Part shown: positions 1-64,000 of the stretch, in pieces
Numbering within the stretch: position 1 is the first letter of the stretch
Layout of the letters: every line of letters begins with the position of its first letter
NCBI GenBank assembly: GCA_937957915.1
Contig: CALGNZ010000036.1
Coordinates: forward strand, 1-64,000
Direction: 5' to 3'
DNA from: an uncultured Granulosicoccaceae bacterium
GTDB lineage: Bacteria > Pseudomonadota > Gammaproteobacteria > Granulosicoccales > Granulosicoccaceae
DNA length: 64,000 nt
Made by a program: the position numbers and the translations under genes
Notes under the pieces: generated by a model
Database searches by the model: none
Seen by the model: the letters and a program-made list of their open reading frames with translations, nothing else
What the model was told of the DNA's origin: nothing

Positions 1-659
1 TCACCTCTGTATTTGCGGTGCACAACGCCGAATCTATTAGAGGTGCCTGTCCACGTTAATCGCCCCACGTTAATCGCGCTCAGCGAACAGACACTGGCAG
101 AATTTGACCAGAACGGGCATCACATCGAAAAGCGGTTTGTCAATGATTCTACGGTCCGCGAGATGAATCTGATCATCGACAACTCGGTGAGTCCGGCACT
201 TGCCCCGGTAGAATAAGAAGCAGACGTCCACTACCCGGGGGCGCCGTCGAGTAAAAATACCCCGGGTGGGCAGACACCTCGGTGGCTTCTGAATGCTTAT
301 GCACGCGATGTTGTGTTTCGTGACTTTGTCCGATCTGCACCGGTGGTCGACCGATTGCGGCAAATGATCCGCTGCCAAGAAGTGATGGTTTCGCACAACC
401 ATCACAACTGTGCAATGGCAAAATTTCCGGGCAACAGCAGTGTCACCTCATGGCACCAGGATATCCGTTAATGGTGTTTTGATCAGCCCGGGTTAGTGAG
501 CGTGTGGCTGTCACTGGGCGATGAAGCACCGGAGAATGGCGGCTTGCTGCTGACTGCCGGGTCGCATAAACTCGATTTACCGCCCGGGCGTCTTGATGCA
601 ACATTTTTCTGCGCAAAGATATACCCGATAACAAAGCGCACATTGTCGGTGCCATACCT
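1..659 (+). pseudogene. Decayed phytanoyl-CoA dioxygenase (PhyH) family gene, 5' end outside window
   Basis: Reading straight through one frame from the left edge gives a typical bacterial PhyH-family Fe(II)/2-oxoglutarate oxygenase. It includes the metal-binding H-x-D in WHQDIR and the downstream stretch VSVWLSLGDEAPENGG followed by a GSH motif. The frame is broken three times. TAA occurs at 214-216, between VE and EADV, and again at 469-471, between WHQDIR and WCFDQP. Family members usually carry tyrosine at both points. The third lesion is a frameshift in the T run at 604-608: five T where six would keep LDATFF-LRKDIPDN in frame. After about position 645 the similarity ends and the distal His/Arg region is missing. 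A short duplication (CACGTTAATCGC) lies near 52-75. This is almost certainly a non-functional remnant; the normal substrate class cannot be named. Confidence 0.85.
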
Positions 660-1019
660 ATGTATTTTTTTCCAGAACCACCAGTATTCCCGCTGATCCT
701 TAACAGTGGAGAAAAACTATACTGTTTGACAGGCGATTCTGAGTCTGACATCGATCTTCATGAAACGTTATCTGGTAGTGAAAGTAGATACCTGGCTGTT
801 GACGGTATTGGCCAATTATACTGTTACCTCTACGAGGAAGGTATCATGTGTCCTGATCCGCTAAAACACATGAGCACTAAAAGGGAATTAGTAGATCTAT
901 ACAATAGCCGTAGAGATAGTAGCTCAGAGGAATATAATCCGACTTCACTGAGCAACAAGCGTTTGATTTCTATTGTCGCTGATATTGCAGATTTAGTTTT
1001 GGCCGCAAATCTTAAGTAA
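660..1019 (+). CDS. Hypothetical protein, orphan ORF fused behind the PhyH remnant
   Basis: A 119-residue frame follows the PhyH pseudogene without a gap and is open upstream into it, so the ATG at 660 is only the first possible start; no good ribosome binding site precedes it. The product is acidic and soluble, has Tyr/Cys-rich patches (LYCLTG, LYCYLY), and ends in a predicted helix (LISIVADIADLVLAANL). There is no signal peptide or membrane segment. I do not recognise the family. Base composition is visibly more AT-rich than in the neighbouring housekeeping genes, which fits acquired DNA joined to the broken dioxygenase gene. It may be a real small gene whose true start is internal, or chance read-through. 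Confidence 0.4.
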   Translation: MYFFPEPPVFPLILNSGEKLYCLTGDSESDIDLHETLSGSESRYLAVDGIGQLYCYLYEEGIMCPDPLKHMSTKRELVDLYNSRRDSSSEEYNPTSLSNKRLISIVADIADLVLAANLK

Positions 1020-1111
1020 CTCTGGAAATGGTTCCGGGTAATAAATTACCTGGAAAATTGAAACTCAGGTCTGACAGCGTACATCGCGTGTGCTGATTGC
1101 GGAGGCGCCAG

Positions 1112-1148
1112 AAAAACAGCCTCACACACCGTTCAAAACGGTGTGTGA
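1112..1148 (-). terminator. Rho-independent terminator of rpiA
   Basis: A perfect 12-bp inverted repeat (TCACACACCGTT, 3-nt loop) spans 1122-1148. On the minus strand a run of five T follows about 5 nt later (1116-1112). It lies 45 nt beyond the rpiA stop codon, in the right orientation to end that transcript. Confidence 0.75.
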
Positions 1149-1193
1149 CAGATACAACATGGCAGAACTATTACCGTTGGCCGGTAAATAGAT

Positions 1194-1856
1194 TCAGGGT
1201 AGTAATGTGTCTACTGAACCATCCGGCTTTCCGATCAAGGCGACATCTGCCGGGCGTCTGGCGAACAATCCGCAAGTGACAACTCCGGCTATCTGGTTGA
1301 TGGTGGTTTCGAGTGCTGACGGGTCAGTGATCTGCATGTTGTGCACGTCCAGAATAACGTTGCCGTTGTCTGTTGTGAATCTGTCTCGCAGTTCCGGGTC
1401 GCCGCCGAGCTTGACGATCTCTCGCGCAACATAGCTCCGTGCCATTGGCAGCACTTCAATCGGCAGCGGAAAATCTCCCAGTACATCGACCACTTTTGAC
1501 TGGTCACAGATACAGACAAAGCGGGTGCTGGCAGCCGCTACTATTTTCTCCCGCGTTAGTGCGCCACCCCCGCCCTTGATCAACTGCAGGTGTTTGTTGG
1601 TTTCATCGGCGCCGTCGACATACAGTGACAGTGTGCCGGTGGCGTTGAGGTCTTCCACATCAATGCCGCCGGCTTTGAGTCTTGCGGCAGTCGCCTCTGA
1701 GCTGGCTACGGCAGCTTTAACCAAACCGGGTCGGGCGATCAGCGCATCGATAAAAAAATTGGCAGTCGAGCCTGTGCCGACACCAATGATTGTGCCTTGC
1801 TGGACGTACTCAATGGCTGCGAGCGCGGTCGCTTTTTTCATGTCATCAGCGGTCAT
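1194..1856 (-). CDS. rpiA: Ribose-5-phosphate isomerase A
   Basis: RpiA interconverts ribose 5-phosphate and ribulose 5-phosphate in the non-oxidative pentose phosphate pathway in the cytoplasm. The 220-residue product matches the family length and carries the family signatures [47 protein letters not shown] and [11 protein letters not shown]. The ATG at 1856 (MTADDMKK) is chosen because it aligns with the E. coli start; an in-frame start 28 codons upstream would add an unconserved leader. It is divergent from ilvA, an arrangement also seen in Pseudomonas, and is followed by a strong terminator. Confidence 0.95.
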
Positions 1857-2059
1857 TGCCTGGTGTACCTTGCCTGTTTGTTGGTGCTGCGGGTTGTGCG
1901 TGAGAGTGTGCGCGAATTGTGCTGCGGACGGAGAAACCATTAGTGGCGTGCATTGTCGCTGTCGTCAAGAGCAGTAAATTACCGGTGATTATAACGATTA
2001 GGGTTCCACCGCAAGCGGTGATTCGCTAAAGTGGGGGATTGCCTGAATTCTGTGATCTG

Positions 2060-3601
2060 ATGGATCAATATATAAAGAAAATACTGTCGGCGCGAGTATA
2101 CGATGTTTCGCGCGAAACCCCACTCGATCTGGCGCCGAATTTAACGGCGAAAACCGGCAGTCAGATTTGTTTGAAACGCGAAGATCTGCAGAGCGTATTT
2201 TCGTTTAAATGTCGTGGCGCGTACAACCGTATTTTTAATCTGCATCAGATGCAACCCGAATTGCAGGGTGTGGTCTGTGCGTCAGCGGGTAACCATGCAC
2301 AGGGAGTGGCGTTGTCGGCGTCTAAACTTGGTTTGCGCGCGATTATTGTGATGCCGCAAACCACACCCGAGATCAAAGTTAATTCCGTGCGGGCGCTCGG
2401 TGGTGAAACGGTGTTGCACGGTGATAACTACGACGAGGCTTTTGCGCATGCCTGCGAAATCGAAAAGGAAACCGGGTATCCGTTTATACACCCGTTTAAT
2501 GATGTAGACACGATAGCCGGTCAGGGCACTATTGGCCTTGAGCTTTGTCGCCAGCAACCATCACCGATTGATGCGGTTTTTCTGCCGATTGGCGGTGGCG
2601 GACTCGCGGCCGGTGTTTCCATCATTATGAAATATCTCAGGCCTGAGGTGAAAATTATCGGCGTCGAGCCTGATGATGCTGCCAGTATGAAAGCATCCCT
2701 TGAGGCGGGAGAGCGTGTCACGCTGAGCGAAGTGGGCATCTTTGCCGATGGCGTTGCGGTTAAGTGTCCGGGTGATGAAACTTTCCGTATCTGCCAGGAC
2801 ACTATCGATGAGGTGATTACCTGCAGTGTCGATGAAATGTGCGCCGCTATTCGCGATGTGTTTGAAGATACCCGCACGCTCATGGAGCCTGCAGGTGCAT
2901 TGAGTGTTGCCGGTGTAAAAAAATATATAGAGCGAGAGAAAATTGCAGGTGGCCGTTTTATTGCCATCACCTCCGGCGCTAATGTTAACTTTGACCGGTT
3001 GCGGCATGTCACCGAGCGCGCAGTAATCGGTGAACACAAAGAAGTGTTGCTGGCGGTAACGATACCGGAGCAACCCGGTAGCTTCAGGGTGTTTTGCCAG
3101 ACACTGGGCAAGCGCAGTGTGACCGAGTTTAATTACCGTCGATCAGAAAAAGACCGCGCGGTGGTTTTTGTCGGCGTGCAGCTGAGCAATGGTTTGGCCG
3201 AGAGAGTACAGATCGTTGAAGCGCTCGATGTTGCCGGTTTCGATGTCGTTGATCTCACCGATGACGAGACTGCCAAGCTGCATGTTCGGCATATGGTTGG
3301 CGGGCGTGCCAGTGACGTGGGTGATGAGCGTTTGTTTCGCTTTCAGTTTCCGGAACGCCCCGGGGCGCTGGCTTCATTTCTGAATTCAATGGGGCCGGAC
3401 TGGAATATCACGTTGTTTCACTACCGCAATCACGGTGCGGCCTACGGGCGAGTGCTGGTGGCTATGCAGATCCCGCAGTCCGACGAGGCGGGATTGCAGG
3501 CATTTCTGGACAAGCTGGGTTATCGATACTGGTGCGAGGACGACAACGTGGCATACAAAGCTTTTCTGGCCAGTGCTGTGCCGGAAGATGCCCGAGTGTA
3601 G
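2060..3601 (+). CDS. ilvA: Threonine deaminase, biosynthetic
   Basis: Threonine deaminase is the PLP-dependent enzyme that turns threonine into 2-oxobutanoate, the first step of isoleucine synthesis. The 513-residue product has the PLP-lysine region SFKCRGAYN, SAGNHAQGVA, the glycine-rich phosphate-binding GGGGLAAG, and two C-terminal ACT-like regulatory repeats (about residues 325-500, beginning LLAVTIPEQPGSF and FRFQFPERPGALASF). This is the two-repeat, isoleucine-feedback-controlled form. ATG 2060 (MDQYIKKILSARVYDV) fits homologues; a TTG at 2039 would add 7 residues. The gene ends about 45 nt from the 3' end of the convergent 6S RNA gene. A 10-bp direct repeat (TAGCAGGAGC at 3602 and 3617) follows the stop. 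Confidence 0.95.
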   Translation: MDQYIKKILSARVYDVSRETPLDLAPNLTAKTGSQICLKREDLQSVFSFKCRGAYNRIFNLHQMQPELQGVVCASAGNHAQGVALSASKLGLRAIIVMPQTTPEIKVNSVRALGGETVLHGDNYDEAFAHACEIEKETGYPFIHPFNDVDTIAGQGTIGLELCRQQPSPIDAVFLPIGGGGLAAGVSIIMKYLRPEVKIIGVEPDDAASMKASLEAGERVTLSEVGIFADGVAVKCPGDETFRICQDTIDEVITCSVDEMCAAIRDVFEDTRTLMEPAGALSVAGVKKYIEREKIAGGRFIAITSGANVNFDRLRHVTERAVIGEHKEVLLAVTIPEQPGSFRVFCQTLGKRSVTEFNYRRSEKDRAVVFVGVQLSNGLAERVQIVEALDVAGFDVVDLTDDETAKLHVRHMVGGRASDVGDERLFRFQFPERPGALASFLNSMGPDWNITLFHYRNHGAAYGRVLVAMQIPQSDEAGLQAFLDKLGYRYWCEDDNVAYKAFLASAVPEDARV

Positions 3602-3645
3602 TAGCAGGAGCAAGATTAGCAGGAGCGAGGGTAGGGGTAGATAGG

Positions 3646-3846
3646 AGGACGCTCTCCACCTGTGCCGTCGCAGGCCGTGGACCTTGAACCAAACGGTTCA
3701 GGTGGGAGTAACCACTGCTGAATCAGGCTTCCCGCCGTAGCGGACATGCACAACAACAACAAATGATCGGCTCCCGAGGTGTCGAATTAGGCTCAAGGGA
3801 ATAACGGGCCTGCTAACGAACACTGCAGAGAACGTCCAAACTGGTA
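3646..3846 (-). ncRNA. ssrS: 6S RNA
   Basis: The stretch directly downstream of zapA on the minus strand matches the 6S RNA pattern, as in enterics. The 5' arm GGACGTTCTCTGC (3837-3825) pairs with the 3' arm GGAGAGCGTCC (3658-3648). Between them lie GTTCG-x4-CAGGCCC, CCCTTGAGCC, GCATGTCCGC, and a 3' hairpin CCTGAACC...GGTTCAAGG, all at the positions of the E. coli elements. 6S RNA mimics an open promoter and sequesters sigma-70 RNA polymerase in stationary phase. Ends are approximate. In E. coli ygfA follows; here convergent ilvA does. Recognition is by eye, without a covariance-model search. Confidence 0.87.
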
Positions 3847-3852
3847 CAGGAA

Positions 3853-3883
3853 ACTATACGCTGCAGGGTTGGCGGCAGCTCAA
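3853..3883 (-). promoter_or_regulatory. Probable sigma-70 promoter of 6S RNA
   Basis: On the minus strand TTGAGC (3883-3878) and TATAGT (3858-3853) are separated by 19 bp and would start transcription near 3846, just before the 5' arm of the 6S RNA. The spacer is longer than ideal. The promoter lies in the gap after the zapA stop. Confidence 0.5.
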
Positions 3884-3895
3884 GTTATCCGATAA

Positions 3896-4222
3896 TTATA
3901 GGGTGTTTTCGGTCAACTTGATGACTTTTCGATCATCGAGTACCCGGTCTATGCGTGACTTCATATCTATAATGCTGTCAGAGACAGATTCAAGCATATC
4001 GGCGTTGTTGCCTGTCGACTGTAGCTCATTGGCGAGATTCAACGCGGTGAGTACCGCCGCTTTCTCGGCATTGATGTTAGAGGCACCGCGGCGGGTAGTG
4101 CGCATGCGGTTGTCGACATCAACTGCAGCTGCAATCAGCTGCTGTTTTTCGTTCGGTCCACACTGGATTTGATACTCCTTTTCCATGATGTGGACTTTTA
4201 CTGACACAAGGTCGGTTTTCAT
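3896..4222 (-). CDS. zapA: Cell division protein ZapA
   Basis: ZapA binds FtsZ protofilaments and stabilises the Z ring at mid-cell. The 108-residue product has the ZapA globular head (VSVKVHIMEKEYQIQCG..EKQQLIAAA..VDNRM) followed by a C-terminal helix suited to the coiled-coil tetramer; NINAEKAAVLTALNLANEL is a family signature. ATG 4222 overlaps the TGA of the upstream coiled-coil gene by one base, which implies translational coupling. A TTG one codon earlier is possible. The 6S RNA gene follows immediately, the canonical arrangement. Confidence 0.93.
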   Translation of the reverse strand: MKTDLVSVKVHIMEKEYQIQCGPNEKQQLIAAAVDVDNRMRTTRRGASNINAEKAAVLTALNLANELQSTGNNADMLESVSDSIIDMKSRIDRVLDDRKVIKLTENTL

Positions 4223-4446
4223 CAAGCGGTTTCCAACGATTTCAAGCGGGTTATGATAGCCTCAACCTTGGCCCTCGCGAGGTCGTTCTTTTCAATGAGG
4301 CGTGATCTCTCTTCAACCAGATTACCCTGTCGAGCACGCAGCGATGCGTTCTCGACCTTAAGTCGGTCTGCCATATCAATCAACTCGGTCAGTTTGCCTT
4401 CAAGGCTCGCGAGTTGTTCTTTTAAGGTCTGTGAGTTGTCATCCAT
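4222..4446 (-). CDS. ZapB-like small coiled-coil protein (TIGR02449 type)
   Basis: This 74-residue, almost entirely helical protein has heptad-like spacing (LKEQLASLEGKLTELIDMADRLKVENASLRARQ) and no membrane segment. Small proteins of this type sit immediately upstream of zapA in many gammaproteobacteria and resemble ZapB, the coiled-coil partner that links ZapA to the chromosome terminus. The one-base stop/start overlap with zapA supports joint expression and function at the divisome. The assignment rests on size, coiled-coil pattern and position. Confidence 0.75.
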   Translation of the reverse strand: MDDNSQTLKEQLASLEGKLTELIDMADRLKVENASLRARQGNLVEERSRLIEKNDLARAKVEAIITRLKSLETA

Positions 4447-4651
4447 CGCTTAAATACTATTTATGTGCTTTGGGCGGTTTAGTGCTCAGGGCGGGTTAAT
4501 GTTAAAGCAGCTGTCACGCTGGAACATGAACAATAGTTAACCTAACTACAGCTTGTAACGGTAAGTAGCGCAAAACTATGAGAAAACTTCTTTCAAACGG
4601 TCAATCGACAGTGAATTTACGAAAACAGTGGCATCAGCGAGGGGTAGCCTG

Positions 4652-5209
4652 ATGGCGTTGCCTGAGTACATAGCGGTTGAGGATGCGCTCACTGGAGGTG
4701 GGTCGCAAGTGAGTGCTTCCGAGTGCCACGGGGTACTGTGCGGCATTCTGTGTGCATCTGGCTCGTCCGATATGCAGGGTTGGGTCAGGCATTTGTTCGA
4801 GAGCCGCGTTGAGAAAAAAGAGATCTCGCCGCAGGCGCTTAAAACATTACACGACGTTCATCAAGTCACTGTCAATGAAATTAATCATGAGACGCTTGAG
4901 TTTTCGTTACTGTTGCCGGATGGCGCAGAGTCGCTGGATCTGCGCATTGGCGCGCTGGCTGAGTGGTGTGGTGGTTTCAGTCTTGGTCTGTCGATGGGCG
5001 GCCTGCAGGATCGGATGTTACTCAACGATGATGTGCGCGAGTTTGTGGAGGATGTGCAGTACATATCTGACGCAAGTTTCAGTACCGAGTCAGACTCTGA
5101 AGAGCACACCGAGCAATCTCTGGTTGAAATTGAAGAGTACCTGCGAATGGGGGTGCTGTTACTCAATGAAGAGCTGCAGCCGCTGCCCGCGTCACCAACC
5201 ATCCACTAG
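4652..5209 (+). CDS. ygfB: UPF0149 family protein YgfB
   Basis: This 185-residue protein of the YgfB/UPF0149 family carries the family motifs SASECHGVLCGILCA, the central WCGGFSLGL, and the C-terminal EIEEYLRMGVLLL with an acidic stretch before it. The all-helical fold's biochemical role is incompletely known; in Pseudomonas the homologue modulates expression of a peptidoglycan amidase. ATG 4652 has a GAGGGG ribosome binding site just upstream; a GTG at 4628 is less likely. It starts the conserved ygfB-pepP-ubiH run and is divergent from the zapB-like/zapA pair, so promoters for both probably lie in 4447-4651. Confidence 0.9.
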   Translation: MALPEYIAVEDALTGGGSQVSASECHGVLCGILCASGSSDMQGWVRHLFESRVEKKEISPQALKTLHDVHQVTVNEINHETLEFSLLLPDGAESLDLRIGALAEWCGGFSLGLSMGGLQDRMLLNDDVREFVEDVQYISDASFSTESDSEEHTEQSLVEIEEYLRMGVLLLNEELQPLPASPTIH

Positions 5210-5304
5210 CGTTCTTTCTCAGAGCGCTGGCCCCCGCACGCTTGTGGCAGCGCTTGCTAACCAAACGCATTAACCAGGACATCTAACAGAGGGTTATCAA
5301 CTCA

Positions 5305-6636
5305 GTGATTCAGGAATCCAGAACCATTCGCCGTGAACGAGCCAGACGCCGGCGCAGTCTGATGCGTGCGCTCGGCAAGGATTCAATCGCGATCATTCCG
5401 GCGGCACCGGTCAAGCTCCGTAGTCGCGACACGGACTATCGATATCGACAGGACAGTGACTTCCACTACCTGACCGGTTTTGATGAGCCTGGCTCGGTTG
5501 CGGTTTTGATCTCGGGCAGACGTGCGGCGGAGTACATCATTTTCTGTCGAGAACGCGACGAGCTAATGGAAACCTGGAATGGACGGCGCCTCGGTGTCGA
5601 CAATGCCCCGCGCGTACTGGAGGCCGACGATGCTTTTCCAATCGATGATATCGACGATATTTTGCCGGGTCTGCTGGAAGGGCGTGAGCGCGTGTTTTAC
5701 TCGATGGGCCGCGAGACCCAGTTTGATAATCGAATCATAGGCTGGGTCAATCAACTCAAAGCCAAGGTTGGGTCAGGTGCAAGCGTGCCAAGCGAGTTTG
5801 TGTCGCTCGATTATCACTTGCATGAAATGCGATTGTTCAAAAGTCGCACCGAGGTGGCACTGTTGCGCAAAGCGGCAAAAATCAGTGCAGCAGGGCACCT
5901 GGCTGCGATGCAGCGGTGTAAGCCCGGTTGTATGGAATACGAACTTGAAGCGTCGTTGATTTCTGTTTACCGCAGTCACGGAGCGCTGCATTCTTTTCTG
6001 CCTATTGTTGGTGGCGGAGAAAACGGTTGCATACTGCACTACACAGAAAACGACTGTGAGTTGCACGACGGTCAAATGGTGTTAATCGACTCGGGTGCGG
6101 AGTGGGGTAATTACGCAGGTGATATCACCCGAACGTTTCCGGTTAACGGCAGGTTTTCAGAGGCCCAGCGCGAACTCTACGAGATTGTACTGGAGGCAAA
6201 CCTTGCAGCGATCGCCAAAGTGGTATCGGGTAATCACTGGAATGATCCGCACAATGCCGCCGTCAAGGTGATCACTCGTGGCCTGGTAGAGTTGGGTGTG
6301 TTGAAAGGTGATGTAAAAAAATTGATCAGGGATGAGGCCTATAAACCCTGGTTTATGCATCGCACCGGGCACTGGCTGGGGCTTGATGTACACGACGTTG
6401 GTGACTACAAAATAGATGAAAAATGGCGATTGCTGGAGCCAGGAATGGTCCTGACCATAGAGCCGGGTATCTACCTGCCAGACAAAGCACCGGTACCAAA
6501 ACGGTATCGGGGTATCGGTATTCGTGTTGAAGATGATGTGATCGTGACCGATGGTGAACCAGAAATTTTGACATCAGGTGTGCCCAAGCACATCGATGAA
6601 ATTGAAGCAGTGATGGCAGCTTCGGGTACAGGATAG
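5305..6636 (+). CDS. pepP: Xaa-Pro aminopeptidase
   Basis: PepP is a dinuclear-metal (Mn) aminopeptidase P that removes the N-terminal residue in front of proline. The 443-residue product has the AMP_N domain (about 1-160; YRYRQDSDFHYLTGF) and the creatinase-like M24 domain. Metal ligands are visible in LIDSGAEWGNYAGDITRTF (two Asp), HRTGHWLGLDVHD (His), TIEPGIY (Glu) and RVEDDVIV (Glu). The GTG start at 5305 follows an AGAGGG motif with rather long spacing. It is the second gene of ygfB-pepP-ubiH; the family link to ubiquinone genes is positional, not mechanistic. Confidence 0.95.
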   Translation: MIQESRTIRRERARRRRSLMRALGKDSIAIIPAAPVKLRSRDTDYRYRQDSDFHYLTGFDEPGSVAVLISGRRAAEYIIFCRERDELMETWNGRRLGVDNAPRVLEADDAFPIDDIDDILPGLLEGRERVFYSMGRETQFDNRIIGWVNQLKAKVGSGASVPSEFVSLDYHLHEMRLFKSRTEVALLRKAAKISAAGHLAAMQRCKPGCMEYELEASLISVYRSHGALHSFLPIVGGGENGCILHYTENDCELHDGQMVLIDSGAEWGNYAGDITRTFPVNGRFSEAQRELYEIVLEANLAAIAKVVSGNHWNDPHNAAVKVITRGLVELGVLKGDVKKLIRDEAYKPWFMHRTGHWLGLDVHDVGDYKIDEKWRLLEPGMVLTIEPGIYLPDKAPVPKRYRGIGIRVEDDVIVTDGEPEILTSGVPKHIDEIEAVMAASGTG

Positions 6637-6684
6637 TTGTGGTGATTAACGCTCGTCGAAACTTTCAGTCAGTATGGTTTAACA

Positions 6685-8001
6685 ATGCCCGCTAGGCAGG
6701 TTGATGCGGTAGTCGTTGGTGGTGGTATTGTTGGCCTGGTGCAGGCTTTTTTGCTTGCGCAACAGGGCACATCGGTATTGCTTATTGAAGCCACGCCGCC
6801 TGATGCAGCCACGCCGCCCGATGCAGCAGCAGAACCGATGCAGCAACGCAGTGTGGCACTGTCGCACCGATCCTGCGAGTTGCTGTCAGCACAGGGCCTC
6901 TGGCCCGCCGATGCAGTGTGTGCGATTAAAGAGATACAGGTTACCGACAAGGGTAACTTCGGGTCTGCACGCATCACTGCCCGTGACCTCAATACCTCAG
7001 CACTTGGCTATGTCGTTGCCAACCACAGTTTTGAACAACATCTGCTGCAATTGGTAAGCGCGCAAAAAAACATTGAGTTGTTGCAACCGGCAACCGCGGC
7101 ACTGGTCGACAACTCACACTCTGGTGTCGAGCTACTGGTGTCGTCTGCAGGGGGAGAATTCAACGTTCGTTGTAATCTGCTGATTGCCGCTGATGGCACT
7201 CACTCAACAATCAGGCACAGCCTGGGCCTGAAATTAAAACAGCACAACTACGATCAGGTGGCAGTTGTTGCTAATGTCGAGTGTCAGTTTGACCACCGGC
7301 ATATTGCTCATGAGCGCTTTACAGAATCGGGTCCGCTGGCGCTTTTGCCGCTGTCAGCGAAATGTATGGCGATGGTTTACACAGCGCACGAAAGCGACGG
7401 TGAGGCATTAAAGGCAATGCCCGATGCGGAATTTTTGCAGCTTTTGCAACTTCGATTTGGCGGTAAACTTGGTCGGTTCAAAGCGATTGGACGGCGCGCC
7501 GTGTTTCCGCTGTCATTGATCGAAAGTGAGTCGCAGACCAGTGGCAGTTGTGTGTTAATTGGTAACGCTGTGCGGACTCTGCACCCGGTTGCAGGTCAGG
7601 GGCTTAACCTTGCTCTGCGCGATGTATTTGCGCTGGCTGCCAGTGTCGGACAGAGTGCCGGACCTGAACAAGGGCTTGCACGGGGGCTTACCGATGTGGA
7701 CGTTGATGGCACAGGTCGGCAGCAGCGGGCCGATGCACGGCGCAATATTGATCTGCCCGATGTACTGGCCGGTTTTGAGCGACAGCGCTGGCAAGATCAG
7801 CGTGGAACGGTACGCAGAACCGATTTGCTGGCGCGTGTTTTTAGTATCAATACGATTCCAATGGGGCCAATACGAGGCGCCAGCCTGGCATTGCTTAATG
7901 GGTTCGCCCCGCTTCGCAAGCGCTTTGCGGCCGACAGTGCCGGTCTCGGGGTGCCTCTTGGGCGTCGTCGGGATGGTCGGTCGCAAAATAAGGTAGAATG
8001 A
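6685..8001 (+). CDS. ubiH: UbiH-type FAD-dependent ubiquinone hydroxylase
   Basis: This FAD monooxygenase of the UbiH/UbiF/COQ6 family hydroxylates the ring of ubiquinone precursors at the membrane. It has the dinucleotide-binding VVVGGGIVGLVQAFLLAQ at the N terminus, the LLIAADGTHSTIRHSLG (DG motif), and the second FAD motif LIGNAVRTLHPVAGQGLNLALRD. The position after ygfB-pepP argues for UbiH itself (the 2-octaprenyl-6-methoxyphenol hydroxylase step). Two oddities are seen: an 18-bp tandem duplication at 6793-6828 gives ATPPDA twice right after the first beta strand, and an unusual 30-residue polar insertion (about residues 330-360, rich in Asp, Arg and Gln) follows the second FAD motif. 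No ubiI follows, unlike in E. coli. Confidence 0.88.
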   Translation: MPARQVDAVVVGGGIVGLVQAFLLAQQGTSVLLIEATPPDAATPPDAAAEPMQQRSVALSHRSCELLSAQGLWPADAVCAIKEIQVTDKGNFGSARITARDLNTSALGYVVANHSFEQHLLQLVSAQKNIELLQPATAALVDNSHSGVELLVSSAGGEFNVRCNLLIAADGTHSTIRHSLGLKLKQHNYDQVAVVANVECQFDHRHIAHERFTESGPLALLPLSAKCMAMVYTAHESDGEALKAMPDAEFLQLLQLRFGGKLGRFKAIGRRAVFPLSLIESESQTSGSCVLIGNAVRTLHPVAGQGLNLALRDVFALAASVGQSAGPEQGLARGLTDVDVDGTGRQQRADARRNIDLPDVLAGFERQRWQDQRGTVRRTDLLARVFSINTIPMGPIRGASLALLNGFAPLRKRFAADSAGLGVPLGRRRDGRSQNKVE

Positions 8002-8044
8002 AGCTACTGGTAATGAAAACAGCAGTTTAGGTGGTTTTTGTCTG

Positions 8045-8200
8045 TTGAGTTCAGTGAGTCTGGTCGAGCACTTCACAATAATTGAGCTGCGCTTGAGGGA
8101 TAATGCACCGCAATGGACTCGGGTCTTGCAAAAATACCAGCCGCCCCGACAATACATCCGAGCGGGTCAGCTTCGTGTGTTTGGTTTGTACCCCAAGTAA
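8045..8200 (+). CDS. Possible small protein of 51 residues
   Basis: Between ubiH and the phosphopantetheinyl transferase an open frame runs to TAA 8198-8200 with a balanced composition (for example LVEHFTIIELRLRDNAPQW and QYIRAGQLRVFGLYPK) that looks more protein-like than chance. It has no ATG; TTG 8045 or GTG 8054 would start it, and no clear ribosome binding site is seen. The stop lies 15 nt before the next gene. I do not recognise it. It could be a real minigene, a remnant of a longer gene, or noise. Confidence 0.28.
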   Translation: MSSVSLVEHFTIIELRLRDNAPQWTRVLQKYQPPRQYIRAGQLRVFGLYPK

Positions 8201-8215
8201 TGGAAATATGCCTCA

Positions 8216-8989
8216 ATGACAATCGCCTTAAACCAAGGTTTTAATAGCCCCTTCAACAGCGTATTTCGTGGCGACAGTGGCGGCTCAGCTGCCAATACGA
8301 CGGGTGAAGAGGAGTTCTTGCCCGCTCGCCAGCTAAACGGGTCTGCGCCAGACATTTCAGGGCTGTTTCCGCCGGGTGTGCTGACCTTGTGCGAGCATCA
8401 GGCAAACTGGTCAACTGATATCACCCCGCAAGAGCGCAAGCAGTTGGGTGATGTGTGCGAGAAACGCTTTGCCGAATTCTGTGCCGGGCGCAGCCAGGCA
8501 AGACGCCTGATCGCAATGATTAACGGCACAGCGCAGCCACTTCTGATCGGGGATTACCGACAACCCATGTGGCCGTCTGACGTGTCCGGCAGTATCAGCC
8601 ACAGCGACCAATTTTGTGCCGTTGCGGTGGCACCAAAAGAACAAATCGCCGATCTGGGTATCGACGTTGAGAGTTTCGAAGCGCTTGACCCGGATGTCGT
8701 CGACCTGGTACTCACCGATAACGAAATCAGCCAGACTGAAAACAGCGAAGACTGGGTCCGCAAGCTGATTTTTTCGATCAAGGAGAGCAACTACAAGTGC
8801 TGCTACCGACAGGTGAGAGCCTTTATCGACTTTAAACAGTGTGAAGTATCACTTGATCTGGCTCAACAGAGCTACCGCTCGGAGATTCACTGTGTTGATG
8901 CGGACAAACGCGATGTGCACATTCAACTGACCGGCAAGTGGCTTGTAGAGGCTGACCACATTTTCAGCTCGGCGGTACTGTCTGTCTGA
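8216..8989 (+). CDS. 4'-phosphopantetheinyl transferase (EntD-like)
   Basis: The enzyme transfers phosphopantetheine from CoA to a serine of carrier proteins. The 257-residue product shows all core motifs of the Sfp/EntD class: a proline-tryptophan patch then GSISHS (about 125-130), the Mg-binding GIDVE (D150, E152) and FSIKESNYK (K189, E190, K194). EntD-type enzymes normally activate siderophore or polyketide synthases, but no such cluster is nearby, so it may serve a distant pathway or the fatty-acid carrier protein. It stands alone between ubiH and an HD-domain gene. The N-terminal 30 residues are Ser/Gly/Asn-rich and probably disordered. Confidence 0.87.
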   Translation: MTIALNQGFNSPFNSVFRGDSGGSAANTTGEEEFLPARQLNGSAPDISGLFPPGVLTLCEHQANWSTDITPQERKQLGDVCEKRFAEFCAGRSQARRLIAMINGTAQPLLIGDYRQPMWPSDVSGSISHSDQFCAVAVAPKEQIADLGIDVESFEALDPDVVDLVLTDNEISQTENSEDWVRKLIFSIKESNYKCCYRQVRAFIDFKQCEVSLDLAQQSYRSEIHCVDADKRDVHIQLTGKWLVEADHIFSSAVLSV

Positions 8990-9326
8990 CCTGATAATCG
9001 GTTGTTGATGACTAAACTACCCACAACACTGACAACCGAACCGATAAGTACCACCGGTAAACAGGTTCAATAGCGCAGGCTGCTATCCGGGCAAGCCTCG
9101 ATAAGCCTCCACCAGGATTGTCACCCCGGTGTGAGTCGCTTCGGTTTAAATGTTCTTGTCTCTGATCTTCCGTAAATCCTGAGGACCTGTCTTTCGCTGC
9201 CACTTGGCACTTTGCCACTCTGTCGATAAAGATAATCAGCGAAACGCCGCACACTTTTTATGGCGTTGCGCAATGGTTGATCGCGGCGCAATAACTCACC
9301 GGTTAAAACCGGTGTGCGCATTGAGA
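8990..9326 (+). other. Intergenic region, no gene recognised
   Basis: The 337 bp between the transferase and the HD-domain gene contain no convincing reading frame. In-frame TTG 9204 and ATG 9273 could extend the HD-domain protein at its N terminus, but the extra residues look non-coding. A short inverted repeat (ACCGGTTAAAACCGGT, about 9298-9312) lies just upstream of the chosen start and could be an operator. No clear -10/-35 pair was seen. Confidence 0.4.
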
Positions 9327-11450
9327 ATGAAGACAGGCACAAACTCATTTCTGCAGAAACACCAACAGGACAGTAAAACTGACCTTGGCAATTTATTGCG
9401 TGCCTACAACTTACTGGTTGCAACCCGCGACGATGAGCGCACGATAGCAGGCACGGTGTCGCGCAACTGGCTGCATAGCGAACGCGAGGATTTTGTTAAG
9501 CTCAGTGATGTGGGCAGCGGTGTGCTGCGCACTGTGCGCGGTCGCGAAATTCTGTGCGATGTCATGATGCCTGATCTCGATGTCAATGTAGATCAAATCA
9601 GTATTGATTCGTTGTTGATGCAGTTGCCAGGCTGCGATAAACAAGTCAACAGTAATTGTCTGCCCAAGCTGGAGCCGAGTATCGCAGCGGACCTGCTGCT
9701 GGGTGTTTTTTTGCTCGGTGTTAAAAAATATGGCAACCGGCGCCGTGGATCGGTAAAGCTTGACCATGATTTAATTGTTGCGGCGATGGTTCGGGAGACC
9801 CTCGGCCGCGTTGATCGTTATTCCGCAGTACTACCCGGTAAGTATCGGGTTGTTGATCTCGAAGCGCTGGAGGAGTTGTTCGGTAACAACGTAGTTGGTC
9901 ATCTACAGGCGCTGATGAAGCACCATGCTGAATTCCTCGACGCCTTTAACAACAACCGTACAGGCACTCTGGACTTACCAAGACCCTACGCTACAGTGAT
10001 TGCGGCCATTCATGCCTCACAGCTAAGACTGGTTGCTCGAGCCGCCGGTGACAACATACTTGCCAATCTGAGTGATGATAAAAAGAGTGAGTTAAAAGCC
10101 GCTGGCATCCCGGTGGAAGGGCTCTTCCCCGAGCGTCCTGCGCTCGAACTGCACTATCGCCAAACCCGTGCAGCGCTGGCTTTAAATGGTGTTGAGTACG
10201 GGGCACTGGCTGAACCTCTGGAACAGACCTTGATGATCGCCGTGGCAGACGCACTCGATGACAGTGCCAAGCGCAGGCGGCTGGTGGGCCGGCGTGGCAA
10301 GGCGGTTTGCGATGTGCACAACAGTTTGCCTCTGGTTGAATTGTTTGATGCTGCGGAGAATTATAATTCGCTTGAAACCGTGCATCTTGCAGCGCTCGAG
10401 ATGATGCAGTATCTCGAAAAAGGGAGACGTAAATCAGCCTGTACGATGGTGGGGCACTCACTGCGCATTGCGTCGGTGGCCGAGCATTTACTCGGTCCGG
10501 CGATGGAGCCGTCTTATGCAACTATCGCGATACTGCATGATGTGGTGGAAGACGGCTCAAGGCACATTGCCGGTTATGATCAATCGCTGGGTAATATCAA
10601 GCGTCGCTTTGGCGGGCCGTTGGCGGCAATGGTGTCTGAACTCACCGATGCCGAATCGAGTCTGGCAGCGCACAAGAAAGCAGAAGCGACGTTAAATTGT
10701 GAGTCACTGATTCTTGCGCATCAGCAGTATACCTGCGACCGCTTTACCGAGATGACGCTGCAGCCTACTGCGACACATGAGCCCTATACGCTCGGCGGTA
10801 TCATCACAAAAATAATTGATACCGCAATCAGTGAAGAGGAAGGTATTCGTGATCCGGATATTATGTCCGGCTGGTGGCGGCATAGCGGTGTCAGAATCTA
10901 CTGGGCGTACCATGTACGCGGACGCGTGGTTCGACCATTGTTGATGAAGCTGGCGAAGGAAATAGAGTGCTTTCAAAACGATCCGACATCCACCGAGTTA
11001 TCAGAAGTGTTAATAGAGGGGCTGCAACGCGTGGTCAGTTTTTCTGTTGAATCGTCTGATCACTACGCGGTACAAAATCTGGCAATTCTGGCTGACGAAT
11101 ATGGCCTGACTACGACAGAACGCGAGCAGCTGATCGACATATTTTTTGATGAATCGATTGATCAGCAGACTTTTACCCGGTCAATTGTCGACGAATTGCT
11201 TTGTGATGAACGGCTGAAGCAATCTATTGAGAACGGCATTGTACCAGCCGAAAGCTATGTGACTCTGTACACGAAGTATCCCGGTCGCGTGCCGCAACCG
11301 GATCACAGCACCTTTGTTATGTATCGCAACGCGGCGCTGCAGCGACGAGAGATTGTTCGTCGCCTGGCGCTGCCGGCGTCGACTGATGCTGCGCACGCGA
11401 TCACCGCGGGTGAAGTCATTTCTCTGTACGACTATCGAAAGGCTGCGTGA
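9327..11450 (+). CDS. Large protein with SpoT-like HD hydrolase domain
   Basis: The product is 707 residues from ATG 9327 (MKTGTNSFLQ). The N-terminal half is helical and unrecognised. The middle, from about residue 373, has the layout of the ppGpp-hydrolase HD domain: a histidine in VGHSLRIASVAEHLL, then ILHDVVED (the HDxxED motif of RelA/SpoT-type hydrolases, about 404-409), IKRRFGGPLAAMVSELTD, and later ITKIIDTA, which may supply the last metal-binding Asp. No synthetase, TGS or ACT domain is seen, so it is not RelA or SpoT. It may hydrolyse (p)ppGpp or another nucleotide. It is encoded alone, upstream of leuS. Function is inferred from the HD motif only. Confidence 0.6.
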   Translation: MKTGTNSFLQKHQQDSKTDLGNLLRAYNLLVATRDDERTIAGTVSRNWLHSEREDFVKLSDVGSGVLRTVRGREILCDVMMPDLDVNVDQISIDSLLMQLPGCDKQVNSNCLPKLEPSIAADLLLGVFLLGVKKYGNRRRGSVKLDHDLIVAAMVRETLGRVDRYSAVLPGKYRVVDLEALEELFGNNVVGHLQALMKHHAEFLDAFNNNRTGTLDLPRPYATVIAAIHASQLRLVARAAGDNILANLSDDKKSELKAAGIPVEGLFPERPALELHYRQTRAALALNGVEYGALAEPLEQTLMIAVADALDDSAKRRRLVGRRGKAVCDVHNSLPLVELFDAAENYNSLETVHLAALEMMQYLEKGRRKSACTMVGHSLRIASVAEHLLGPAMEPSYATIAILHDVVEDGSRHIAGYDQSLGNIKRRFGGPLAAMVSELTDAESSLAAHKKAEATLNCESLILAHQQYTCDRFTEMTLQPTATHEPYTLGGIITKIIDTAISEEEGIRDPDIMSGWWRHSGVRIYWAYHVRGRVVRPLLMKLAKEIECFQNDPTSTELSEVLIEGLQRVVSFSVESSDHYAVQNLAILADEYGLTTTEREQLIDIFFDESIDQQTFTRSIVDELLCDERLKQSIENGIVPAESYVTLYTKYPGRVPQPDHSTFVMYRNAALQRREIVRRLALPASTDAAHAITAGEVISLYDYRKAA

Positions 11451-11600
11451 ACCCAAAAAACGCCGCGCTAACACAAGTGCGTGTCCGCATCTTTGGTCAT
11501 ATCTGTCAGTCGAAAAGCCGCTGAGAGCAGCCAACGCGTACAAAAAGTACAAATAAGTGCTATTCCTGTATGATATGCCGGCTGTGGGTGGCTGAAGTGA

Positions 11601-14797
<3,197 letters not shown>

Positions 14798-14928
14798 CGG
14801 GTGCGCGTAAGCAGTTACGTTGCTCCTGCAATTGTTCGACGCAACACCGGTACAGTCCTTGGATGCGTACCATTGATTCCTGCAATCTACTATTTCTTGA
14901 ATACTGACGATCCGCCACTCTTCGGGGC

Positions 14929-16236
14929 GTGGTCAAAGTAACGCCTACACAACGCCTCGATGCAATGAGCGACAAATTCGAACAGCGAGTTACCCGTATC
15001 TGCCAGATCCTGCATCTGGCGTCACAGCGGACCAAGGTGTTAACGCACCTGCGCTGGGACGGATCAGTGCGGGAGCGTTTTTTGGCTGATCGTGCCAGTG
15101 CATTGCCGGAGGTGACCTACCCGGACTATGACATGAGTCCGGTGCTTGATCTGGTTGATGAGGCTCGACGACTGATGCAAACCAGTGCTGTAGACGACTG
15201 GCTGGAGCGTCAGGCACAGGCGATAGCAGTTGCGGCCCGAATGTTGAGATCATGTGGTACCGCGGATTTTTTTCATTGCTCCAGCGAACTGTATGGTGCC
15301 CCGGGTGATCTTTTGCTGGATCAATCGAGCACATCGTTGACGCTGGCCAGCGATTTTAACGAAATATTGCGACAACTGGATGGCTTCAACGAACACCTGC
15401 TTGAGCAGCAGGAAGTCAGCAGTACAAAGCTGGCAGAGCGACTTACCGTTGCCGTCAACGATATGTTTGGCGCAGATGCGCCAGAGATACAACTCGTCGA
15501 TGAACTGTCCGCCAATGCACTTGCCGGGCGTGAGAGAATCCGCATTCGTCGTGACGCTGAGTTTAACGACAAAGATGTCGCGCAGTTGATCCACCATGAG
15601 GCGGGTATTCATGTGGCAACATCACTGAATGGTCTGTATCAAACCAGTTTGCCGATACTTGGCTCCAGTCATGCGGGTACAACTCGAACCCAGGAGGGGC
15701 TTGCAGTATTTGCAGAGTTTATTACCGGCTCGATGGATTTAGATCGTTTGCGTCGTCTTTGTGACCGGACTATCGCCATTCAAATGGCAGTAGATGGCGC
15801 GGATTTTATTGAAGTGTATGAATACTTCCTGGAGCGTTGCCATTCCGAGGAGCAGGCGTTTGAAAATACGAGGCGGGTTTTTAGAGGTGGCGTTCTTTCA
15901 GGCGGCGCGCCGTTTACGAAAGATATTGTCTATCTTGACGGACTCGTCAGAGTACACAATTTTTTAAGGGCTCTGGTCGCGAACGGGCGTGCAGACTGCA
16001 TGTTGTTACTGTTTTGCGGCAAGCTTGATCTTGAGGATATTCCAGTGTTGAGCGAATTGGCGGAACTTGGATTGTGCAAGCCGCCGCGCTATCTTCCGGA
16101 GTGGGCCAGCGACATGCGTTTTCTGTTAAGTTATCTGGCTTACTCGGGTTTTCTAAATACAATTGATCAACAACGGGTGAGTACTCACTACGAAAATTTG
16201 CTTCGTAGCGCACCTCTTGTTGAAATGGGCGGTTGA
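14929..16236 (+). CDS. QEGLA-motif putative zinc metallopeptidase (DUF1704/TIGR02421)
   Basis: The 435-residue product has HHEAGIHVAT, a compact HExxxH zinc site (H223, E224, H228), and the name-giving QEGLA at 255-259. The family is annotated in bacteria as flavohemoglobin-expression-modulating QEGLA protein; the eukaryotic relatives with the same HExxxH core are the MATCAP tubulin tyrosine carboxypeptidases. A carboxypeptidase role for the bacterial protein is inference; the substrate is unknown. GTG 14929 is the upstream start; ATG 14965 (MSDKFEQRV) is equally plausible. It lies 20 nt upstream of the SNF2 helicase gene on the same strand, so the two may be cotranscribed. Confidence 0.8.
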   Translation: MVKVTPTQRLDAMSDKFEQRVTRICQILHLASQRTKVLTHLRWDGSVRERFLADRASALPEVTYPDYDMSPVLDLVDEARRLMQTSAVDDWLERQAQAIAVAARMLRSCGTADFFHCSSELYGAPGDLLLDQSSTSLTLASDFNEILRQLDGFNEHLLEQQEVSSTKLAERLTVAVNDMFGADAPEIQLVDELSANALAGRERIRIRRDAEFNDKDVAQLIHHEAGIHVATSLNGLYQTSLPILGSSHAGTTRTQEGLAVFAEFITGSMDLDRLRRLCDRTIAIQMAVDGADFIEVYEYFLERCHSEEQAFENTRRVFRGGVLSGGAPFTKDIVYLDGLVRVHNFLRALVANGRADCMLLLFCGKLDLEDIPVLSELAELGLCKPPRYLPEWASDMRFLLSYLAYSGFLNTIDQQRVSTHYENLLRSAPLVEMGG

Positions 16237-16255
16237 TGACTAACACGGCTGGTAA

Positions 16256-19200
16256 ATGAACATAGCGAATAACGCTACTGAAACGTTGGATACAGGAATC
16301 AACCCGTTCGGCAGGGCGGCGATACTGCGTGCCTGTAGCATCGAGTTTGACGAGAGCACCTGGTCCAGAGCCGAGGAATATGCGGCAGAAGGCCGTGTAT
16401 CGCAACTGGATTTTAACGGCAACAACACACTCACAGCTTTAGTTGCCGGCGGCGCCGATCAACCTTACGAGCTGCGTGTGGTGATTACCCGTGGTCGCGA
16501 GAATCTAAGTCTGCGCGGTATTTGTAGTTGTCCTGTCAGACTAAACTGTAAGCACGTTGGTGCAACGTTGCTGAGCTGGCTCGACAGCGAGGAAGATACT
16601 TCTGCCTCCGTTGATGCTATCGCGCTTTGGCACTCTGCATTGCAGAGCCAGCGCGAAAACGAAGAGGCACCCGTCAATGCCGAATCAGTGGTGGTGTTAT
16701 ATCGGTTGCGCCAAATACATGTGAAGCAGGATGTTCGCTATGAAGTCGCTGCTTATTCCGCACGCAAGTTGCGCAGCGGGGGGCTTGGCAAGTCCACTCC
16801 ATTATCGCTGGACCGGCGGCACTTCGATGCAACCGATTTGACCGGTCACGATGCGCGTATTTGCAACGCACTGATCGGTTTAAAAGACAGCTCGACCGGC
16901 ATGCACCTGTCTGGTGAGCATGGCTACATGGTATTTCGCTGGATGGTTGAGTCTGGCAATTGTTATTACGAGGCGTTCGATAGTGAACCTCTGCGGTTCG
17001 ACATTAATCGGCCCATCGAAGCCGACTGGATCAGCCCCGATGATAATCGTCGACAGCTCAAACTGAAGCTTGCCAGCAGCGATGAAGCATTTGTTTCACT
17101 GCCAACCGATCCGCCGTGGTACATAGTGCCGAAGACGGCCCAGTGCGGGGTTATCGAAACCGATGTACCGCCAAGGTTTCTTGCCGGTGCGCCCTACTTG
17201 CCTGCAATCTCCGAGGCAGATGCCATGCGCGTTTCGGAGTTGATGGTTGAATCACTGGACTCGGTTGATTTACCACTCCCGGCAGCGATTGATATTCGCC
17301 AGATAGCCGGTGTTGATCCTCGCGGTGTTGTGGTGCTGACGGCCAGCAAAGATGGTGATGGCACGCATCGGTATGCCGAAATCATGGTTGACTATGACGG
17401 TGCACGCCTGCCGCACATGATGGCAATCAGTGACGAAAAAGAATTTCTGCACAAACAGTCTGATGGTCAGTTTGTTCGCGTTGTTCGATCGACCGAAGCG
17501 GAACTCGCCCTGATTAATGAAATGACAGGTTCCAATTTGCCAGACTGGGCTTCCATGCGTCAGTTGCGTGGAGCGATTCAGTTGCATGTAGAGGCCAAAT
17601 CATCAAAGGATATGGTGCTGTGGCAGGACCTGATCGACGGCAAGTTGTCAGACCTGCGGCGTAACGGCTGGATCATCGAACGTACACCGGAGTTTGAATT
17701 TCGGGTAATACGATCCAGAGAGTGGCAGATGAATATTGATCACTCACTGGAAAACCACTGGTTCGATCTGGATCTGAATTTTTTGATCGACGGTCAGCCA
17801 ATTGCGCTGATACCGGTGCTGGCAAGTTTTATCGAACGGGTTGGGCCAGATTTACCACGCTACCTCGAAGACCCTGATGCGTCGGCCACGGTATGGCTCG
17901 ATGAAGAAACACTGATTGAGTTTCCAATAAAACACATCAGGCCCTTGCTTGAAGTGCTCGTCGAGTTGCACGAACACGATAACGGCAAGTTGCGATTCTC
18001 CGATTTACAATCAACGGTTATTAACGATATCGCTGATGGTATCAACGCTGTGGGTGAGGTGAATCTCGAATGGGAAGTGCCAGCAAGACTCGCGCAGATT
18101 CTTGACCGAATCCGTTCTTTTGACGGTATCGAAGACGTCGGTATACCTGACGCACTGACAGCAGAGTTACGTGATTATCAGCGCGATGGTTTGAACTGGC
18201 TGCAGTTTCTGCGTGAGTTTGGCTTCAGTGGAATACTTGCTGATGACATGGGGCTTGGAAAAACCGTGCAGGCGCTTGCGACTGTACTGGTGGAAAAGCA
18301 AACCGGCCGATCGACTTCTCCTTCTCTGGTAGTAGCCCCCACAAGTCTTATGGGTAACTGGCGGCGAGAAGCAGAAAAATTTGCACCTAATCTCAAGGTC
18401 GCGGTGCTGCACGGCGCGGAAAGAAGCGAGCACTTTGACAAGCTGGATGAATACGATCTGCTGCTGACGACTTATGCCTTGTTATCGCGAGATCTGGAGA
18501 TCCACCAGGGGCGGGGTTATCACTACCTGATACTCGATGAGGCACAGGCGATAAAAAATCCGACAACCAAACAGGCCAAGGCTGTGTGTCAGGTTAATGC
18601 CAAACACAAACTGTGTCTGACGGGTACGCCGGTTGAAAATCACCTCGGTGAAGTGTGGTCGCAGTTTCGCTTTTTGATGCCCGGATTTTTTGGCGAGCAA
18701 AAGCACTTTAATCAAACTTTTCGCAATCCGATAGAAAAGGGTGCGGATAATCTCGCAGCAACTGCACTGACAAAAAGACTGAAGCCATTCATTCTAAGAC
18801 GCAGTAAAGATGCGGTAGCGTCAGAGTTGCCGTCTAAGACCGAAATCATTCATCGCGTATCTCTATACCCGGAACAAGCAGTATTGTACGAAGGCATTCG
18901 TGCTGCTATGGAGTCGAGAGTACGACGTGCACTGGCTGAGAGTGGACTTGGTCAAAGCCATATCACGGTATTAGATGCGCTGTTGCGATTGCGTCAGACC
19001 TGTCTGGATCCGCGTTTGGTAAAAATGAGTCAGGCACGTGCGACCACACAGTCTGCCAAGCTCGACTCGTTGATGGAGATGTTGCCAAATTTTGTCGAAG
19101 AGGGTCGTCGAGTGTTGCTGTTTTCACAGTTTACCGAGATGCTTTCACTGATTGAAACTGAAATTCAGCGCGCCGGAATCAGCTATACAAAGCTCACCGG

Positions 19201-19558
19201 CAAAACCAAAAAACGCGATGAAGCCGTTGATGAATTTCAGTCGGGCAATGTATCGGTATTTTTAATCTCATTGAAGGCTGGTGGCACTGGTCTCAATCTG
19301 ACACAGGCCGATACCGTCATCCTGTACGATCCCTGGTGGAACCCTGCGGTGGAAAATCAGGCGATTGACCGGGCGCATCGAATTGGTCAGGACAAGCCGG
19401 TGTTTGTTTATCGATTGATCACGGAACAAACGGTTGAAGAGAAGATTATAGAATTGCAGGAGCGCAAGAAGCAGTTTGCAGATATCGTGATTGAAAATCG
19501 CGAGGAAAATTTAAAGGCGCTGGCGGCAGACGACATTCTGGAATTGTTCTCATCCTGA
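16256..19558 (+). CDS. SWIM zinc-finger SNF2-family helicase
   Basis: This 1100-residue SNF2/Swi2 ATPase probably translocates on duplex DNA and remodels protein-DNA complexes. In order it has a SWIM zinc finger (C90-x-C92-x5-C98-x-H100), a long middle region of unknown fold (about 110-630), the SNF2 N-lobe starting DYQRDGLNWLQFL with Walker A DDMGLGKT (about 662-669) and DEAQ (about 760), and the C-lobe with LLFSQFTEMLSLIE, LISLKAGGTGLNLT, DPWWNPAVENQAIDRAHRIGQ and the closing VEEKI. SWIM-SNF2 proteins are common in bacteria and are sometimes found beside repair or conflict genes. The primase/ligase cluster starts 319 bp downstream on the same strand. Confidence 0.92.
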   Translation: MNIANNATETLDTGINPFGRAAILRACSIEFDESTWSRAEEYAAEGRVSQLDFNGNNTLTALVAGGADQPYELRVVITRGRENLSLRGICSCPVRLNCKHVGATLLSWLDSEEDTSASVDAIALWHSALQSQRENEEAPVNAESVVVLYRLRQIHVKQDVRYEVAAYSARKLRSGGLGKSTPLSLDRRHFDATDLTGHDARICNALIGLKDSSTGMHLSGEHGYMVFRWMVESGNCYYEAFDSEPLRFDINRPIEADWISPDDNRRQLKLKLASSDEAFVSLPTDPPWYIVPKTAQCGVIETDVPPRFLAGAPYLPAISEADAMRVSELMVESLDSVDLPLPAAIDIRQIAGVDPRGVVVLTASKDGDGTHRYAEIMVDYDGARLPHMMAISDEKEFLHKQSDGQFVRVVRSTEAELALINEMTGSNLPDWASMRQLRGAIQLHVEAKSSKDMVLWQDLIDGKLSDLRRNGWIIERTPEFEFRVIRSREWQMNIDHSLENHWFDLDLNFLIDGQPIALIPVLASFIERVGPDLPRYLEDPDASATVWLDEETLIEFPIKHIRPLLEVLVELHEHDNGKLRFSDLQSTVINDIADGINAVGEVNLEWEVPARLAQILDRIRSFDGIEDVGIPDALTAELRDYQRDGLNWLQFLREFGFSGILADDMGLGKTVQALATVLVEKQTGRSTSPSLVVAPTSLMGNWRREAEKFAPNLKVAVLHGAERSEHFDKLDEYDLLLTTYALLSRDLEIHQGRGYHYLILDEAQAIKNPTTKQAKAVCQVNAKHKLCLTGTPVENHLGEVWSQFRFLMPGFFGEQKHFNQTFRNPIEKGADNLAATALTKRLKPFILRRSKDAVASELPSKTEIIHRVSLYPEQAVLYEGIRAAMESRVRRALAESGLGQSHITVLDALLRLRQTCLDPRLVKMSQARATTQSAKLDSLMEMLPNFVEEGRRVLLFSQFTEMLSLIETEIQRAGISYTKLTGKTKKRDEAVDEFQSGNVSVFLISLKAGGTGLNLTQADTVILYDPWWNPAVENQAIDRAHRIGQDKPVFVYRLITEQTVEEKIIELQERKKQFADIVIENREENLKALAADDILELFSS

Positions 19559-19877
19559 TCTTTTACTCTACTCGCGCGTTTGTATGGCTGCCCAAAGCCG
19601 CAATCTGGTATCTACTTCAGCCTTTTTAATGAAGGCTGGGTGTGAATCGCCGGCAATTTGACCGGCCGGTTCTGTCATTGAACAGAAATCCTGTCTAACG
19701 TTACTTCGATGTAGTAATGCGCTATCAACTGCCATTTTGCGTTATGTTTAGTAGCAAGAGCGCGGCGACGCCTACGTTAAAATAAGAAAACACAACATAT
19801 AGCGTTGCTAAAGAAGAGAGGTAACAAGCCTCCTGTTAACCAGTCAACATTTACAGACTGATCTCAGTACATAAAAA
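19559..19877 (+). other. Intergenic region before the primase/ligase cluster, probable promoter
   Basis: No gene is seen in these 319 bp. A hairpin (CAGCCTT, 7-nt loop, AAGGCTG; 19618-19638) follows the SNF2 gene but lacks a T run. A second, GC-rich imperfect inverted repeat (around 19658-19672) follows. The region turns AT-rich towards the primase start and has GAGAGG at about 19813, too far from the ATG to be its ribosome binding site. A promoter for the downstream cluster probably lies here, though I cannot place the boxes confidently. Confidence 0.45.
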
Positions 19878-21176
19878 ATGGCCAGCCAACATGAAATTGT
19901 TGCCGAGGAATGGAAAGAGCGCTCACGCGAGCTTGCCCAGTGGGCGATGGAAAAGCTGGTTAATCGCAAAGACGTGTGGGGTCAATATGGTGCATTGACA
20001 CCAGGTGAACAAAAAAAGCTCGGGCGCACCTACAAGGCAATGACACTACCCGTAGCGAGTAAGCGCGGGCCGGATATGGTAACGCTGGACAAACTCACCA
20101 GACACTTTGCCAGTGCGCATCATCAGCGGCCACAAATAATTGGCCTGCACGCGAAGAGTGCTGAAAACACCAGTCGCTGGCTGGGCATTGACATTGATAT
20201 GCACGATGATGCCAAAGCGGATGCTGAGGAGCATGCCAGGCGTAATCTGGTCGGTGCTATTAATTGGTGGAGAAAGTTGCAGGCAATGGGGTATGACCCC
20301 TTATTGTTTGACTCCAATAATAACGGCGGCTATCACTTGTGGGTGTTGTTTGATGAGCCGGCACCTACCGAACACGTTTTTGCATTTGCGTGGTCACTGG
20401 TTTCTACCTGGCAGGAAAACAATCTCAGTGAAGAACCCGAAACGTTTCCAAAGAAATTGCAAAAAGATAAGCTGGGTGCCTGGTTTCGTTTACCAGGATT
20501 GCACCATACACGTGACCACTACGCCCGTGTCTGGAGCGGTGATGAATGGCTCGATGATCCCTGGTTATCGGGTCATGCGGCGATTAATGCGATGGTGCAG
20601 TGTGTTGGTGGTCCGCCGCCTCCGGAATCAAGTGCACCCGAGGATCATAGCCGCACCACAATTCGTAGCCCCGAAGCACGCGGTCTGGCGTCAAACAATA
20701 CCGTAAAAACGAAGGCTGTGGCAGGTAGCGCGCCGACATCAACAGCAGGCTCCAGGCGCGCGGTCGACCGTAAAAGAAATTTTAAGCGCACCGGCAAGGC
20801 GACGGTTTGTATCGATCTGGATGGCGTGCTGGCTCAGAAACATGGAAGCGCGCATTCCGCCACAATTGGTGATCCTATTGACGGGGCTGTTGAATTTACG
20901 CACGCGATATCAGCTTTTGCCACGATTACTATTTTGACTTCCAGGCTTGCTGTTAAGAAAAACTCGCGTAAACGCGATGTAACTTCCATTGCGAAAAGTA
21001 TAGAGGATTGGCTTGATGATCATGGCTTTGCCTATGATGAAGTATATATCGGTCAGGGTAAGCCACCGGCTGCGGCCTACGTTGATGACCGCGGTGTTTC
21101 CTGTCGTCCGCAACAGGAAGGTCTCGACGCGTTTGCCCAATCAATGCAATTTATACAGATGCTGTGTGAACAGTGA
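19878..21176 (+). CDS. Archaeo-eukaryotic primase-type (TOTE-like AEP) domain fused to HAD phosphatase domain
   Basis: The 432-residue protein has two enzymatic domains. Residues about 85-235 look like an archaeo-eukaryotic primase/polymerase of the type seen in TOTE conflict systems: WLGIDIDMHDD gives the catalytic D105-x-D107, DSNNNGGYHLWVLF the sugar/phosphate-binding His (H153), then ETFPKKLQKDKLGAWFRLPGLHH. A basic Ser/Thr/Ala linker (about 245-305) leads to a HAD domain: CIDLDGV (D313, D315), ILTSR (T354), IGQGKPPAA (K395) and YVDDR (D403, D404), the layout of polynucleotide-phosphatase-like HADs. The inferred role is gap filling or priming plus 3'-phosphate removal. It is the first gene of a five-gene same-strand run. 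The ribosome binding site is weak. Confidence 0.72.
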   Translation: MASQHEIVAEEWKERSRELAQWAMEKLVNRKDVWGQYGALTPGEQKKLGRTYKAMTLPVASKRGPDMVTLDKLTRHFASAHHQRPQIIGLHAKSAENTSRWLGIDIDMHDDAKADAEEHARRNLVGAINWWRKLQAMGYDPLLFDSNNNGGYHLWVLFDEPAPTEHVFAFAWSLVSTWQENNLSEEPETFPKKLQKDKLGAWFRLPGLHHTRDHYARVWSGDEWLDDPWLSGHAAINAMVQCVGGPPPPESSAPEDHSRTTIRSPEARGLASNNTVKTKAVAGSAPTSTAGSRRAVDRKRNFKRTGKATVCIDLDGVLAQKHGSAHSATIGDPIDGAVEFTHAISAFATITILTSRLAVKKNSRKRDVTSIAKSIEDWLDDHGFAYDEVYIGQGKPPAAAYVDDRGVSCRPQQEGLDAFAQSMQFIQMLCEQ

Positions 21177-21210
21177 AAGATGAAAACCGCAGGTATTGTG
21201 AGGTGAATCT

Positions 21211-21828
21211 ATGCCCAGAGCGTTAAAATTTACATTTAACGATACCGAGTTCGAATGCGAAATGAACAAGGTTGACCGTAACAAGCTGTATGGGTCGGTC
21301 AGTGTTGAAACCTTTGATGTAGACGGTAATCGCTGTGAACTGGCAACACTGGCGAATGATGGTAAAACACTGATACCGCATGGTGGTACTGCATTCGCGT
21401 ATATAAACAAGGATGGTTTATGGGTGGAACGGTCGGAGTTGCAACCAGTGAGCCTCGAAGGGGAAAGACTGGAAGTGCTCCCGTCGAGCTTTGATCAAGT
21501 TATCAAACTTGGCAACACTGCAACCGTTGACGAGTTTCTCGATCACAGTGTCCGACTTTGCTATCAACTTGACTATGATGATGAAGTAATTGCGCCAGAG
21601 CTAATAGACGCCATGCAGAAAGGTCGGATATTCCGCTTTGATTTTCTGTATCGCGATGGCATTACCGCTGATCCGGCGTTTCTAATGGGCGGTAGCGCGG
21701 GCGAGTTATGGATGTTGGTGGCCAAGCCCGCCAGCGTTGATTTTGTCGGGCTTGATCAGGCTGCAGTCACTATTGCAGTCGAGGGCGATGATGAAGAAAG
21801 TGATGAGTTTGATTTTGAAATGATGTAG
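21211..21828 (+). CDS. Unrecognised acidic-tailed protein in primase/ligase cluster
   Basis: The product has 205 residues, begins MPRALKFTFNDTEFECEMNK, and appears beta-rich and soluble. The last 15 residues are strongly acidic (EGDDEESDEFDFEMM). No signal peptide, membrane segment or known motif is seen, and I do not recognise the family. A good ribosome binding site (GAGGTG, 21200-21205) supports the ATG. It lies 34 nt after the primase gene and 39 nt before the lysine-rich SAM protein. The acidic tail could contact that neighbour's basic tails or mimic DNA; both are guesses. Confidence 0.75.
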   Translation: MPRALKFTFNDTEFECEMNKVDRNKLYGSVSVETFDVDGNRCELATLANDGKTLIPHGGTAFAYINKDGLWVERSELQPVSLEGERLEVLPSSFDQVIKLGNTATVDEFLDHSVRLCYQLDYDDEVIAPELIDAMQKGRIFRFDFLYRDGITADPAFLMGGSAGELWMLVAKPASVDFVGLDQAAVTIAVEGDDEESDEFDFEMM

Positions 21829-21867
21829 TGGACTTTTGAGCAGACTCGGGCAAAAAAGAATAGATAA

Positions 21868-23424
21868 ATGCCAAATATAAATATTACCGATAGCCGCAAA
21901 CGCGATGCAGTGGTCAAGGCCGAGAATACCGGGGTGCACGAGGAAGTGCGTTACGTGGATTCCGAAGGTAGTGTTGCTTCAACACGGAAAGTGCTGAAAG
22001 CTACTGTCGCGCATGATTTTGACACCCTGAATTTGCAGTTCGGCGAGGATCCACAAAAGTTGGGGATGGCGCTTGTTGACGGTGATCCGGAAGTAGACAT
22101 GGAGAGATGTGGGGTATACCTGTGGGGAGTATCTAAAGTCTATGTCACTTCTGATGACGGAATTGTTTACCGGATCGAGCAGACTGAAAAAGTGTGGGAT
22201 GCAGACGGTGAACTCAAAGAGACACGACCCAGAAGCCGGGCAGAGGCCAATGTCGATAGTGAAGTACCCTTGACATGGACTGGCAGAAAAATAAAGAAAA
22301 CTGATGCCATTCGTCGATTTGTTTTTACATCCAAACTGCAAATCGTGCATGTAAACGGGCTGACCTACGATTTCCTCTATGGCATGGCCAAAGAGCTCGA
22401 CAACGAAAGCAGCTTGATGATGGTTGGCGGTGGAAGTGGGGGTAAAGACCCGCTGGTATTTCGCCGTGGCAGTGTGCCCTACCGTGGGTTTCTGGAAGGT
22501 CGGGTTGAGGGTGAGCAATATATATTGTTATTACATCTGTCGAATATGGAGTTGAAAGTACCTGAAGCCTATAAAAACAACACTGAAACCGGGCAAAAGT
22601 CTGACACGGGTGACAAAGCCGGACAATCTCTGACTGAGGTTGAAAAATCGGTGGTGGACAAGGAGCCTGCGTCAGCTGATGAAGTAACGACCGAATCTTC
22701 AAAGATGCGGCAAACAAAAGTACCCGAATCGAAACAAATCAAGAGCAAAAAGTCGGTTGCGAAAAAGACACCCCGGTCGACGAAAATTGATGATAAGCCA
22801 GACGAGGGTAAGGAAAAGTCCGGTCCATCGAAAAAAGTTAAGAAGAAGGTGGCAAAGAAATCGGCAGGAAAAATAGAGAAAACTACGGGTACGGATTCAT
22901 CACATAGTGAAAAGTCTGATGTCGGGATAACTCCTGAAGATAGTTCGGAATCCGGAACAGCGGATGCTGAGGTTAGGATGGTGGCCGAGCCCCGGGCTTC
23001 GATCGACCAGGCTTCGATCGACCTAGCCACAGTCGACCAAACCACGGTCAATTTCGACGATCTTGGTGTCTGGCTAAAAAGTATTCGTATGGGCAAGTAC
23101 CTCAAGCTGTTTATTGATAATGAAATTGATGTTGATGTGTTGTCAGAGCTAAGCGACGACGATCTCAGGGAGTTGGAAATTCCTCTGGGGTCGCGACGGC
23201 GTTTGTTAAAGGCGATAGCGGCCGCTGACAGCCTTCGCGCCGAAGTGGCAATGGCTGTTAGTGATATATCGCGTGCTGTGAACGACAAAAAGCAACCTTC
23301 CCAGTCTGCAAAACAGGCGTCTAAAAAGACGGCGAAAAAATCTGTGAAAAAGAAAAAGACAGCAAAGAAAAAAGCCGTTAAGAAAAAAGCGACAGAAAAA
23401 AGAGCTGGCAAGCAACCTGAGTAG
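21868..23424 (+). CDS. SAM-domain protein with histone H1-like lysine-rich tails
   Basis: The 518-residue product has three parts. Residues 1 to about 232 form an unrecognised beta-rich globular domain. Residues about 240-375 are a disordered Lys/Ser/Glu-rich linker with KSKKSVAKK- and KKVKKKVAKK-type patches. Residues about 398-455 (VWLKSIRMGKYLKLFIDNEI...LRELEIPLGSRRRLLKAI) form a sterile alpha motif, a protein-interaction/oligomerisation fold rare in bacteria. The last 45 residues are almost pure Lys/Ala/Thr, like histone H1 or AlgP tails. Degenerate 5-residue repeats (ASIDQ ASIDL ATVDQ TTVNF; 22998-23057) precede the SAM domain. Likely role: a DNA-binding scaffold that gathers the neighbouring enzymes, replacing Ku or a histone-like protein; this is inference. 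Confidence 0.7.
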   Translation: MPNINITDSRKRDAVVKAENTGVHEEVRYVDSEGSVASTRKVLKATVAHDFDTLNLQFGEDPQKLGMALVDGDPEVDMERCGVYLWGVSKVYVTSDDGIVYRIEQTEKVWDADGELKETRPRSRAEANVDSEVPLTWTGRKIKKTDAIRRFVFTSKLQIVHVNGLTYDFLYGMAKELDNESSLMMVGGGSGGKDPLVFRRGSVPYRGFLEGRVEGEQYILLLHLSNMELKVPEAYKNNTETGQKSDTGDKAGQSLTEVEKSVVDKEPASADEVTTESSKMRQTKVPESKQIKSKKSVAKKTPRSTKIDDKPDEGKEKSGPSKKVKKKVAKKSAGKIEKTTGTDSSHSEKSDVGITPEDSSESGTADAEVRMVAEPRASIDQASIDLATVDQTTVNFDDLGVWLKSIRMGKYLKLFIDNEIDVDVLSELSDDDLRELEIPLGSRRRLLKAIAAADSLRAEVAMAVSDISRAVNDKKQPSQSAKQASKKTAKKSVKKKKTAKKKAVKKKATEKRAGKQPE

Positions 23425-23471
23425 CCGGGTTCGGAGCAATGTCACCGAGTATCTGGACACCGGAGAGGTGA

Positions 23472-24938
23472 ATGATGAAGCTAATAAATACCGAGTTATT
23501 GAAACAGCGGGTTGATGACTATTGCACCGGTAAAGCCGATGCATTGCAGGATCAGTCACTGTTGCAGCGTGTGAGAATGCGGCGTCGACAATTAGGTCAA
23601 ATGACCATGGCGCTTGATCGTGAGCTCGCGCGGGTGAAAATACCAGCGGGTGACTTTCATATTAGTCGCAAGGTCGACGGCGAGTTTACCTGCCTTGTCT
23701 ATAACGAAGGTGAAGTGTTTACCATCAACCCGGGTGGCACTATTCGTATTGGCGCGCCAATGCATGAAGAGTCAAAAAAGATACTCGATCAATGTGGGGT
23801 AAGGTACGCTCTGTTGGGCGGCGAGCTGTATGTGAGGCGGGCAGATGATCGGAGGCCCAGAGTGCATGATGTTGTCAGGGTTGCACGTGCGCCAGAATCC
23901 AGTGAGGATGTAGCGAGCTTATGCCTGGCGTTATTTAATATTTACGAATGGAATGACGAACAGAGAAGCGGGCAGTATGCCGATCGCTTCAACCGCCTGG
24001 TTGAATTGTTTGGTGAAGGCGACCGAGTGCATCCGGTGGAAACCATCATTGGCGACGGCAGTAAATCTGTATTGTCGCAGTTCAAAAAGTGGGTTGATGA
24101 GGAGGGTGCCGAGGGTGTGGTCGCACGAAGCGATACTGCCGGTGTATTTAAGATTAAGCCCCGTCATACCATCGATCTTGCCGCTATTGGCTTCACCGAA
24201 GGTCTGGATGATCGCAGTGGGCTGTTACATGATGTGATGCTGGCTGTAATCAGGGGAGACGGAACTTATCACATAATAGGGCGGGTTGGTGGCGGTTTTT
24301 CGGATGATCAGAGAGCCTCCATTCTAAAGCAGCTTGAAGAGCTTGTTGTTGACAGTGAATACGCGGAAGTGAATTCAGATCGCGTTGCGTACCGTATGAT
24401 AGAGCCAGGTCTGGTTTTTGAGATATCTTGTCTGGACATCATTGCCAATACTTCCAGAGGCAATACCATCGACAAAATGGTGCTCGAATGGAATGCTGAA
24501 AAAAGTTTGTGGGAAGGCGTCAGACGTTTACCGTTGTGCAGTGTTATTTCACCACAGTTCCTGCGCATTCGCGATGACAAAAGCGCTAATGCAGATGATG
24601 TCAGATTTGCTCAGTTAACGGATATCGTTAACATACCGTCGGCCAACGTAGTAAGTGAAGAACTGAAATTGCCCGCCAGTTCACTGATTAAGCGGGCAGT
24701 TGCCACTAAGGAGTTGCGTGGGGCGATGATGGTTCGCAAGCTTATGATGTGGAAAACCAATAAGAGTGAGCAATCCAGAGACTACCCGGAGTATGTTCTG
24801 CATTTGACCGACTATAGTCCAAACCGAAAGGATCCGCTAAAACATGAAGTTCGAGTCAGTAGTTCTGAGCAGCAGGTTCTCGACTACTGGAAACAGTGGG
24901 AGAAAAAGTATTTTGTATCTGGCTGGTCGACTCAGTAA
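23472..24938 (+). CDS. ATP-dependent polynucleotide (DNA) ligase-like protein
   Basis: The nucleotidyltransferase motifs of ATP-dependent ligases are in order: motif I RKVDGEF with the AMP-accepting K67, motif III GGELYV (E118), IIIa ALFNIYEW, IV EGVVAR (E214) and V FKIKP (K227, K229), followed by an OB-fold-like segment (about 255-345) and an extra C-terminal region (about 350-488) that I do not recognise. The position after KxDG is not the usual Arg. The length of 488 is short for LigD/LigB and longer than LigC. It probably seals nicks; an RNA ligase cannot be excluded. GGAGAGGTGA just upstream is the best ribosome binding site in the cluster. ATG 23472 or 23475 could start it. Confidence 0.8.
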   Translation: MMKLINTELLKQRVDDYCTGKADALQDQSLLQRVRMRRRQLGQMTMALDRELARVKIPAGDFHISRKVDGEFTCLVYNEGEVFTINPGGTIRIGAPMHEESKKILDQCGVRYALLGGELYVRRADDRRPRVHDVVRVARAPESSEDVASLCLALFNIYEWNDEQRSGQYADRFNRLVELFGEGDRVHPVETIIGDGSKSVLSQFKKWVDEEGAEGVVARSDTAGVFKIKPRHTIDLAAIGFTEGLDDRSGLLHDVMLAVIRGDGTYHIIGRVGGGFSDDQRASILKQLEELVVDSEYAEVNSDRVAYRMIEPGLVFEISCLDIIANTSRGNTIDKMVLEWNAEKSLWEGVRRLPLCSVISPQFLRIRDDKSANADDVRFAQLTDIVNIPSANVVSEELKLPASSLIKRAVATKELRGAMMVRKLMMWKTNKSEQSRDYPEYVLHLTDYSPNRKDPLKHEVRVSSSEQQVLDYWKQWEKKYFVSGWSTQ

Positions 24939-24986
24939 CCCGATTCAGTACGGTCGGACAGAATCCGCTTTGGTTGATAATAACTA

Positions 24987-25706
24987 ATGCGAATTCTGAG
25001 TTGGAATATTTTGCATGGCGGCGGTACACGTTTCGAGGATATCGTAGATGTCCTAAAGCGATATGATGCCGATGTCGTGACACTTCAGGAATACCGTCAT
25101 AGTAAAAATCATCCGCACTTTCAATCAGCATTGGCGGATATGGGGTACCACTCTATAATCGCACCGGCAACACAGAGCGCTCGGGAAAATAGTGTGTTGC
25201 TGGCAAGCAGGTTTGAGATGACAGGCGACGGGTTTCCGCTCGGGAGTGCAGCACCTTATCGGGCTATACAGGCCAGAATTTCAGTAGAGAATGAAGGCAG
25301 TATTAATGTGGTATGCGTGCATTTTCCTCACAAAAAAGCGCAGGTGCCATTGTTTACAGCGTTGCTGGAGCTGCCGGATAACTGGCTCACCGAAAAGTCG
25401 ATTTTGCTGGGTGACTTCAATTGCGGTATTCCTTTCATAGACTCTGAAACCAAAAGTTTTTATGCCACGCATCTGTTTCAGCAATTGTTGAGTGATGGCT
25501 GGATTGACTCGTGGCGTAGCCGACATAACAATTTACGAGAGTTCACGTGGTACAGCACGCAGCGATCGAATGGTTTTAGATATGACCATGCACTTCTATC
25601 GAATGCGCTGGATCAGTCCGTAGCCAAAATTGGCTACGATCATGATGTTCGGATCAGGAAAATTTCAGATCATTCACTAATGGTGCTTGATCTGAATTTT
25701 TCGTGA
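24987..25706 (+). CDS. Endonuclease/exonuclease/phosphatase (ExoIII/APE-like) family nuclease
   Basis: The product is a 239-residue EEP-fold phosphodiesterase. The catalytic landmarks are the N-terminal LSWNILHGGG (Asn), TLQEYRH (metal-binding Glu), LLGDFNCG (D-x-N), YDHALLS and the closing KISDHSLMVLDL (Asp-His pair). Relatives include exonuclease III/APE1, sphingomyelinases and DNase I-like enzymes; the short length and absence of a signal peptide suggest an intracellular nuclease. As last gene of the primase-phosphatase-ligase run, 48 nt after the ligase, an end-trimming or abasic-site role is likely. It converges on the SH3b gene with a 23-bp gap. Confidence 0.8.
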   Translation: MRILSWNILHGGGTRFEDIVDVLKRYDADVVTLQEYRHSKNHPHFQSALADMGYHSIIAPATQSARENSVLLASRFEMTGDGFPLGSAAPYRAIQARISVENEGSINVVCVHFPHKKAQVPLFTALLELPDNWLTEKSILLGDFNCGIPFIDSETKSFYATHLFQQLLSDGWIDSWRSRHNNLREFTWYSTQRSNGFRYDHALLSNALDQSVAKIGYDHDVRIRKISDHSLMVLDLNFS

Positions 25707-25729
25707 CACCTTCAGCGCTGGCCCAAAAT

Positions 25730-26950
25730 TTACAGGGGTTGTAATAGTGAGCTGTGCATAAAACCCAGGGGTTCTGGCTTTGAAGAGGTGCTGTCAGTAG
25801 AGATTTCGAACCATTCGCCGATTGTACTAATTACGGCAACGTGTTTGTCTGCTGCCAGGGATGTGATGATAGCGCCATTACTTGCCGGCGTTTCCCTGAC
25901 AATGCTCCATTGTTTTTTGACCTTCCACTGGCTGGCATTTTCAACAATGTTTATACCAGTTTGTGTCGCCGATGCGCTGACTGCAGGTATCTCCCGGTAG
26001 CTGGAATTCTCGCCAGCGGCGTACCTGTCTTCATTATCAGTCTGTGTGATTGTTCTAAGGCCAGGGGTGGTTTTGATCGACGGGCTAGACTGTGAGGAGT
26101 TATTCCCGGTCTCTGATTGAGTCGTATCATCGCAGTCTGCAATGTTGCTGCAACCACGAAGACTGGCAAGGTTAAAATACAGTGTTTGGTGGCTTTTCGA
26201 TCCTTGATATCCATCCATTTGCACGATTTCATGAGGCGTCATTGGTGGTTTTCCGGCAATAAAGGTTATTGCCGCGAAACCGATGGCAAAGACCACAGCT
26301 GTAATACCGAGTCCGATTTTGCCCATAGTTTCGGTGAAACGATTTCTCGTATAGTGTTGAGTATCATTGAAGTCTTCAGCAAACAGGACACCTTGAGGCT
26401 CGTGGTAGTAGTCGTAAATGTCAGGATCGCGGAGCACCTCGTCGGTATGGCGTTCGCTGTGGTATAAATCATCTGTCTGATGGTCGTGTCCGGTATGGTG
26501 CCGGTCTGTTTCAAATAGTGCTTCATCGTAGCGCTGACCATCACCCTGCACCTGGTAACCGGTCTCCCGGTAATTATGCTCTTTGTAGGGGAGCTCTTTG
26601 TTGTGGGGCTCTTTGTCGCGGGGCTCTTCGTAAGAGCGCTCTTCGTAATGACGCTCCTGGTGAAGATGTTCTTCGTAAAGCGGCTCCTGGAAAGCGCTCT
26701 CTTCCTGATAGAGGTCTTCGTTGTAACGTTCTTCGTTTAGCAGATCTGAGTCGATGTATCTTTCGCCAAACGGCACATCCTGGTGATCAGTCGGGAGATG
26801 ATCTTCATAGGAAATGTGTCTGGCGAAGATCTCCCTGGTGCGGCCGTCTTGTTGGTCGTCACCGTGGTTATCGCCATTATAGTAATCTTCGTGGTGATTG
26901 TGGTACACGCTGCTAACCCCTGAAAGTGCACTGCTGGCTTCTTCTCCCAT
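25730..26950 (-). CDS. Membrane-anchored SH3b-domain protein with acidic pentapeptide repeats
   Basis: The product has 406 residues from ATG 26950 (MGEEASSALSG). The N-terminal 200 residues are hydrophilic, rich in Glu, His, Tyr and Asp, and contain about eleven imperfect five-residue repeats (pattern x-Tyr/His-x-Glu-x). One membrane segment follows (IGLGITAVVFAIGFAAITFIAG), then a Ser/Thr-rich stretch and a C-terminal bacterial SH3 domain (WSIVRETPASNGAIITSL..GEWFEIS). Orientation is presumably repeats in the cytoplasm and SH3b in the periplasm, where such domains bind peptidoglycan or partners. I do not recognise the full architecture. An upstream in-frame extension of 48 codons, Cys/His-rich, seems non-coding. 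Confidence 0.65.
   Translation of the reverse strand: MGEEASSALSGVSSVYHNHHEDYYNGDNHGDDQQDGRTREIFARHISYEDHLPTDHQDVPFGERYIDSDLLNEERYNEDLYQEESAFQEPLYEEHLHQERHYEERSYEEPRDKEPHNKELPYKEHNYRETGYQVQGDGQRYDEALFETDRHHTGHDHQTDDLYHSERHTDEVLRDPDIYDYYHEPQGVLFAEDFNDTQHYTRNRFTETMGKIGLGITAVVFAIGFAAITFIAGKPPMTPHEIVQMDGYQGSKSHQTLYFNLASLRGCSNIADCDDTTQSETGNNSSQSSPSIKTTPGLRTITQTDNEDRYAAGENSSYREIPAVSASATQTGINIVENASQWKVKKQWSIVRETPASNGAIITSLAADKHVAVISTIGEWFEISTDSTSSKPEPLGFMHSSLLQPL
26564..26730 (-). repeat. 15-bp tandem repeat inside the SH3b gene, about 11 degenerate copies
   Basis: On the plus strand GCTCTTTGTNGNGGG / GCTCTTCGTAANNNN units recur every 15 bp, encoding the five-residue repeats such as LYEEH, LHQER, HYEER and SYEEP. 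Several adjacent copies are nearly identical in DNA, which points to expansion by slippage or unequal exchange rather than ancient protein repeats. Boundaries are approximate. Confidence 0.75.
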
Positions 26951-27271
26951 AATGACAATCCAGGTTACATGGAGTAACCGTGGGTGCGGTTGGTGATAAA
27001 TCCGCTTGTCGGTATGGTTAGCCGAGCCATTTTTTTCTTCGCCAGTGGCGGCATCGCAGCAACAAGTCGCTGCGTGATATCCGTCACAACTCATTGTCCA
27101 GCAGATCTATTTTGTATTGTGCGATTGAAGACTATAGTTGCCGACCCGGTATGGAACCCGGGTGATACCGTGCTTTCTGTCAACAAACGTCTGTGGACTG
27201 CGTGGGGTGTATCGGCATTGAGCGCCGATACCCGAGGGCTGGTTCCCGTTTTTTTGCGGTGTGGCTATTTT
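26951..27271 (-). other. Intergenic region between SH3b and M42 peptidase genes
   Basis: These 321 bp have no supported gene. A hairpin (TATCGGC, 7-nt loop, GCCGATA; 27210-27230) is followed on the plus strand by GGG/CCC and a run of seven T (about 27249-27255). It could end minus-strand peptidase transcription poorly, or plus-strand transcription well, but no plus-strand gene precedes it closely. Confidence 0.35.
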
Positions 27272-28552
27272 TTAGCGTTTTGCAGTTGTCGCTTTTTTAC
27301 GAGCTGTCTTTTTGGCGCGGGCAGGTTTTGCCGATGATGCGTGGGTAATGGTGTTGGCCTCATCCAGGCGTGGGTGGTTTGATTTGAAGTGATCCCGTAG
27401 TTGCTTGATTTTGTCCATGGACTTTGCAGTTTCATAAATCGCATGTGTTGCTGCGATTACATCACCGGTGTGAGCACTTTCGGAGATGGTATGCATATTC
27501 CTAATGGGAAATCCGATCGATGTCGCCGCACAGTCCACGCTTGCAAGCACTGCAGCCATGCCGTCGGTGCCGGTGTCATTGCCACAAACGTCCAGTTGCA
27601 TAGGGATATCGTTATCCAGCGCACTGGTTTTAATAAAGGCATTGAGTTGTTCGCTGACTATTGCCCCCGTCGACAGTGTGAACCCTTTGCCCATTTCAAG
27701 GGGTGACATATTGCGATCGCCAATATTGGGCGCAGCGACGTAATCGTGGTTTACATCGACCGCGATTATTGCGTCGGGCTTTAGTTCACCAGCCATTACC
27801 CGACTGCCAAATCGGCCGATCTCTTCGTGCGAGGCAAATGCGAACAAACATCGCACATTTTTGAGTGCCGGTGCACTGGCCAGCAGTTTCGCTATTTCTG
27901 CAGTAACAAAACAGCCGAGTCCATTGTCAAGGTAGGCGCCATAGAATGTGTCCGGGCTAAATGATCTTTTGACTGGCCTGTTCAGTAGCAGGGTATCACC
28001 AGGTTTAATACCAAGCTGTTCAATTTGCCTGGCTTTGTCTGCACCGTGAATCTGTAATTCGAGATAGATTTGCTTGGGGCGGATACCTTTCTCACCCGTG
28101 CGTTGAGCTGGCTCGGAAAAGTGTATCGCACCCAGTGCTTCTACTGTACCGCCTTGCAGTGAGCGATATGAACCAGGCTTGGCCGGATCCTCACTGTACA
28201 GGGTAACTTCATGCCCGATTAGCGTACAAGGCAGAAATGCGTCTGTGTTAATCCAGATTTTGCCATCACTGCCTATCTTTCGTACCTGCATGCGAATCTT
28301 GTCTGCATGGCCGATAATCATGATGGTAAACATGTCTGTTTTGTCTGGATGGGTGTCCCACACCAGGCCTGCATTACCCTGAAAGCGGTGCATGGACCAC
28401 TTCTTTGGTGCAAACGTGTCAAAGTAGGGTTTGATCACACCGTGAGTCATAGCACTCTCAAGCCCGACAGGGCTGGGAGCGGCGATGATGTCTCGCATGA
28501 TCTTGAATTGATTGTCTGGCATGGCCTTAGACCAGGCTTTTGATTCGGTCAT
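27272..28552 (-). CDS. M42-family aminopeptidase with lysine-rich C-terminal tail
   Basis: M42 enzymes are dinuclear cobalt/zinc aminopeptidases that form large tetrahedral shells and trim peptides. The 426-residue product has the early metal-site region MIIGHADKIRMQV, the bridging Asp in YLDNGLGC, the catalytic FASHEEIGRFGS and VDVNHDY. The last about 25 residues are Ala/Lys/Arg/Thr-rich (SSAKPARAKKTARKKA), a histone-like tail not usual for the family, which could bind nucleic acid or acidic partners. ATG 28552 starts it; yceH ends 12 nt upstream, so the two are probably cotranscribed. Confidence 0.85.
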   Translation of the reverse strand: MTESKAWSKAMPDNQFKIMRDIIAAPSPVGLESAMTHGVIKPYFDTFAPKKWSMHRFQGNAGLVWDTHPDKTDMFTIMIIGHADKIRMQVRKIGSDGKIWINTDAFLPCTLIGHEVTLYSEDPAKPGSYRSLQGGTVEALGAIHFSEPAQRTGEKGIRPKQIYLELQIHGADKARQIEQLGIKPGDTLLLNRPVKRSFSPDTFYGAYLDNGLGCFVTAEIAKLLASAPALKNVRCLFAFASHEEIGRFGSRVMAGELKPDAIIAVDVNHDYVAAPNIGDRNMSPLEMGKGFTLSTGAIVSEQLNAFIKTSALDNDIPMQLDVCGNDTGTDGMAAVLASVDCAATSIGFPIRNMHTISESAHTGDVIAATHAIYETAKSMDKIKQLRDHFKSNHPRLDEANTITHASSAKPARAKKTARKKATTAKR

Positions 28553-28563
28553 AGTAGTACGCG

Positions 28564-29223
28564 CTAGTTTGGTGGAAGTGGATGTCCGGTTAACTGATAT
28601 AGATTTTCCAGCATCTCTCGGAGCTCGAGCACCTCTTCAGTCAATGCCTCAATTTGCTTAAGGTCTTCGTTGTTGGTTGGGCTAACGGCAGCGGCAGCAG
28701 TCGGTGCACTTGCTGTGACTGCGGCTATCTGTTCCTGCGAAATGTCACCGCATAACAAGTGACCGTAGCGATCATCGCGTTGTCCGGGCGAGCGACTGAT
28801 CAGGCACGCTATCGGGCTGTCTCCCTGTGTCATACGGGTCAGACTTACCTCCATATCGTCTTTGTTTTCGAAACTATAGAGGCGTTGAGTGCGAGTGAGC
28901 AATTCATTCGGCGTTTGTGGGCCCCGCAGCAACATGACACACAGTAACGCCTGCTGCTTACGACTGAGCGATAGTACATTAGTCAGCGTTTGTTCATATC
29001 GTTCGCTGCGTGCTCCCATCTCGTAGCGGACCAGTTTCCTGCTCTCAAGCTGGCGCAGTGCTCTGACGACTTCTCCCTGTTGCAGATTGGTTACCGGATT
29101 GCGGCTGGATTTTTGATTGCACGCATTCAGCAGACTGTTCACTGTCAATGGATATGCGTCTGGCGTTGCCATTTGTTTTTCCATCAGGGAGCCCAGTATT
29201 CGTGCCTCCTGGTGGCTTAGCAT
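28564..29223 (-). CDS. yceH: YceH/UPF0502 (DUF480) family protein
   Basis: The 219-residue product has the YceH signatures SHQEARILGSLMEKQMATPDAYPL, NACNQKSSRNPV, LLRGPQTPNELLTRTQRLY and SPGQRDDRYGHLL, and a C-terminal coiled coil (QIEALTEEVLELREMLENLY). The family forms two winged-helix domains; the cellular role is poorly known. ATG 29223 is chosen because homologues begin close to it; a TTG at 29298 would add 25 acidic residues. It lies immediately upstream of the M42 peptidase gene. Confidence 0.88.
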   Translation of the reverse strand: MLSHQEARILGSLMEKQMATPDAYPLTVNSLLNACNQKSSRNPVTNLQQGEVVRALRQLESRKLVRYEMGARSERYEQTLTNVLSLSRKQQALLCVMLLRGPQTPNELLTRTQRLYSFENKDDMEVSLTRMTQGDSPIACLISRSPGQRDDRYGHLLCGDISQEQIAAVTASAPTAAAAVSPTNNEDLKQIEALTEEVLELREMLENLYQLTGHPLPPN

Positions 29224-29582
29224 TGCGGTGTTGGTTGACTCTGCCTGCTCCGGAGTGTTCTCTGCCTCAGAATCCCCGTCTATAGTTTCATGTTCCAATG
29301 TAATCGCTACCGTTACTTTTTACAGAAGATATCTGAGTACAAAGTATAGTTGGGTCGTGCGCAATATTGGCGATTTTGTGCTCAGGCGCCGAATCGACGG
29401 CCGGTATACTGAGGTACGTGACTGTCATGCCAGCAGGCTGCTGTAAAAATACGATCAAAACCGATAATTACCGAGTTGTTTCGTCAATATTGCCAATCAG
29501 CCGCAAGGGCGGATTGGCTGGTCTTTGTGTTTGCGAAATCGGGGCGTGCGAGCAATGATTTAAAGTGTCGCAGCGCTGGTTA
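29224..29582 (-). other. Intergenic region upstream of yceH
   Basis: About 360 bp without a supported gene. An imperfect hairpin near 29493-29522 (CCAATCAGCCGC / GCGGATTGG) followed on the plus strand by TCTTTGTGTTT could be a terminator. The yceH promoter should lie at about 29300-29450. Confidence 0.35.
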
Positions 29583-30041
29583 CTAATTTGCCTTGCTGCT
29601 GATCAGTTGACGCAATGCCTCGACTCGCTTGCGATTGGCGCCGAGATCACTCTTGCCGACACGAGATGATGATCGAATTCTAAGTGTGCTGTCTGCTTCG
29701 TTCAACTTCACCATCATGTCGTCAGTGAATCCGAACAGGCGAGTCCTGAATTCAGCTTGCAACATGTTGTTGCTGTTGCCGGTGATCTGCCCGCCCAGGT
29801 TTTCTAAATATCCCTGTGCTTGTTCAATGGTGATACGGGCCTCGATAGGCTCAATATAGGCTGGGTGCTGTGAGTCGACTTCGGTACTTACGCAATTTGG
29901 TGTGTTGCTGCAGGGAGGTAGCTCTCCTTTGTCTCCTGCTGCAGGCGCTGGCATGCCCGTTGATTTTCGAGCGGCAGCAAAACCGAGTCCGGTAATGAGC
30001 GCTGCCACAATAATGACTGTCCAAAGTATTGCTTTTAACAT
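29583..30041 (-). CDS. DUF1499 family membrane-anchored protein
   Basis: The 152-residue product has an N-terminal membrane anchor (AILWTVIIVAALITGLGFAAA) followed by the DUF1499 hallmarks: a paired-Cys segment PPCSNTPNCVST and the C-terminal RSSSRVGKSDLGANRKRVEALR. Function is unknown. ATG 30041 places the hydrophobic helix at the N terminus as expected; an in-frame upstream ATG would add 35 unlikely residues. It is divergent from the nitrile hydratase operon. Confidence 0.8.
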   Translation of the reverse strand: MLKAILWTVIIVAALITGLGFAAARKSTGMPAPAAGDKGELPPCSNTPNCVSTEVDSQHPAYIEPIEARITIEQAQGYLENLGGQITGNSNNMLQAEFRTRLFGFTDDMMVKLNEADSTLRIRSSSRVGKSDLGANRKRVEALRQLISSKAN

Positions 30042-30258
30042 CGGGTTATCCACTCGTGTGCTGGTTGCTGCATAATAGGCGCCCAGAGACTGTTTGTCTT
30101 GTGTGGGGTGTCGCCGACCGAGAGCCTCGAACATGCACCTGATCACTGCAACAGATCAATGCACCAGATCATTGCACCTGATCTTTCAGTGCAGCGCACA
30201 AGGGATATTGTTAACAATGCTTGATATAGTCTGTTCAAACAACCATTGAGCCGGGGAT

Positions 30259-30882
30259 ATGACAGAAGAAAAACATCACCACCATAACACGCCTCTGAGT
30301 GAGATCGAGGAACGTGTAAAACGGCTTGAAGCGCTGTTGATCGAGAAAAATCTGGTGGATGTCCGAACACTGGATCAGCTGGTAGACACCTACGAAAATC
30401 GAGTGGGCCCAAAAAACGGTGCCAGGGTGGTTGCTCGTGCATGGGCAGAACCGGCTTATCGCGACCGATTACTCGACGATGCCACTGCAGCGATTAAAGA
30501 AATGGGGTATGCGGGCAGACAAGGGGAGCATATGGTCTGCGTCGCCAATACACCCGAAGTACACAACATGGTGGTTTGTACCTTGTGTTCATGTTATCCG
30601 TGGCCTGTTCTCGGCTTGCCACCTACCTGGTACAAGGCGTCGAGCTATCGAGCCAGAGCGGTTGCCGAACCCAGATCCGTGCTTAACGAATTTGGCGTGC
30701 AGCTCCCCGATCAGACCGAAGTGCGAGTGTGGGATTCGACCGCTGAAATAAGGTATCTGGTGTTGCCCATGCAACCGGCGGGGTCGGAAGAATTGTCGCA
30801 AGATGCGCTGGCGGAATTGGTGACTCGTGACAGTATGATTGGTGTTGCCTTGCCAGCGTATACAGCCGTGGCTCGACTATGA
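30259..30882 (+). CDS. nthA: Nitrile hydratase alpha subunit, cobalt type
   Basis: Nitrile hydratase converts nitriles to amides in the cytoplasm. The 207-residue alpha subunit carries the metal claw [11 protein letters not shown] (C107, C110, C112); Thr between the first two Cys is typical of the cobalt form, and C110 and C112 would be oxidised in the mature enzyme. A run of four His at residues 6-9 is unusual and may help metal capture. The start ATG follows GGGGA. The last four bases overlap nthB (ATGA). Thiocyanate hydrolase shares the claw, but the two-gene alpha-beta layout with beta of 252 residues fits nitrile hydratase. Confidence 0.92.
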
Positions 30883-31637
30883 ACGGTGCCCATGATCTTG
30901 GTGGCAAGCATGGCTTTGGCGAGATCGATCGATCTCAGGATGCCAATTTTGCCGCTGAGTGGGAAGAAAAAGTCTTCGCTTTGACACTGGCGAGCGGTAT
31001 GTTGGGCCGCTGGAATCTGGATCAGTCGCGTTCAGCAAGAGAACAAATGGATCCCGGGCACTATCTGCAGAGTAGCTACTACGAACACTGGCTGTTTGGC
31101 CTCGAGCAGTTGCTGGTAGAAAAGAACCTGGTAACAGCTGAGGAGTTAAAAACCGGGGTAGCGCAAACTGACGCCAGCTTATCAGCACCCGACCCTGAAG
31201 CCGCCGATCCCGAGAAGATGCAGCAGATACTTGATGTCGGAGGCCCCACATTACTCGAGGTGAAACGAGAACCTGAATTCAGAATCGGGGATCAGGTTGT
31301 TGTGCAGGCCGACCAGCCGTTGTCGCATACCCGAGCGCCCGGCTACGTAAAAGGTAAAATTGGTATTGTCGTGTCACACCACGGTGCGCATATTTTTGCT
31401 GACGAGCATGCATCCAGTGGAGATAAAACAGGAGAGCACTTGTACGGCGTAAAATTTGAAGCAGATGCGTTGTGGGGGAAACAGGCAAGTGCAGGCTCGA
31501 CGCACGCTGGCTCTGTGCATTTAGATAAGCTGCCTTCGGACAACAATTTTACTGTTAGTAAAGATGTCGTGTATGTCGATTTGTTCGAACCGTATTTACT
31601 GTCGATGGCAAATTATAGAAAACTATTGGGAGCGTAA
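30879..31637 (+). CDS. nthB: Nitrile hydratase beta subunit
   Basis: The 252-residue beta subunit begins [16 protein letters not shown], the standard start of the family, and ends in the SH3-like barrel domain ([25 protein letters not shown]...[12 protein letters not shown]). It forms the alpha-beta heterodimer that shields the metal centre. It overlaps nthA by four bases and is followed within 3 nt by the accessory gene, so the three are one operon. Confidence 0.93.
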
Positions 31638-31640
31638 ACG

Positions 31641-31919
31641 TTGAATAATTTCGAGTTACCTGCGCTTCCGTCGAATTGCGAGGTTCAGTTTCAAAACGGT
31701 GAGCCGGTATTTGAAGAACCCTGGCAGGCCAGATCGTTCGCCATGGCTGTGCAACTTAATGAATCAGGTTTGTTTACCTGGCAAGAATGGGCCGATGAAC
31801 TGGCGCGACACATAGCAGAAGTTGAACAATCCCAATCAATTCGCAGTGCTGCTGACTACTATAAAGCATGGCAGGCTTCGCTTGAAAAACTGGTTGCCGC
31901 GAAACTGGATCACACCTGA
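31641..31919 (+). CDS. Nitrile hydratase accessory protein (beta-homologous activator)
   Basis: The 92-residue protein resembles the N-terminal helical half of the beta subunit: EPWQARSFAMAVQLNESGLFTWQEWADELARHI followed by YYKAWQASLEKLV. In cobalt nitrile hydratases such small proteins (P14K / NthE type) bind alpha and deliver cobalt by subunit exchange. It starts with TTG 31641, 3 nt after the nthB stop, with GGGAG upstream. No amidase follows on this strand, so the amide product must be handled elsewhere. Confidence 0.85.
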   Translation: MNNFELPALPSNCEVQFQNGEPVFEEPWQARSFAMAVQLNESGLFTWQEWADELARHIAEVEQSQSIRSAADYYKAWQASLEKLVAAKLDHT

Positions 31920-32171
31920 CGCGACATTTTATACGCCGTGAATTTTGGCGTGAGCCTTCCGATTCTGATCGATACCTGTTACTCGATTGTCCTGAAAATT
32001 TGTATTTAGCTGTTGGCTATAGCCGAGCCAAATCTGGCGCTGGTTTCAGGACCAGATGGATGATGGTGATCTATTGGTGTTTTTGCGGAAGGTGATTGAA
32101 TAACCCGGTACTAACTCCACACCGGGTGATGCAATCAGAAGTGGAAAATCTGCCAGTTGCGCTAACCGAAA

Positions 32172-32573
32172 TCAGGCCGCCGCGTACTGTTTTATTTGTA
32201 ACTCGCGTCTTGCCTGTGCCTCTGCTGAAAACAGCGAGGTTGGGCGGATCAAAAGTCTGCGAATGCCAATCTCTTCGCCTGTATCTTCGCAAAATCCGTA
32301 TTCACCGATTCTGATTCTGTGCAGGGCCTTGTCAATATCCCTGATAAGGTTTGATTCGCGTTCTTTCATATGAACCTGAATCCAGTATTGTTCCTCCTGT
32401 GTGGCTCGATCCAGCTCATCAGCTGCTCTTTCCACATCAAGGTGGGTAATTTTCTCATCAGGCTGAAGCAGGGACTGACGCATCTCGACTAGCCGTTGTT
32501 GGAAAAATTCCAACTGCTCGTCGCTCATGTAGTCCTCTTCTGGGGCAGTGAGGATTTGTTCTTCCGTCAACAT
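32172..32573 (-). CDS. DksA-family RNA polymerase regulator lacking most zinc ligands
   Basis: DksA binds the secondary channel of RNA polymerase and acts with ppGpp. The 133-residue product has the coiled coil with the tip DRATQEE (D55 and A57 kept) and the C-terminal zinc-finger region EYGFCEDTGEEIGIRRLLIRP. Only one of the four zinc cysteines remains (C95); the others are T98, S116 and A119. This resembles the alphaproteobacterial and DksA2-type versions that fold without zinc and work when zinc is scarce or thiols are oxidised. A strong GGAGG lies 8-10 nt upstream of the ATG. It stands alone downstream of rsmE. Confidence 0.87.
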   Translation of the reverse strand: MLTEEQILTAPEEDYMSDEQLEFFQQRLVEMRQSLLQPDEKITHLDVERAADELDRATQEEQYWIQVHMKERESNLIRDIDKALHRIRIGEYGFCEDTGEEIGIRRLLIRPTSLFSAEAQARRELQIKQYAAA

Positions 32574-33222
32574 GTTTGACTACCTCCGGAAAAAATAGGT
32601 TTTTGTAAATCGGGAGCTTACGCAAACAAAGCGCAGGCAGTGCATGTAAATTGGTGCAAAACGGCGACTACCGGTAGCAGTTGAACATGAGCCAGAAGAT
32701 TGTAGCGATAAACCAAAATCCTCAAAGAACGCAGTGGTTCGGTACTTACCCGTGTGAGTCAGGGATATTTGACGCAGAACAGGTCTAACGGTGCAGCGTA
32801 TCTGTGATGCTGTGAGCACATTCCGCGCCCAAAATGATATTTTCAGTTGGCGAAAGTGAATTCAGGGAAATCAGGCACATTAATCATGCCGACGAGCCTG
32901 GCTGGCGGTGTTTTAGTTGGCGAAAACTGGCGATGGCGAGAGTCTGCTCTGGTTAGTACAGCACGATTATTCACGGCGCGTGATATGAGGGCTCAATGAT
33001 CAGAGTCAATAGCCCGTGTGGCTCTGATAAAATTTATCGGTAGATCTGTGAAGTGACAGGGGGTGATAACGCTGGAACTGCGATGCACATGCCCACTCAC
33101 TTTGCTATGCCTGAGGTCGCTGCAAGCGGACCTGGATTGCGAAGTGGTTTTACCAGTTAAGACATTGCCTTTCGAGATAACCAAACCGGGGCCGGATGTA
33201 GCACAGGTTTTCGGTTTCACCG
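32574..33222 (-). other. 649-bp region without a recognised gene
   Basis: The region between dksA and rsmE shows no supported reading frame, tRNA or terminator that I could find. A phrase (TTTTcAGTTGGCGAAA / TTTTAGTTGGCGAAAA) occurs twice about 68 bp apart (near 32840 and 32908). The dksA promoter must lie in the left part. It may be the remains of a lost gene. Confidence 0.45.
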
Positions 33223-33954
33223 CTAAAAATCGCCATACAACGACTGCAATATGGCTATCGCTGTAAACCCGGCTGTTTCTGTCCGCAGTATGCGTGGGCC
33301 GCATTGAAAAGTGGTGACCCCACGAGCCTTTGCATAGTTGATTTCTTCATTGGTGAATCCGCCCTCTGGCCCGACCATAACAGAGCACTTGTTAGAGGTG
33401 AGTTCGATTTCTTTTAAGGTTTTGTCTGCTGTTGGATGGAGTAACAGGCAACTTGCTGGCTGGTCTGTATGGTCGATCCAGTCGATCAGTGACACCGGGG
33501 GCTTAACTATTGGTACAACACTGCGCTGACACTGTGTTGCCGCACTCACTGCAACTCCCTGCCAGTGATGTATCTTTCGATCAACTCGGGCTTTGTCTAA
33601 CTGTAAAACCGAGCGCTCGCTGACGACCGGGGAGATTTGTGTGACGCCAAGCTCGGTGGCCTTTTGGATGACCAGGTCGAGCTTGGATCCTTTCGCCAAA
33701 GACTGCACCAGATTGATTTTTAATGGTGACTCAGAGGTATTGATTTCTCGTGTCTGTATGGCTGCAATCGCGACCGAGGTTGTTGACAATTTCAGGATTG
33801 AGTGATAGTTAAAGCCATCGCCGTTGAACAAGTCCAGCGGGTCGCCATCACGACGTCGCAGTACCCGTACAATATATTTAGAGGCATCTTTGTTTAGCGT
33901 AATTTCACTGACGTCTGCCAGTTGTTCATCAACATAAACTCTCGGTGTTTTCAT
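33223..33954 (-). CDS. rsmE: 16S rRNA m3U1498 methyltransferase RsmE
   Basis: RsmE is a SPOUT-class methyltransferase that modifies U1498 of 16S rRNA using SAM. The 243-residue product has the N-terminal PUA-like domain (HYIVRVLRR-type VRVLRRRDGD) and the knotted SAM-binding C-terminal signatures KGSKLDLVIQKATELGV, MVGPEGGFTNEE and CGPRILRTETA. Its start overlaps the dnaG stop by four bases, an unusual partner; gshB is the more common neighbour. Confidence 0.94.
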   Translation of the reverse strand: MKTPRVYVDEQLADVSEITLNKDASKYIVRVLRRRDGDPLDLFNGDGFNYHSILKLSTTSVAIAAIQTREINTSESPLKINLVQSLAKGSKLDLVIQKATELGVTQISPVVSERSVLQLDKARVDRKIHHWQGVAVSAATQCQRSVVPIVKPPVSLIDWIDHTDQPASCLLLHPTADKTLKEIELTSNKCSVMVGPEGGFTNEEINYAKARGVTTFQCGPRILRTETAGFTAIAILQSLYGDF

Positions 33955-35705
33955 TTGTTTTTTAGTGCATCAAGGCGTTTTCTGAGTTCTTCTTTTTCTG
34001 ACGCAGACATCTGTGACGGTGGTTTCTCCATGGCGTAATCGTTTTTAAGTTTAAGCTTTGATGACTCTTGATTGATCTGTCTGATGGCGTGCTCAAAAAT
34101 ACTCAGCGGCGCCTCTAACTCGGCGTCTGTTGCTTCTTCGAGTCCTTCCTGTGCAAGCCTGTTGAGTGCCTGCCACTCGGGTTTATCTCTGAACTGTTCG
34201 ATAATACGGCTGGTTGATATTTCCGGGTTGAGTTCAATCATTCCAACGATATGCATCAGTAACTCCGCGCCACGCACGTTGTCTGAAAATTCATAGAGCT
34301 CCGGGTCAACATCCAGCGCTATTGACGGATTATTCAGCAACACAGCAAGGGCGCGGCGAACCGGAGACTGGCCGTTAGCGGTATTTTTTCTAGGTGCAGG
34401 TGAAGCACGCTGTCTGCGCTGCTTTTCTGTTGGCTCTTCTATAGAAACCGTGGCGCCGACCTTTTCCTCCAGTTGACCGACAACCAGATCCCGGTAAACA
34501 CCCGCAGGAATTTGTTCAATCAGCGGGCGACAAAGCTCGGCTAGTCTGGCTCGTTGACCAGCGCCGGCTGTACCCGGTCCGATACCGGCTTCCGATTCCA
34601 GTTCACGAAACATAAATGCGGAGGCCTCCATTGACTCTGTATCAATCGCGTTGAGAAAATAGTCTCGACCATGCTTTGACACTATGCTGTCAGGGTCCTC
34701 GCCATCGGGGAGAAACATGAATCGAGCATCGCGCCCGGACTTAAGTGAGCCCAGTGCCGATTCCAAAGCTCTTCTGGCGGCCTTTTTACCTGCGTTGTCA
34801 CCATCGAAGCAAAAAACAATTTCCTCGGTCTCTCTGAATAACAGGGTTATCTGTTCTTTGGACGTTGCCGTACCCAGTGTTGCGACAGAATTCGGTATGT
34901 CTGCCTGGGCCAGTGCTATAACATCCATATAGCCTTCAACTACTATGATTCGGCCTGGGCTTGAGCGATGGCTTCGCCGCAGTTCGTAAAGTCCGTAGAG
35001 TTCTCTGCCTTTCTGAAACAAAGGCGTTTCCGGGGAATTAAGGTATTTAGGTTCGCCCTTGTCCATCACTCTGCCACCGAAACCGATTTCCCTGCCGCGC
35101 CGGTCGCGAATTGGAAACATTACCCGGTTGCGAAATCGGTCGTGGGTTTTTCCACTGTCGTTGCGTACCAGCATACCGCCGGTTATCAGCAACGATTCCG
35201 ATGCGTCTATTGCGGCAGACAGAGCATGCCATGCAGCCGGTGCAAAACCGAGTTGAAAGGTTTTCGCCGTTTCTCCACTGATACCCCGACGTTTGAGATA
35301 GTCAACAGCTTCAGTGGTGGAGCGTAACTGCTGTTGAAAAAATACCGACGATTGGTGTAGAGCATCGTAGAGCGATTTTTGAGTTTGGGAGACTTCTGGA
35401 ATGGCATCTCTGGGTACGGTTAGCCCGGCCCGATCAGCGAGGTATTCGACAGCATCCACAAAATGCATATGGTCGAACTCCATGAGAAAGCTGATTGCTG
35501 TGCCATGTACGCCGCAGCCGAAGCAGTGGTAAAACTGCTTGGTCTGGCTGACTGTGAAAGATGGCGTCTTTTCACCATGAAAAGGGCAACAGGCCTTGAA
35601 GTTAGCACCGGTTTTTTTCAGCGGCACATAGCGTTCGATGACCTCGACTACGTCTACGCGACTGAGTAAATCGTCGATGAAAGATTGGGGGATGCGGCCG
35701 GCCAT
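33951..35705 (-). CDS. dnaG: DNA primase DnaG
   Basis: DnaG makes RNA primers at the replication fork. The 584-residue product has the N-terminal CHC2 zinc ribbon (C40, H43, C61, C64), the TOPRIM catalytic core (RIIVVEGYMDVIAL, CFDGDNAGKKAA, DGEDPD) and a C-terminal helicase-binding domain. ATG 35705 (MAGRIPQSFI) is the family start; an upstream in-frame start adds 13 unlikely residues. Here dnaG forms a two-gene unit with rsmE and is about 21 kb from rpsU, so the usual rpsU-dnaG-rpoD operon is split. Confidence 0.95.
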   Translation of the reverse strand: MAGRIPQSFIDDLLSRVDVVEVIERYVPLKKTGANFKACCPFHGEKTPSFTVSQTKQFYHCFGCGVHGTAISFLMEFDHMHFVDAVEYLADRAGLTVPRDAIPEVSQTQKSLYDALHQSSVFFQQQLRSTTEAVDYLKRRGISGETAKTFQLGFAPAAWHALSAAIDASESLLITGGMLVRNDSGKTHDRFRNRVMFPIRDRRGREIGFGGRVMDKGEPKYLNSPETPLFQKGRELYGLYELRRSHRSSPGRIIVVEGYMDVIALAQADIPNSVATLGTATSKEQITLLFRETEEIVFCFDGDNAGKKAARRALESALGSLKSGRDARFMFLPDGEDPDSIVSKHGRDYFLNAIDTESMEASAFMFRELESEAGIGPGTAGAGQRARLAELCRPLIEQIPAGVYRDLVVGQLEEKVGATVSIEEPTEKQRRQRASPAPRKNTANGQSPVRRALAVLLNNPSIALDVDPELYEFSDNVRGAELLMHIVGMIELNPEISTSRIIEQFRDKPEWQALNRLAQEGLEEATDAELEAPLSIFEHAIRQINQESSKLKLKNDYAMEKPPSQMSASEKEELRKRLDALKNK

Positions 35706-35818
35706 AGAGGGAATTATCGCAGTATCCGCGTTGGTCTGCAGCACTCTGCGACACGCTGTCGGAAATCAGCGTGAAATCGGGCTTGATCTTTGGACTGCAC
35801 CGAGCGCCGGTGCAGTCT

Positions 35819-38800
35819 TCAGGCCGCGGTTTTCAGTGTGGACAAGAGTGCCGTTAACTCCGCGGCCTTGGGTGTAACCAGCCAGAACCGGGCACTTAAG
35901 CCGTAGAAGTTGTCGATCAGCTCCCTGGCCCATTCACTGTCGGTGTGGGCAATGTGGGCTTCAAGCAATCCTTCAAGCACATGGCGATAAGCTTCCATTG
36001 ATTCGGAGTGGATTCTCTGGATATCGATTAACTCGTGGTTGTAGCGATCCACAAACAGATTGTTGCGATCAAACACAAACGCAAAGCCTCCGGTCATACC
36101 GGCGCCGAAGTTGACGCCTGTTTCGCCCAGTACCGCGATACAACCGCCGGTCATATACTCGCAGGCATGATCACCTGCGCCCTCGACCACGGCAGTTGCA
36201 CCGGAGTTTCTAACCGCAAAGCGTTCGCCGGCCAGTCCGGCTGCATAGAGCTCGCCGCCAGTGGCACCATACAAACAGGTGTTGCCAATAATCGGTGATT
36301 CATTACCCGGGAAACGCGATCCTGCCGGAGGCCGAATGACAATCTTGCCGCCAGCCATACCCTTACCCACGTAGTCATTGGCGTCACCGTGCAAGGTCAA
36401 ATTTAAGCCGCCGGCGTTCCATACACCAAAGCTCTGGCCTGCGGTGCCGTGCATTTCAATATTGAGCGGTGCATCGCTCATACCGAGGTTACCGTGATTT
36501 TTCGCAATTTCGCCTGACAGCCGTGCGCCGATGGAGCGATTGGTATTTTTGATGTCAAACGAAAAGTCACCGCCGGTTTTAGCTTCAATCGCAGGCAAAC
36601 ATTTTTCTACCATGTGAGTCGCAAGTTCTGCCTTGTCGAATGGCCTGTTGCGTTGTTGGGTGCAATAGCGCGGCGCCTCTCGTGATATGCCTCCGTTAGA
36701 CAGCACCTGACTCAGGTTAATTTTTGCATGACGCGCTGAGGTACCCTGATTCTGTTTTAATAGATCGGTGCGGCCAATGATCTCGTTCAGGTTGCGCACA
36801 CCGAGGTCTGCCATATGCTGTCGCACGTCTTCTGCAACAAACGTCATATAGTTGATCACCTTGTCGACGTCACCACGAAAATGCTTCATACGCAGCACTT
36901 TGTGTTGCGTTGCGACACCGGTAGCGCAATTGTTGAGGTGGCAGATTCGCAGAAATTTACAGCCCATGGCTATCATTGGGCCGGTGCCAAAGCCGAATGT
37001 TTCCGCGCCAAGAAGTGCGGCCTTTACGACATCGAGGCCGGTTTTTAAACCACCATCGGTTTGCACACGGACTTTGTCGCGCAGGTTATTTGCCCGAAGT
37101 ATCTGGTGTGTCTCCGACAGGCCGAGTTCCCACGGTGAGCCTGCATACTTGACGCTGGTCAATGGCGAAGCGCCGGTTCCGCCGTCGTAGCCACTGATGG
37201 TAATCAGATCTGCATAGGCTTTGGCGACACCGGCGGCTATGGTGCCTACACCGGCTTCAGCCACCAGCTTTACCGATACCAGGGCTTCAGGATTAACCTG
37301 CTTTAAATCAAATATTAGTTGTGCCAGATCCTCAATAGAGTAGATATCATGGTGTGGTGGCGGTGATATCAGTGATACCCCCGGCATCGAGTACCTTAGT
37401 GAGGCGATGGTTTCGTTGACCTTGTGGCCTGGCAACTGACCACCTTCTCCGGGCTTTGCACCCTGCGCAATTTTGATTTGTATCACTTCGGCGCTGGTCA
37501 GGTAGTGAGGGGTGACACCAAAGCGGCCCGACGCTACCTGTTTGATCTTTGAAACCTTGTTCGTACCATAGCGTGCAGGGTCTTCGCCGCCTTCACCGGA
37601 ATTGGATCTTGCGCCCAGGGTGTTCATCGCCTCAGCGAGTGTTTCATGTGCTTCCGGTGACAGCGCGCCGAGTGACATGCCGGCAGAGTCAAAGCGTTTG
37701 ATAATGTCTGCTACGGGTTCTACTTCTTCCAGTGGTACTGTTTTCCCACTGCCATTTAAAGACAGCAAATCACGTAGGGTGGTCGGTTGTCGTTCGTCGA
37801 CCAGATTTGCATACTTTTTATAGTCGCTGTAGTCACCGCTGCTGACTGCTTCCTGCAAGGTGGTGACAACGTCCGGGTTGTAGGCGTGGTATTCGCCACC
37901 TTCGATATATTTTAACAATCCGCCCTGTGAGATTTTTTTTCGCTTGTTGAATGCCAGTTTTGCCAGTAGCTGGCTATCAGCCTGCAGGTCATCGTAATCG
38001 GCGCCCTGAATGCGACTAACAGTGCCCTTAAAGCACTGCCTGACGATATCATCGTGTAGCCCGACTATTTCAAACAACTGTGCTCCACGGTAGCTTGCAA
38101 CCGTTGAGATCCCCATCTTTGATAAAACTTTCAACAAGCCTTTGTTGATGCCCTTGCGATAATTTTGTTCCAGTTTTGGCAGGTCGTTGCTGCTCAGTTC
38201 ACTGCGTCTGACCATGCCCTGAATTATTTCATATGAAAGGTACGGGTAAATGCAAGTCGCGCCATAACCAATCAGTACTGCCATATGATGGGCGTCTCTG
38301 GCAGTGCCGGTTTCGACGACAATATTGCTATCGCAACGTAGTCCACTTTCGATCAGCGCGTGGTGTACAGCACCGGTAGCAAGCAGGGCATGGACTGGAA
38401 GTTTATGCGGCTGCAAGTCGCGATCGCTAAGCACAATGACCACTGATTCGCTCTTCACCGCGTCAACTGCAGTGGTGGCGATGTCGGTGATGGCTTGCTC
38501 GAGATTTTTTTCGGTCGGGTCGTAGTTGAGGTCAATCAGCTGATGGTGGTACTCGTGTTCGTCATTCATTGCCAGCAGCGTTTCGTATTTCTCTCGCGAC
38601 AATACGGGGGAGCGTACCAGCAGGCGTCGCGCGTGGTCGACGGTTTCCTTAAAGATGTTTTGCTCAGCCCCCAAACAGGTTTCAAGCGACATCACGATAG
38701 CTTCACGCAATGGATCTATTGGCGGGTTAGTCACCTGAGCAAACTGCTGACGGAAGTTTTCGTACAGTGATCGTACTTGACTGGATAGCACGGGAAACGG

Positions 38801-40297
38801 TGTGTCGTCACCCATTGAACCGACCGCTTCCTGCGCCTCTTCAGCGAGCACACGCACAATTTGATCACGCTCTTCGAACGATACGCCAAACATTTTTTCA
38901 TAGATCTGCAGGTGCTTATCACCCATGACCGGCGTTGACGGCGGGGTATCTCGCAGACGTGAGCGCAGATGCCGAGAGTGCTTTTGCAGCCATTTTGCAT
39001 AGGGACGCTGGGTCTTGAGCCAGTCGTCGATTTGTTCCGGTTGCATGACATCACCGGTTTCGGTGTCAATCGCAAACATTTGCCCGGGCCTGACACGGCC
39101 TTTAGCGACGACATCCTCTGCAGCGTAATCGCAGACACCCGTTTCGGACGCGAGGGTTATCTGCCGATCGCGAGTAATTACATAACGGGCAGGGCGCAGA
39201 CCATTGCGATCGAGCACGCAGGCAGCATAGCGACCGTCTGTCAGTACTACCCCTGCGGGTCCGTCCCAGGGTTCCATATGCATCGAGGCGTATTCAAGCC
39301 AGGCCCGCATATCAGGATCCGTTGAATTCATGTTGTGCCAAGCCGGTGGCAGTAATAGTCGCATCGCATGAAAGATATCCATGCCGCCAGCCAGGAGTAC
39401 CTCGAGCATATTGTCCAGTGACATTGAATCGGAACCGGACATCGAGACCAGCGGCTGCAATTCCTGTAGTTCTGGCAACAGTTCACTGTGAAACTTGCTG
39501 GCGCGTGCGTTGGCCCAGTTTCGGTTGCCGCGAATGGTGTTAATCTCACCGTTGTGGGCGAGATATCGGAATGGCTGTGCAAGTCGCCACTGCGGCATGG
39601 TGTTGGTCGAAAAACGCTGGTGGAACACCGCGATTCTTGATTTCAGAGTGGGATCGTTCAGGTCCTGATAAAACTCAGGCAACCGATAGGGCATCATCAG
39701 CCCTTTGTATAAGATGACATCTGCGGACAGCGAGCAAACAAAGAAATCCGGATCTTCAGCACGCAGCTCGATTTCTGCTTTTCGCCTTGCCACAAACAGG
39801 TTGCGATTAAATTCGGCTGTATCCATATGCCGAGGTGCGGTGACGAATAACTGTTCGATGTCAGGCATTGATTTAGTAGCTTCGAGACCACAGGCATCAA
39901 CGTTTATTGGCACTTTGCGCCAACCGTCAACGGTTAGCTGACGTGATTCGATATGTGCGACTAATGCGCGTCTGGCTTTTTCCGCCAGCCGTGTGTCACG
40001 GCTCAGAAATATCATGCCGGTGGCAAAGTGACGCCCCGGTTTAAAGCCGCACTCAAGGGCTTTAGCGCGTAAAAATGCGTCCGGTTTTTTCAGCAACAGA
40101 CCACAGCCATCGCCTGACTTGCCGTCAGCAGCAACTGCACCGCGGTGAGTCATTCTGCCGAGCGCCTGGACGGCGGATTTCACTAACTGATGGGTGGATT
40201 CACCATCGATCTGTGCAATTAATCCAAAGCCGCAATTGTCATGCTCGAAGTCAGGCCGATACAGCCCGTTTTTCGCCAGTGCATCCAGTGCGTTCAT
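35819..40297 (-). CDS. gltB: Glutamate synthase (NADPH) large subunit
   Basis: GltB transfers the amide of glutamine to 2-oxoglutarate. The 1492-residue product has a 21-residue propeptide before the nucleophile Cys22 ([11 protein letters not shown]), the type II glutaminase domain, the FMN-binding synthase domain with the 3Fe-4S cysteine cluster ([14 protein letters not shown]) and the C-terminal beta-helix (GXXGXXXG repeats, [17 protein letters not shown]). Its partner gltD is not adjacent but about 14.6 kb away; a DamX-like gene sits upstream, as in Pseudomonas. Confidence 0.97.
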
Positions 40298-40567
40298 AGA
40301 GTTTTTCGGTGTGTAAAGAGACAGGTTTGAAAACGCGGCTTACAACAGGTAAGTCCGCAACCAGGGATGTGGCGATTAGCCAATCTAATCAATAGAGTTT
40401 AGACCGTGGTACTGCGAAGTGTGGGGATGAATTTGCGAATTAAGGAGGGAGAGTCATTAAGCTGGGAGAGCTGCGGGTAGACGAAGGCGCACTGATAGAT
40501 GATCGAAGCTGGTGTTTTGAAACACACCGTCGTTGCCGGATTCACCGGCAACGACACCGGTAGTTGG

Positions 40568-42619
40568 TTACTGCGGGTTTTTCTTGATTGCCGCCTGAAG
40601 GTCACTGATTGGACGAATCCAGACACCGAATCGCTTTAAATCTTTTGGCATCTGTTCAACTGCGTTGACCGCCTCGGTGCGTGTTTTATACAGGCCACTG
40701 AGCAGCCCGAATACGGGATTCTGGCTCTCGGTGGTACGAAATGGGTAGATGGCAACCGGTGATTCGGAAATACCCTGAGCCAGTTCGAGAATATAGTTGC
40801 GTTCACGTGAAGTCGCCAGTTGAACGGTGAAGTGGGTTGGTTCCTGAAAAAGTACCCAGCGCTCATTCTCAACAGCCCGCAGAACGGCCGGTGATGCTGG
40901 CGCGCTTTGCTCAGCGGCATTGCCACTGTCGGTTGTTTCGTTGCCAACCGATGGTAATGGTACCGCCACCCCATTGTCGTTAGACAATGCATCGGTGTCG
41001 GTCAGCGTACCGATATCAACCTTTTCGCTGGCAGCGACGGTAGGTTGAACCGTTGTTATCGCGACACCGTTGTTGCGGCTGGTAACAGGCTGGCTGCTGT
41101 CGGATGCATTCGCATCTTCGGAGCTTGCGACCACTGTTTCAGACACCGCTGTGTCTTCGGTGCTGGTTGCTGTTGCATCAGTGTCTGCGACGTCCTGATC
41201 GGCATTTTTGTCTGTTGATGGCGCCACTTGCACTACTTCTTCAACCTGCTCCGTAGCCTGTGTGACTGCTTGCTCTGCAGCGTTCGCAGCCTCAGTAGCC
41301 AGACTGGCGGCAGATTCTTCCGATTCACCGGTCGTCAGTGGTTCCGATGCAGCATCGCTTGCTGTGTCTTGCCCGGCGTTGTTCAGTGTGCCCTGTGCTG
41401 AATTGATCAGAGAGTCTTGTGCTTCATTCACCACTGACTGCGCAGCGTTGGTGGCGTCATCCGCGTTGGACGCCACAGTATCACCCGCTGATTGCAGCAA
41501 GCTGGTACCAGAGTTCCCTTCGCTATTTTGTAAGTCTGTCTCTGTCAGATCCTTTATTGCGCTATTCAGATCGTCGCCGGATTGGGCGACGCCTTCGCTG
41601 GTTTCGCCTGACGACAGGGTGCTGGTATCAGCGTCGTCATCGACGAGTTTAATTTCAACCGGCGCATTGGCAACAATTGTCGGTGGGTTTACCTTGACGA
41701 CCTGACTGGAGTCGTCTCCGCCGATGAACATCGATAAGCCCCAGGCGATAAGACCGACGGCAGCTGTACCAAGCGCCACCAGAGGCCACCCGATTGCTGC
41801 AAACAAACCACCGCCTGCTTTGCCGGCAGCAGCATTCGCATAGACGGTGTTGAGATAGTGCGCAGCGCCGGTATTCACCGCTGCGGGCAACCCTGCGCTT
41901 TCGCGATGAATTTTGGAGAGGGCTTTTTCGGTGAAAGGAAATACATCTGTGTGACCGGCGTGGTTCAGCCTGGAAGACAGGTAATCTCTCATTTGTGGTT
42001 CTGATAAAGCCGACACAGTCGATACTGACGGATCGAATGTCATGCCGTCGTACTCGCGTGCGATTGCCTCGAGGCTGGATTTAAGTTTGGCTTCGCCAGT
42101 TAGCAGCAATCTGGCCGTGATGTCTCCGTCAGCGTTGAACTCTGACATGATGTTGATCAGCTCGGAGATTTCTTCGACGGGAGCAAGATGCGCATCATCA
42201 ATGGCCAGTAACACACTAAACTGCTGCTCGTTCAGAGCAGCGAATTCGGGTACCAGCGATTCAACCAGATCCGTCATGTTATCGGACTGTTCGCCACCCA
42301 GTTGGTTAAGTACAGCGGTCAGGAATGCTTCTGCTACAAATCCGTCGCTGCCTTTGGCGACGAAAGGTTTGATGCTGTTTTTGCAGTGTTTAATTAGCTG
42401 CGAAAGCAGCACAGTTTTACCTGCGCCGGTTTCTCCCAACAGCAGATGCACGGATTCGCCGAATCGTGTGTGTTGCTCGAGCGATGCACGCGTTTTTTGC
42501 ATGGCCGAGTCGGTAAAACGATGAGGTTTTTTTCCGTCTACAAATGGCTGCTCACCAAGCCCCAGTTCCCTGAGGGTGTCTTCGTGCAGTATTGCAGTTG
42601 CAGTCGCTTCATCAGCCAT
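40568..42619 (-). CDS. DamX-like AAA-ATPase with SPOR domain
   Basis: The 683-residue inner-membrane protein has an N-terminal ExeA-like AAA domain (Walker A LLGETGAGKT, Walker B LLAIDDAH, about 20-260), one membrane helix (LVALGTAAVGLIAWGLSMFIGG, about 290-310), a long Ala/Asp/Ser/Thr/Glu-rich periplasmic linker, and a C-terminal SPOR domain (HFTVQLATSRERNYILELAQ..., about 595-683) that binds denuded peptidoglycan at the septum. Position between aroB and gltB matches damX. The full ATPase domain is the Pseudomonas-type architecture, absent from E. coli DamX. ATG 42619 (MADEATATAIL) is the best start. Confidence 0.85.
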   Translation of the reverse strand: MADEATATAILHEDTLRELGLGEQPFVDGKKPHRFTDSAMQKTRASLEQHTRFGESVHLLLGETGAGKTVLLSQLIKHCKNSIKPFVAKGSDGFVAEAFLTAVLNQLGGEQSDNMTDLVESLVPEFAALNEQQFSVLLAIDDAHLAPVEEISELINIMSEFNADGDITARLLLTGEAKLKSSLEAIAREYDGMTFDPSVSTVSALSEPQMRDYLSSRLNHAGHTDVFPFTEKALSKIHRESAGLPAAVNTGAAHYLNTVYANAAAGKAGGGLFAAIGWPLVALGTAAVGLIAWGLSMFIGGDDSSQVVKVNPPTIVANAPVEIKLVDDDADTSTLSSGETSEGVAQSGDDLNSAIKDLTETDLQNSEGNSGTSLLQSAGDTVASNADDATNAAQSVVNEAQDSLINSAQGTLNNAGQDTASDAASEPLTTGESEESAASLATEAANAAEQAVTQATEQVEEVVQVAPSTDKNADQDVADTDATATSTEDTAVSETVVASSEDANASDSSQPVTSRNNGVAITTVQPTVAASEKVDIGTLTDTDALSNDNGVAVPLPSVGNETTDSGNAAEQSAPASPAVLRAVENERWVLFQEPTHFTVQLATSRERNYILELAQGISESPVAIYPFRTTESQNPVFGLLSGLYKTRTEAVNAVEQMPKDLKRFGVWIRPISDLQAAIKKNPQ

Positions 42620-43023
42620 GGTCAACCCCGTTCTGTGTATGCGTTCTATATCGAATGATGCAGAAATCAAATTGTGGCGCAAACATACGGGTGTGCGGGC
42701 AGGCTCAGCTGCTCAACAACTGGTGGCGGAGAGAGCTGGCCACGCCATGCGGTGTAGCGGACACCACGTTACGCTTTACGATTGTCTGCCTGCTACTAAA
42801 GACTCTAATACAGAAGCAATCAATAGCAAGGACAGATTAACCGAAGTGTAAGGTAGGTTGGCATCGACAGCAACGTTGGCATTGCAGCTTAGTCAGATTT
42901 TCCAGCAAAAATTTCTACATTTGCAACGCGGGTTGGGAAGTAGCGAGTGCGATGGCAGATGCCTGCTGCGGTTGATGTACTGACCCTTTGATTGCTGCAA
43001 ATCTGAAATACCCTGATGAAAGA
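42620..43023 (-). other. Intergenic region between aroB and the DamX-like gene
   Basis: About 400 bp without a gene. In most relatives aroB and damX are close, so the gap is longer than usual. I saw no strong hairpin with T run; a damX-like promoter is presumably present. Confidence 0.35.
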
Positions 43024-44109
43024 TCAGGTTTTGCTGAAGCATTCCTGCAGAAAGCTGAGCAGCCGGTTGTGTTCATGACCTTTACTGAGAAATGATTCAC
43101 CGATATCTTTCATGAGCACAAGCGTTAAAACATCGTCGCGTACTTTTTTATCGCGACGCATTAAGTCGTAACATTGCTTGGCGGTCATGTTTTGAGGAGG
43201 CTGCACAGGCAGCCCGACTTCGCTAAAAATTGCTTCTATTTCCCGTACTTTGGTTGACTCCATGTAGCCATGGGAAGCAGAAAACCTGGCAGCCATACAC
43301 ATGCCGGCAGCTATTGCTTCGCCGTGCAGCCAAACACCGTATCCGGTAGCGGTTTCTATGGCATGGCCAAACGTGTGCCCGAGATTCAGCAACGCGCGCT
43401 GCCCCTGTTCGCGTTCGTCGGCAGAGACAATGCGTGCCTTGTTTTCACAACTACGCCGCACAGCTTCTGCGAGTGAATGACGCTCGAGTGCGAGCAATTG
43501 CGGTAGCTCTGATTTTATCCATGAAAAAAAGTCGACATCATCTATCAATCCGTACTTGATCACCTCGGCGAGCCCCGCTTTAAACTCACGAACTGGTAAT
43601 GTCTGCAGCGTGTCCATATCGGCGATGACACACTGCGGTTGGTGGAAAGCGCCGATCATATTCTTGCCGAGGGCATGATTGACACCTGTTTTGCCGCCGA
43701 CAGATGAGTCAACCTGAGCCAGCAGTGTCGTGGGTACTTGTATAAACGCGACACCACGCTGGTACGCTGCTGCAGCGAATCCGCAAATGTCTCCCACTAC
43801 GCCACCGCCGAGTGCGATCAGCGTGCAATTGCGATCAAAGTTCTGCTTCAGTAGCTCATCAAAAATCAGGTTGACGGTATCGAGGTTTTTGTTCGCTTCA
43901 CCGGCGGGTAAACACACCGTTGCGGTGTTAAATTCACCGAGGCATGCAAGCAAGGGTTGCAGATAGTGCTGTCTGGTGTTGTCATCGCAGACGACTAACA
44001 CATTGCGACCGGCGATGTGATCTCGATAGATCTCGGTGCGCGAGATGATGTCCGTATCGATGATGATCGGGTAGCTGCGTTCACCCAGATCTACAGTGAC
44101 TGTGCTCAC
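43024..44109 (-). CDS. aroB: 3-dehydroquinate synthase
   Basis: AroB makes 3-dehydroquinate from DAHP in the shikimate pathway, using NAD and a divalent metal. The 361-residue product has the NAD-site GGGVVGDICGFAAAAYQRG, VPTTLLAQVDSSVGGKTGVN, KAGLAEVIKYG, and the metal ligands in LNLGHTFGHAIE and WLHGEAIAAGM. It follows aroK by 3 nt and is cotranscribed with it. Confidence 0.97.
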   Translation of the reverse strand: MSTVTVDLGERSYPIIIDTDIISRTEIYRDHIAGRNVLVVCDDNTRQHYLQPLLACLGEFNTATVCLPAGEANKNLDTVNLIFDELLKQNFDRNCTLIALGGGVVGDICGFAAAAYQRGVAFIQVPTTLLAQVDSSVGGKTGVNHALGKNMIGAFHQPQCVIADMDTLQTLPVREFKAGLAEVIKYGLIDDVDFFSWIKSELPQLLALERHSLAEAVRRSCENKARIVSADEREQGQRALLNLGHTFGHAIETATGYGVWLHGEAIAAGMCMAARFSASHGYMESTKVREIEAIFSEVGLPVQPPQNMTAKQCYDLMRRDKKVRDDVLTLVLMKDIGESFLSKGHEHNRLLSFLQECFSKT

Positions 44110-44112
44110 TTA

Positions 44113-44676
44113 TTATTCGCTTTTTTGTGCAATTGCTGTGGATTGTTTTTTTCTTTGCTGATCACTTTCCAGCTTTTCAACTTGTCTGCAGATGCGATCG
44201 ACTACGCGGCGATGTCGCTGTCGGCTCGTGCTGATGTGGATGTCAGCTACAGACCGATAGATTGGATCGCGATGGCGACTCATTTCAAGCAGGGTAGCGC
44301 GCGGGTCTGGTTGCTGTAGCAGAGGGCGCGAACTATTGCGAGAGGTTCGCTCAACCTGAACGTCGATATCGACATCGAGGAACACAACCGTACCGCGATT
44401 TTTCAGCCGAAGCCGGTTTTCGTCTCGCAGAACAGCGCCGCCACCTGTCGCAAGAATGATGTTCTGCTTCTTTGTCAGCAAATCAATCATGCGCGCTTCC
44501 CGACGTCTGAAGCCGGCTTCACCTTCAAAGTCGAAGATGGTCGGAATATCTACACCACAGGCACTTTCGATCTCGCGGTCGCTGTCGTAGAAAGGCCGAC
44601 ATAACCTGCGCGCGAGCTGGCGGCCGACGGTAGTTTTACCGGCGCCCATCGGTCCTATAAGAAAAATATTAGCCAT
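44113..44676 (-). CDS. aroK: Shikimate kinase
   Basis: Shikimate kinase phosphorylates shikimate at O3. The 187-residue product has the Walker A GPMGAGKTTVGR at the N terminus, the substrate-binding DSDREIE and GEAGFRRREA, the GGGAVLR motif, and the LID arginine region RPLLQQPDP. It starts its own transcription unit after the terminator behind pilQ and is followed directly by aroB. Confidence 0.95.
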   Translation of the reverse strand: MANIFLIGPMGAGKTTVGRQLARRLCRPFYDSDREIESACGVDIPTIFDFEGEAGFRRREARMIDLLTKKQNIILATGGGAVLRDENRLRLKNRGTVVFLDVDIDVQVERTSRNSSRPLLQQPDPRATLLEMSRHRDPIYRSVADIHISTSRQRHRRVVDRICRQVEKLESDQQRKKQSTAIAQKSE

Positions 44677-44730
44677 GGCGAACGAAGGGATTCATGGCAT
44701 AGACATTACAGCAATAAGACAAAAATTTCA

Positions 44731-44768
44731 GACAAAAAAAACCGCGGCAAGCCGCGGTTTTTTCTATT
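44731..44768 (-). terminator. Bidirectional-looking rho-independent terminator after pilQ
   Basis: ACCGCGGC-AA-GCCGCGGT forms a GC-rich 8-bp stem (44741-44758), flanked by eight A on the left and six T on the right. On the minus strand the hairpin is followed by eight T, so it should end pilMNOPQ transcription, 38 nt after the pilQ stop. Confidence 0.9.
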
Positions 44769-44796
44769 GGCAATGGGTGCCGACTGCTTGCCCTGA

Positions 44797-47028
44797 TTAA
44801 CGATCCAGAGCCGACTTGCCGTCGTTAACGATTTTAGGTGTTACGAAAACCAGTAGCTCGGTTTTGTCATCCTGTGACGAATTAAACTGAAACAACTTGC
44901 CAACCAGAGGAAGATCGCCGAAGAAAGGAATGGCGTCTCGTTGCTGAATAATTGTCTGTTCGTAAATACCACCGAGGACAACAGTTTCGCCGTTGGCTAC
45001 AAGCACCTGAGTGTTAACTTCTCTGGTATCGATACTGGGTATCTGATTAACGTCTGTGCCTACGAATTCACCAACACTGTCTTTGTTAACCGTCAAATCC
45101 ATGATAATACGCTCATCAGGTGTGATTTGAGGCTTAACCTTCAGTGCCAGCACTGCCTTTCTGAATGAAACAGAAGCGGCGCCGCTTGAGGTGGCTTCCC
45201 GGTACGGAATCTCCACACCCTGTTCGATGTAAGCTTCTCGTTGGTTAGCAGTTATCACACGTGGGCTGGAGATAACCTCACCGCGACCTTCTGCCTGCAT
45301 TGCAGATAACTCAAGTTCCAGCAACGTGCCGAAGGGGAGTTTTGCAAATGCCAGTGCAAGGCTGCCAGCGCGCGATGACGCAGGAAAGTTAACGTTAAAT
45401 CGTTCGTCGCCCAATTCGTCGTTGTTACCGAGGCTGGTAATGCCGTTCGAGTTGCCGCTGAGAATGAAGCCTTCGTTGTCGTTATTGGTGGTGTCGCGAT
45501 TAACCCCGAAACGTACACCCATTTCACGGTTAAAGTCGTCAGTCGCGATAACGATTCGTGACTCGATCAGAACCTGTCGAACCGGAATATCCAGTCGCGT
45601 GACCAGCGCCCGAACCTTGCCCAGTACATCACTGGTGTCATTAACCAGAATGGTGTTGGTTCGATCATCGATCGTCACGTTGCCGCGCTCTGACAGTACG
45701 CCGCCGGTTTCTGACTTGAGGATAGCTGCTACTTCACCGGCTTTCGCGTAGTTAACCTGGACGAATTCGGTTCGCAGTGGCTCGAGCTCAATCGCTTTTT
45801 GTGCGGCTTCTCGCTCTGCTGCTTCCTGAGCCGCAATTTCGCCGGTGGGCGCAACCATGACTACATTGCCTGAGCGACGCTTATCCAGGCCTTTTGTGCG
45901 CAGGATGATGTCAAGTGCCTGATCCCAGGGTACATTTTTCAGTCTCAGTGTCAGCTTGCCGGACACGCTGTCACTGACAACAATGTTCAGGTCAGTAAAG
46001 TCTGCCAGTAACTGCAACACCGAGCGGACTTCGATATCCTGAAAATTAAGCGACAATTCTTCTCCGGTGTAAACCGGGGTTGGCCCGATAGAAGGTGGAG
46101 GATTAAACATCGCTGTCTGATTGGAGTAATCGACACCCCGGTCAGCAGGATTGTAAGAGACGTTATCCATCTTCGGCTGTGGTGGAATAGTGGCATCCAC
46201 ATCAGCGGGGGCAGCCATCGGTGCGGCGTCCATGGTTGCATCAACGGGCGCATCATCTACATACTCCTGGATAGGCGCGCCGGTCTCTACGTCAATTTGC
46301 GATGGTTCGGACGTAGGTTCGATGTTCTCGATTTCAACCTGTTGCTGATCAATTTCCCGGTCTATCTGATCCGGATCGAAACCCAGTGGCAAATCTGCAG
46401 GCACCTCAATCATGGTTCCTTCATTAGCGACCGAGCCGGCTTGCGGTGCGACTTCGGCACCTTCGAACTTTGTTGGATCCAGTGGTCCTGACTCGTCAAT
46501 CAGCGCTTCGGATAAAGAACCTGCTGCGTCGCTGTCGCTGAGAGTAATCAGCAGGCGATTGCCATCGACCTGGGTTTCGTAATCCGCCATCGCGCCAAGG
46601 TTAAGGACTACGCGAGTGCGGTCGGCAGCTTCAACGATGTTGACACTTTCTATGTTGCCGACGCCCACTGGCACGATACGCTTTTCAAGTGCGTTAGTGG
46701 TACCGAGCAGATCAATTGCGATTCGTGCGGGTTCGTCGATGGAGAAAGTCGTCGGGTTACCCACTGACTCGCTCAATTTGAATGCGATTTGCTGCTGATT
46801 TCCCGGTAATGTCGTGTGTACAACATCGTCCAGTGTGGCGGCAAGTGCGCCGCCAGAGACAAGAGCGGTACTCATCGCGATGGCGAGCAGTCGCAGTTTG
46901 CCTGTATTAACCTTGCTGCAGACTGTTGGTTTATTCACCGTTGTTCTCCGTCGCGTCGTTGTTCTGTTTCTCGTTGTCTGGTCGAGCATTGTCTGGTCTA
47001 GCATTGCCTGGTCAGTCTTTACAATCAT
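44797..47028 (-). CDS. pilQ: Type IV pilus secretin PilQ
   Basis: PilQ forms the outer-membrane ring through which the pilus passes. The 743-residue product has an N-terminal extension with a Sec-type signal (LRLLAIAMSTALVSGGALAA, cleaved near residue 64), one clear AMIN peptidoglycan-binding domain (about 65-165), an acidic Pro-rich linker, the STN/N0 domain (SLNFQDIEVRSVLQLLADFT), an N1 domain and the secretin pore domain (LIESRIVIATDDFNREMGVRFG to VFVTPKIV). ATG 47028 overlaps the pilP stop by four bases. The signal peptide's n-region is unusually long because of a small tandem repeat. Confidence 0.94.
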   Translation of the reverse strand: MIVKTDQAMLDQTMLDQTTRNRTTTRRRTTVNKPTVCSKVNTGKLRLLAIAMSTALVSGGALAATLDDVVHTTLPGNQQQIAFKLSESVGNPTTFSIDEPARIAIDLLGTTNALEKRIVPVGVGNIESVNIVEAADRTRVVLNLGAMADYETQVDGNRLLITLSDSDAAGSLSEALIDESGPLDPTKFEGAEVAPQAGSVANEGTMIEVPADLPLGFDPDQIDREIDQQQVEIENIEPTSEPSQIDVETGAPIQEYVDDAPVDATMDAAPMAAPADVDATIPPQPKMDNVSYNPADRGVDYSNQTAMFNPPPSIGPTPVYTGEELSLNFQDIEVRSVLQLLADFTDLNIVVSDSVSGKLTLRLKNVPWDQALDIILRTKGLDKRRSGNVVMVAPTGEIAAQEAAEREAAQKAIELEPLRTEFVQVNYAKAGEVAAILKSETGGVLSERGNVTIDDRTNTILVNDTSDVLGKVRALVTRLDIPVRQVLIESRIVIATDDFNREMGVRFGVNRDTTNNDNEGFILSGNSNGITSLGNNDELGDERFNVNFPASSRAGSLALAFAKLPFGTLLELELSAMQAEGRGEVISSPRVITANQREAYIEQGVEIPYREATSSGAASVSFRKAVLALKVKPQITPDERIIMDLTVNKDSVGEFVGTDVNQIPSIDTREVNTQVLVANGETVVLGGIYEQTIIQQRDAIPFFGDLPLVGKLFQFNSSQDDKTELLVFVTPKIVNDGKSALDR
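46977..47020 (-). repeat. 15-bp tandem repeat in the pilQ 5' end
   Basis: The plus strand reads TCTGGTCGAGCATTG then TCTGGTCTAGCATTG then a partial third copy, encoding MLDQT/DQAML units in the region before the PilQ signal peptide. Copies differ by one base. Slippage here would change the start region of pilQ in steps of five residues. Confidence 0.65.
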
Positions 47029-47579
47029 TCGTCTTCACCTAGTGCCAACTGGGCTTCGCGTTGTATCCAGCCGCTGATGCCGTCAGGTATCAGTTCGACC
47101 AAATTGATCTGATTTTCCGATATTTGCAAAATCTTGCCGTGATTCTGACCAGCGTAATTGCCGGGCTGAACCCGATGGATTGTTCCCTCAGGATCCTGCA
47201 CAAGCGCCCAACTGGAAGCTCGCTGCTTAAGGATGCCAACCATCTTCAGTGCGTCGAGCGGATAGCTTTCGAGGATCTCCCGTCGTCGGTTGTCCGCCGG
47301 TCTTGGACCAGTGGCTGAATTTGTCGGTGCCGCCGCCGACAATTCAGTCTGCGGTCGGAAAGGGTCTCTGAGATCGTGTTCTGCATATGCCACCGTCTGG
47401 TACTGGACGAAGTCAGGCAGAGGGTCAACGCGACCTTGATGTTTCAGTCGGGTCTGGGCAACGAAATCCTGAAGATCACTCATGTCGTTGCTACACGCTG
47501 ACAGCATGGCAGGACCGGTGATCACCACGATCGCGCAACGCAGCCATGACAACCGGGATGCGAATTTACTTTGCTTCAC
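47025..47579 (-). CDS. pilP: Type IV pilus assembly lipoprotein PilP
   Basis: PilP is an inner-membrane lipoprotein that links the PilNO complex to PilQ. The 184-residue product has a lipobox (GPAMLSAC, Cys about 29), the DLQDFVAQTR linker, the conserved LRDPFRP and the C-terminal beta domain (MVGILKQRASSWALVQDPEGTIHRVQPGNYAGQNHGKI-type core). It starts with GTG 47579, 3 nt after pilO, and overlaps pilQ by four bases. Confidence 0.93.
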   Translation of the reverse strand: MKQSKFASRLSWLRCAIVVITGPAMLSACSNDMSDLQDFVAQTRLKHQGRVDPLPDFVQYQTVAYAEHDLRDPFRPQTELSAAAPTNSATGPRPADNRRREILESYPLDALKMVGILKQRASSWALVQDPEGTIHRVQPGNYAGQNHGKILQISENQINLVELIPDGISGWIQREAQLALGEDE

Positions 47580-47582
47580 GCC

Positions 47583-48218
47583 TTAGGCCTCGTCGTCTTC
47601 TAGGTAGCGGTAGGTTGTCGCTGTAAGATCCATTTTCAGCTTCTGCGCCGCTTTTGAATTATTGTTGTTCTGCTTGGCGGCCCCTGGTGTGATCGCTATG
47701 TTGTGCAGAGTGACAATTCTCGGGAGTGCGGCCAGGCCGCTTACAAAATTTCCAAACTGGTGGTAGTTGCCAGTAACGCTTATCCGAATCGGATACTCGA
47801 CGTAGAATTCGCGGGCGATTTCCTTTTCTGGCTTGAAGAATTCAACTTCGAGTCCGGCAGCAACACTGGTCTGGGATAAATCTATCAACAGACTTTCAAT
47901 GTCGGTTTTATTCGGTAGCTGGCGCAACATGACGTTGAATGTTCGCTTCATTTCCGTCAGTTGCTCAACGTATGCTTCGCGGTTTGCCGCCTTCGCCTGT
48001 GTTGAGTCAAATAACGTCTTCAGTTCGCTTTCTTTTGCAGCAATGCGATCGATATCCAGAAACATCGGTTTAACCAGAAACCAGATTCCGCAGCCAACGA
48101 TCGCGGCGAGCCCGAGCGCCAGAACGGTCGCTTTCACGCCAGTCGGTGCGGAGCCGATTTGTTTTAGATCACTGGCTTCAAGGTTCTGAAGGTCAGAAAA
48201 AGCTTGTCCTATATCCAC
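47583..48218 (-). CDS. pilO: Type IV pilus inner-membrane protein PilO
   Basis: PilO is a bitopic protein with one N-terminal membrane helix (VLALGLAAIVGCGIWFLV, about 31-50), a periplasmic coiled coil (KESELKTLFDSTQAKAANREAYVEQL) and a ferredoxin-like C-terminal domain that pairs with PilN. It is 211 residues from a GTG start. It is the third gene of pilMNOPQ, 10 nt after pilN. The end carries an Asn-rich stretch (QNNNNSK) not typical of the family. Confidence 0.93.
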   Translation of the reverse strand: MDIGQAFSDLQNLEASDLKQIGSAPTGVKATVLALGLAAIVGCGIWFLVKPMFLDIDRIAAKESELKTLFDSTQAKAANREAYVEQLTEMKRTFNVMLRQLPNKTDIESLLIDLSQTSVAAGLEVEFFKPEKEIAREFYVEYPIRISVTGNYHQFGNFVSGLAALPRIVTLHNIAITPGAAKQNNNNSKAAQKLKMDLTATTYRYLEDDEA

Positions 48219-48228
48219 GATCAGCCCC

Positions 48229-48801
48229 TTAGTCGTCGCTAATTGCTAGTTGATTGTCTGCGGCGGGCGCAACTGATTGAGACAAGCGCAGTTTGAAACT
48301 ACTAATGCCACTGTCTCTTGCAGACTGGATGACATCCAGCCCCGGAGTTTTAAACCAGTCTGATGAGTCGAGGTTTCGCATTAACGTCGAGACCCGCGCA
48401 TTCGAATCCGCACGCCCCTCAAATGTCAGCCGATCCTGTTCTTGCTTCATTGACAACAGATAGACCCCGTCGGGTACTCGTTCAGCCAGTTCCTGAAAGG
48501 TGTGTACTACCTGCGGGCGTTTAGCCTGCAGTTCCTGGATGATGTCCATTCGTGCCAGCAAGTTGGCCTTGGTCGACTCGAGCTCTTCAATTTCTTTCAA
48601 CTCGGCTTTCAGCTTGTTGATTTCAGTTTGCAAATAGGCGTTACGACTTTCCTGGTAGTCGATTTGCTGCTGGGCGTATCGAATACCTCCGTACACCAGG
48701 CCGGCACCAACGATTGCTGTAAGCAGGGCGCTTACACCAAATTCCTTGGCTTTTTGCTGGCGCTGCTCCTCGCGCCATGGAAGCAGATTAATTCTAGCCA
48801 T
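48229..48801 (-). CDS. pilN: Type IV pilus inner-membrane protein PilN
   Basis: The 190-residue product begins MARINLLPWREE; the INLLPW motif is the cytoplasmic segment that docks into PilM. A membrane helix (LLTAIVGAGLVYGGI) and a periplasmic coiled coil plus ferredoxin-like domain follow. The ATG overlaps the pilM stop codon by one base (TAATG). Confidence 0.94.
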   Translation of the reverse strand: MARINLLPWREEQRQQKAKEFGVSALLTAIVGAGLVYGGIRYAQQQIDYQESRNAYLQTEINKLKAELKEIEELESTKANLLARMDIIQELQAKRPQVVHTFQELAERVPDGVYLLSMKQEQDRLTFEGRADSNARVSTLMRNLDSSDWFKTPGLDVIQSARDSGISSFKLRLSQSVAPAADNQLAISDD

Positions 48802-49865
48802 TACTCGAATCCTCTGGTTGCCAGCCCACATGCAATCATCATTGCCGGACCATCTGACATCAGTCGCTGTTGCGCGATTCCAGAAGCGCAGTCAATCTTG
48901 TGGAAGGGGTTGGCAATTTTGGTAGGCGTACCAATTTGTGTTTCGATCAGTTCGGCAATACCCGGGATCTCGGCACATCCGCCAGCCAGCAGAATTTGGT
49001 CAACATAGTCATTTTGGTCGGCAGAGAAAAAGAACTGCAGAAACCGGTTGGCTTGTTGAACCATTTGATCTTTGAACGGATCGAGGATCTCAGGCTCGTA
49101 GTTTTCCGGCAAACCGCCAACTCGCTTAACGCGTCCGGCATCTTCGTAGGAAAGCCCGTATCGGCGCATGATCTCCTCGGTCAATTGCTTGCCACCGAAC
49201 GGTTGCTCGCGGGTGTAAACCAGAGAATCGTTGCGGAAAACGCTGAGGCTGGTCATGGTCGCGCCAATATCAAGTACAGCAATTGTTTTATCGCCCCAGT
49301 CGACATCGGTTTGTTGCTGAATCAGCTTACAAGTGTGTTCTATCGTATAAGGCTCGATATCAACGACTTTGGCCGTCAGTCCGCCGATCTCACAAGCGGC
49401 CGTGCGCTCCTCGACGTTCTCGGAGCGAGACGCGACCAGCAAAACATCGTTGCTGCCCGATTCATGCTCGCTTGCTCCGATAACCTGATGATCGAGGTTA
49501 ACTTCGTCCAGCGAGTAGGGGATGTACTGATCCGCCTCCAGCTGAATTTGAGCCTCAAGTTCATTCGGTTTCAGGCCAGCTGGCATCTGAATGACTTTGG
49601 TGATAACCATGGCGCTTGGCACGGCGACCGCGGCAAAGCGTTTCTTCGAGCCCGACCGTTTCAGGGCCCGCTTGATGGCCTCGCCAACAGCCTCCACATC
49701 CTGCAGGCTCTTGTCGTTCATGGCATTAGCTGGCAGTGGTTCCACCGCGTAGCTCTCGATTCGATACCCGGAGTTGGTGCGACTCAGTTCCAGTAACTTC
49801 ACCGAAGTGGAACTGATGTCGACCCCTACCAGGTTCGACTGTTTCTTTCCGATTGAAAAATTCAT
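48801..49865 (-). CDS. pilM: Type IV pilus cytoplasmic actin-like protein PilM
   Basis: PilM has an actin/FtsA fold, binds ATP and the N terminus of PilN, and forms the cytoplasmic part of the alignment complex. The 354-residue product starts with SNLVGVDISSTSVKLLEL (phosphate 1), has AVLDIGATMTSLSVF (phosphate 2) and ILLAGGCAEIPGI (adenosine motif). It is the first gene of pilMNOPQ; the promoter lies in 49866-50138, shared with divergent ponA. Confidence 0.95.
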   Translation of the reverse strand: MNFSIGKKQSNLVGVDISSTSVKLLELSRTNSGYRIESYAVEPLPANAMNDKSLQDVEAVGEAIKRALKRSGSKKRFAAVAVPSAMVITKVIQMPAGLKPNELEAQIQLEADQYIPYSLDEVNLDHQVIGASEHESGSNDVLLVASRSENVEERTAACEIGGLTAKVVDIEPYTIEHTCKLIQQQTDVDWGDKTIAVLDIGATMTSLSVFRNDSLVYTREQPFGGKQLTEEIMRRYGLSYEDAGRVKRVGGLPENYEPEILDPFKDQMVQQANRFLQFFFSADQNDYVDQILLAGGCAEIPGIAELIETQIGTPTKIANPFHKIDCASGIAQQRLMSDGPAMMIACGLATRGFE

Positions 49866-50138
49866 GATTTAGGGATAGCGCCCGACTTTATGCCCAAGTA
49901 ATAATTCAGCAACAGCAACTGTTTTGATTTTTAGTAAGTTGCGAAGGTTTTTTCACAAAAGCCTTTGCAGCTGCCATAATCAGGCTGCAAAAGACACTCC
50001 AACTACTGCGCGATCGGTGTCGCAAACTGCCAATTTGCACTCAAAGGATGAGACAATCGACGGTATCGGCGCCTGACTGCCACCAAAACGAGCGGCAAAA
50101 GTGGGATTTATGAACAATAGCGGAGCGAGTATCAGGCC

Positions 50139-52850
50139 TTGTTGAGGCATATTTTCAAAATTATTCTTGGTTTGTCGGTCATCAGTTTTCTGATAGTTGC
50201 CATCGCCGGTTTTTTTACCTACAAACGTCTTGAACCCAACTTGCCCGATATCGACGCATTGGCTGATGTGGAATTGCATGTGCCCCTGTCTGTCTATACC
50301 GGTGATGGCAAGCTGATTGCCGAATTTGGCGAGAAGCGGCGGGAGCAGCTGCACATTGAGCAAACGCCTCAGGTGCTGATTGACGCCGTGATTGCGTCAG
50401 AAGATGACCGTTTCTTCGAGCACCCTGGCGTTGATTACCAGGGCCTTATCAGGGCTGGCATTAACCTGATCAAAACTGGCAAGAAAGGGCAGGGTGGCAG
50501 TACCATTACCATGCAGGTGGCGCGCAACATCTACCTGTCACCTGAAAAAACCTACCTGCGAAAGATCAACGAAATTTTACTGGCGCTTAAAATTGAGCGG
50601 CAACTCAGCAAGGAATCCATTCTTGAGCTGTACATGAACATTCCGTACCTTGGCAACCGCGCTTACGGTGCGGCTTCGGCAGCCAAGGTTTACTACGGTA
50701 AAGATGTGTCTGAATTAAGTCTGGCGGAAGCGGCGATGATTGCCGGTCTGCCAAAGGCACCATCGCTCTACAACCCCATTGTCAACCCCGAGCGAGCTTT
50801 GGTTCGGCGCAATTACGTGCTGCGTCGTATGCGTGAGTTGAACAAAATTACGCCGGCGCAGTTTGAGCAGGCGAAAGCCCAGCCGGTAACGGCCAAACTA
50901 CATCGCACTGCCAGTGAAACAGAGGCGGGCTATGTCAGCGAAATGGCACGTGCGCAAATGGTTAACTGGCTCGGCACCGCGGCCTACACGGGCGGTTACC
51001 GGGTATACACCACAATTGACAGTACCCACCAACTGGCGGCGACAAAAGCCCTGCGCCGTGCACTTGTTGACTATGAAAAGCGGCATGGTTTTAAGCTCCC
51101 TGGCAAGGCAACCAAGGCAGATCTGGAGACACAGGATTCAATTGATGAGTTGTTATCGACGATGCCTGGTCACGGTCAGCTTGTCGCCGCGCTGATTACC
51201 GAGACCAGCGATTTGGCAGCGTTTGCAATGCTGCAGGGTGGCCAGCGCATTGAAATTCCGTGGCGCAACATTGAATGGGCGTCGCCTCGTAGTGAAGAAG
51301 ACGATGAATTGCCGCTGTACAGCAAACCTGCCGAGGTTCTGCAGCCGCTGGATTTAGTGTACGTAGAGCAGATTCCGGTTGTGCCGGAAGTGCAGGACGA
51401 GACAGACGAGGGCTCAGCAACAAACGCCGCGCAGACAAAGCCGGTAGCCCCTGCCACTGGTGAACTGGAGTATGCGCTTGCACAGATGCCCGAGGTTGAG
51501 GGGGCTCTGGTTTCGCTGTCACCCCGGAATGGGAAAATTCTGGCGCTGGTGGGCGGCTTTGACTTTTATCGCAGCAAGTTTAATCGGGTGACTCAGGCTT
51601 ACCGGCAACCAGGTTCGAATTTCAAACCGTTTATCTATTCAGCAGCGCTTGAGTATGGCGACACCGCGGCAACTATTTATAACGATACGCCTGTGGTACT
51701 CGAAGACAATGTGCTCGAGGACGAGTGGAGACCGAGAAATTACTCAGGACGATTCTTTGGCCCGACCCGTTTGCGAGAGGCGCTGGTCAAGTCGCGTAAT
51801 CTGGTATCAATCAGGGTTTTGCAGGATCTCGGAATACCCCGAGCAATAGGCTACGCCAAACGGTTTAACTTCGATGGCAGGAGCCTGCCCCGTAATCTGT
51901 CTCTGGCGCTGGGCAGCGGAGATATGACGCCCTTGCAACTGGCCACTGGCTATACGCCGTTTGCCAGTGGCGGATACCTGATGACGCCACACTTTATTGA
52001 AAGAATATACGATGGCGACAATCGCCTGCTTTACCAGGCACCATCGGTCGAGTTTTGCGATACCGAGGCACAGTGTGCGCTACTACAAACTGCCGTCGAG
52101 GATATTGCTGAAGTCGCTGAAACTGTGGCGATTGCTGATGCCGACGATGGATCCGCTCCTGCAGTCACTAACGAAACTGACGACAGTGCAGCAATTGCCA
52201 AAGCGCCTGCGAAAATTCCGCAGCCGCCTGACAAAATTGCCGCGCCTCGGGCGATCGAAGAGCGCAATGCTTTTATTATGCGTTCAATAATGAAAGAAGT
52301 TGTACGGCGAGGCACGGCGACCAAAGCCAAGGTGCTGGGACGCAATGATCTGGCAGGAAAAACCGGTACAACGAATGACCTGTACGACGCCTGGTTTACC
52401 GGGTTTAACAGCGGTCTGGTTGCCACGGCCTGGGTGGGATACGACGAACAAACATCGTTAGGTCCGAAAGAAAGTGGCGGTGTTGCTGCACTGCCCATGT
52501 GGATCGACTATATGCGAGTAGCGCTCGAATCCATGCCGGAGGATCGAGAGTTTCAGCCGGAAGGTATTTCAACCGTTCGTATCGATAGAAAGACCGGAAA
52601 ATTGGCGGCACCCGGCAGCGACAGTGGTTACTTTGAGTTCTTTCGCGAAGAAAATGTGCCGACCGAGTACGCCGAACAGCGAGACACACCGACTCCGGCT
52701 GAACCGGTAAAGGAAACGCGAAGAGAAGTGGTAATCGTCAGAGACGGTACCAAACCGGAAGCGCCGGCGAACGGTAGCCAGTCACCGACTGTTCAGCCTG
52801 CGCCGGTCCGGCCGTCGTCGCAAAAAAAGAAAATAGAACAATTGTTCTGA
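50139..52850 (+). CDS. mrcA: Penicillin-binding protein 1A
   Basis: This is a bifunctional class A PBP that polymerises and cross-links peptidoglycan. The 903-residue product has an N-terminal membrane helix, the GT51 domain with EDDRFFEHPGVD (catalytic Glu) and GGSTITMQVARN, an inserted OB-like domain (about 310-440), and the transpeptidase domain with the active Ser in PGSNFKPF (about 490-493), SRN and AGKTGTTND (about 741). No ATG fits the start; TTG 50139 or 50142 follows GGAG at 50122. Asp/Ala-rich inserts occur around residues 430 and 670. A 14-bp palindrome (52836-52849) overlaps the stop and may help termination. It is divergent from pilM, as in Pseudomonas. Confidence 0.94.
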   Translation: MLRHIFKIILGLSVISFLIVAIAGFFTYKRLEPNLPDIDALADVELHVPLSVYTGDGKLIAEFGEKRREQLHIEQTPQVLIDAVIASEDDRFFEHPGVDYQGLIRAGINLIKTGKKGQGGSTITMQVARNIYLSPEKTYLRKINEILLALKIERQLSKESILELYMNIPYLGNRAYGAASAAKVYYGKDVSELSLAEAAMIAGLPKAPSLYNPIVNPERALVRRNYVLRRMRELNKITPAQFEQAKAQPVTAKLHRTASETEAGYVSEMARAQMVNWLGTAAYTGGYRVYTTIDSTHQLAATKALRRALVDYEKRHGFKLPGKATKADLETQDSIDELLSTMPGHGQLVAALITETSDLAAFAMLQGGQRIEIPWRNIEWASPRSEEDDELPLYSKPAEVLQPLDLVYVEQIPVVPEVQDETDEGSATNAAQTKPVAPATGELEYALAQMPEVEGALVSLSPRNGKILALVGGFDFYRSKFNRVTQAYRQPGSNFKPFIYSAALEYGDTAATIYNDTPVVLEDNVLEDEWRPRNYSGRFFGPTRLREALVKSRNLVSIRVLQDLGIPRAIGYAKRFNFDGRSLPRNLSLALGSGDMTPLQLATGYTPFASGGYLMTPHFIERIYDGDNRLLYQAPSVEFCDTEAQCALLQTAVEDIAEVAETVAIADADDGSAPAVTNETDDSAAIAKAPAKIPQPPDKIAAPRAIEERNAFIMRSIMKEVVRRGTATKAKVLGRNDLAGKTGTTNDLYDAWFTGFNSGLVATAWVGYDEQTSLGPKESGGVAALPMWIDYMRVALESMPEDREFQPEGISTVRIDRKTGKLAAPGSDSGYFEFFREENVPTEYAEQRDTPTPAEPVKETRREVVIVRDGTKPEAPANGSQSPTVQPAPVRPSSQKKKIEQLF

Positions 52851-52908
52851 TTTTGGGTGAATTGATTTTTAGTGCTTTTGCGCCTGGCAAAAGCCCGTAC
52901 TGAGTGCT

Positions 52909-53769
52909 TCAAGCGGCTGCGAGCACGCTGTCGACTCCGGGCAACTGAATGCCAAGTCCCCTGGCTCTGTGCAGATGCATGGTGCAGTCCAGCGGTAAGC
53001 CTTCAATTGATCGGGCGCTGGCGAGCTTTATGTTGTTGGTGCTGTTGTCGGTGGATACCTTCCAGTGGCGAAGCATCTTCAACGCGAAGTCTGCGCGGCT
53101 CAGCACCTGATTGCCGACCAGATTAATGGTTCCTGTTTCGTCGGTGCGATCGAAGGCCAGCAGGCAAATCGCATTGCAAAGCGAGTCAATCCAGACCGGT
53201 TGCCGTAACACATCGTCGAAAAGCGTGAGTTCGTTGCCGGCTTCCAGTGTTTTTCTAAAACCGGCGGTACCCCGGTCAATGTGTTCCAGGCCATAGATTA
53301 GCGAGGTTCGCGTAACAATAGCGCGGTTGCAACTGGCCAAAACCGTCGCTTCACCTGCGGCCTTGCTTTGGCCGTAGGCATTTATCGGCTTTGCCGGGGC
53401 GTCATCGGCATAAGGTGCATGCTGACCGCAATGAACAATGTCTGTGGAGATGAACACCAGTCGGCTGTTCAGCTCGCCGGCAATTCCGGCAATCGATTTT
53501 GTCGCCTCCGAGTTAACCGCCCACATTGTACTTTCGTCATGGCCAGGGTTGGCGGCGGCCGCATGGATAATCACATCCGGGTTTAACCGGCGAATCGTGC
53601 TGTGAGTTGCAGCGCGGTCTGTAAGGTCTAGAGGCAGGTAGCGAACAGCATCGACGTTGCCGATTGGTGGCTGGCGGCACACGCCGATAACGTTTGCGTG
53701 GCCTGCCACAATGGGCAGTAAGCGATGAGCCAGATACCCGCTTGCGCCAGTGACAAGTGCTGTAGTCAC
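52909..53769 (-). CDS. RmlD-like NAD-dependent sugar-nucleotide reductase/epimerase
   Basis: This 286-residue extended short-chain dehydrogenase has the Rossmann motif LVTGASGYLAHRLL, STD (FISTDIVHCG) and catalytic YGQSK. Composition and size match dTDP-4-dehydrorhamnose reductase-like proteins; the substrate is not determined by sequence, and no rmlABC genes are nearby. It starts with GTG 53769. It lies downstream of hemE on the same strand with 57 nt between them, so it may be the last gene of gltD-hemE. Confidence 0.82.
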   Translation of the reverse strand: MTTALVTGASGYLAHRLLPIVAGHANVIGVCRQPPIGNVDAVRYLPLDLTDRAATHSTIRRLNPDVIIHAAAANPGHDESTMWAVNSEATKSIAGIAGELNSRLVFISTDIVHCGQHAPYADDAPAKPINAYGQSKAAGEATVLASCNRAIVTRTSLIYGLEHIDRGTAGFRKTLEAGNELTLFDDVLRQPVWIDSLCNAICLLAFDRTDETGTINLVGNQVLSRADFALKMLRHWKVSTDNSTNNIKLASARSIEGLPLDCTMHLHRARGLGIQLPGVDSVLAAA

Positions 53770-53826
53770 TGGCTGACAGGCCTGGAATCAGATGGGTTTA
53801 TCACTGGCCGGGTGCACGCCTGGCGG

Positions 53827-54888
53827 CTACTTGCGGTGAAATGCGGGGCTGAGTTCATGCACGGTTTCGATCATAAACTCGACATTTTCAGGGTCGATAT
53901 GCTGGTGAATACCGTGCCCAAGATTAAAAATGTGTCGTTCTCCTTCACCGTAACTTTCGAGTACCCGCTGCACTTCTTCGCGAATTTTACTTTTTGAGCC
54001 ATACAGTACTCCCGGGTCCAGATTTCCCTGCAGCGCTACGTTGTCACGGGTTAGTGCACGAGCATCGCGCAAATCAATGGTCCAGTCCACGCCGACGGCG
54101 TCGCAGCCGGTGCGGGCAATATCAGGCAGCCACATACCGCCGTTTTTTGTAAACAGCGTTATCGGTGTGGTTGCGTGTGACTTTTTTAGGGCGTCAACAA
54201 TGCGCTGCATATAGTGCAATGAGAAAGCATGGTAGGCGCGAGGGGTGAGAATGCCGCCCCAGGTGTCGAACACCATCAGTGATTGTGCCCCGGCGTCGAC
54301 CTGTGCGCGCAGGTAGTCGATAGTCGTTTCGGTGATCTTTAGCAGTAGTCGGTGCAGCGCGCCTTCGTCGCCGTACATCAGGCGTTTGATGTGTGGATAG
54401 TCTTTGCTGCCACCACCTTCGACCATATAGGTAGCGACGGTCCATGGACTGCCGGCAAAACCGATTAGCGGCACACTCTCGTTGAGTTCCCTGCGTATCA
54501 GTCGGACCGCATCCATCACATAACGCAGTTCTGTTTCCGGATCTGGCTTGCCGAGGTTTTTGATATCTTCTGGCGTACGCACCGGTGATTTGAATCTGGG
54601 GCCCTCGCCAGCTTCGAAGTAAAGCCCCAGTCCCATTGCATCAGGCACCGTTAAAATATCGGAAAAAAGGATGGCGGCGTCCAGCGTAAAGCGACGAATC
54701 GGCTGCAGGGTGACCTCGCAGGCGAGCTCCGGCGTGCTGGCAAGCGTCATGAAGTCGCCCGCTTTTTTACGAGTCGCCATGTATTCAGGCAGATACCTGC
54801 CAGCCTGACGCATAATCCAGATAGGCGTGCGATCGACGCCTTTGTCATTCAGAACGTCCAGAAGACGCGTGTTTCTTATTGAGTGCAT
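53827..54888 (-). CDS. hemE: Uroporphyrinogen decarboxylase
   Basis: HemE converts uroporphyrinogen III to coproporphyrinogen III in heme synthesis. The 353-residue product has [29 protein letters not shown] (catalytic Asp), [22 protein letters not shown] and NLGHGIH. ATG 54888 ([10 protein letters not shown]) is one base after the gltD stop and fits the family start; an upstream start would overlap gltD by 50 bases. The gltD-hemE pair is conserved in Pseudomonas. Confidence 0.96.
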
Positions 54889-54889
54889 G

Positions 54890-56407
<1,518 letters not shown>

Positions 56408-56425
56408 TCAGCAGGAAGGCGCTGA

Positions 56426-56875
56426 TCAGGCGTTCAGAGAGGCTTTGATTTTCGCGCTGACGGCAGACATATCTGCTCGACCTTGTAATCGGGGTTTTAG
56501 TATCCCCATTACTTTGCCCATGTCGCGAATGCTGCTGGCGCCAGTGGAAGAAATGGCTTCTTTGATTAGCGCATCGATCTCTTCGCCAGACATTTGCGCT
56601 GGCAAGTAGCCTTGTATTATTTCGAGCTCAGATTTTTCAGCATCAGCGAGATCCTGGCGATCAGCACTTTCGAATTGCTCAATCGACTCGCGCCGCTGTT
56701 TGGCCATTTTGTCGAGAATCTGGAGCATTGCGCTGTCGTCGGTATCGACACGCTCGTCCACTTCGCGCTGTTTCACTGCAGATGAAATCAGGCGCAAAAC
56801 GCCCAGGCGCGGCTTGTCGCCGCTTTTCATGCTGGTTTTGATATCGGCCATTAGTTTGGCCTTAATATCGGACAT
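56426..56875 (-). CDS. yqeY: GatB/YqeY domain protein
   Basis: The 149-residue helical protein has two subdomains: the N-terminal KLMADIKTSMKSGDKPRLGVLRLISSAVKQREVD and the C-terminal SSIRDMGKVMGILKPRLQGRADMSAVS, similar to the tail domain of GatB. Role unknown, perhaps tRNA related. It follows rpsU by 20 nt, the typical arrangement. Confidence 0.93.
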   Translation of the reverse strand: MSDIKAKLMADIKTSMKSGDKPRLGVLRLISSAVKQREVDERVDTDDSAMLQILDKMAKQRRESIEQFESADRQDLADAEKSELEIIQGYLPAQMSGEEIDALIKEAISSTGASSIRDMGKVMGILKPRLQGRADMSAVSAKIKASLNA

Positions 56876-56895
56876 CTTCTAACTGACCGTTGCGG

Positions 56896-57111
56896 CTAGT
56901 AGAGACGCACGCGTCGTGCAACTTCTTTCGACAATTTCTTTTGATGACGCTTAACCGCTGCTGCAGCTTTGCGTTTTCTTTCAGTTGTCGGCTTTTCGTA
57001 GAATTCACGACGGCGTGTTTCAGTCAAAACGCCGGCTTTTTCACACGATCGCTTAAAGCGACGCAGTGCTATTTCAAAGGGTTCGTTTTCTTTGATGCGT
57101 ACAGATGGCAT
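56896..57111 (-). CDS. rpsU: Small ribosomal subunit protein bS21
   Basis: The 71-residue, highly basic protein has the bS21 signature [22 protein letters not shown] and the Arg-rich tail [22 protein letters not shown]. It sits near the mRNA exit of the 30S subunit. It is divergent from tsaD, as usual, but followed by yqeY and then gltD, not dnaG-rpoD. Confidence 0.97.
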
Positions 57112-57489
57112 GTTTAAAGTTTTCTCAATAAATCCAGCGGGTAACTGGACAAGGGTTCAGAACAGTCCGTGTGTTGAGCGTTGTCTGCCAGTGCTCGGTA
57201 AGATCTGAGCATTGCAATCCTGAGTCCGCCCCAGGTGGCCCGCTACCATAATGATTCACCCAGTGCCGACTTCGCGGCAAATCAAGGTATAATCCGTTTT
57301 GGGCACATGTAAACCTGAGCTTAGCCCAACAAGTATAAAGGTTTACACCGCACAAGCAAGTAATCGACCGATTTTGCCCCACACGAAGGCTTAAATTGAT
57401 GCTTGCCGGCCCGTTTAAGTCCAAAGTTAACTGCGCGAGCGCTGTTTCTTTATTGACGCGCTAACCCAACCACGAAAAGGCCTGTTACG
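57112..57489 (+). other. Divergent rpsU/tsaD intergenic region
   Basis: These 378 bp hold no gene. A TATAAT hexamer (57288-57293, plus strand) could be a -10 box for tsaD, but no good -35 precedes it at the right distance. The rpsU promoter should read the other way from the middle of the region. Confidence 0.4.
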
Positions 57490-58530
57490 TTGAAAGTGCT
57501 CGGAATTGAATCCTCCTGCGACGAGACCGGGCTTGCGATCTTTGACAGTGAGCAAGGGCTGCTCGCGCATACGTTACACAGCCAGGTTAAAAAACACGCG
57601 GCCTATGGCGGGGTGGTGCCGGAAATCGCTTCCCGAGATCATATTCGCACCTGGTTACCGCTGACCAGACAATGCCTGAGCATGGCTCAACTCGAGTTGC
57701 GTGACCTCGATGCGATCGCTTTCACTGCGGGCCCCGGGCTTGCCGGTGCACTATTTACTGGTGCTGTCGCCGGTCGATCGCTGGCGTGGGCGCTGCAAAT
57801 TCCAGCGATCGGCGTTAACCATATGGAAGGCCATTTGCTGGCGCCGATGCTGGAATCTGATGCACCTGAATTCCCCTTTATTTGTCTGTTGGTGTCCGGA
57901 GGACACACACAGCTGGTGCGAGTGGACGGCATTGGACAATACCGGTTGCTGGGCGACACGCGTGATGACGCCGCTGGTGAGGCCTTTGACAAGACGGCAA
58001 AGATGCTTGGACTCGGATATCCGGGAGGGCCGCACCTTGCCAGGGCTGCTGAATCAGGTAATCCAGATCGGTTCCGCTTCTCGCGGCCTATGACGGACCG
58101 ACCCGGTCTCGATTTTAGTTTTAGCGGTTTGAAAACGGCTGCGATCACTGCTTTTGCGGAGGTTGATCGAAATCCGGAATGTGTAGCGGACATAGCCATC
58201 GCTTTCGAATCTGCAGCGGTGGATACGCTCGCGATCAAATGCACACGAGCATTAAAGCAAGAGGGAATCAGCCGGTTAGTTGCGTCAGGGGGCGTGGCTG
58301 CAAATAGTCGATTGCGATTGGCCCTGGAAAAATCCGCCGCAGCACTTGGTGGGCGTGTGTTCTTTCCAAGGCTCGAATTCTGTACCGACAACGGCGCCAT
58401 GATTGCGCTGGCGGGGGCAATCAGATTAGAAGCCGGAGAGCACGATTCTCTGGGTGTCGTGGTGCGCCCTCGCTGGCCGGTTGATCAGCTGGGTGTGCCA
58501 GCAGACGGGGCAGCTGCAGACCCGATGTAA
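57490..58530 (+). CDS. tsaD: tRNA N6-threonylcarbamoyladenosine transferase subunit TsaD
   Basis: TsaD transfers threonylcarbamoyl to A37 of ANN-decoding tRNAs with TsaB and TsaE. The 346-residue product has the ASKHA-fold signatures [12 protein letters not shown], the metal site NHMEGH (H111, H115), [31 protein letters not shown] and [12 protein letters not shown]. The TTG start follows an AAAAGG site at a suitable distance. It stands opposite rpsU. Confidence 0.96.
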
Positions 58531-58569
58531 TTTGGCGAAAAGGGGTTTGCCGGCGCCGCCTGCCGGTGT

Positions 58570-59163
58570 TTACGGTTTGCTTTTATCGCCGATTTTGGGC
58601 TCGGTTCCGTTAAGGAGTCGTGCGATATTCGCCCTGTGCCGCCAAAAGATCAGCGCGCCAATGATCACTCCACACACCACTAACTCAATCGATCGGGTTG
58701 TAATCCACAGGTACAGAGGCAGCAGCAACATACTTATCAATGCCGCCAGCGAGGAGTATCGAAAGGTCAGGCTGATCGCAAGCCAGCTGGCGATAACAAG
58801 AAGGCCGGTAAGCCATGAGATGCCAAAGATTGCACCGTACGAGGTGGCCACACCCTTGCCTCCTCTAAATTGAAAAAATATCGGGAACAAGTGGCCCAAA
58901 ACAGCGGCTATCGCTGTCAGGCCGATCCACAGTGGCGGTACATCCATCGCGGCAGCGGCGACTACTGGCAGCAGTCCTTTGGCGGCGTCTCCAAACAGCG
59001 TGATTGCAGCGGGCAATTTTCCGCCCACTCGCAAAACGTTGGTGGCTCCCGGGTTACCTGATCCCTGGGTGCGTGGATCTGGCAGGCCGGCTACCTTGCA
59101 AACAACGATGGCCGCTGATATCGAACCAATCAGATATCCGATGAGTGGAAAAAAATAGTGCAT
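58570..59163 (-). CDS. plsY: Glycerol-3-phosphate acyltransferase PlsY
   Basis: PlsY acylates glycerol 3-phosphate from acyl-phosphate in the inner membrane. The 197-residue, multi-spanning product has the three conserved loops: GSISAA, SGNPGATNVLR and GGKGVATSYGAIFG. It is convergent with tsaD (39 bp gap), the common arrangement. Confidence 0.95.
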   Translation of the reverse strand: MHYFFPLIGYLIGSISAAIVVCKVAGLPDPRTQGSGNPGATNVLRVGGKLPAAITLFGDAAKGLLPVVAAAAMDVPPLWIGLTAIAAVLGHLFPIFFQFRGGKGVATSYGAIFGISWLTGLLVIASWLAISLTFRYSSLAALISMLLLPLYLWITTRSIELVVCGVIIGALIFWRHRANIARLLNGTEPKIGDKSKP

Positions 59164-59424
59164 GAGTAAACCGGCCAGCTAAAAGATAAGTAAACTTGAG
59201 TATTATGCGTCAGAAAACCGTTCGACCGCTGTAAAAAGCTTCTTCGGCTGCGCTGTTCGATAACTCTACCGGAAAGTCGAGGCACATGTGCCAGATCCAG
59301 GCCTGCACAACATACCATCGCTGAGTCTATTATCGGCAAACCACCTGACCAGGCGTCTCGCGCTCGATGATTCTGCGTGCACGAGCGGTGGTATTCAAAG
59401 CGACTGTGTCGAAGGGGCAAAGGT

Positions 59425-60375
59425 ATGGTGAATAAAAATGAGCCGAACAGCTCGGTGCCGAGCGAATACCGTATCGACAAAAGGATGTTGCGCAAGGCAG
59501 CAGATCGCTCTGCGCAAACTTACGGGCAACACGCGCATGTGTTTGATGAAATCGCAAACCGCTTACTCGAGCGGCTCGATCTGTTGAACCTGGCGCCGAC
59601 TCGAATACTCGATCTCGGCAGCGGCACGGGTCGACACCTTGAGGCACTTAGACAGCGCTACCCGAAGGCGATAATTGTTGGCGCCGATTTCAGCGCTGTG
59701 GCTTTGCGAGCTGCATCCAAAACCGGTTGGCGAGAGTGGTGGCAACGCTATCGGCAACCGCAGTGTTCACTGGTCTGTATGGATGCGGGAGAACGCTGGC
59801 CGTTTGCCGATGGAGCGTTCGATTTGGTGATCTCGAATATGGTACTGCCCTGGGTCAGTGAAACTGATCTACTGGCCGCAGAGCTGGAACGCGTGCTGGC
59901 AACTGGCGGTACCTTTTTCACCAGCACTGCCGGACCAGACACACTGATTGAGCTTCGGCAGGCATGGGAGTCAGTCGATACCAGTGTGCATGTGAATGCG
60001 TTTCTCGATATGCATGATCTCGGTGATATGTTTGCACGAGCCGGTCTGGCAGATCCGGTGATGGACACAGAGCGTATTGAAGTGCGTTACAAGGATGTCG
60101 AAACTCTTCTGTTCGAGCTCGAGTCGACCGGCTGCAACTGCGTAGTGCAGGGCAGGCGGCGTGGCTTGATGTCAAAGCAGGCCCGACAGCGAGTCGCGGC
60201 TGCTTATCCGCACAGTCAAAGTTTAAACGTTGACGTAGCGGCCGATAGCAGTAGTATATGTGCGTCTTTGGAATTGGTTGTGGCGCATGGCTGGAAACAA
60301 GTCAACGCCGCTTCCCGTAAAGACAGACCCGGTGAACACATCGTGCACTTCCATTCCAGGGCGTGGCAATCGTGA
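59425..60375 (+). CDS. bioC: BioC-like malonyl-ACP O-methyltransferase
   Basis: This 316-residue SAM-dependent methyltransferase has motif I ILDLGSGTGRHLEAL (about 64-78) and the BioC-style RSAQTYGQHAHVFDEIANRLLERL, PWVSETDLLAAELERVLATGGTFFTST and FVSRYKD-type region (RYKDVETLLFELESTGCN). BioC methylates malonyl-ACP to start biotin synthesis. ATG 59425 has AAGG directly upstream. The other bio genes are not in the window; another class of methyltransferase remains possible. Confidence 0.75.
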   Translation: MVNKNEPNSSVPSEYRIDKRMLRKAADRSAQTYGQHAHVFDEIANRLLERLDLLNLAPTRILDLGSGTGRHLEALRQRYPKAIIVGADFSAVALRAASKTGWREWWQRYRQPQCSLVCMDAGERWPFADGAFDLVISNMVLPWVSETDLLAAELERVLATGGTFFTSTAGPDTLIELRQAWESVDTSVHVNAFLDMHDLGDMFARAGLADPVMDTERIEVRYKDVETLLFELESTGCNCVVQGRRRGLMSKQARQRVAAAYPHSQSLNVDVAADSSSICASLELVVAHGWKQVNAASRKDRPGEHIVHFHSRAWQS

Positions 60376-60455
60376 GCCGAATCAAGCGCGTGTGTAAACG
60401 CGAAAATCAGAGTTATCGAAGGCTTGCCGTTAATCCGTTTAGTGATTATGATCAT

Positions 60456-60471
60456 TTCAGTAATTACTGAA
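60456..60471. promoter_or_regulatory. Perfect 16-bp palindrome upstream of the DUF2244/cox genes
   Basis: TTCAGTAATTACTGAA is a perfect palindrome in an AT-rich patch, about 130 bp before the DUF2244 start. Its symmetry and position suggest a regulator binding site. No regulator is identified. Confidence 0.35.
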
Positions 60472-60600
60472 ACTGTTTGGCGAAGCCAACTGGCGTAGTA
60501 GCCTGCAGGTTGCAGCTGATCTGAGTTGGCACGCAGATTGAGCGACAATTGAGGCTGCGATAAAATTCACAATCACGCGTTTTCGGAAACGATACACATA

Positions 60601-61104
60601 ATGGTTGTCAGGCAGCGAAACAGTCACACCGGCATCAACCAAATCATTGTGAAAGGAAACAAATCAATGAGTTGGCGAGCAAACGTCATCCTGGCCGCGT
60701 CGCTGGGTGCCGTGAGTTCGATTTTTGGCGCTGGCATCGCCTGGGTTGGGTACTGGATGATTTTACCCTTCGCAGGTCTTGAGTTCCTGGTGGTTCTGAT
60801 ATGTCTTGGCAGAGCTTATAAAAAATTGTCTTACATGGAAGTGCTGTCCGTCCATGAAAGTACGCTGCTTGTCGAGAGCGGGCATGACAAACCGGACACC
60901 CGCGTTGAGCTACCCAGGCACTGGGTTAAAGTGCTATTTGACGATCCCGCGAGTAGCTTTGATGTCGGCAAGCTGGTTCTTCAATCCAGTGGAAGGAATC
61001 TGGAGATAGGAAAGTTGTTGAACAAGGAAGAAAAACGGAAGCTGCACGACGAACTGCTTCATTGCCTGAACTTCGATGAACCGAGGCTCAGACTGATTTC
61101 GTAG
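60601..61104 (+). CDS. DUF2244 family membrane protein
   Basis: The 167-residue product has two adjacent membrane segments (VILAASLGAVSSIFGAGIAWVG and WMILPFAGLEFLVVLICLG) and a cytoplasmic C-terminal domain. The GNKSMSWRAN and LPFAGLE motifs match DUF2244, a family often encoded beside cytochrome c oxidase genes, as here. Its function is unknown; a role in oxidase assembly or expression is only suggested by position. ATG 60601 is kept because NKSMSWR is part of the conserved N terminus; ATG 60667 has the better ribosome binding site (AAAGGA). Confidence 0.78.
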   Translation: MVVRQRNSHTGINQIIVKGNKSMSWRANVILAASLGAVSSIFGAGIAWVGYWMILPFAGLEFLVVLICLGRAYKKLSYMEVLSVHESTLLVESGHDKPDTRVELPRHWVKVLFDDPASSFDVGKLVLQSSGRNLEIGKLLNKEEKRKLHDELLHCLNFDEPRLRLIS

Positions 61105-61150
61105 TTATTTCTGGCATCAGCCACAAAGACTGTACCCATAAAATTTTTTT

Positions 61151-61172
61151 ATGCACCTTCGCAAAGGTGCAT
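61151..61172. promoter_or_regulatory. Perfect inverted repeat upstream of coxB
   Basis: ATGCACCTT-CGCA-AAGGTGCAT is a perfect 9-bp stem with a 4-nt loop, directly after seven T and 45 bp before the coxB start. It has no T run on the 3' side of either strand, so it is more likely an operator or an mRNA leader hairpin than a terminator. Confidence 0.45.
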
Positions 61173-61216
61173 CGCAAACTAGAATCTACATAAATAAAAA
61201 TTGGAGTAGGTCCCTG

Positions 61217-62404
61217 ATGAGGTCCCCAATCAACCTGGCTGTAAGCTGGGTGGCTGCAATGTCGGCTGTCGTTGTCTCTCAAACTGCTGGTGCTGCCGTC
61301 AGTGATATAAACATGCCGGTGGGTGTAACGCCGCTGAGTCAGGAAGTGTATGGACTGCACATGCTGATTTTCTGGATCTGCTGCGTGATCGGCGCGGCGG
61401 TATTCGCCGTGATGTTCTATTCCATGTTCAAGCACCGAAAATCAAAGGGCGCGGTAGCAGCGGATTTTCACGAGAGCACAACGGTGGAAATTATCTGGAC
61501 AGCAGTGCCACTGATTATTCTGGTTGCGATGGCGATACCCGCAGCGAAGACCCTGATAGCGATGGAAGACACCTCCAATGCTGAGGTTACCGTCAAGGTG
61601 ACCGGCTATCAGTGGAAGTGGCACTACGAGTATCTGGACAGCGGCATTAATTTTTTCAGTACGCTGGACGCCGAGCATAATCGCGCACGGCAGGTTGGAT
61701 CAGGCGTTGATCTGACTCAGTTCGACCATTACCTGAAAGAAGTCGACAATCCACTGGTGGTGCCTGTCGGCAAGAAAATTCGTTTTTTGCACACCTCTGC
61801 TGACGTGATTCACTCCTGGTGGGTGCCTGATCTGGCTGTTAAGAAGGATGCTATCCCGGGCTTTATTAACGAAAACTGGGCATTGATTGAAAAGCCGGGA
61901 ATCTATCGAGGTAAATGCACCGAGCTGTGCGGACGTGACCATGGCTTCATGCCAGTGGTTGTGAAAGCTGTGCCGGAAGAAGAATACCTGGCGTGGGTTG
62001 CTGAAAATGCGCCTGCACCTGTACTTGCAGCGACCGACAGCACCGCAACGGCGACCGCGGCGACTGCAGCGGTTGAAGAAGATGCGGATCGAGAGTGGGC
62101 TCAGGACGAGCTGATGGCCAAGGGCGAGACCGTATACAATCAGGTTTGTGCAGCGTGCCATCAGGCTAATGGACAAGGCTTACCTGGTGCCTTCCCTGCG
62201 ATTGCCGGTAGTGCGATAGCCACTGGTCCACAGGATGCACACATTGACGTAATTTATTCTGGTGTACAAGGGTCTGCAATGGCCTCCTTTGCTGGCCAGT
62301 TAAGTGATGTCGACATGGCAGCCGTCATCACCTATCAGCGCAACGCCTTTGGCAATACTGTTGGTGACACAGTACAGCCCTCACAGATTAAGGCCCTGCG
62401 CTAG
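61217..62404 (+). CDS. coxB: Cytochrome c oxidase subunit II with fused cytochrome c domain
   Basis: The subunit accepts electrons from cytochrome c. The 395-residue product has a signal peptide, two membrane helices (LHMLIFWICCVIGAAVFAVMF and IIWTAVPLIILVAMAIP), the cupredoxin domain with the CuA ligands HSWWVPDL and CTELCGRDHGFM, and a C-terminal mono-heme cytochrome c (CAACH, axial Met in the MASFAGQL region) joined by an Ala/Thr linker. The fused cytochrome marks a caa3-type enzyme. ATG 61217 has GGAG upstream and puts the signal peptide first. Confidence 0.96.
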   Translation: MRSPINLAVSWVAAMSAVVVSQTAGAAVSDINMPVGVTPLSQEVYGLHMLIFWICCVIGAAVFAVMFYSMFKHRKSKGAVAADFHESTTVEIIWTAVPLIILVAMAIPAAKTLIAMEDTSNAEVTVKVTGYQWKWHYEYLDSGINFFSTLDAEHNRARQVGSGVDLTQFDHYLKEVDNPLVVPVGKKIRFLHTSADVIHSWWVPDLAVKKDAIPGFINENWALIEKPGIYRGKCTELCGRDHGFMPVVVKAVPEEEYLAWVAENAPAPVLAATDSTATATAATAAVEEDADREWAQDELMAKGETVYNQVCAACHQANGQGLPGAFPAIAGSAIATGPQDAHIDVIYSGVQGSAMASFAGQLSDVDMAAVITYQRNAFGNTVGDTVQPSQIKALR

Positions 62405-62460
62405 CAGGCTCTGTGAACAGAACACATGATTAATAATTTGAGCATCTATCGGAGTCACTT

Positions 62461-64000
62461 ATGAGTACTGCAACAGCAGAACATCACGATCATGATGATC
62501 ATGGGCCGGCGAAAGGCTGGACCCGCTGGCTGTATACCACCAACCATAAAGATATTGGTACTTTGTACCTGCTATTTGCATTGGTTATGTTTTTCATCGG
62601 CGGCGGTATGGCGCTGATCATTCGCGCCGAATTATTTCAGCCCGGTCTGCAACTGGTTGATCCGTTGTTTTTCAACTCAATGACCACGATGCATGCACTG
62701 GTGATGATCTTTGGTGTCGTCATGCCGGCGTTTGTCGGTTTGGCCAACTGGATGATTCCAATGATGATTGGAGGTCCTGATATGGCGCTGCCCCGGTTGA
62801 ACAACTGGAGCTTCTGGATCATGCCTTTCGCATTCCTGCTGCTGTTATCAACCCTTTTTATGGAAGGTGGTGGTCCTGCAGGTGGCTGGACGCTCTATGC
62901 GCCACTGTCTTTGCAGGGTGGCGATAGCTTTGCCTTTGTTATCTTCTCTATTCACTTCATGGGTATCTCGTCGGTGATGGGGTCGATCAACATCGTCGCT
63001 ACTATTTTCAACATGCGTGCTCCAGGCATGACCTTGATGAAAATGCCTTTGTTCGTATGGACCTGGTTGATTACAGCGTATCTGTTGATCGCGGTAATAC
63101 CGGTCCTGGCAGGTGCGGTTACCATGCTGCTGACAGATCGATACTTCGGCACCAGCTTTTTTAGCGCAGCGGGCGGCGGTGATCCGGTGATGTATCAGCA
63201 CATCTTCTGGTTCTTTGGCCACCCTGAAGTGTATATTTTGATTTTGCCTGCATTCGGCATCATCTCAAGCATCATCCCTACCTTCGCTCGCAAGCCCTTG
63301 TTTGGCTATGCATCAATGGTTTATGCAACAGCATCTATTGCCTTCCTGTCGTTCATCGTCTGGGCACACCACATGTTTACCGTAGGTATGCCACTGGCTG
63401 GCGAGATGTTCTTTATGTTTGCCACGATGATGATTTCTGTGCCCACCGGTGTGAAAGTATTTAACTGGATTGCGACGATGTGGCGCGGATCCATGACCTT
63501 TGAAACACCTATGCTGTTTGCTGTTGGCTTCCTCGTGATGTTTACGATTGGTGGGTTGTCAGGATTGATGCTTGCGATTACACCCGCAGATATTCAGTAT
63601 CACGACACTTACTTCGTGGTTGCGCATTTCCATTACGTGTTAGTGCCGGGGGCGATCTATTCAATTATGGCTGCCACCTACTACTGGATGCCCAAGTGGA
63701 CCGGCAATATGTATGATGAGAAATGGGGCAAGATACACTTTTGGGTGTCTACTATTTTCCTCAACGTGCTGTTTTTCCCAATGCACTTTGTTGGTTTGGC
63801 GGGTATGCCACGTCGTATTCCGGACTACAGCCTGCAGTTCGCTGACTGGAATGCCGTTGCGACAATTGGTGCCTTCGGTTTCGGTTTCTCGCAGTTGATT
63901 TTTGTCTACGTGGTGCTCAAATGCATGCGCGGTGGCGAAAAGGCTACAACCGAGGTTTGGGAAGGTGCTGAGGGCCTGGAGTGGACTGTGCCATCGCCGG
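62461..64000 (+). CDS. coxA: Cytochrome c oxidase subunit I, 3' end outside window
   Basis: Subunit I is the catalytic core (heme a, heme a3-CuB) of the proton-pumping oxidase. 513 codons are present and the frame is open to the edge. Conserved elements include [29 protein letters not shown] (CuB His and cross-linked Tyr), [10 protein letters not shown], and [14 protein letters not shown] (heme ligands). The N terminus carries a His/Asp-rich patch (EHHDHDDHG), possibly a metal-binding tail. GGAG precedes the ATG; coxB ends 56 nt upstream. Confidence 0.97.

Follow-up and report, generated by a model that had tools for sequence, protein, structure and literature searches.

A five-gene operon in the uncultured Granulosicoccaceae bacterium studied here probably codes for a self-contained set of non-homologous end-joining (NHEJ) proteins centered on a two-gene bacterial Ku. 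We favor this reading because Foldseek searches of the PDB, run separately for the two proteins that lacked an assignment, both rank Ku first. It is also favored because relatives keep the order of the operon, carrier genomes lack canonical Ku, NHEJ_ligase_lig is the best model for the ligase, and the distance matrices of the five proteins agree.

Gene layout

The operon occupies positions 19878-25706 of the window, which is the whole 64,000-nucleotide stretch of DNA that was analyzed. ORF reading confirmed the existence of five collinear genes on the + strand, encoding protein 1, AEP-HAD (19878-21176, 432 aa); protein 2, KuA (21211-21828, 205 aa); protein 3, KuB with its SAM/Lys-rich tail (21868-23424, 518 aa); protein 4, an ATP-dependent DNA ligase (23472-24938, 488 aa); and protein 5, an EEP-family nuclease (24987-25706, 239 aa). 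The intergenic gaps are 34, 39, 47 and 48 bp in order, as the initial annotation had described. A promoter scan found 7 promoter-like sites against 9.0 in shuffled sequences, which is below chance and weighs neither for nor against a single transcript. We considered the upstream SNF2 helicase gene (16256-19558) as a sixth part and rejected it: it lies ~320 bp away and adjoins the operon in only one of 34 loci (L036), a count in which part of the contigs stop short of the SNF2 position.

Proteins 2 and 3 have a predicted Ku fold

AF2 models were made for proteins 2 and 3. KuA was modeled with moderate confidence (mean pLDDT 72.6, with a low-confidence middle), and its top Foldseek-PDB match was B. 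subtilis Ku (9vnq_A, E = 6.9e-6). All 50 of the matches listed were Ku or Ku-complex entries, and 26 matches had E ≤ 1e-3. In BFVD, a viral structure library, KuA had two matches at E ≤ 1e-3, both named Ku, and the next stood at E = 0.063. The N-terminal domain of protein 3, the KuB core (aa 1-238; 21868-22581, + strand), gave a model of moderate confidence (mean pLDDT 65.9, again with a low-confidence middle) that matched M. tuberculosis Ku best (9i91_A, E = 5.3e-6). Its 50 listed matches were likewise all Ku or Ku-complex entries, and 54 matches had E ≤ 1e-3. For both proteins the Ku matches listed had query-normalized TM-scores of just 0.34-0.46, with an rmsd of about 9-14 Å over the alignment. 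The core fold of Ku is a prediction for both KuA and the N-terminal domain of KuB, and the initial annotation, which had described an operon without recognizable Ku, needs revision on this point, although sequence methods are blind to the fold.

KuA had no match in Pfam, and Ku was absent among the matches of the KuA and KuB profiles to PDB sequences. When KuA and KuB were aligned by hhalign with 4 and then 34 canonical Ku sequences, in local and forced-full mode, no alignment was significant (probability <1%). The profiles of KuA and KuB showed no significant similarity to each other (E = 0.026, probability 1.9%), and neither protein was recognized as a Ku superfamily member by Pfam Ku (PF02735) or by profile similarity. 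The forced alignment placed GY..DG.WV of KuA near KGYE..G.YV of Ku, an observation to which we give zero weight.

KuA ends in an acidic peptide whose motif, [DS]Fx[MV][LM], is kept in 23/23 aligned sequences. The tail of KuB (22582-23424, + strand) consists of a Lys-rich linker, a SAM domain (aa 394-451; Pfam SAM_1, 2e-13) and a Lys/Ala-rich C-terminus. Among 29 KuB tails, 9 contain SAM, 7 are Lys-rich stretches of 59-140 aa without SAM, and 13 have ≤17 aa. With SAM in only 9/29 KuB proteins, both this domain and the Lys-rich tail are additions confined to particular lineages. The proposal that protein 3 is a SAM/Lys-rich scaffold is not supported, its N-terminal domain being a predicted Ku fold.

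Predicted enzymes for end processing and sealing

Protein 1 is a fusion of an AEP primase-polymerase domain (~aa 70-212) with a HAD phosphatase domain (~aa 304-410). It matches Pfam AEP-TOTE at 4.1e-7 (30.3 bits, cut-off 27), and its profile matches PDB chains 7nqf/7nqd (5.6e-4), which are labeled there only as "TPR_REGION domain-containing protein" and which we take to be CRISPR-associated Prim-Pols. The same profile matches the HAD-like 1xpj (2.9e-7). Against PHROG, the HAD part matches polynucleotide kinase at 3e-6 and, more strongly (8.4e-11), a family annotated as phosphoheptose isomerase. The AEP residues D105, D107 (DxD) and H153 and the HAD residues D313/D315, T354, K395 and D403/D404 are invariant in 13/13 aligned sequences.

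Protein 4 has a nucleotidyltransferase and an OB domain, followed by a C-terminal extension of ~118 aa with no assigned fold. Pfam matches are DNA_ligase_A_C (the OB domain, 1.3e-10, above cut-off) and DNA_ligase_A_M (3.7e-7), and the best NCBIfam model is NHEJ_ligase_lig (9.8e-15), at 54.5 bits under a cut-off of 227.75. Residues K67-x-D69-G70, E214-G215, K227, K229 and R367-x-D369-K370 are invariant in 12/12 sequences; we take the last of these, R-x-D-K, to be a DNA-ligase-like motif. In L054 and L057 the ligase bears a Lys/Ala/Pro-rich extension and KuB is nearly tail-less, as would be expected if ligase and KuB share one complex.

Protein 5 is an ExoIII/Xth-like enzyme, a predicted AP endonuclease or 3' end cleaner. 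It matches Pfam Exo_endo_phos (4.8e-17), NCBIfam xth (3.3e-17, under its cut-off) and the ExoIII PDB chains 2jc4 and 6fk4 (3e-10), and N7, E35, D143/N145 and D228/H229 are invariant in 13/13 aligned sequences. The motifs that the initial annotation had read for AEP, HAD, ligase and EEP are therefore present and invariant among aligned relatives, and its family calls hold, those of AEP and ligase at the level of sequence family.

Conservation and distribution

All five genes occur in the same order in 11 of 12 ligase-carrying relatives from the same family, and in the twelfth they are split between contigs. The order is also found in 17/34 named loci, 13 of the 34 being the same records as the family relatives. 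Relatives that keep the order share about 40-80% protein identity. Beyond the family, the set is found in other Gammaproteobacteria, in Neomegalonema (Alphaproteobacteria) and in one Cyanobacteria-labeled MAG; Verrucomicrobia carry it without a detected nuclease. Among 21 further carrier genomes, AEP-HAD is present in 17, KuA in 19 and the specific EEP nuclease (E ≤ 1e-50) in 14; the five verrucomicrobial genomes, in which the specific nuclease was not found, and the 4/21 without AEP-HAD are MAGs of unstated completeness. Genes that are not adjacent in a carrier are mostly still present elsewhere in its genome, and in the distant clade of L123 and L124 predicted Ku-fold proteins still accompany the ligase.

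For the window and 16 loci, the distance matrices of the five proteins agree in all ten pairs (r = 0.75-0.97), and 0/2000 label shuffles reached any of these values. Between L032 and L033, dN is 0.04-0.10 and dS is >1.5 or not computable (saturated). Because order is kept at about 40-80% identity and the matrices agree, chance is a poor explanation for the five-gene set. The proposed set of end-processing and sealing activities on separate chains is borne out by this co-conservation and by the sequence families.

Canonical Ku (PF02735) was found in 0/34 carrier genomes (the bacterium's own, the 12 relatives and the 21 further carriers), compared with 88/398 genomes of a phylum sample. It is also absent from all 36 family genomes searched, carriers and non-carriers alike, and its absence is therefore not specific to carriers.

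Eight of the most recurrent flanking genes, which are those we read individually, look housekeeping (an ABC transporter pair, MTTB, CobS, CobT, EF-G, UPF0093 and an M42 peptidase); the remaining flanks were clustered only. In PADLOC these eight gave only ATPase-type matches, the strongest being that of the ABC ATPase to mad3 (7.9e-29). A mobile-element origin was also considered and rejected: viral contigs yielded zero relatives of AEP-HAD, KuB or the ligase, plasmids none of KuB or the ligase, and phages none of the ligase. For AEP-HAD, the other protein searched in phages, the matches were two records of a single Synechococcus phage and covered the HAD part only.

Proposed mechanism and alternatives

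In the model that we favor, a single ring, most likely a KuA-KuB heterodimer, would slide over the ends of broken DNA. KuB could hold DNA more tightly, or self-associate, through its Lys-rich/SAM tail, and KuA may use its acidic C-terminal peptide to recruit a partner. The AEP domain would fill in or extend the ends, the HAD domain would remove 3'-phosphates, and the EEP nuclease could clear other 3' blocks or cut abasic sites before final sealing by the ATP ligase. Removal of 3'-phosphates is the role of the PE domain in LigD and of PNKP in eukaryotes.

The same enzymes could instead serve excision or gap repair in which double-strand breaks are not joined, on the pattern of mycobacterial LigC with Prim-PolC, the nuclease opening abasic sites, the AEP filling in and the ligase sealing. 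One operon does unite an ExoIII-like nuclease, an AEP and a ligase, and LigC and Prim-PolC act in base excision repair (PMC5663958). However, this is improbable given that two predicted Ku-fold proteins accompany the ligase even in L123/L124, with KuA in 19 of the 21 further carriers, and that no other component is absent as often as the specific nuclease. An RNA repair operon, with end healing by HAD, an RNA ligase and the EEP nuclease, would fit a weak Pfam RNA_ligase match (2.4e-4, below cut-off), but the OB domain exceeds its DNA_ligase_A_C cut-off, R-x-D-K is invariant and the partner proteins are predicted Ku folds, which makes this reading very improbable indeed.

We also think it unlikely that the operon is an anti-phage or inter-element conflict module in which Ku-like proteins sense the free ends of invading DNA and joining is secondary. 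AEP-TOTE is a conflict-system model and the distribution is patchy across phyla, but PADLOC was blank for the five proteins apart from a very weak DRT-model match for protein 1 (E = 0.014), and the housekeeping flanks and the mobile-element searches described above argue in the same direction. The initial annotation had offered both repair and a defence/conflict role; we favor repair, and defence has found little positive evidence.

Relation to known systems

Bacterial NHEJ is described in PMC12784961 as a Ku homodimer together with LigD. The two-gene Ku operon resembles the Ku-LigD systems of B. subtilis and mycobacteria in its predicted Ku fold, AEP polymerase, ATP ligase and predicted end-healing phosphatase. 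In contrast to the single Ku of those systems, it has two divergent Ku genes side by side, a Ku that is invisible to sequence methods, its enzymes on separate chains and an extra EEP nuclease. Neither the LigD polymerase domain nor the PE domain was found among the five proteins with Pfam and NCBIfam, and a TOTE-type AEP and a HAD domain stand in their place. Eukaryotic NHEJ by Ku70/Ku80 with PNKP also has two distinct Ku proteins and a separate ligase, and the HAD-type phosphatase can be likened to PNKP. In contrast to Ku70/Ku80, KuA (205 aa) and KuB are core-sized, KuB starts at the core, and Pfam found no N-terminal vWA domain. The acidic-hydrophobic C-terminal peptide of KuA recalls the Ku80 C-terminus, given as DVDDLLDM in PMC8549938, a resemblance that is likely convergent.

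The operon shares with mycobacterial LigC and Prim-PolC an AEP and a stand-alone ATP ligase working together, and differs in that two predicted Ku-fold proteins, a HAD domain and an EEP nuclease join them. Its AEP-TOTE domain (30.3 bits, cut-off 27) is shared with TOTE conflict systems, which are accompanied by conflict helicase/nuclease genes; the operon has no such helicase, the upstream SNF2 gene adjoining only 1/34 loci. Sinorhizobium, Streptomyces and Agrobacterium likewise carry more than one Ku gene, and heterodimers have been speculated for Streptomyces Ku. Theirs are called Ku orthologues or homologues (both points from PMC5124664), whereas KuA and KuB are missed by the Ku model. Among the matches listed from the open-licence PMC literature, we found no description of this operon or of a sequence-cryptic two-gene bacterial Ku.

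A large survey of NHEJ distribution used Ku sequence profiles, as stated in PMC7719229, and carrier genomes would therefore count there as lacking NHEJ. The odds seem evenly balanced that the operon represents a separate end-joining branch, with an obligate bacterial KuA-KuB heterodimer beyond the reach of sequence search, a recruiting peptide on KuA and a eukaryote-like division of labor (two-subunit Ku, HAD 3'-phosphatase, polymerase, stand-alone ligase and AP nuclease), in genomes scored NHEJ-negative by Ku profiles. If the two-gene Ku reading is true, there would be one more end-joining set to test in bacteria, a two-subunit Ku would not be a eukaryotic peculiarity, and the operon would offer a compact system for asking what use a heterodimer is.

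Enzymes of the five-gene operon

The initial annotation described five regularly spaced genes on one strand, and the open reading frames at 19878-21176, 21211-21828, 21868-23424, 23472-24938 and 24987-25706 are indeed all on the + strand, separated by gaps of 34, 39, 47 and 48 bp. Its motif-based calls of an AEP/HAD protein, a ligase and an EEP nuclease agree with family searches of proteins 1, 4 and 5. Protein 1 contains an AEP-TOTE primase domain (4.1e-7) and a second, HAD domain, which matches a PHROG polynucleotide kinase (3e-6), scores better against a PHROG family annotated as phosphoheptose isomerase (8.4e-11) and resembles PDB 1xpj in a profile search (2.9e-7). Protein 4 is an ATP DNA ligase; its top NCBIfam model is an NHEJ ligase domain (9.8e-15), yet the score is far under the model's cut-off. 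Protein 5 is an EEP/ExoIII-like nuclease. In the same searches, protein 2 matched no family and protein 3 matched only a SAM domain (2e-13). Elsewhere, the source genome has two further ATP-ligase matches that differ in type: one includes the N-terminal ligase domain PF04675, the other an OB_2 domain. Beyond its R-x-D-K motif, the operon ligase (23472-24938, +) carries a strongly conserved C-terminal extension of ~118 aa. This extension has no family match and may be a Ku-binding part.

Proteins 2 and 3 are predicted to adopt a Ku fold

We deepened the alignments with sequences from the named homologous loci alongside the window (23 and 28 in total, without partial copies) and modelled protein 2 and residues 1-238 of protein 3, with mean pLDDT values of 72.6 and 65.9, respectively. 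For the protein 2 model, the top PDB match was the Ku core of B. subtilis (9vnq_A, at E 6.9e-6); for protein 3 it was Ku from M. tuberculosis (9i91_A, at E 5.3e-6), each with a probability of 1.00. Among the PDB matches listed, 50 of 50 for each protein are entries for Ku itself or for NHEJ complexes that contain it, and their chain lengths are as expected for Ku; TM-scores by query are 0.34-0.46 and rmsd values ~9-14 Å. The middle regions of both models are of low confidence. Against a viral structure library, protein 2 gave two matches at E<=1e-3, both named Ku, and the next stood at 0.063. The initial annotation read the system as having no recognisable Ku; the structural matches argue against that reading, though none of the sequence methods applied supports the relationship. 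Based on the predicted fold, we named proteins 2 and 3 KuA and KuB.

KuA terminates in an acidic stretch ending [DS]Fx[MV][LM] in 23 of 23 aligned sequences, and because of this conservation the C-terminal peptide is likely to be a linear recruitment motif. The ending recalls the Ku80 tail DVDDLLDM, reported in a passage of PMC8549938 to bind DNA-PKcs; the likeness may be convergent. KuB tails are variable (n=29): nine, from Granulosicoccaceae, contain a SAM domain, seven are Lys-rich (59-140 aa) without SAM, and 13 are <=17 aa. The earlier proposal of a SAM/Lys-rich scaffold is weakened accordingly, as just these nine KuB proteins have the domain. At two loci KuB is nearly tailless and the ligase instead bears an Ala/Pro/Lys-rich extension, C-terminal at L057 (3107-4969) and N-terminal at L054 (9215-11470). 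Two relatives have a 173-aa gene between KuB and the ligase (L052:5613-6134, L053:9398-9919), whose product, by eye, looks like an ACT-domain regulator.

Conservation and distribution of the system

A ligase search of 57 genomes gave matches in 14, including the source genome, and 13 of these (again counting the source) carry the system's ligase. The fourteenth match is weak (8e-5) and comes from a genome of another family with canonical Ku on the same contig. The five genes are conserved together: 11 of the 12 ligase-bearing relatives (35 family relatives searched) have all five in identical order, the AEP gene running off the contig in one; in the twelfth, the set is divided over two contigs. 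A profile of the protein 3 N-terminal part matched 15 of the 57 genomes, namely the 13 ligase carriers and two fragmented genomes without a ligase match.

A pattern-based scan of a named genome collection gave 34 loci, of which 13 duplicate records already counted for the 12 relatives. The 34 loci are labelled Granulosicoccaceae, Thiotrichaceae, other Gammaproteobacteria, Neomegalonema (Alphaproteobacteria), one Cyanobacteria bacterium and Verrucomicrobia. All five genes lie in order on one strand at 17 loci, including L049, where ~7 kb separates protein 3 and the ligase, and L054, where the nuclease was matched in pieces. The remaining 17 are loci that are short or lie at a contig end, Thiotrichaceae in which the genes are scattered, one genome whose set is split between contigs, and Verrucomicrobia. 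Whole-genome searches of 21 carriers beyond the relatives, covering AEP-HAD, protein 2 and the nuclease, found these in 17, 19 and 14 genomes, respectively (specific nuclease, E<=1e-50); the specific nuclease was found in none of five verrucomicrobial genomes at this threshold. The system is rare, occurring in 1 of 398 genomes sampled in the phylum (the source genome itself) and in 3 of 387 from the phylum of a verrucomicrobial carrier, that carrier among them.

Two loci of a more distant clade, L123 (4977-11645) and L124 (3887-9501), encode KuA, KuB and ligase with an ~800-aa double-AAA ATPase upstream; AEP-HAD and nuclease were not found on the 18 and 17 kb examined. In L123 the set is followed by a 373-aa gene without assignment, and in L124 stop codons interrupt the KuB gene. 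These sets could represent a second kind of system on the same KuA-KuB-ligase core. The pattern of gene presence across loci and genomes suggests that KuA, KuB and ligase form the core, followed by AEP-HAD, with the nuclease most dispensable.

A Ku model that was positive for the B. subtilis control and for 88 of the 398 genomes sampled in the phylum detected no canonical Ku in the source genome, in any of 36 family genomes searched (carriers or not) or in 21 further carrier genomes. This absence is consistent with replacement of canonical Ku by the system in carriers without showing it, because family members that lack the system also lack Ku.

Genomic surroundings

The initial annotation left open repair and defence or conflict. 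Eight of the most recurrent flanking genes are housekeeping-like (Pfam). PADLOC returned one very weak match among the five proteins and ATPase-type matches only in the flanking set, and viral, plasmid and phage collections contained no relatives of the parts searched except one HAD-only match. These observations favour a chromosomal repair role over a conflict role. Upstream of the operon lie a MATCAP-type gene (14929-16236) and a gene for an 1100-aa SNF2-family helicase (16256-19558, +) with DpdE as its top PADLOC match; this pair precedes the operon here and, among the 34 named loci, at L036 only. Immediately downstream, and convergent, is a gene (25730-27094, -) for a protein of 454 aa, one half of which is low-complexity sequence rich in His, Tyr and Glu; its match to bacterial SH3 is weak and below cut-off. 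A 6S RNA lies at 3649-3834 (-; 85.9 bits).

A proposed variant form of NHEJ

KuA and KuB would form a ring on broken DNA ends. Judging from their families and intact catalytic residues, the HAD domain would take off 3'-phosphates and the EEP nuclease would clear other blocks or abasic sites; the AEP domain would fill gaps and the ATP ligase would seal.

Bacterial NHEJ is described in a passage of PMC12784961 as a Ku homodimer with LigD, and part of PMC5124664 notes that some bacteria have multiple Ku genes and speculates on heterodimers. According to the section cited, a survey covering 5,973 bacterial genomes built its profiles from P. aeruginosa Ku and LigD hits (PMC7719229), and an excerpt of a 2025 history of Ku treats the duplication behind Ku70/80 as having occurred early in eukaryotes (PMC11936186). 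Among the matches listed from open-licence PMC literature, we found no description of the five-gene operon. Because several defining features of the Ku-LigD system were tested and are absent from the operon, we regard it as a probable variant form of NHEJ outside that system.
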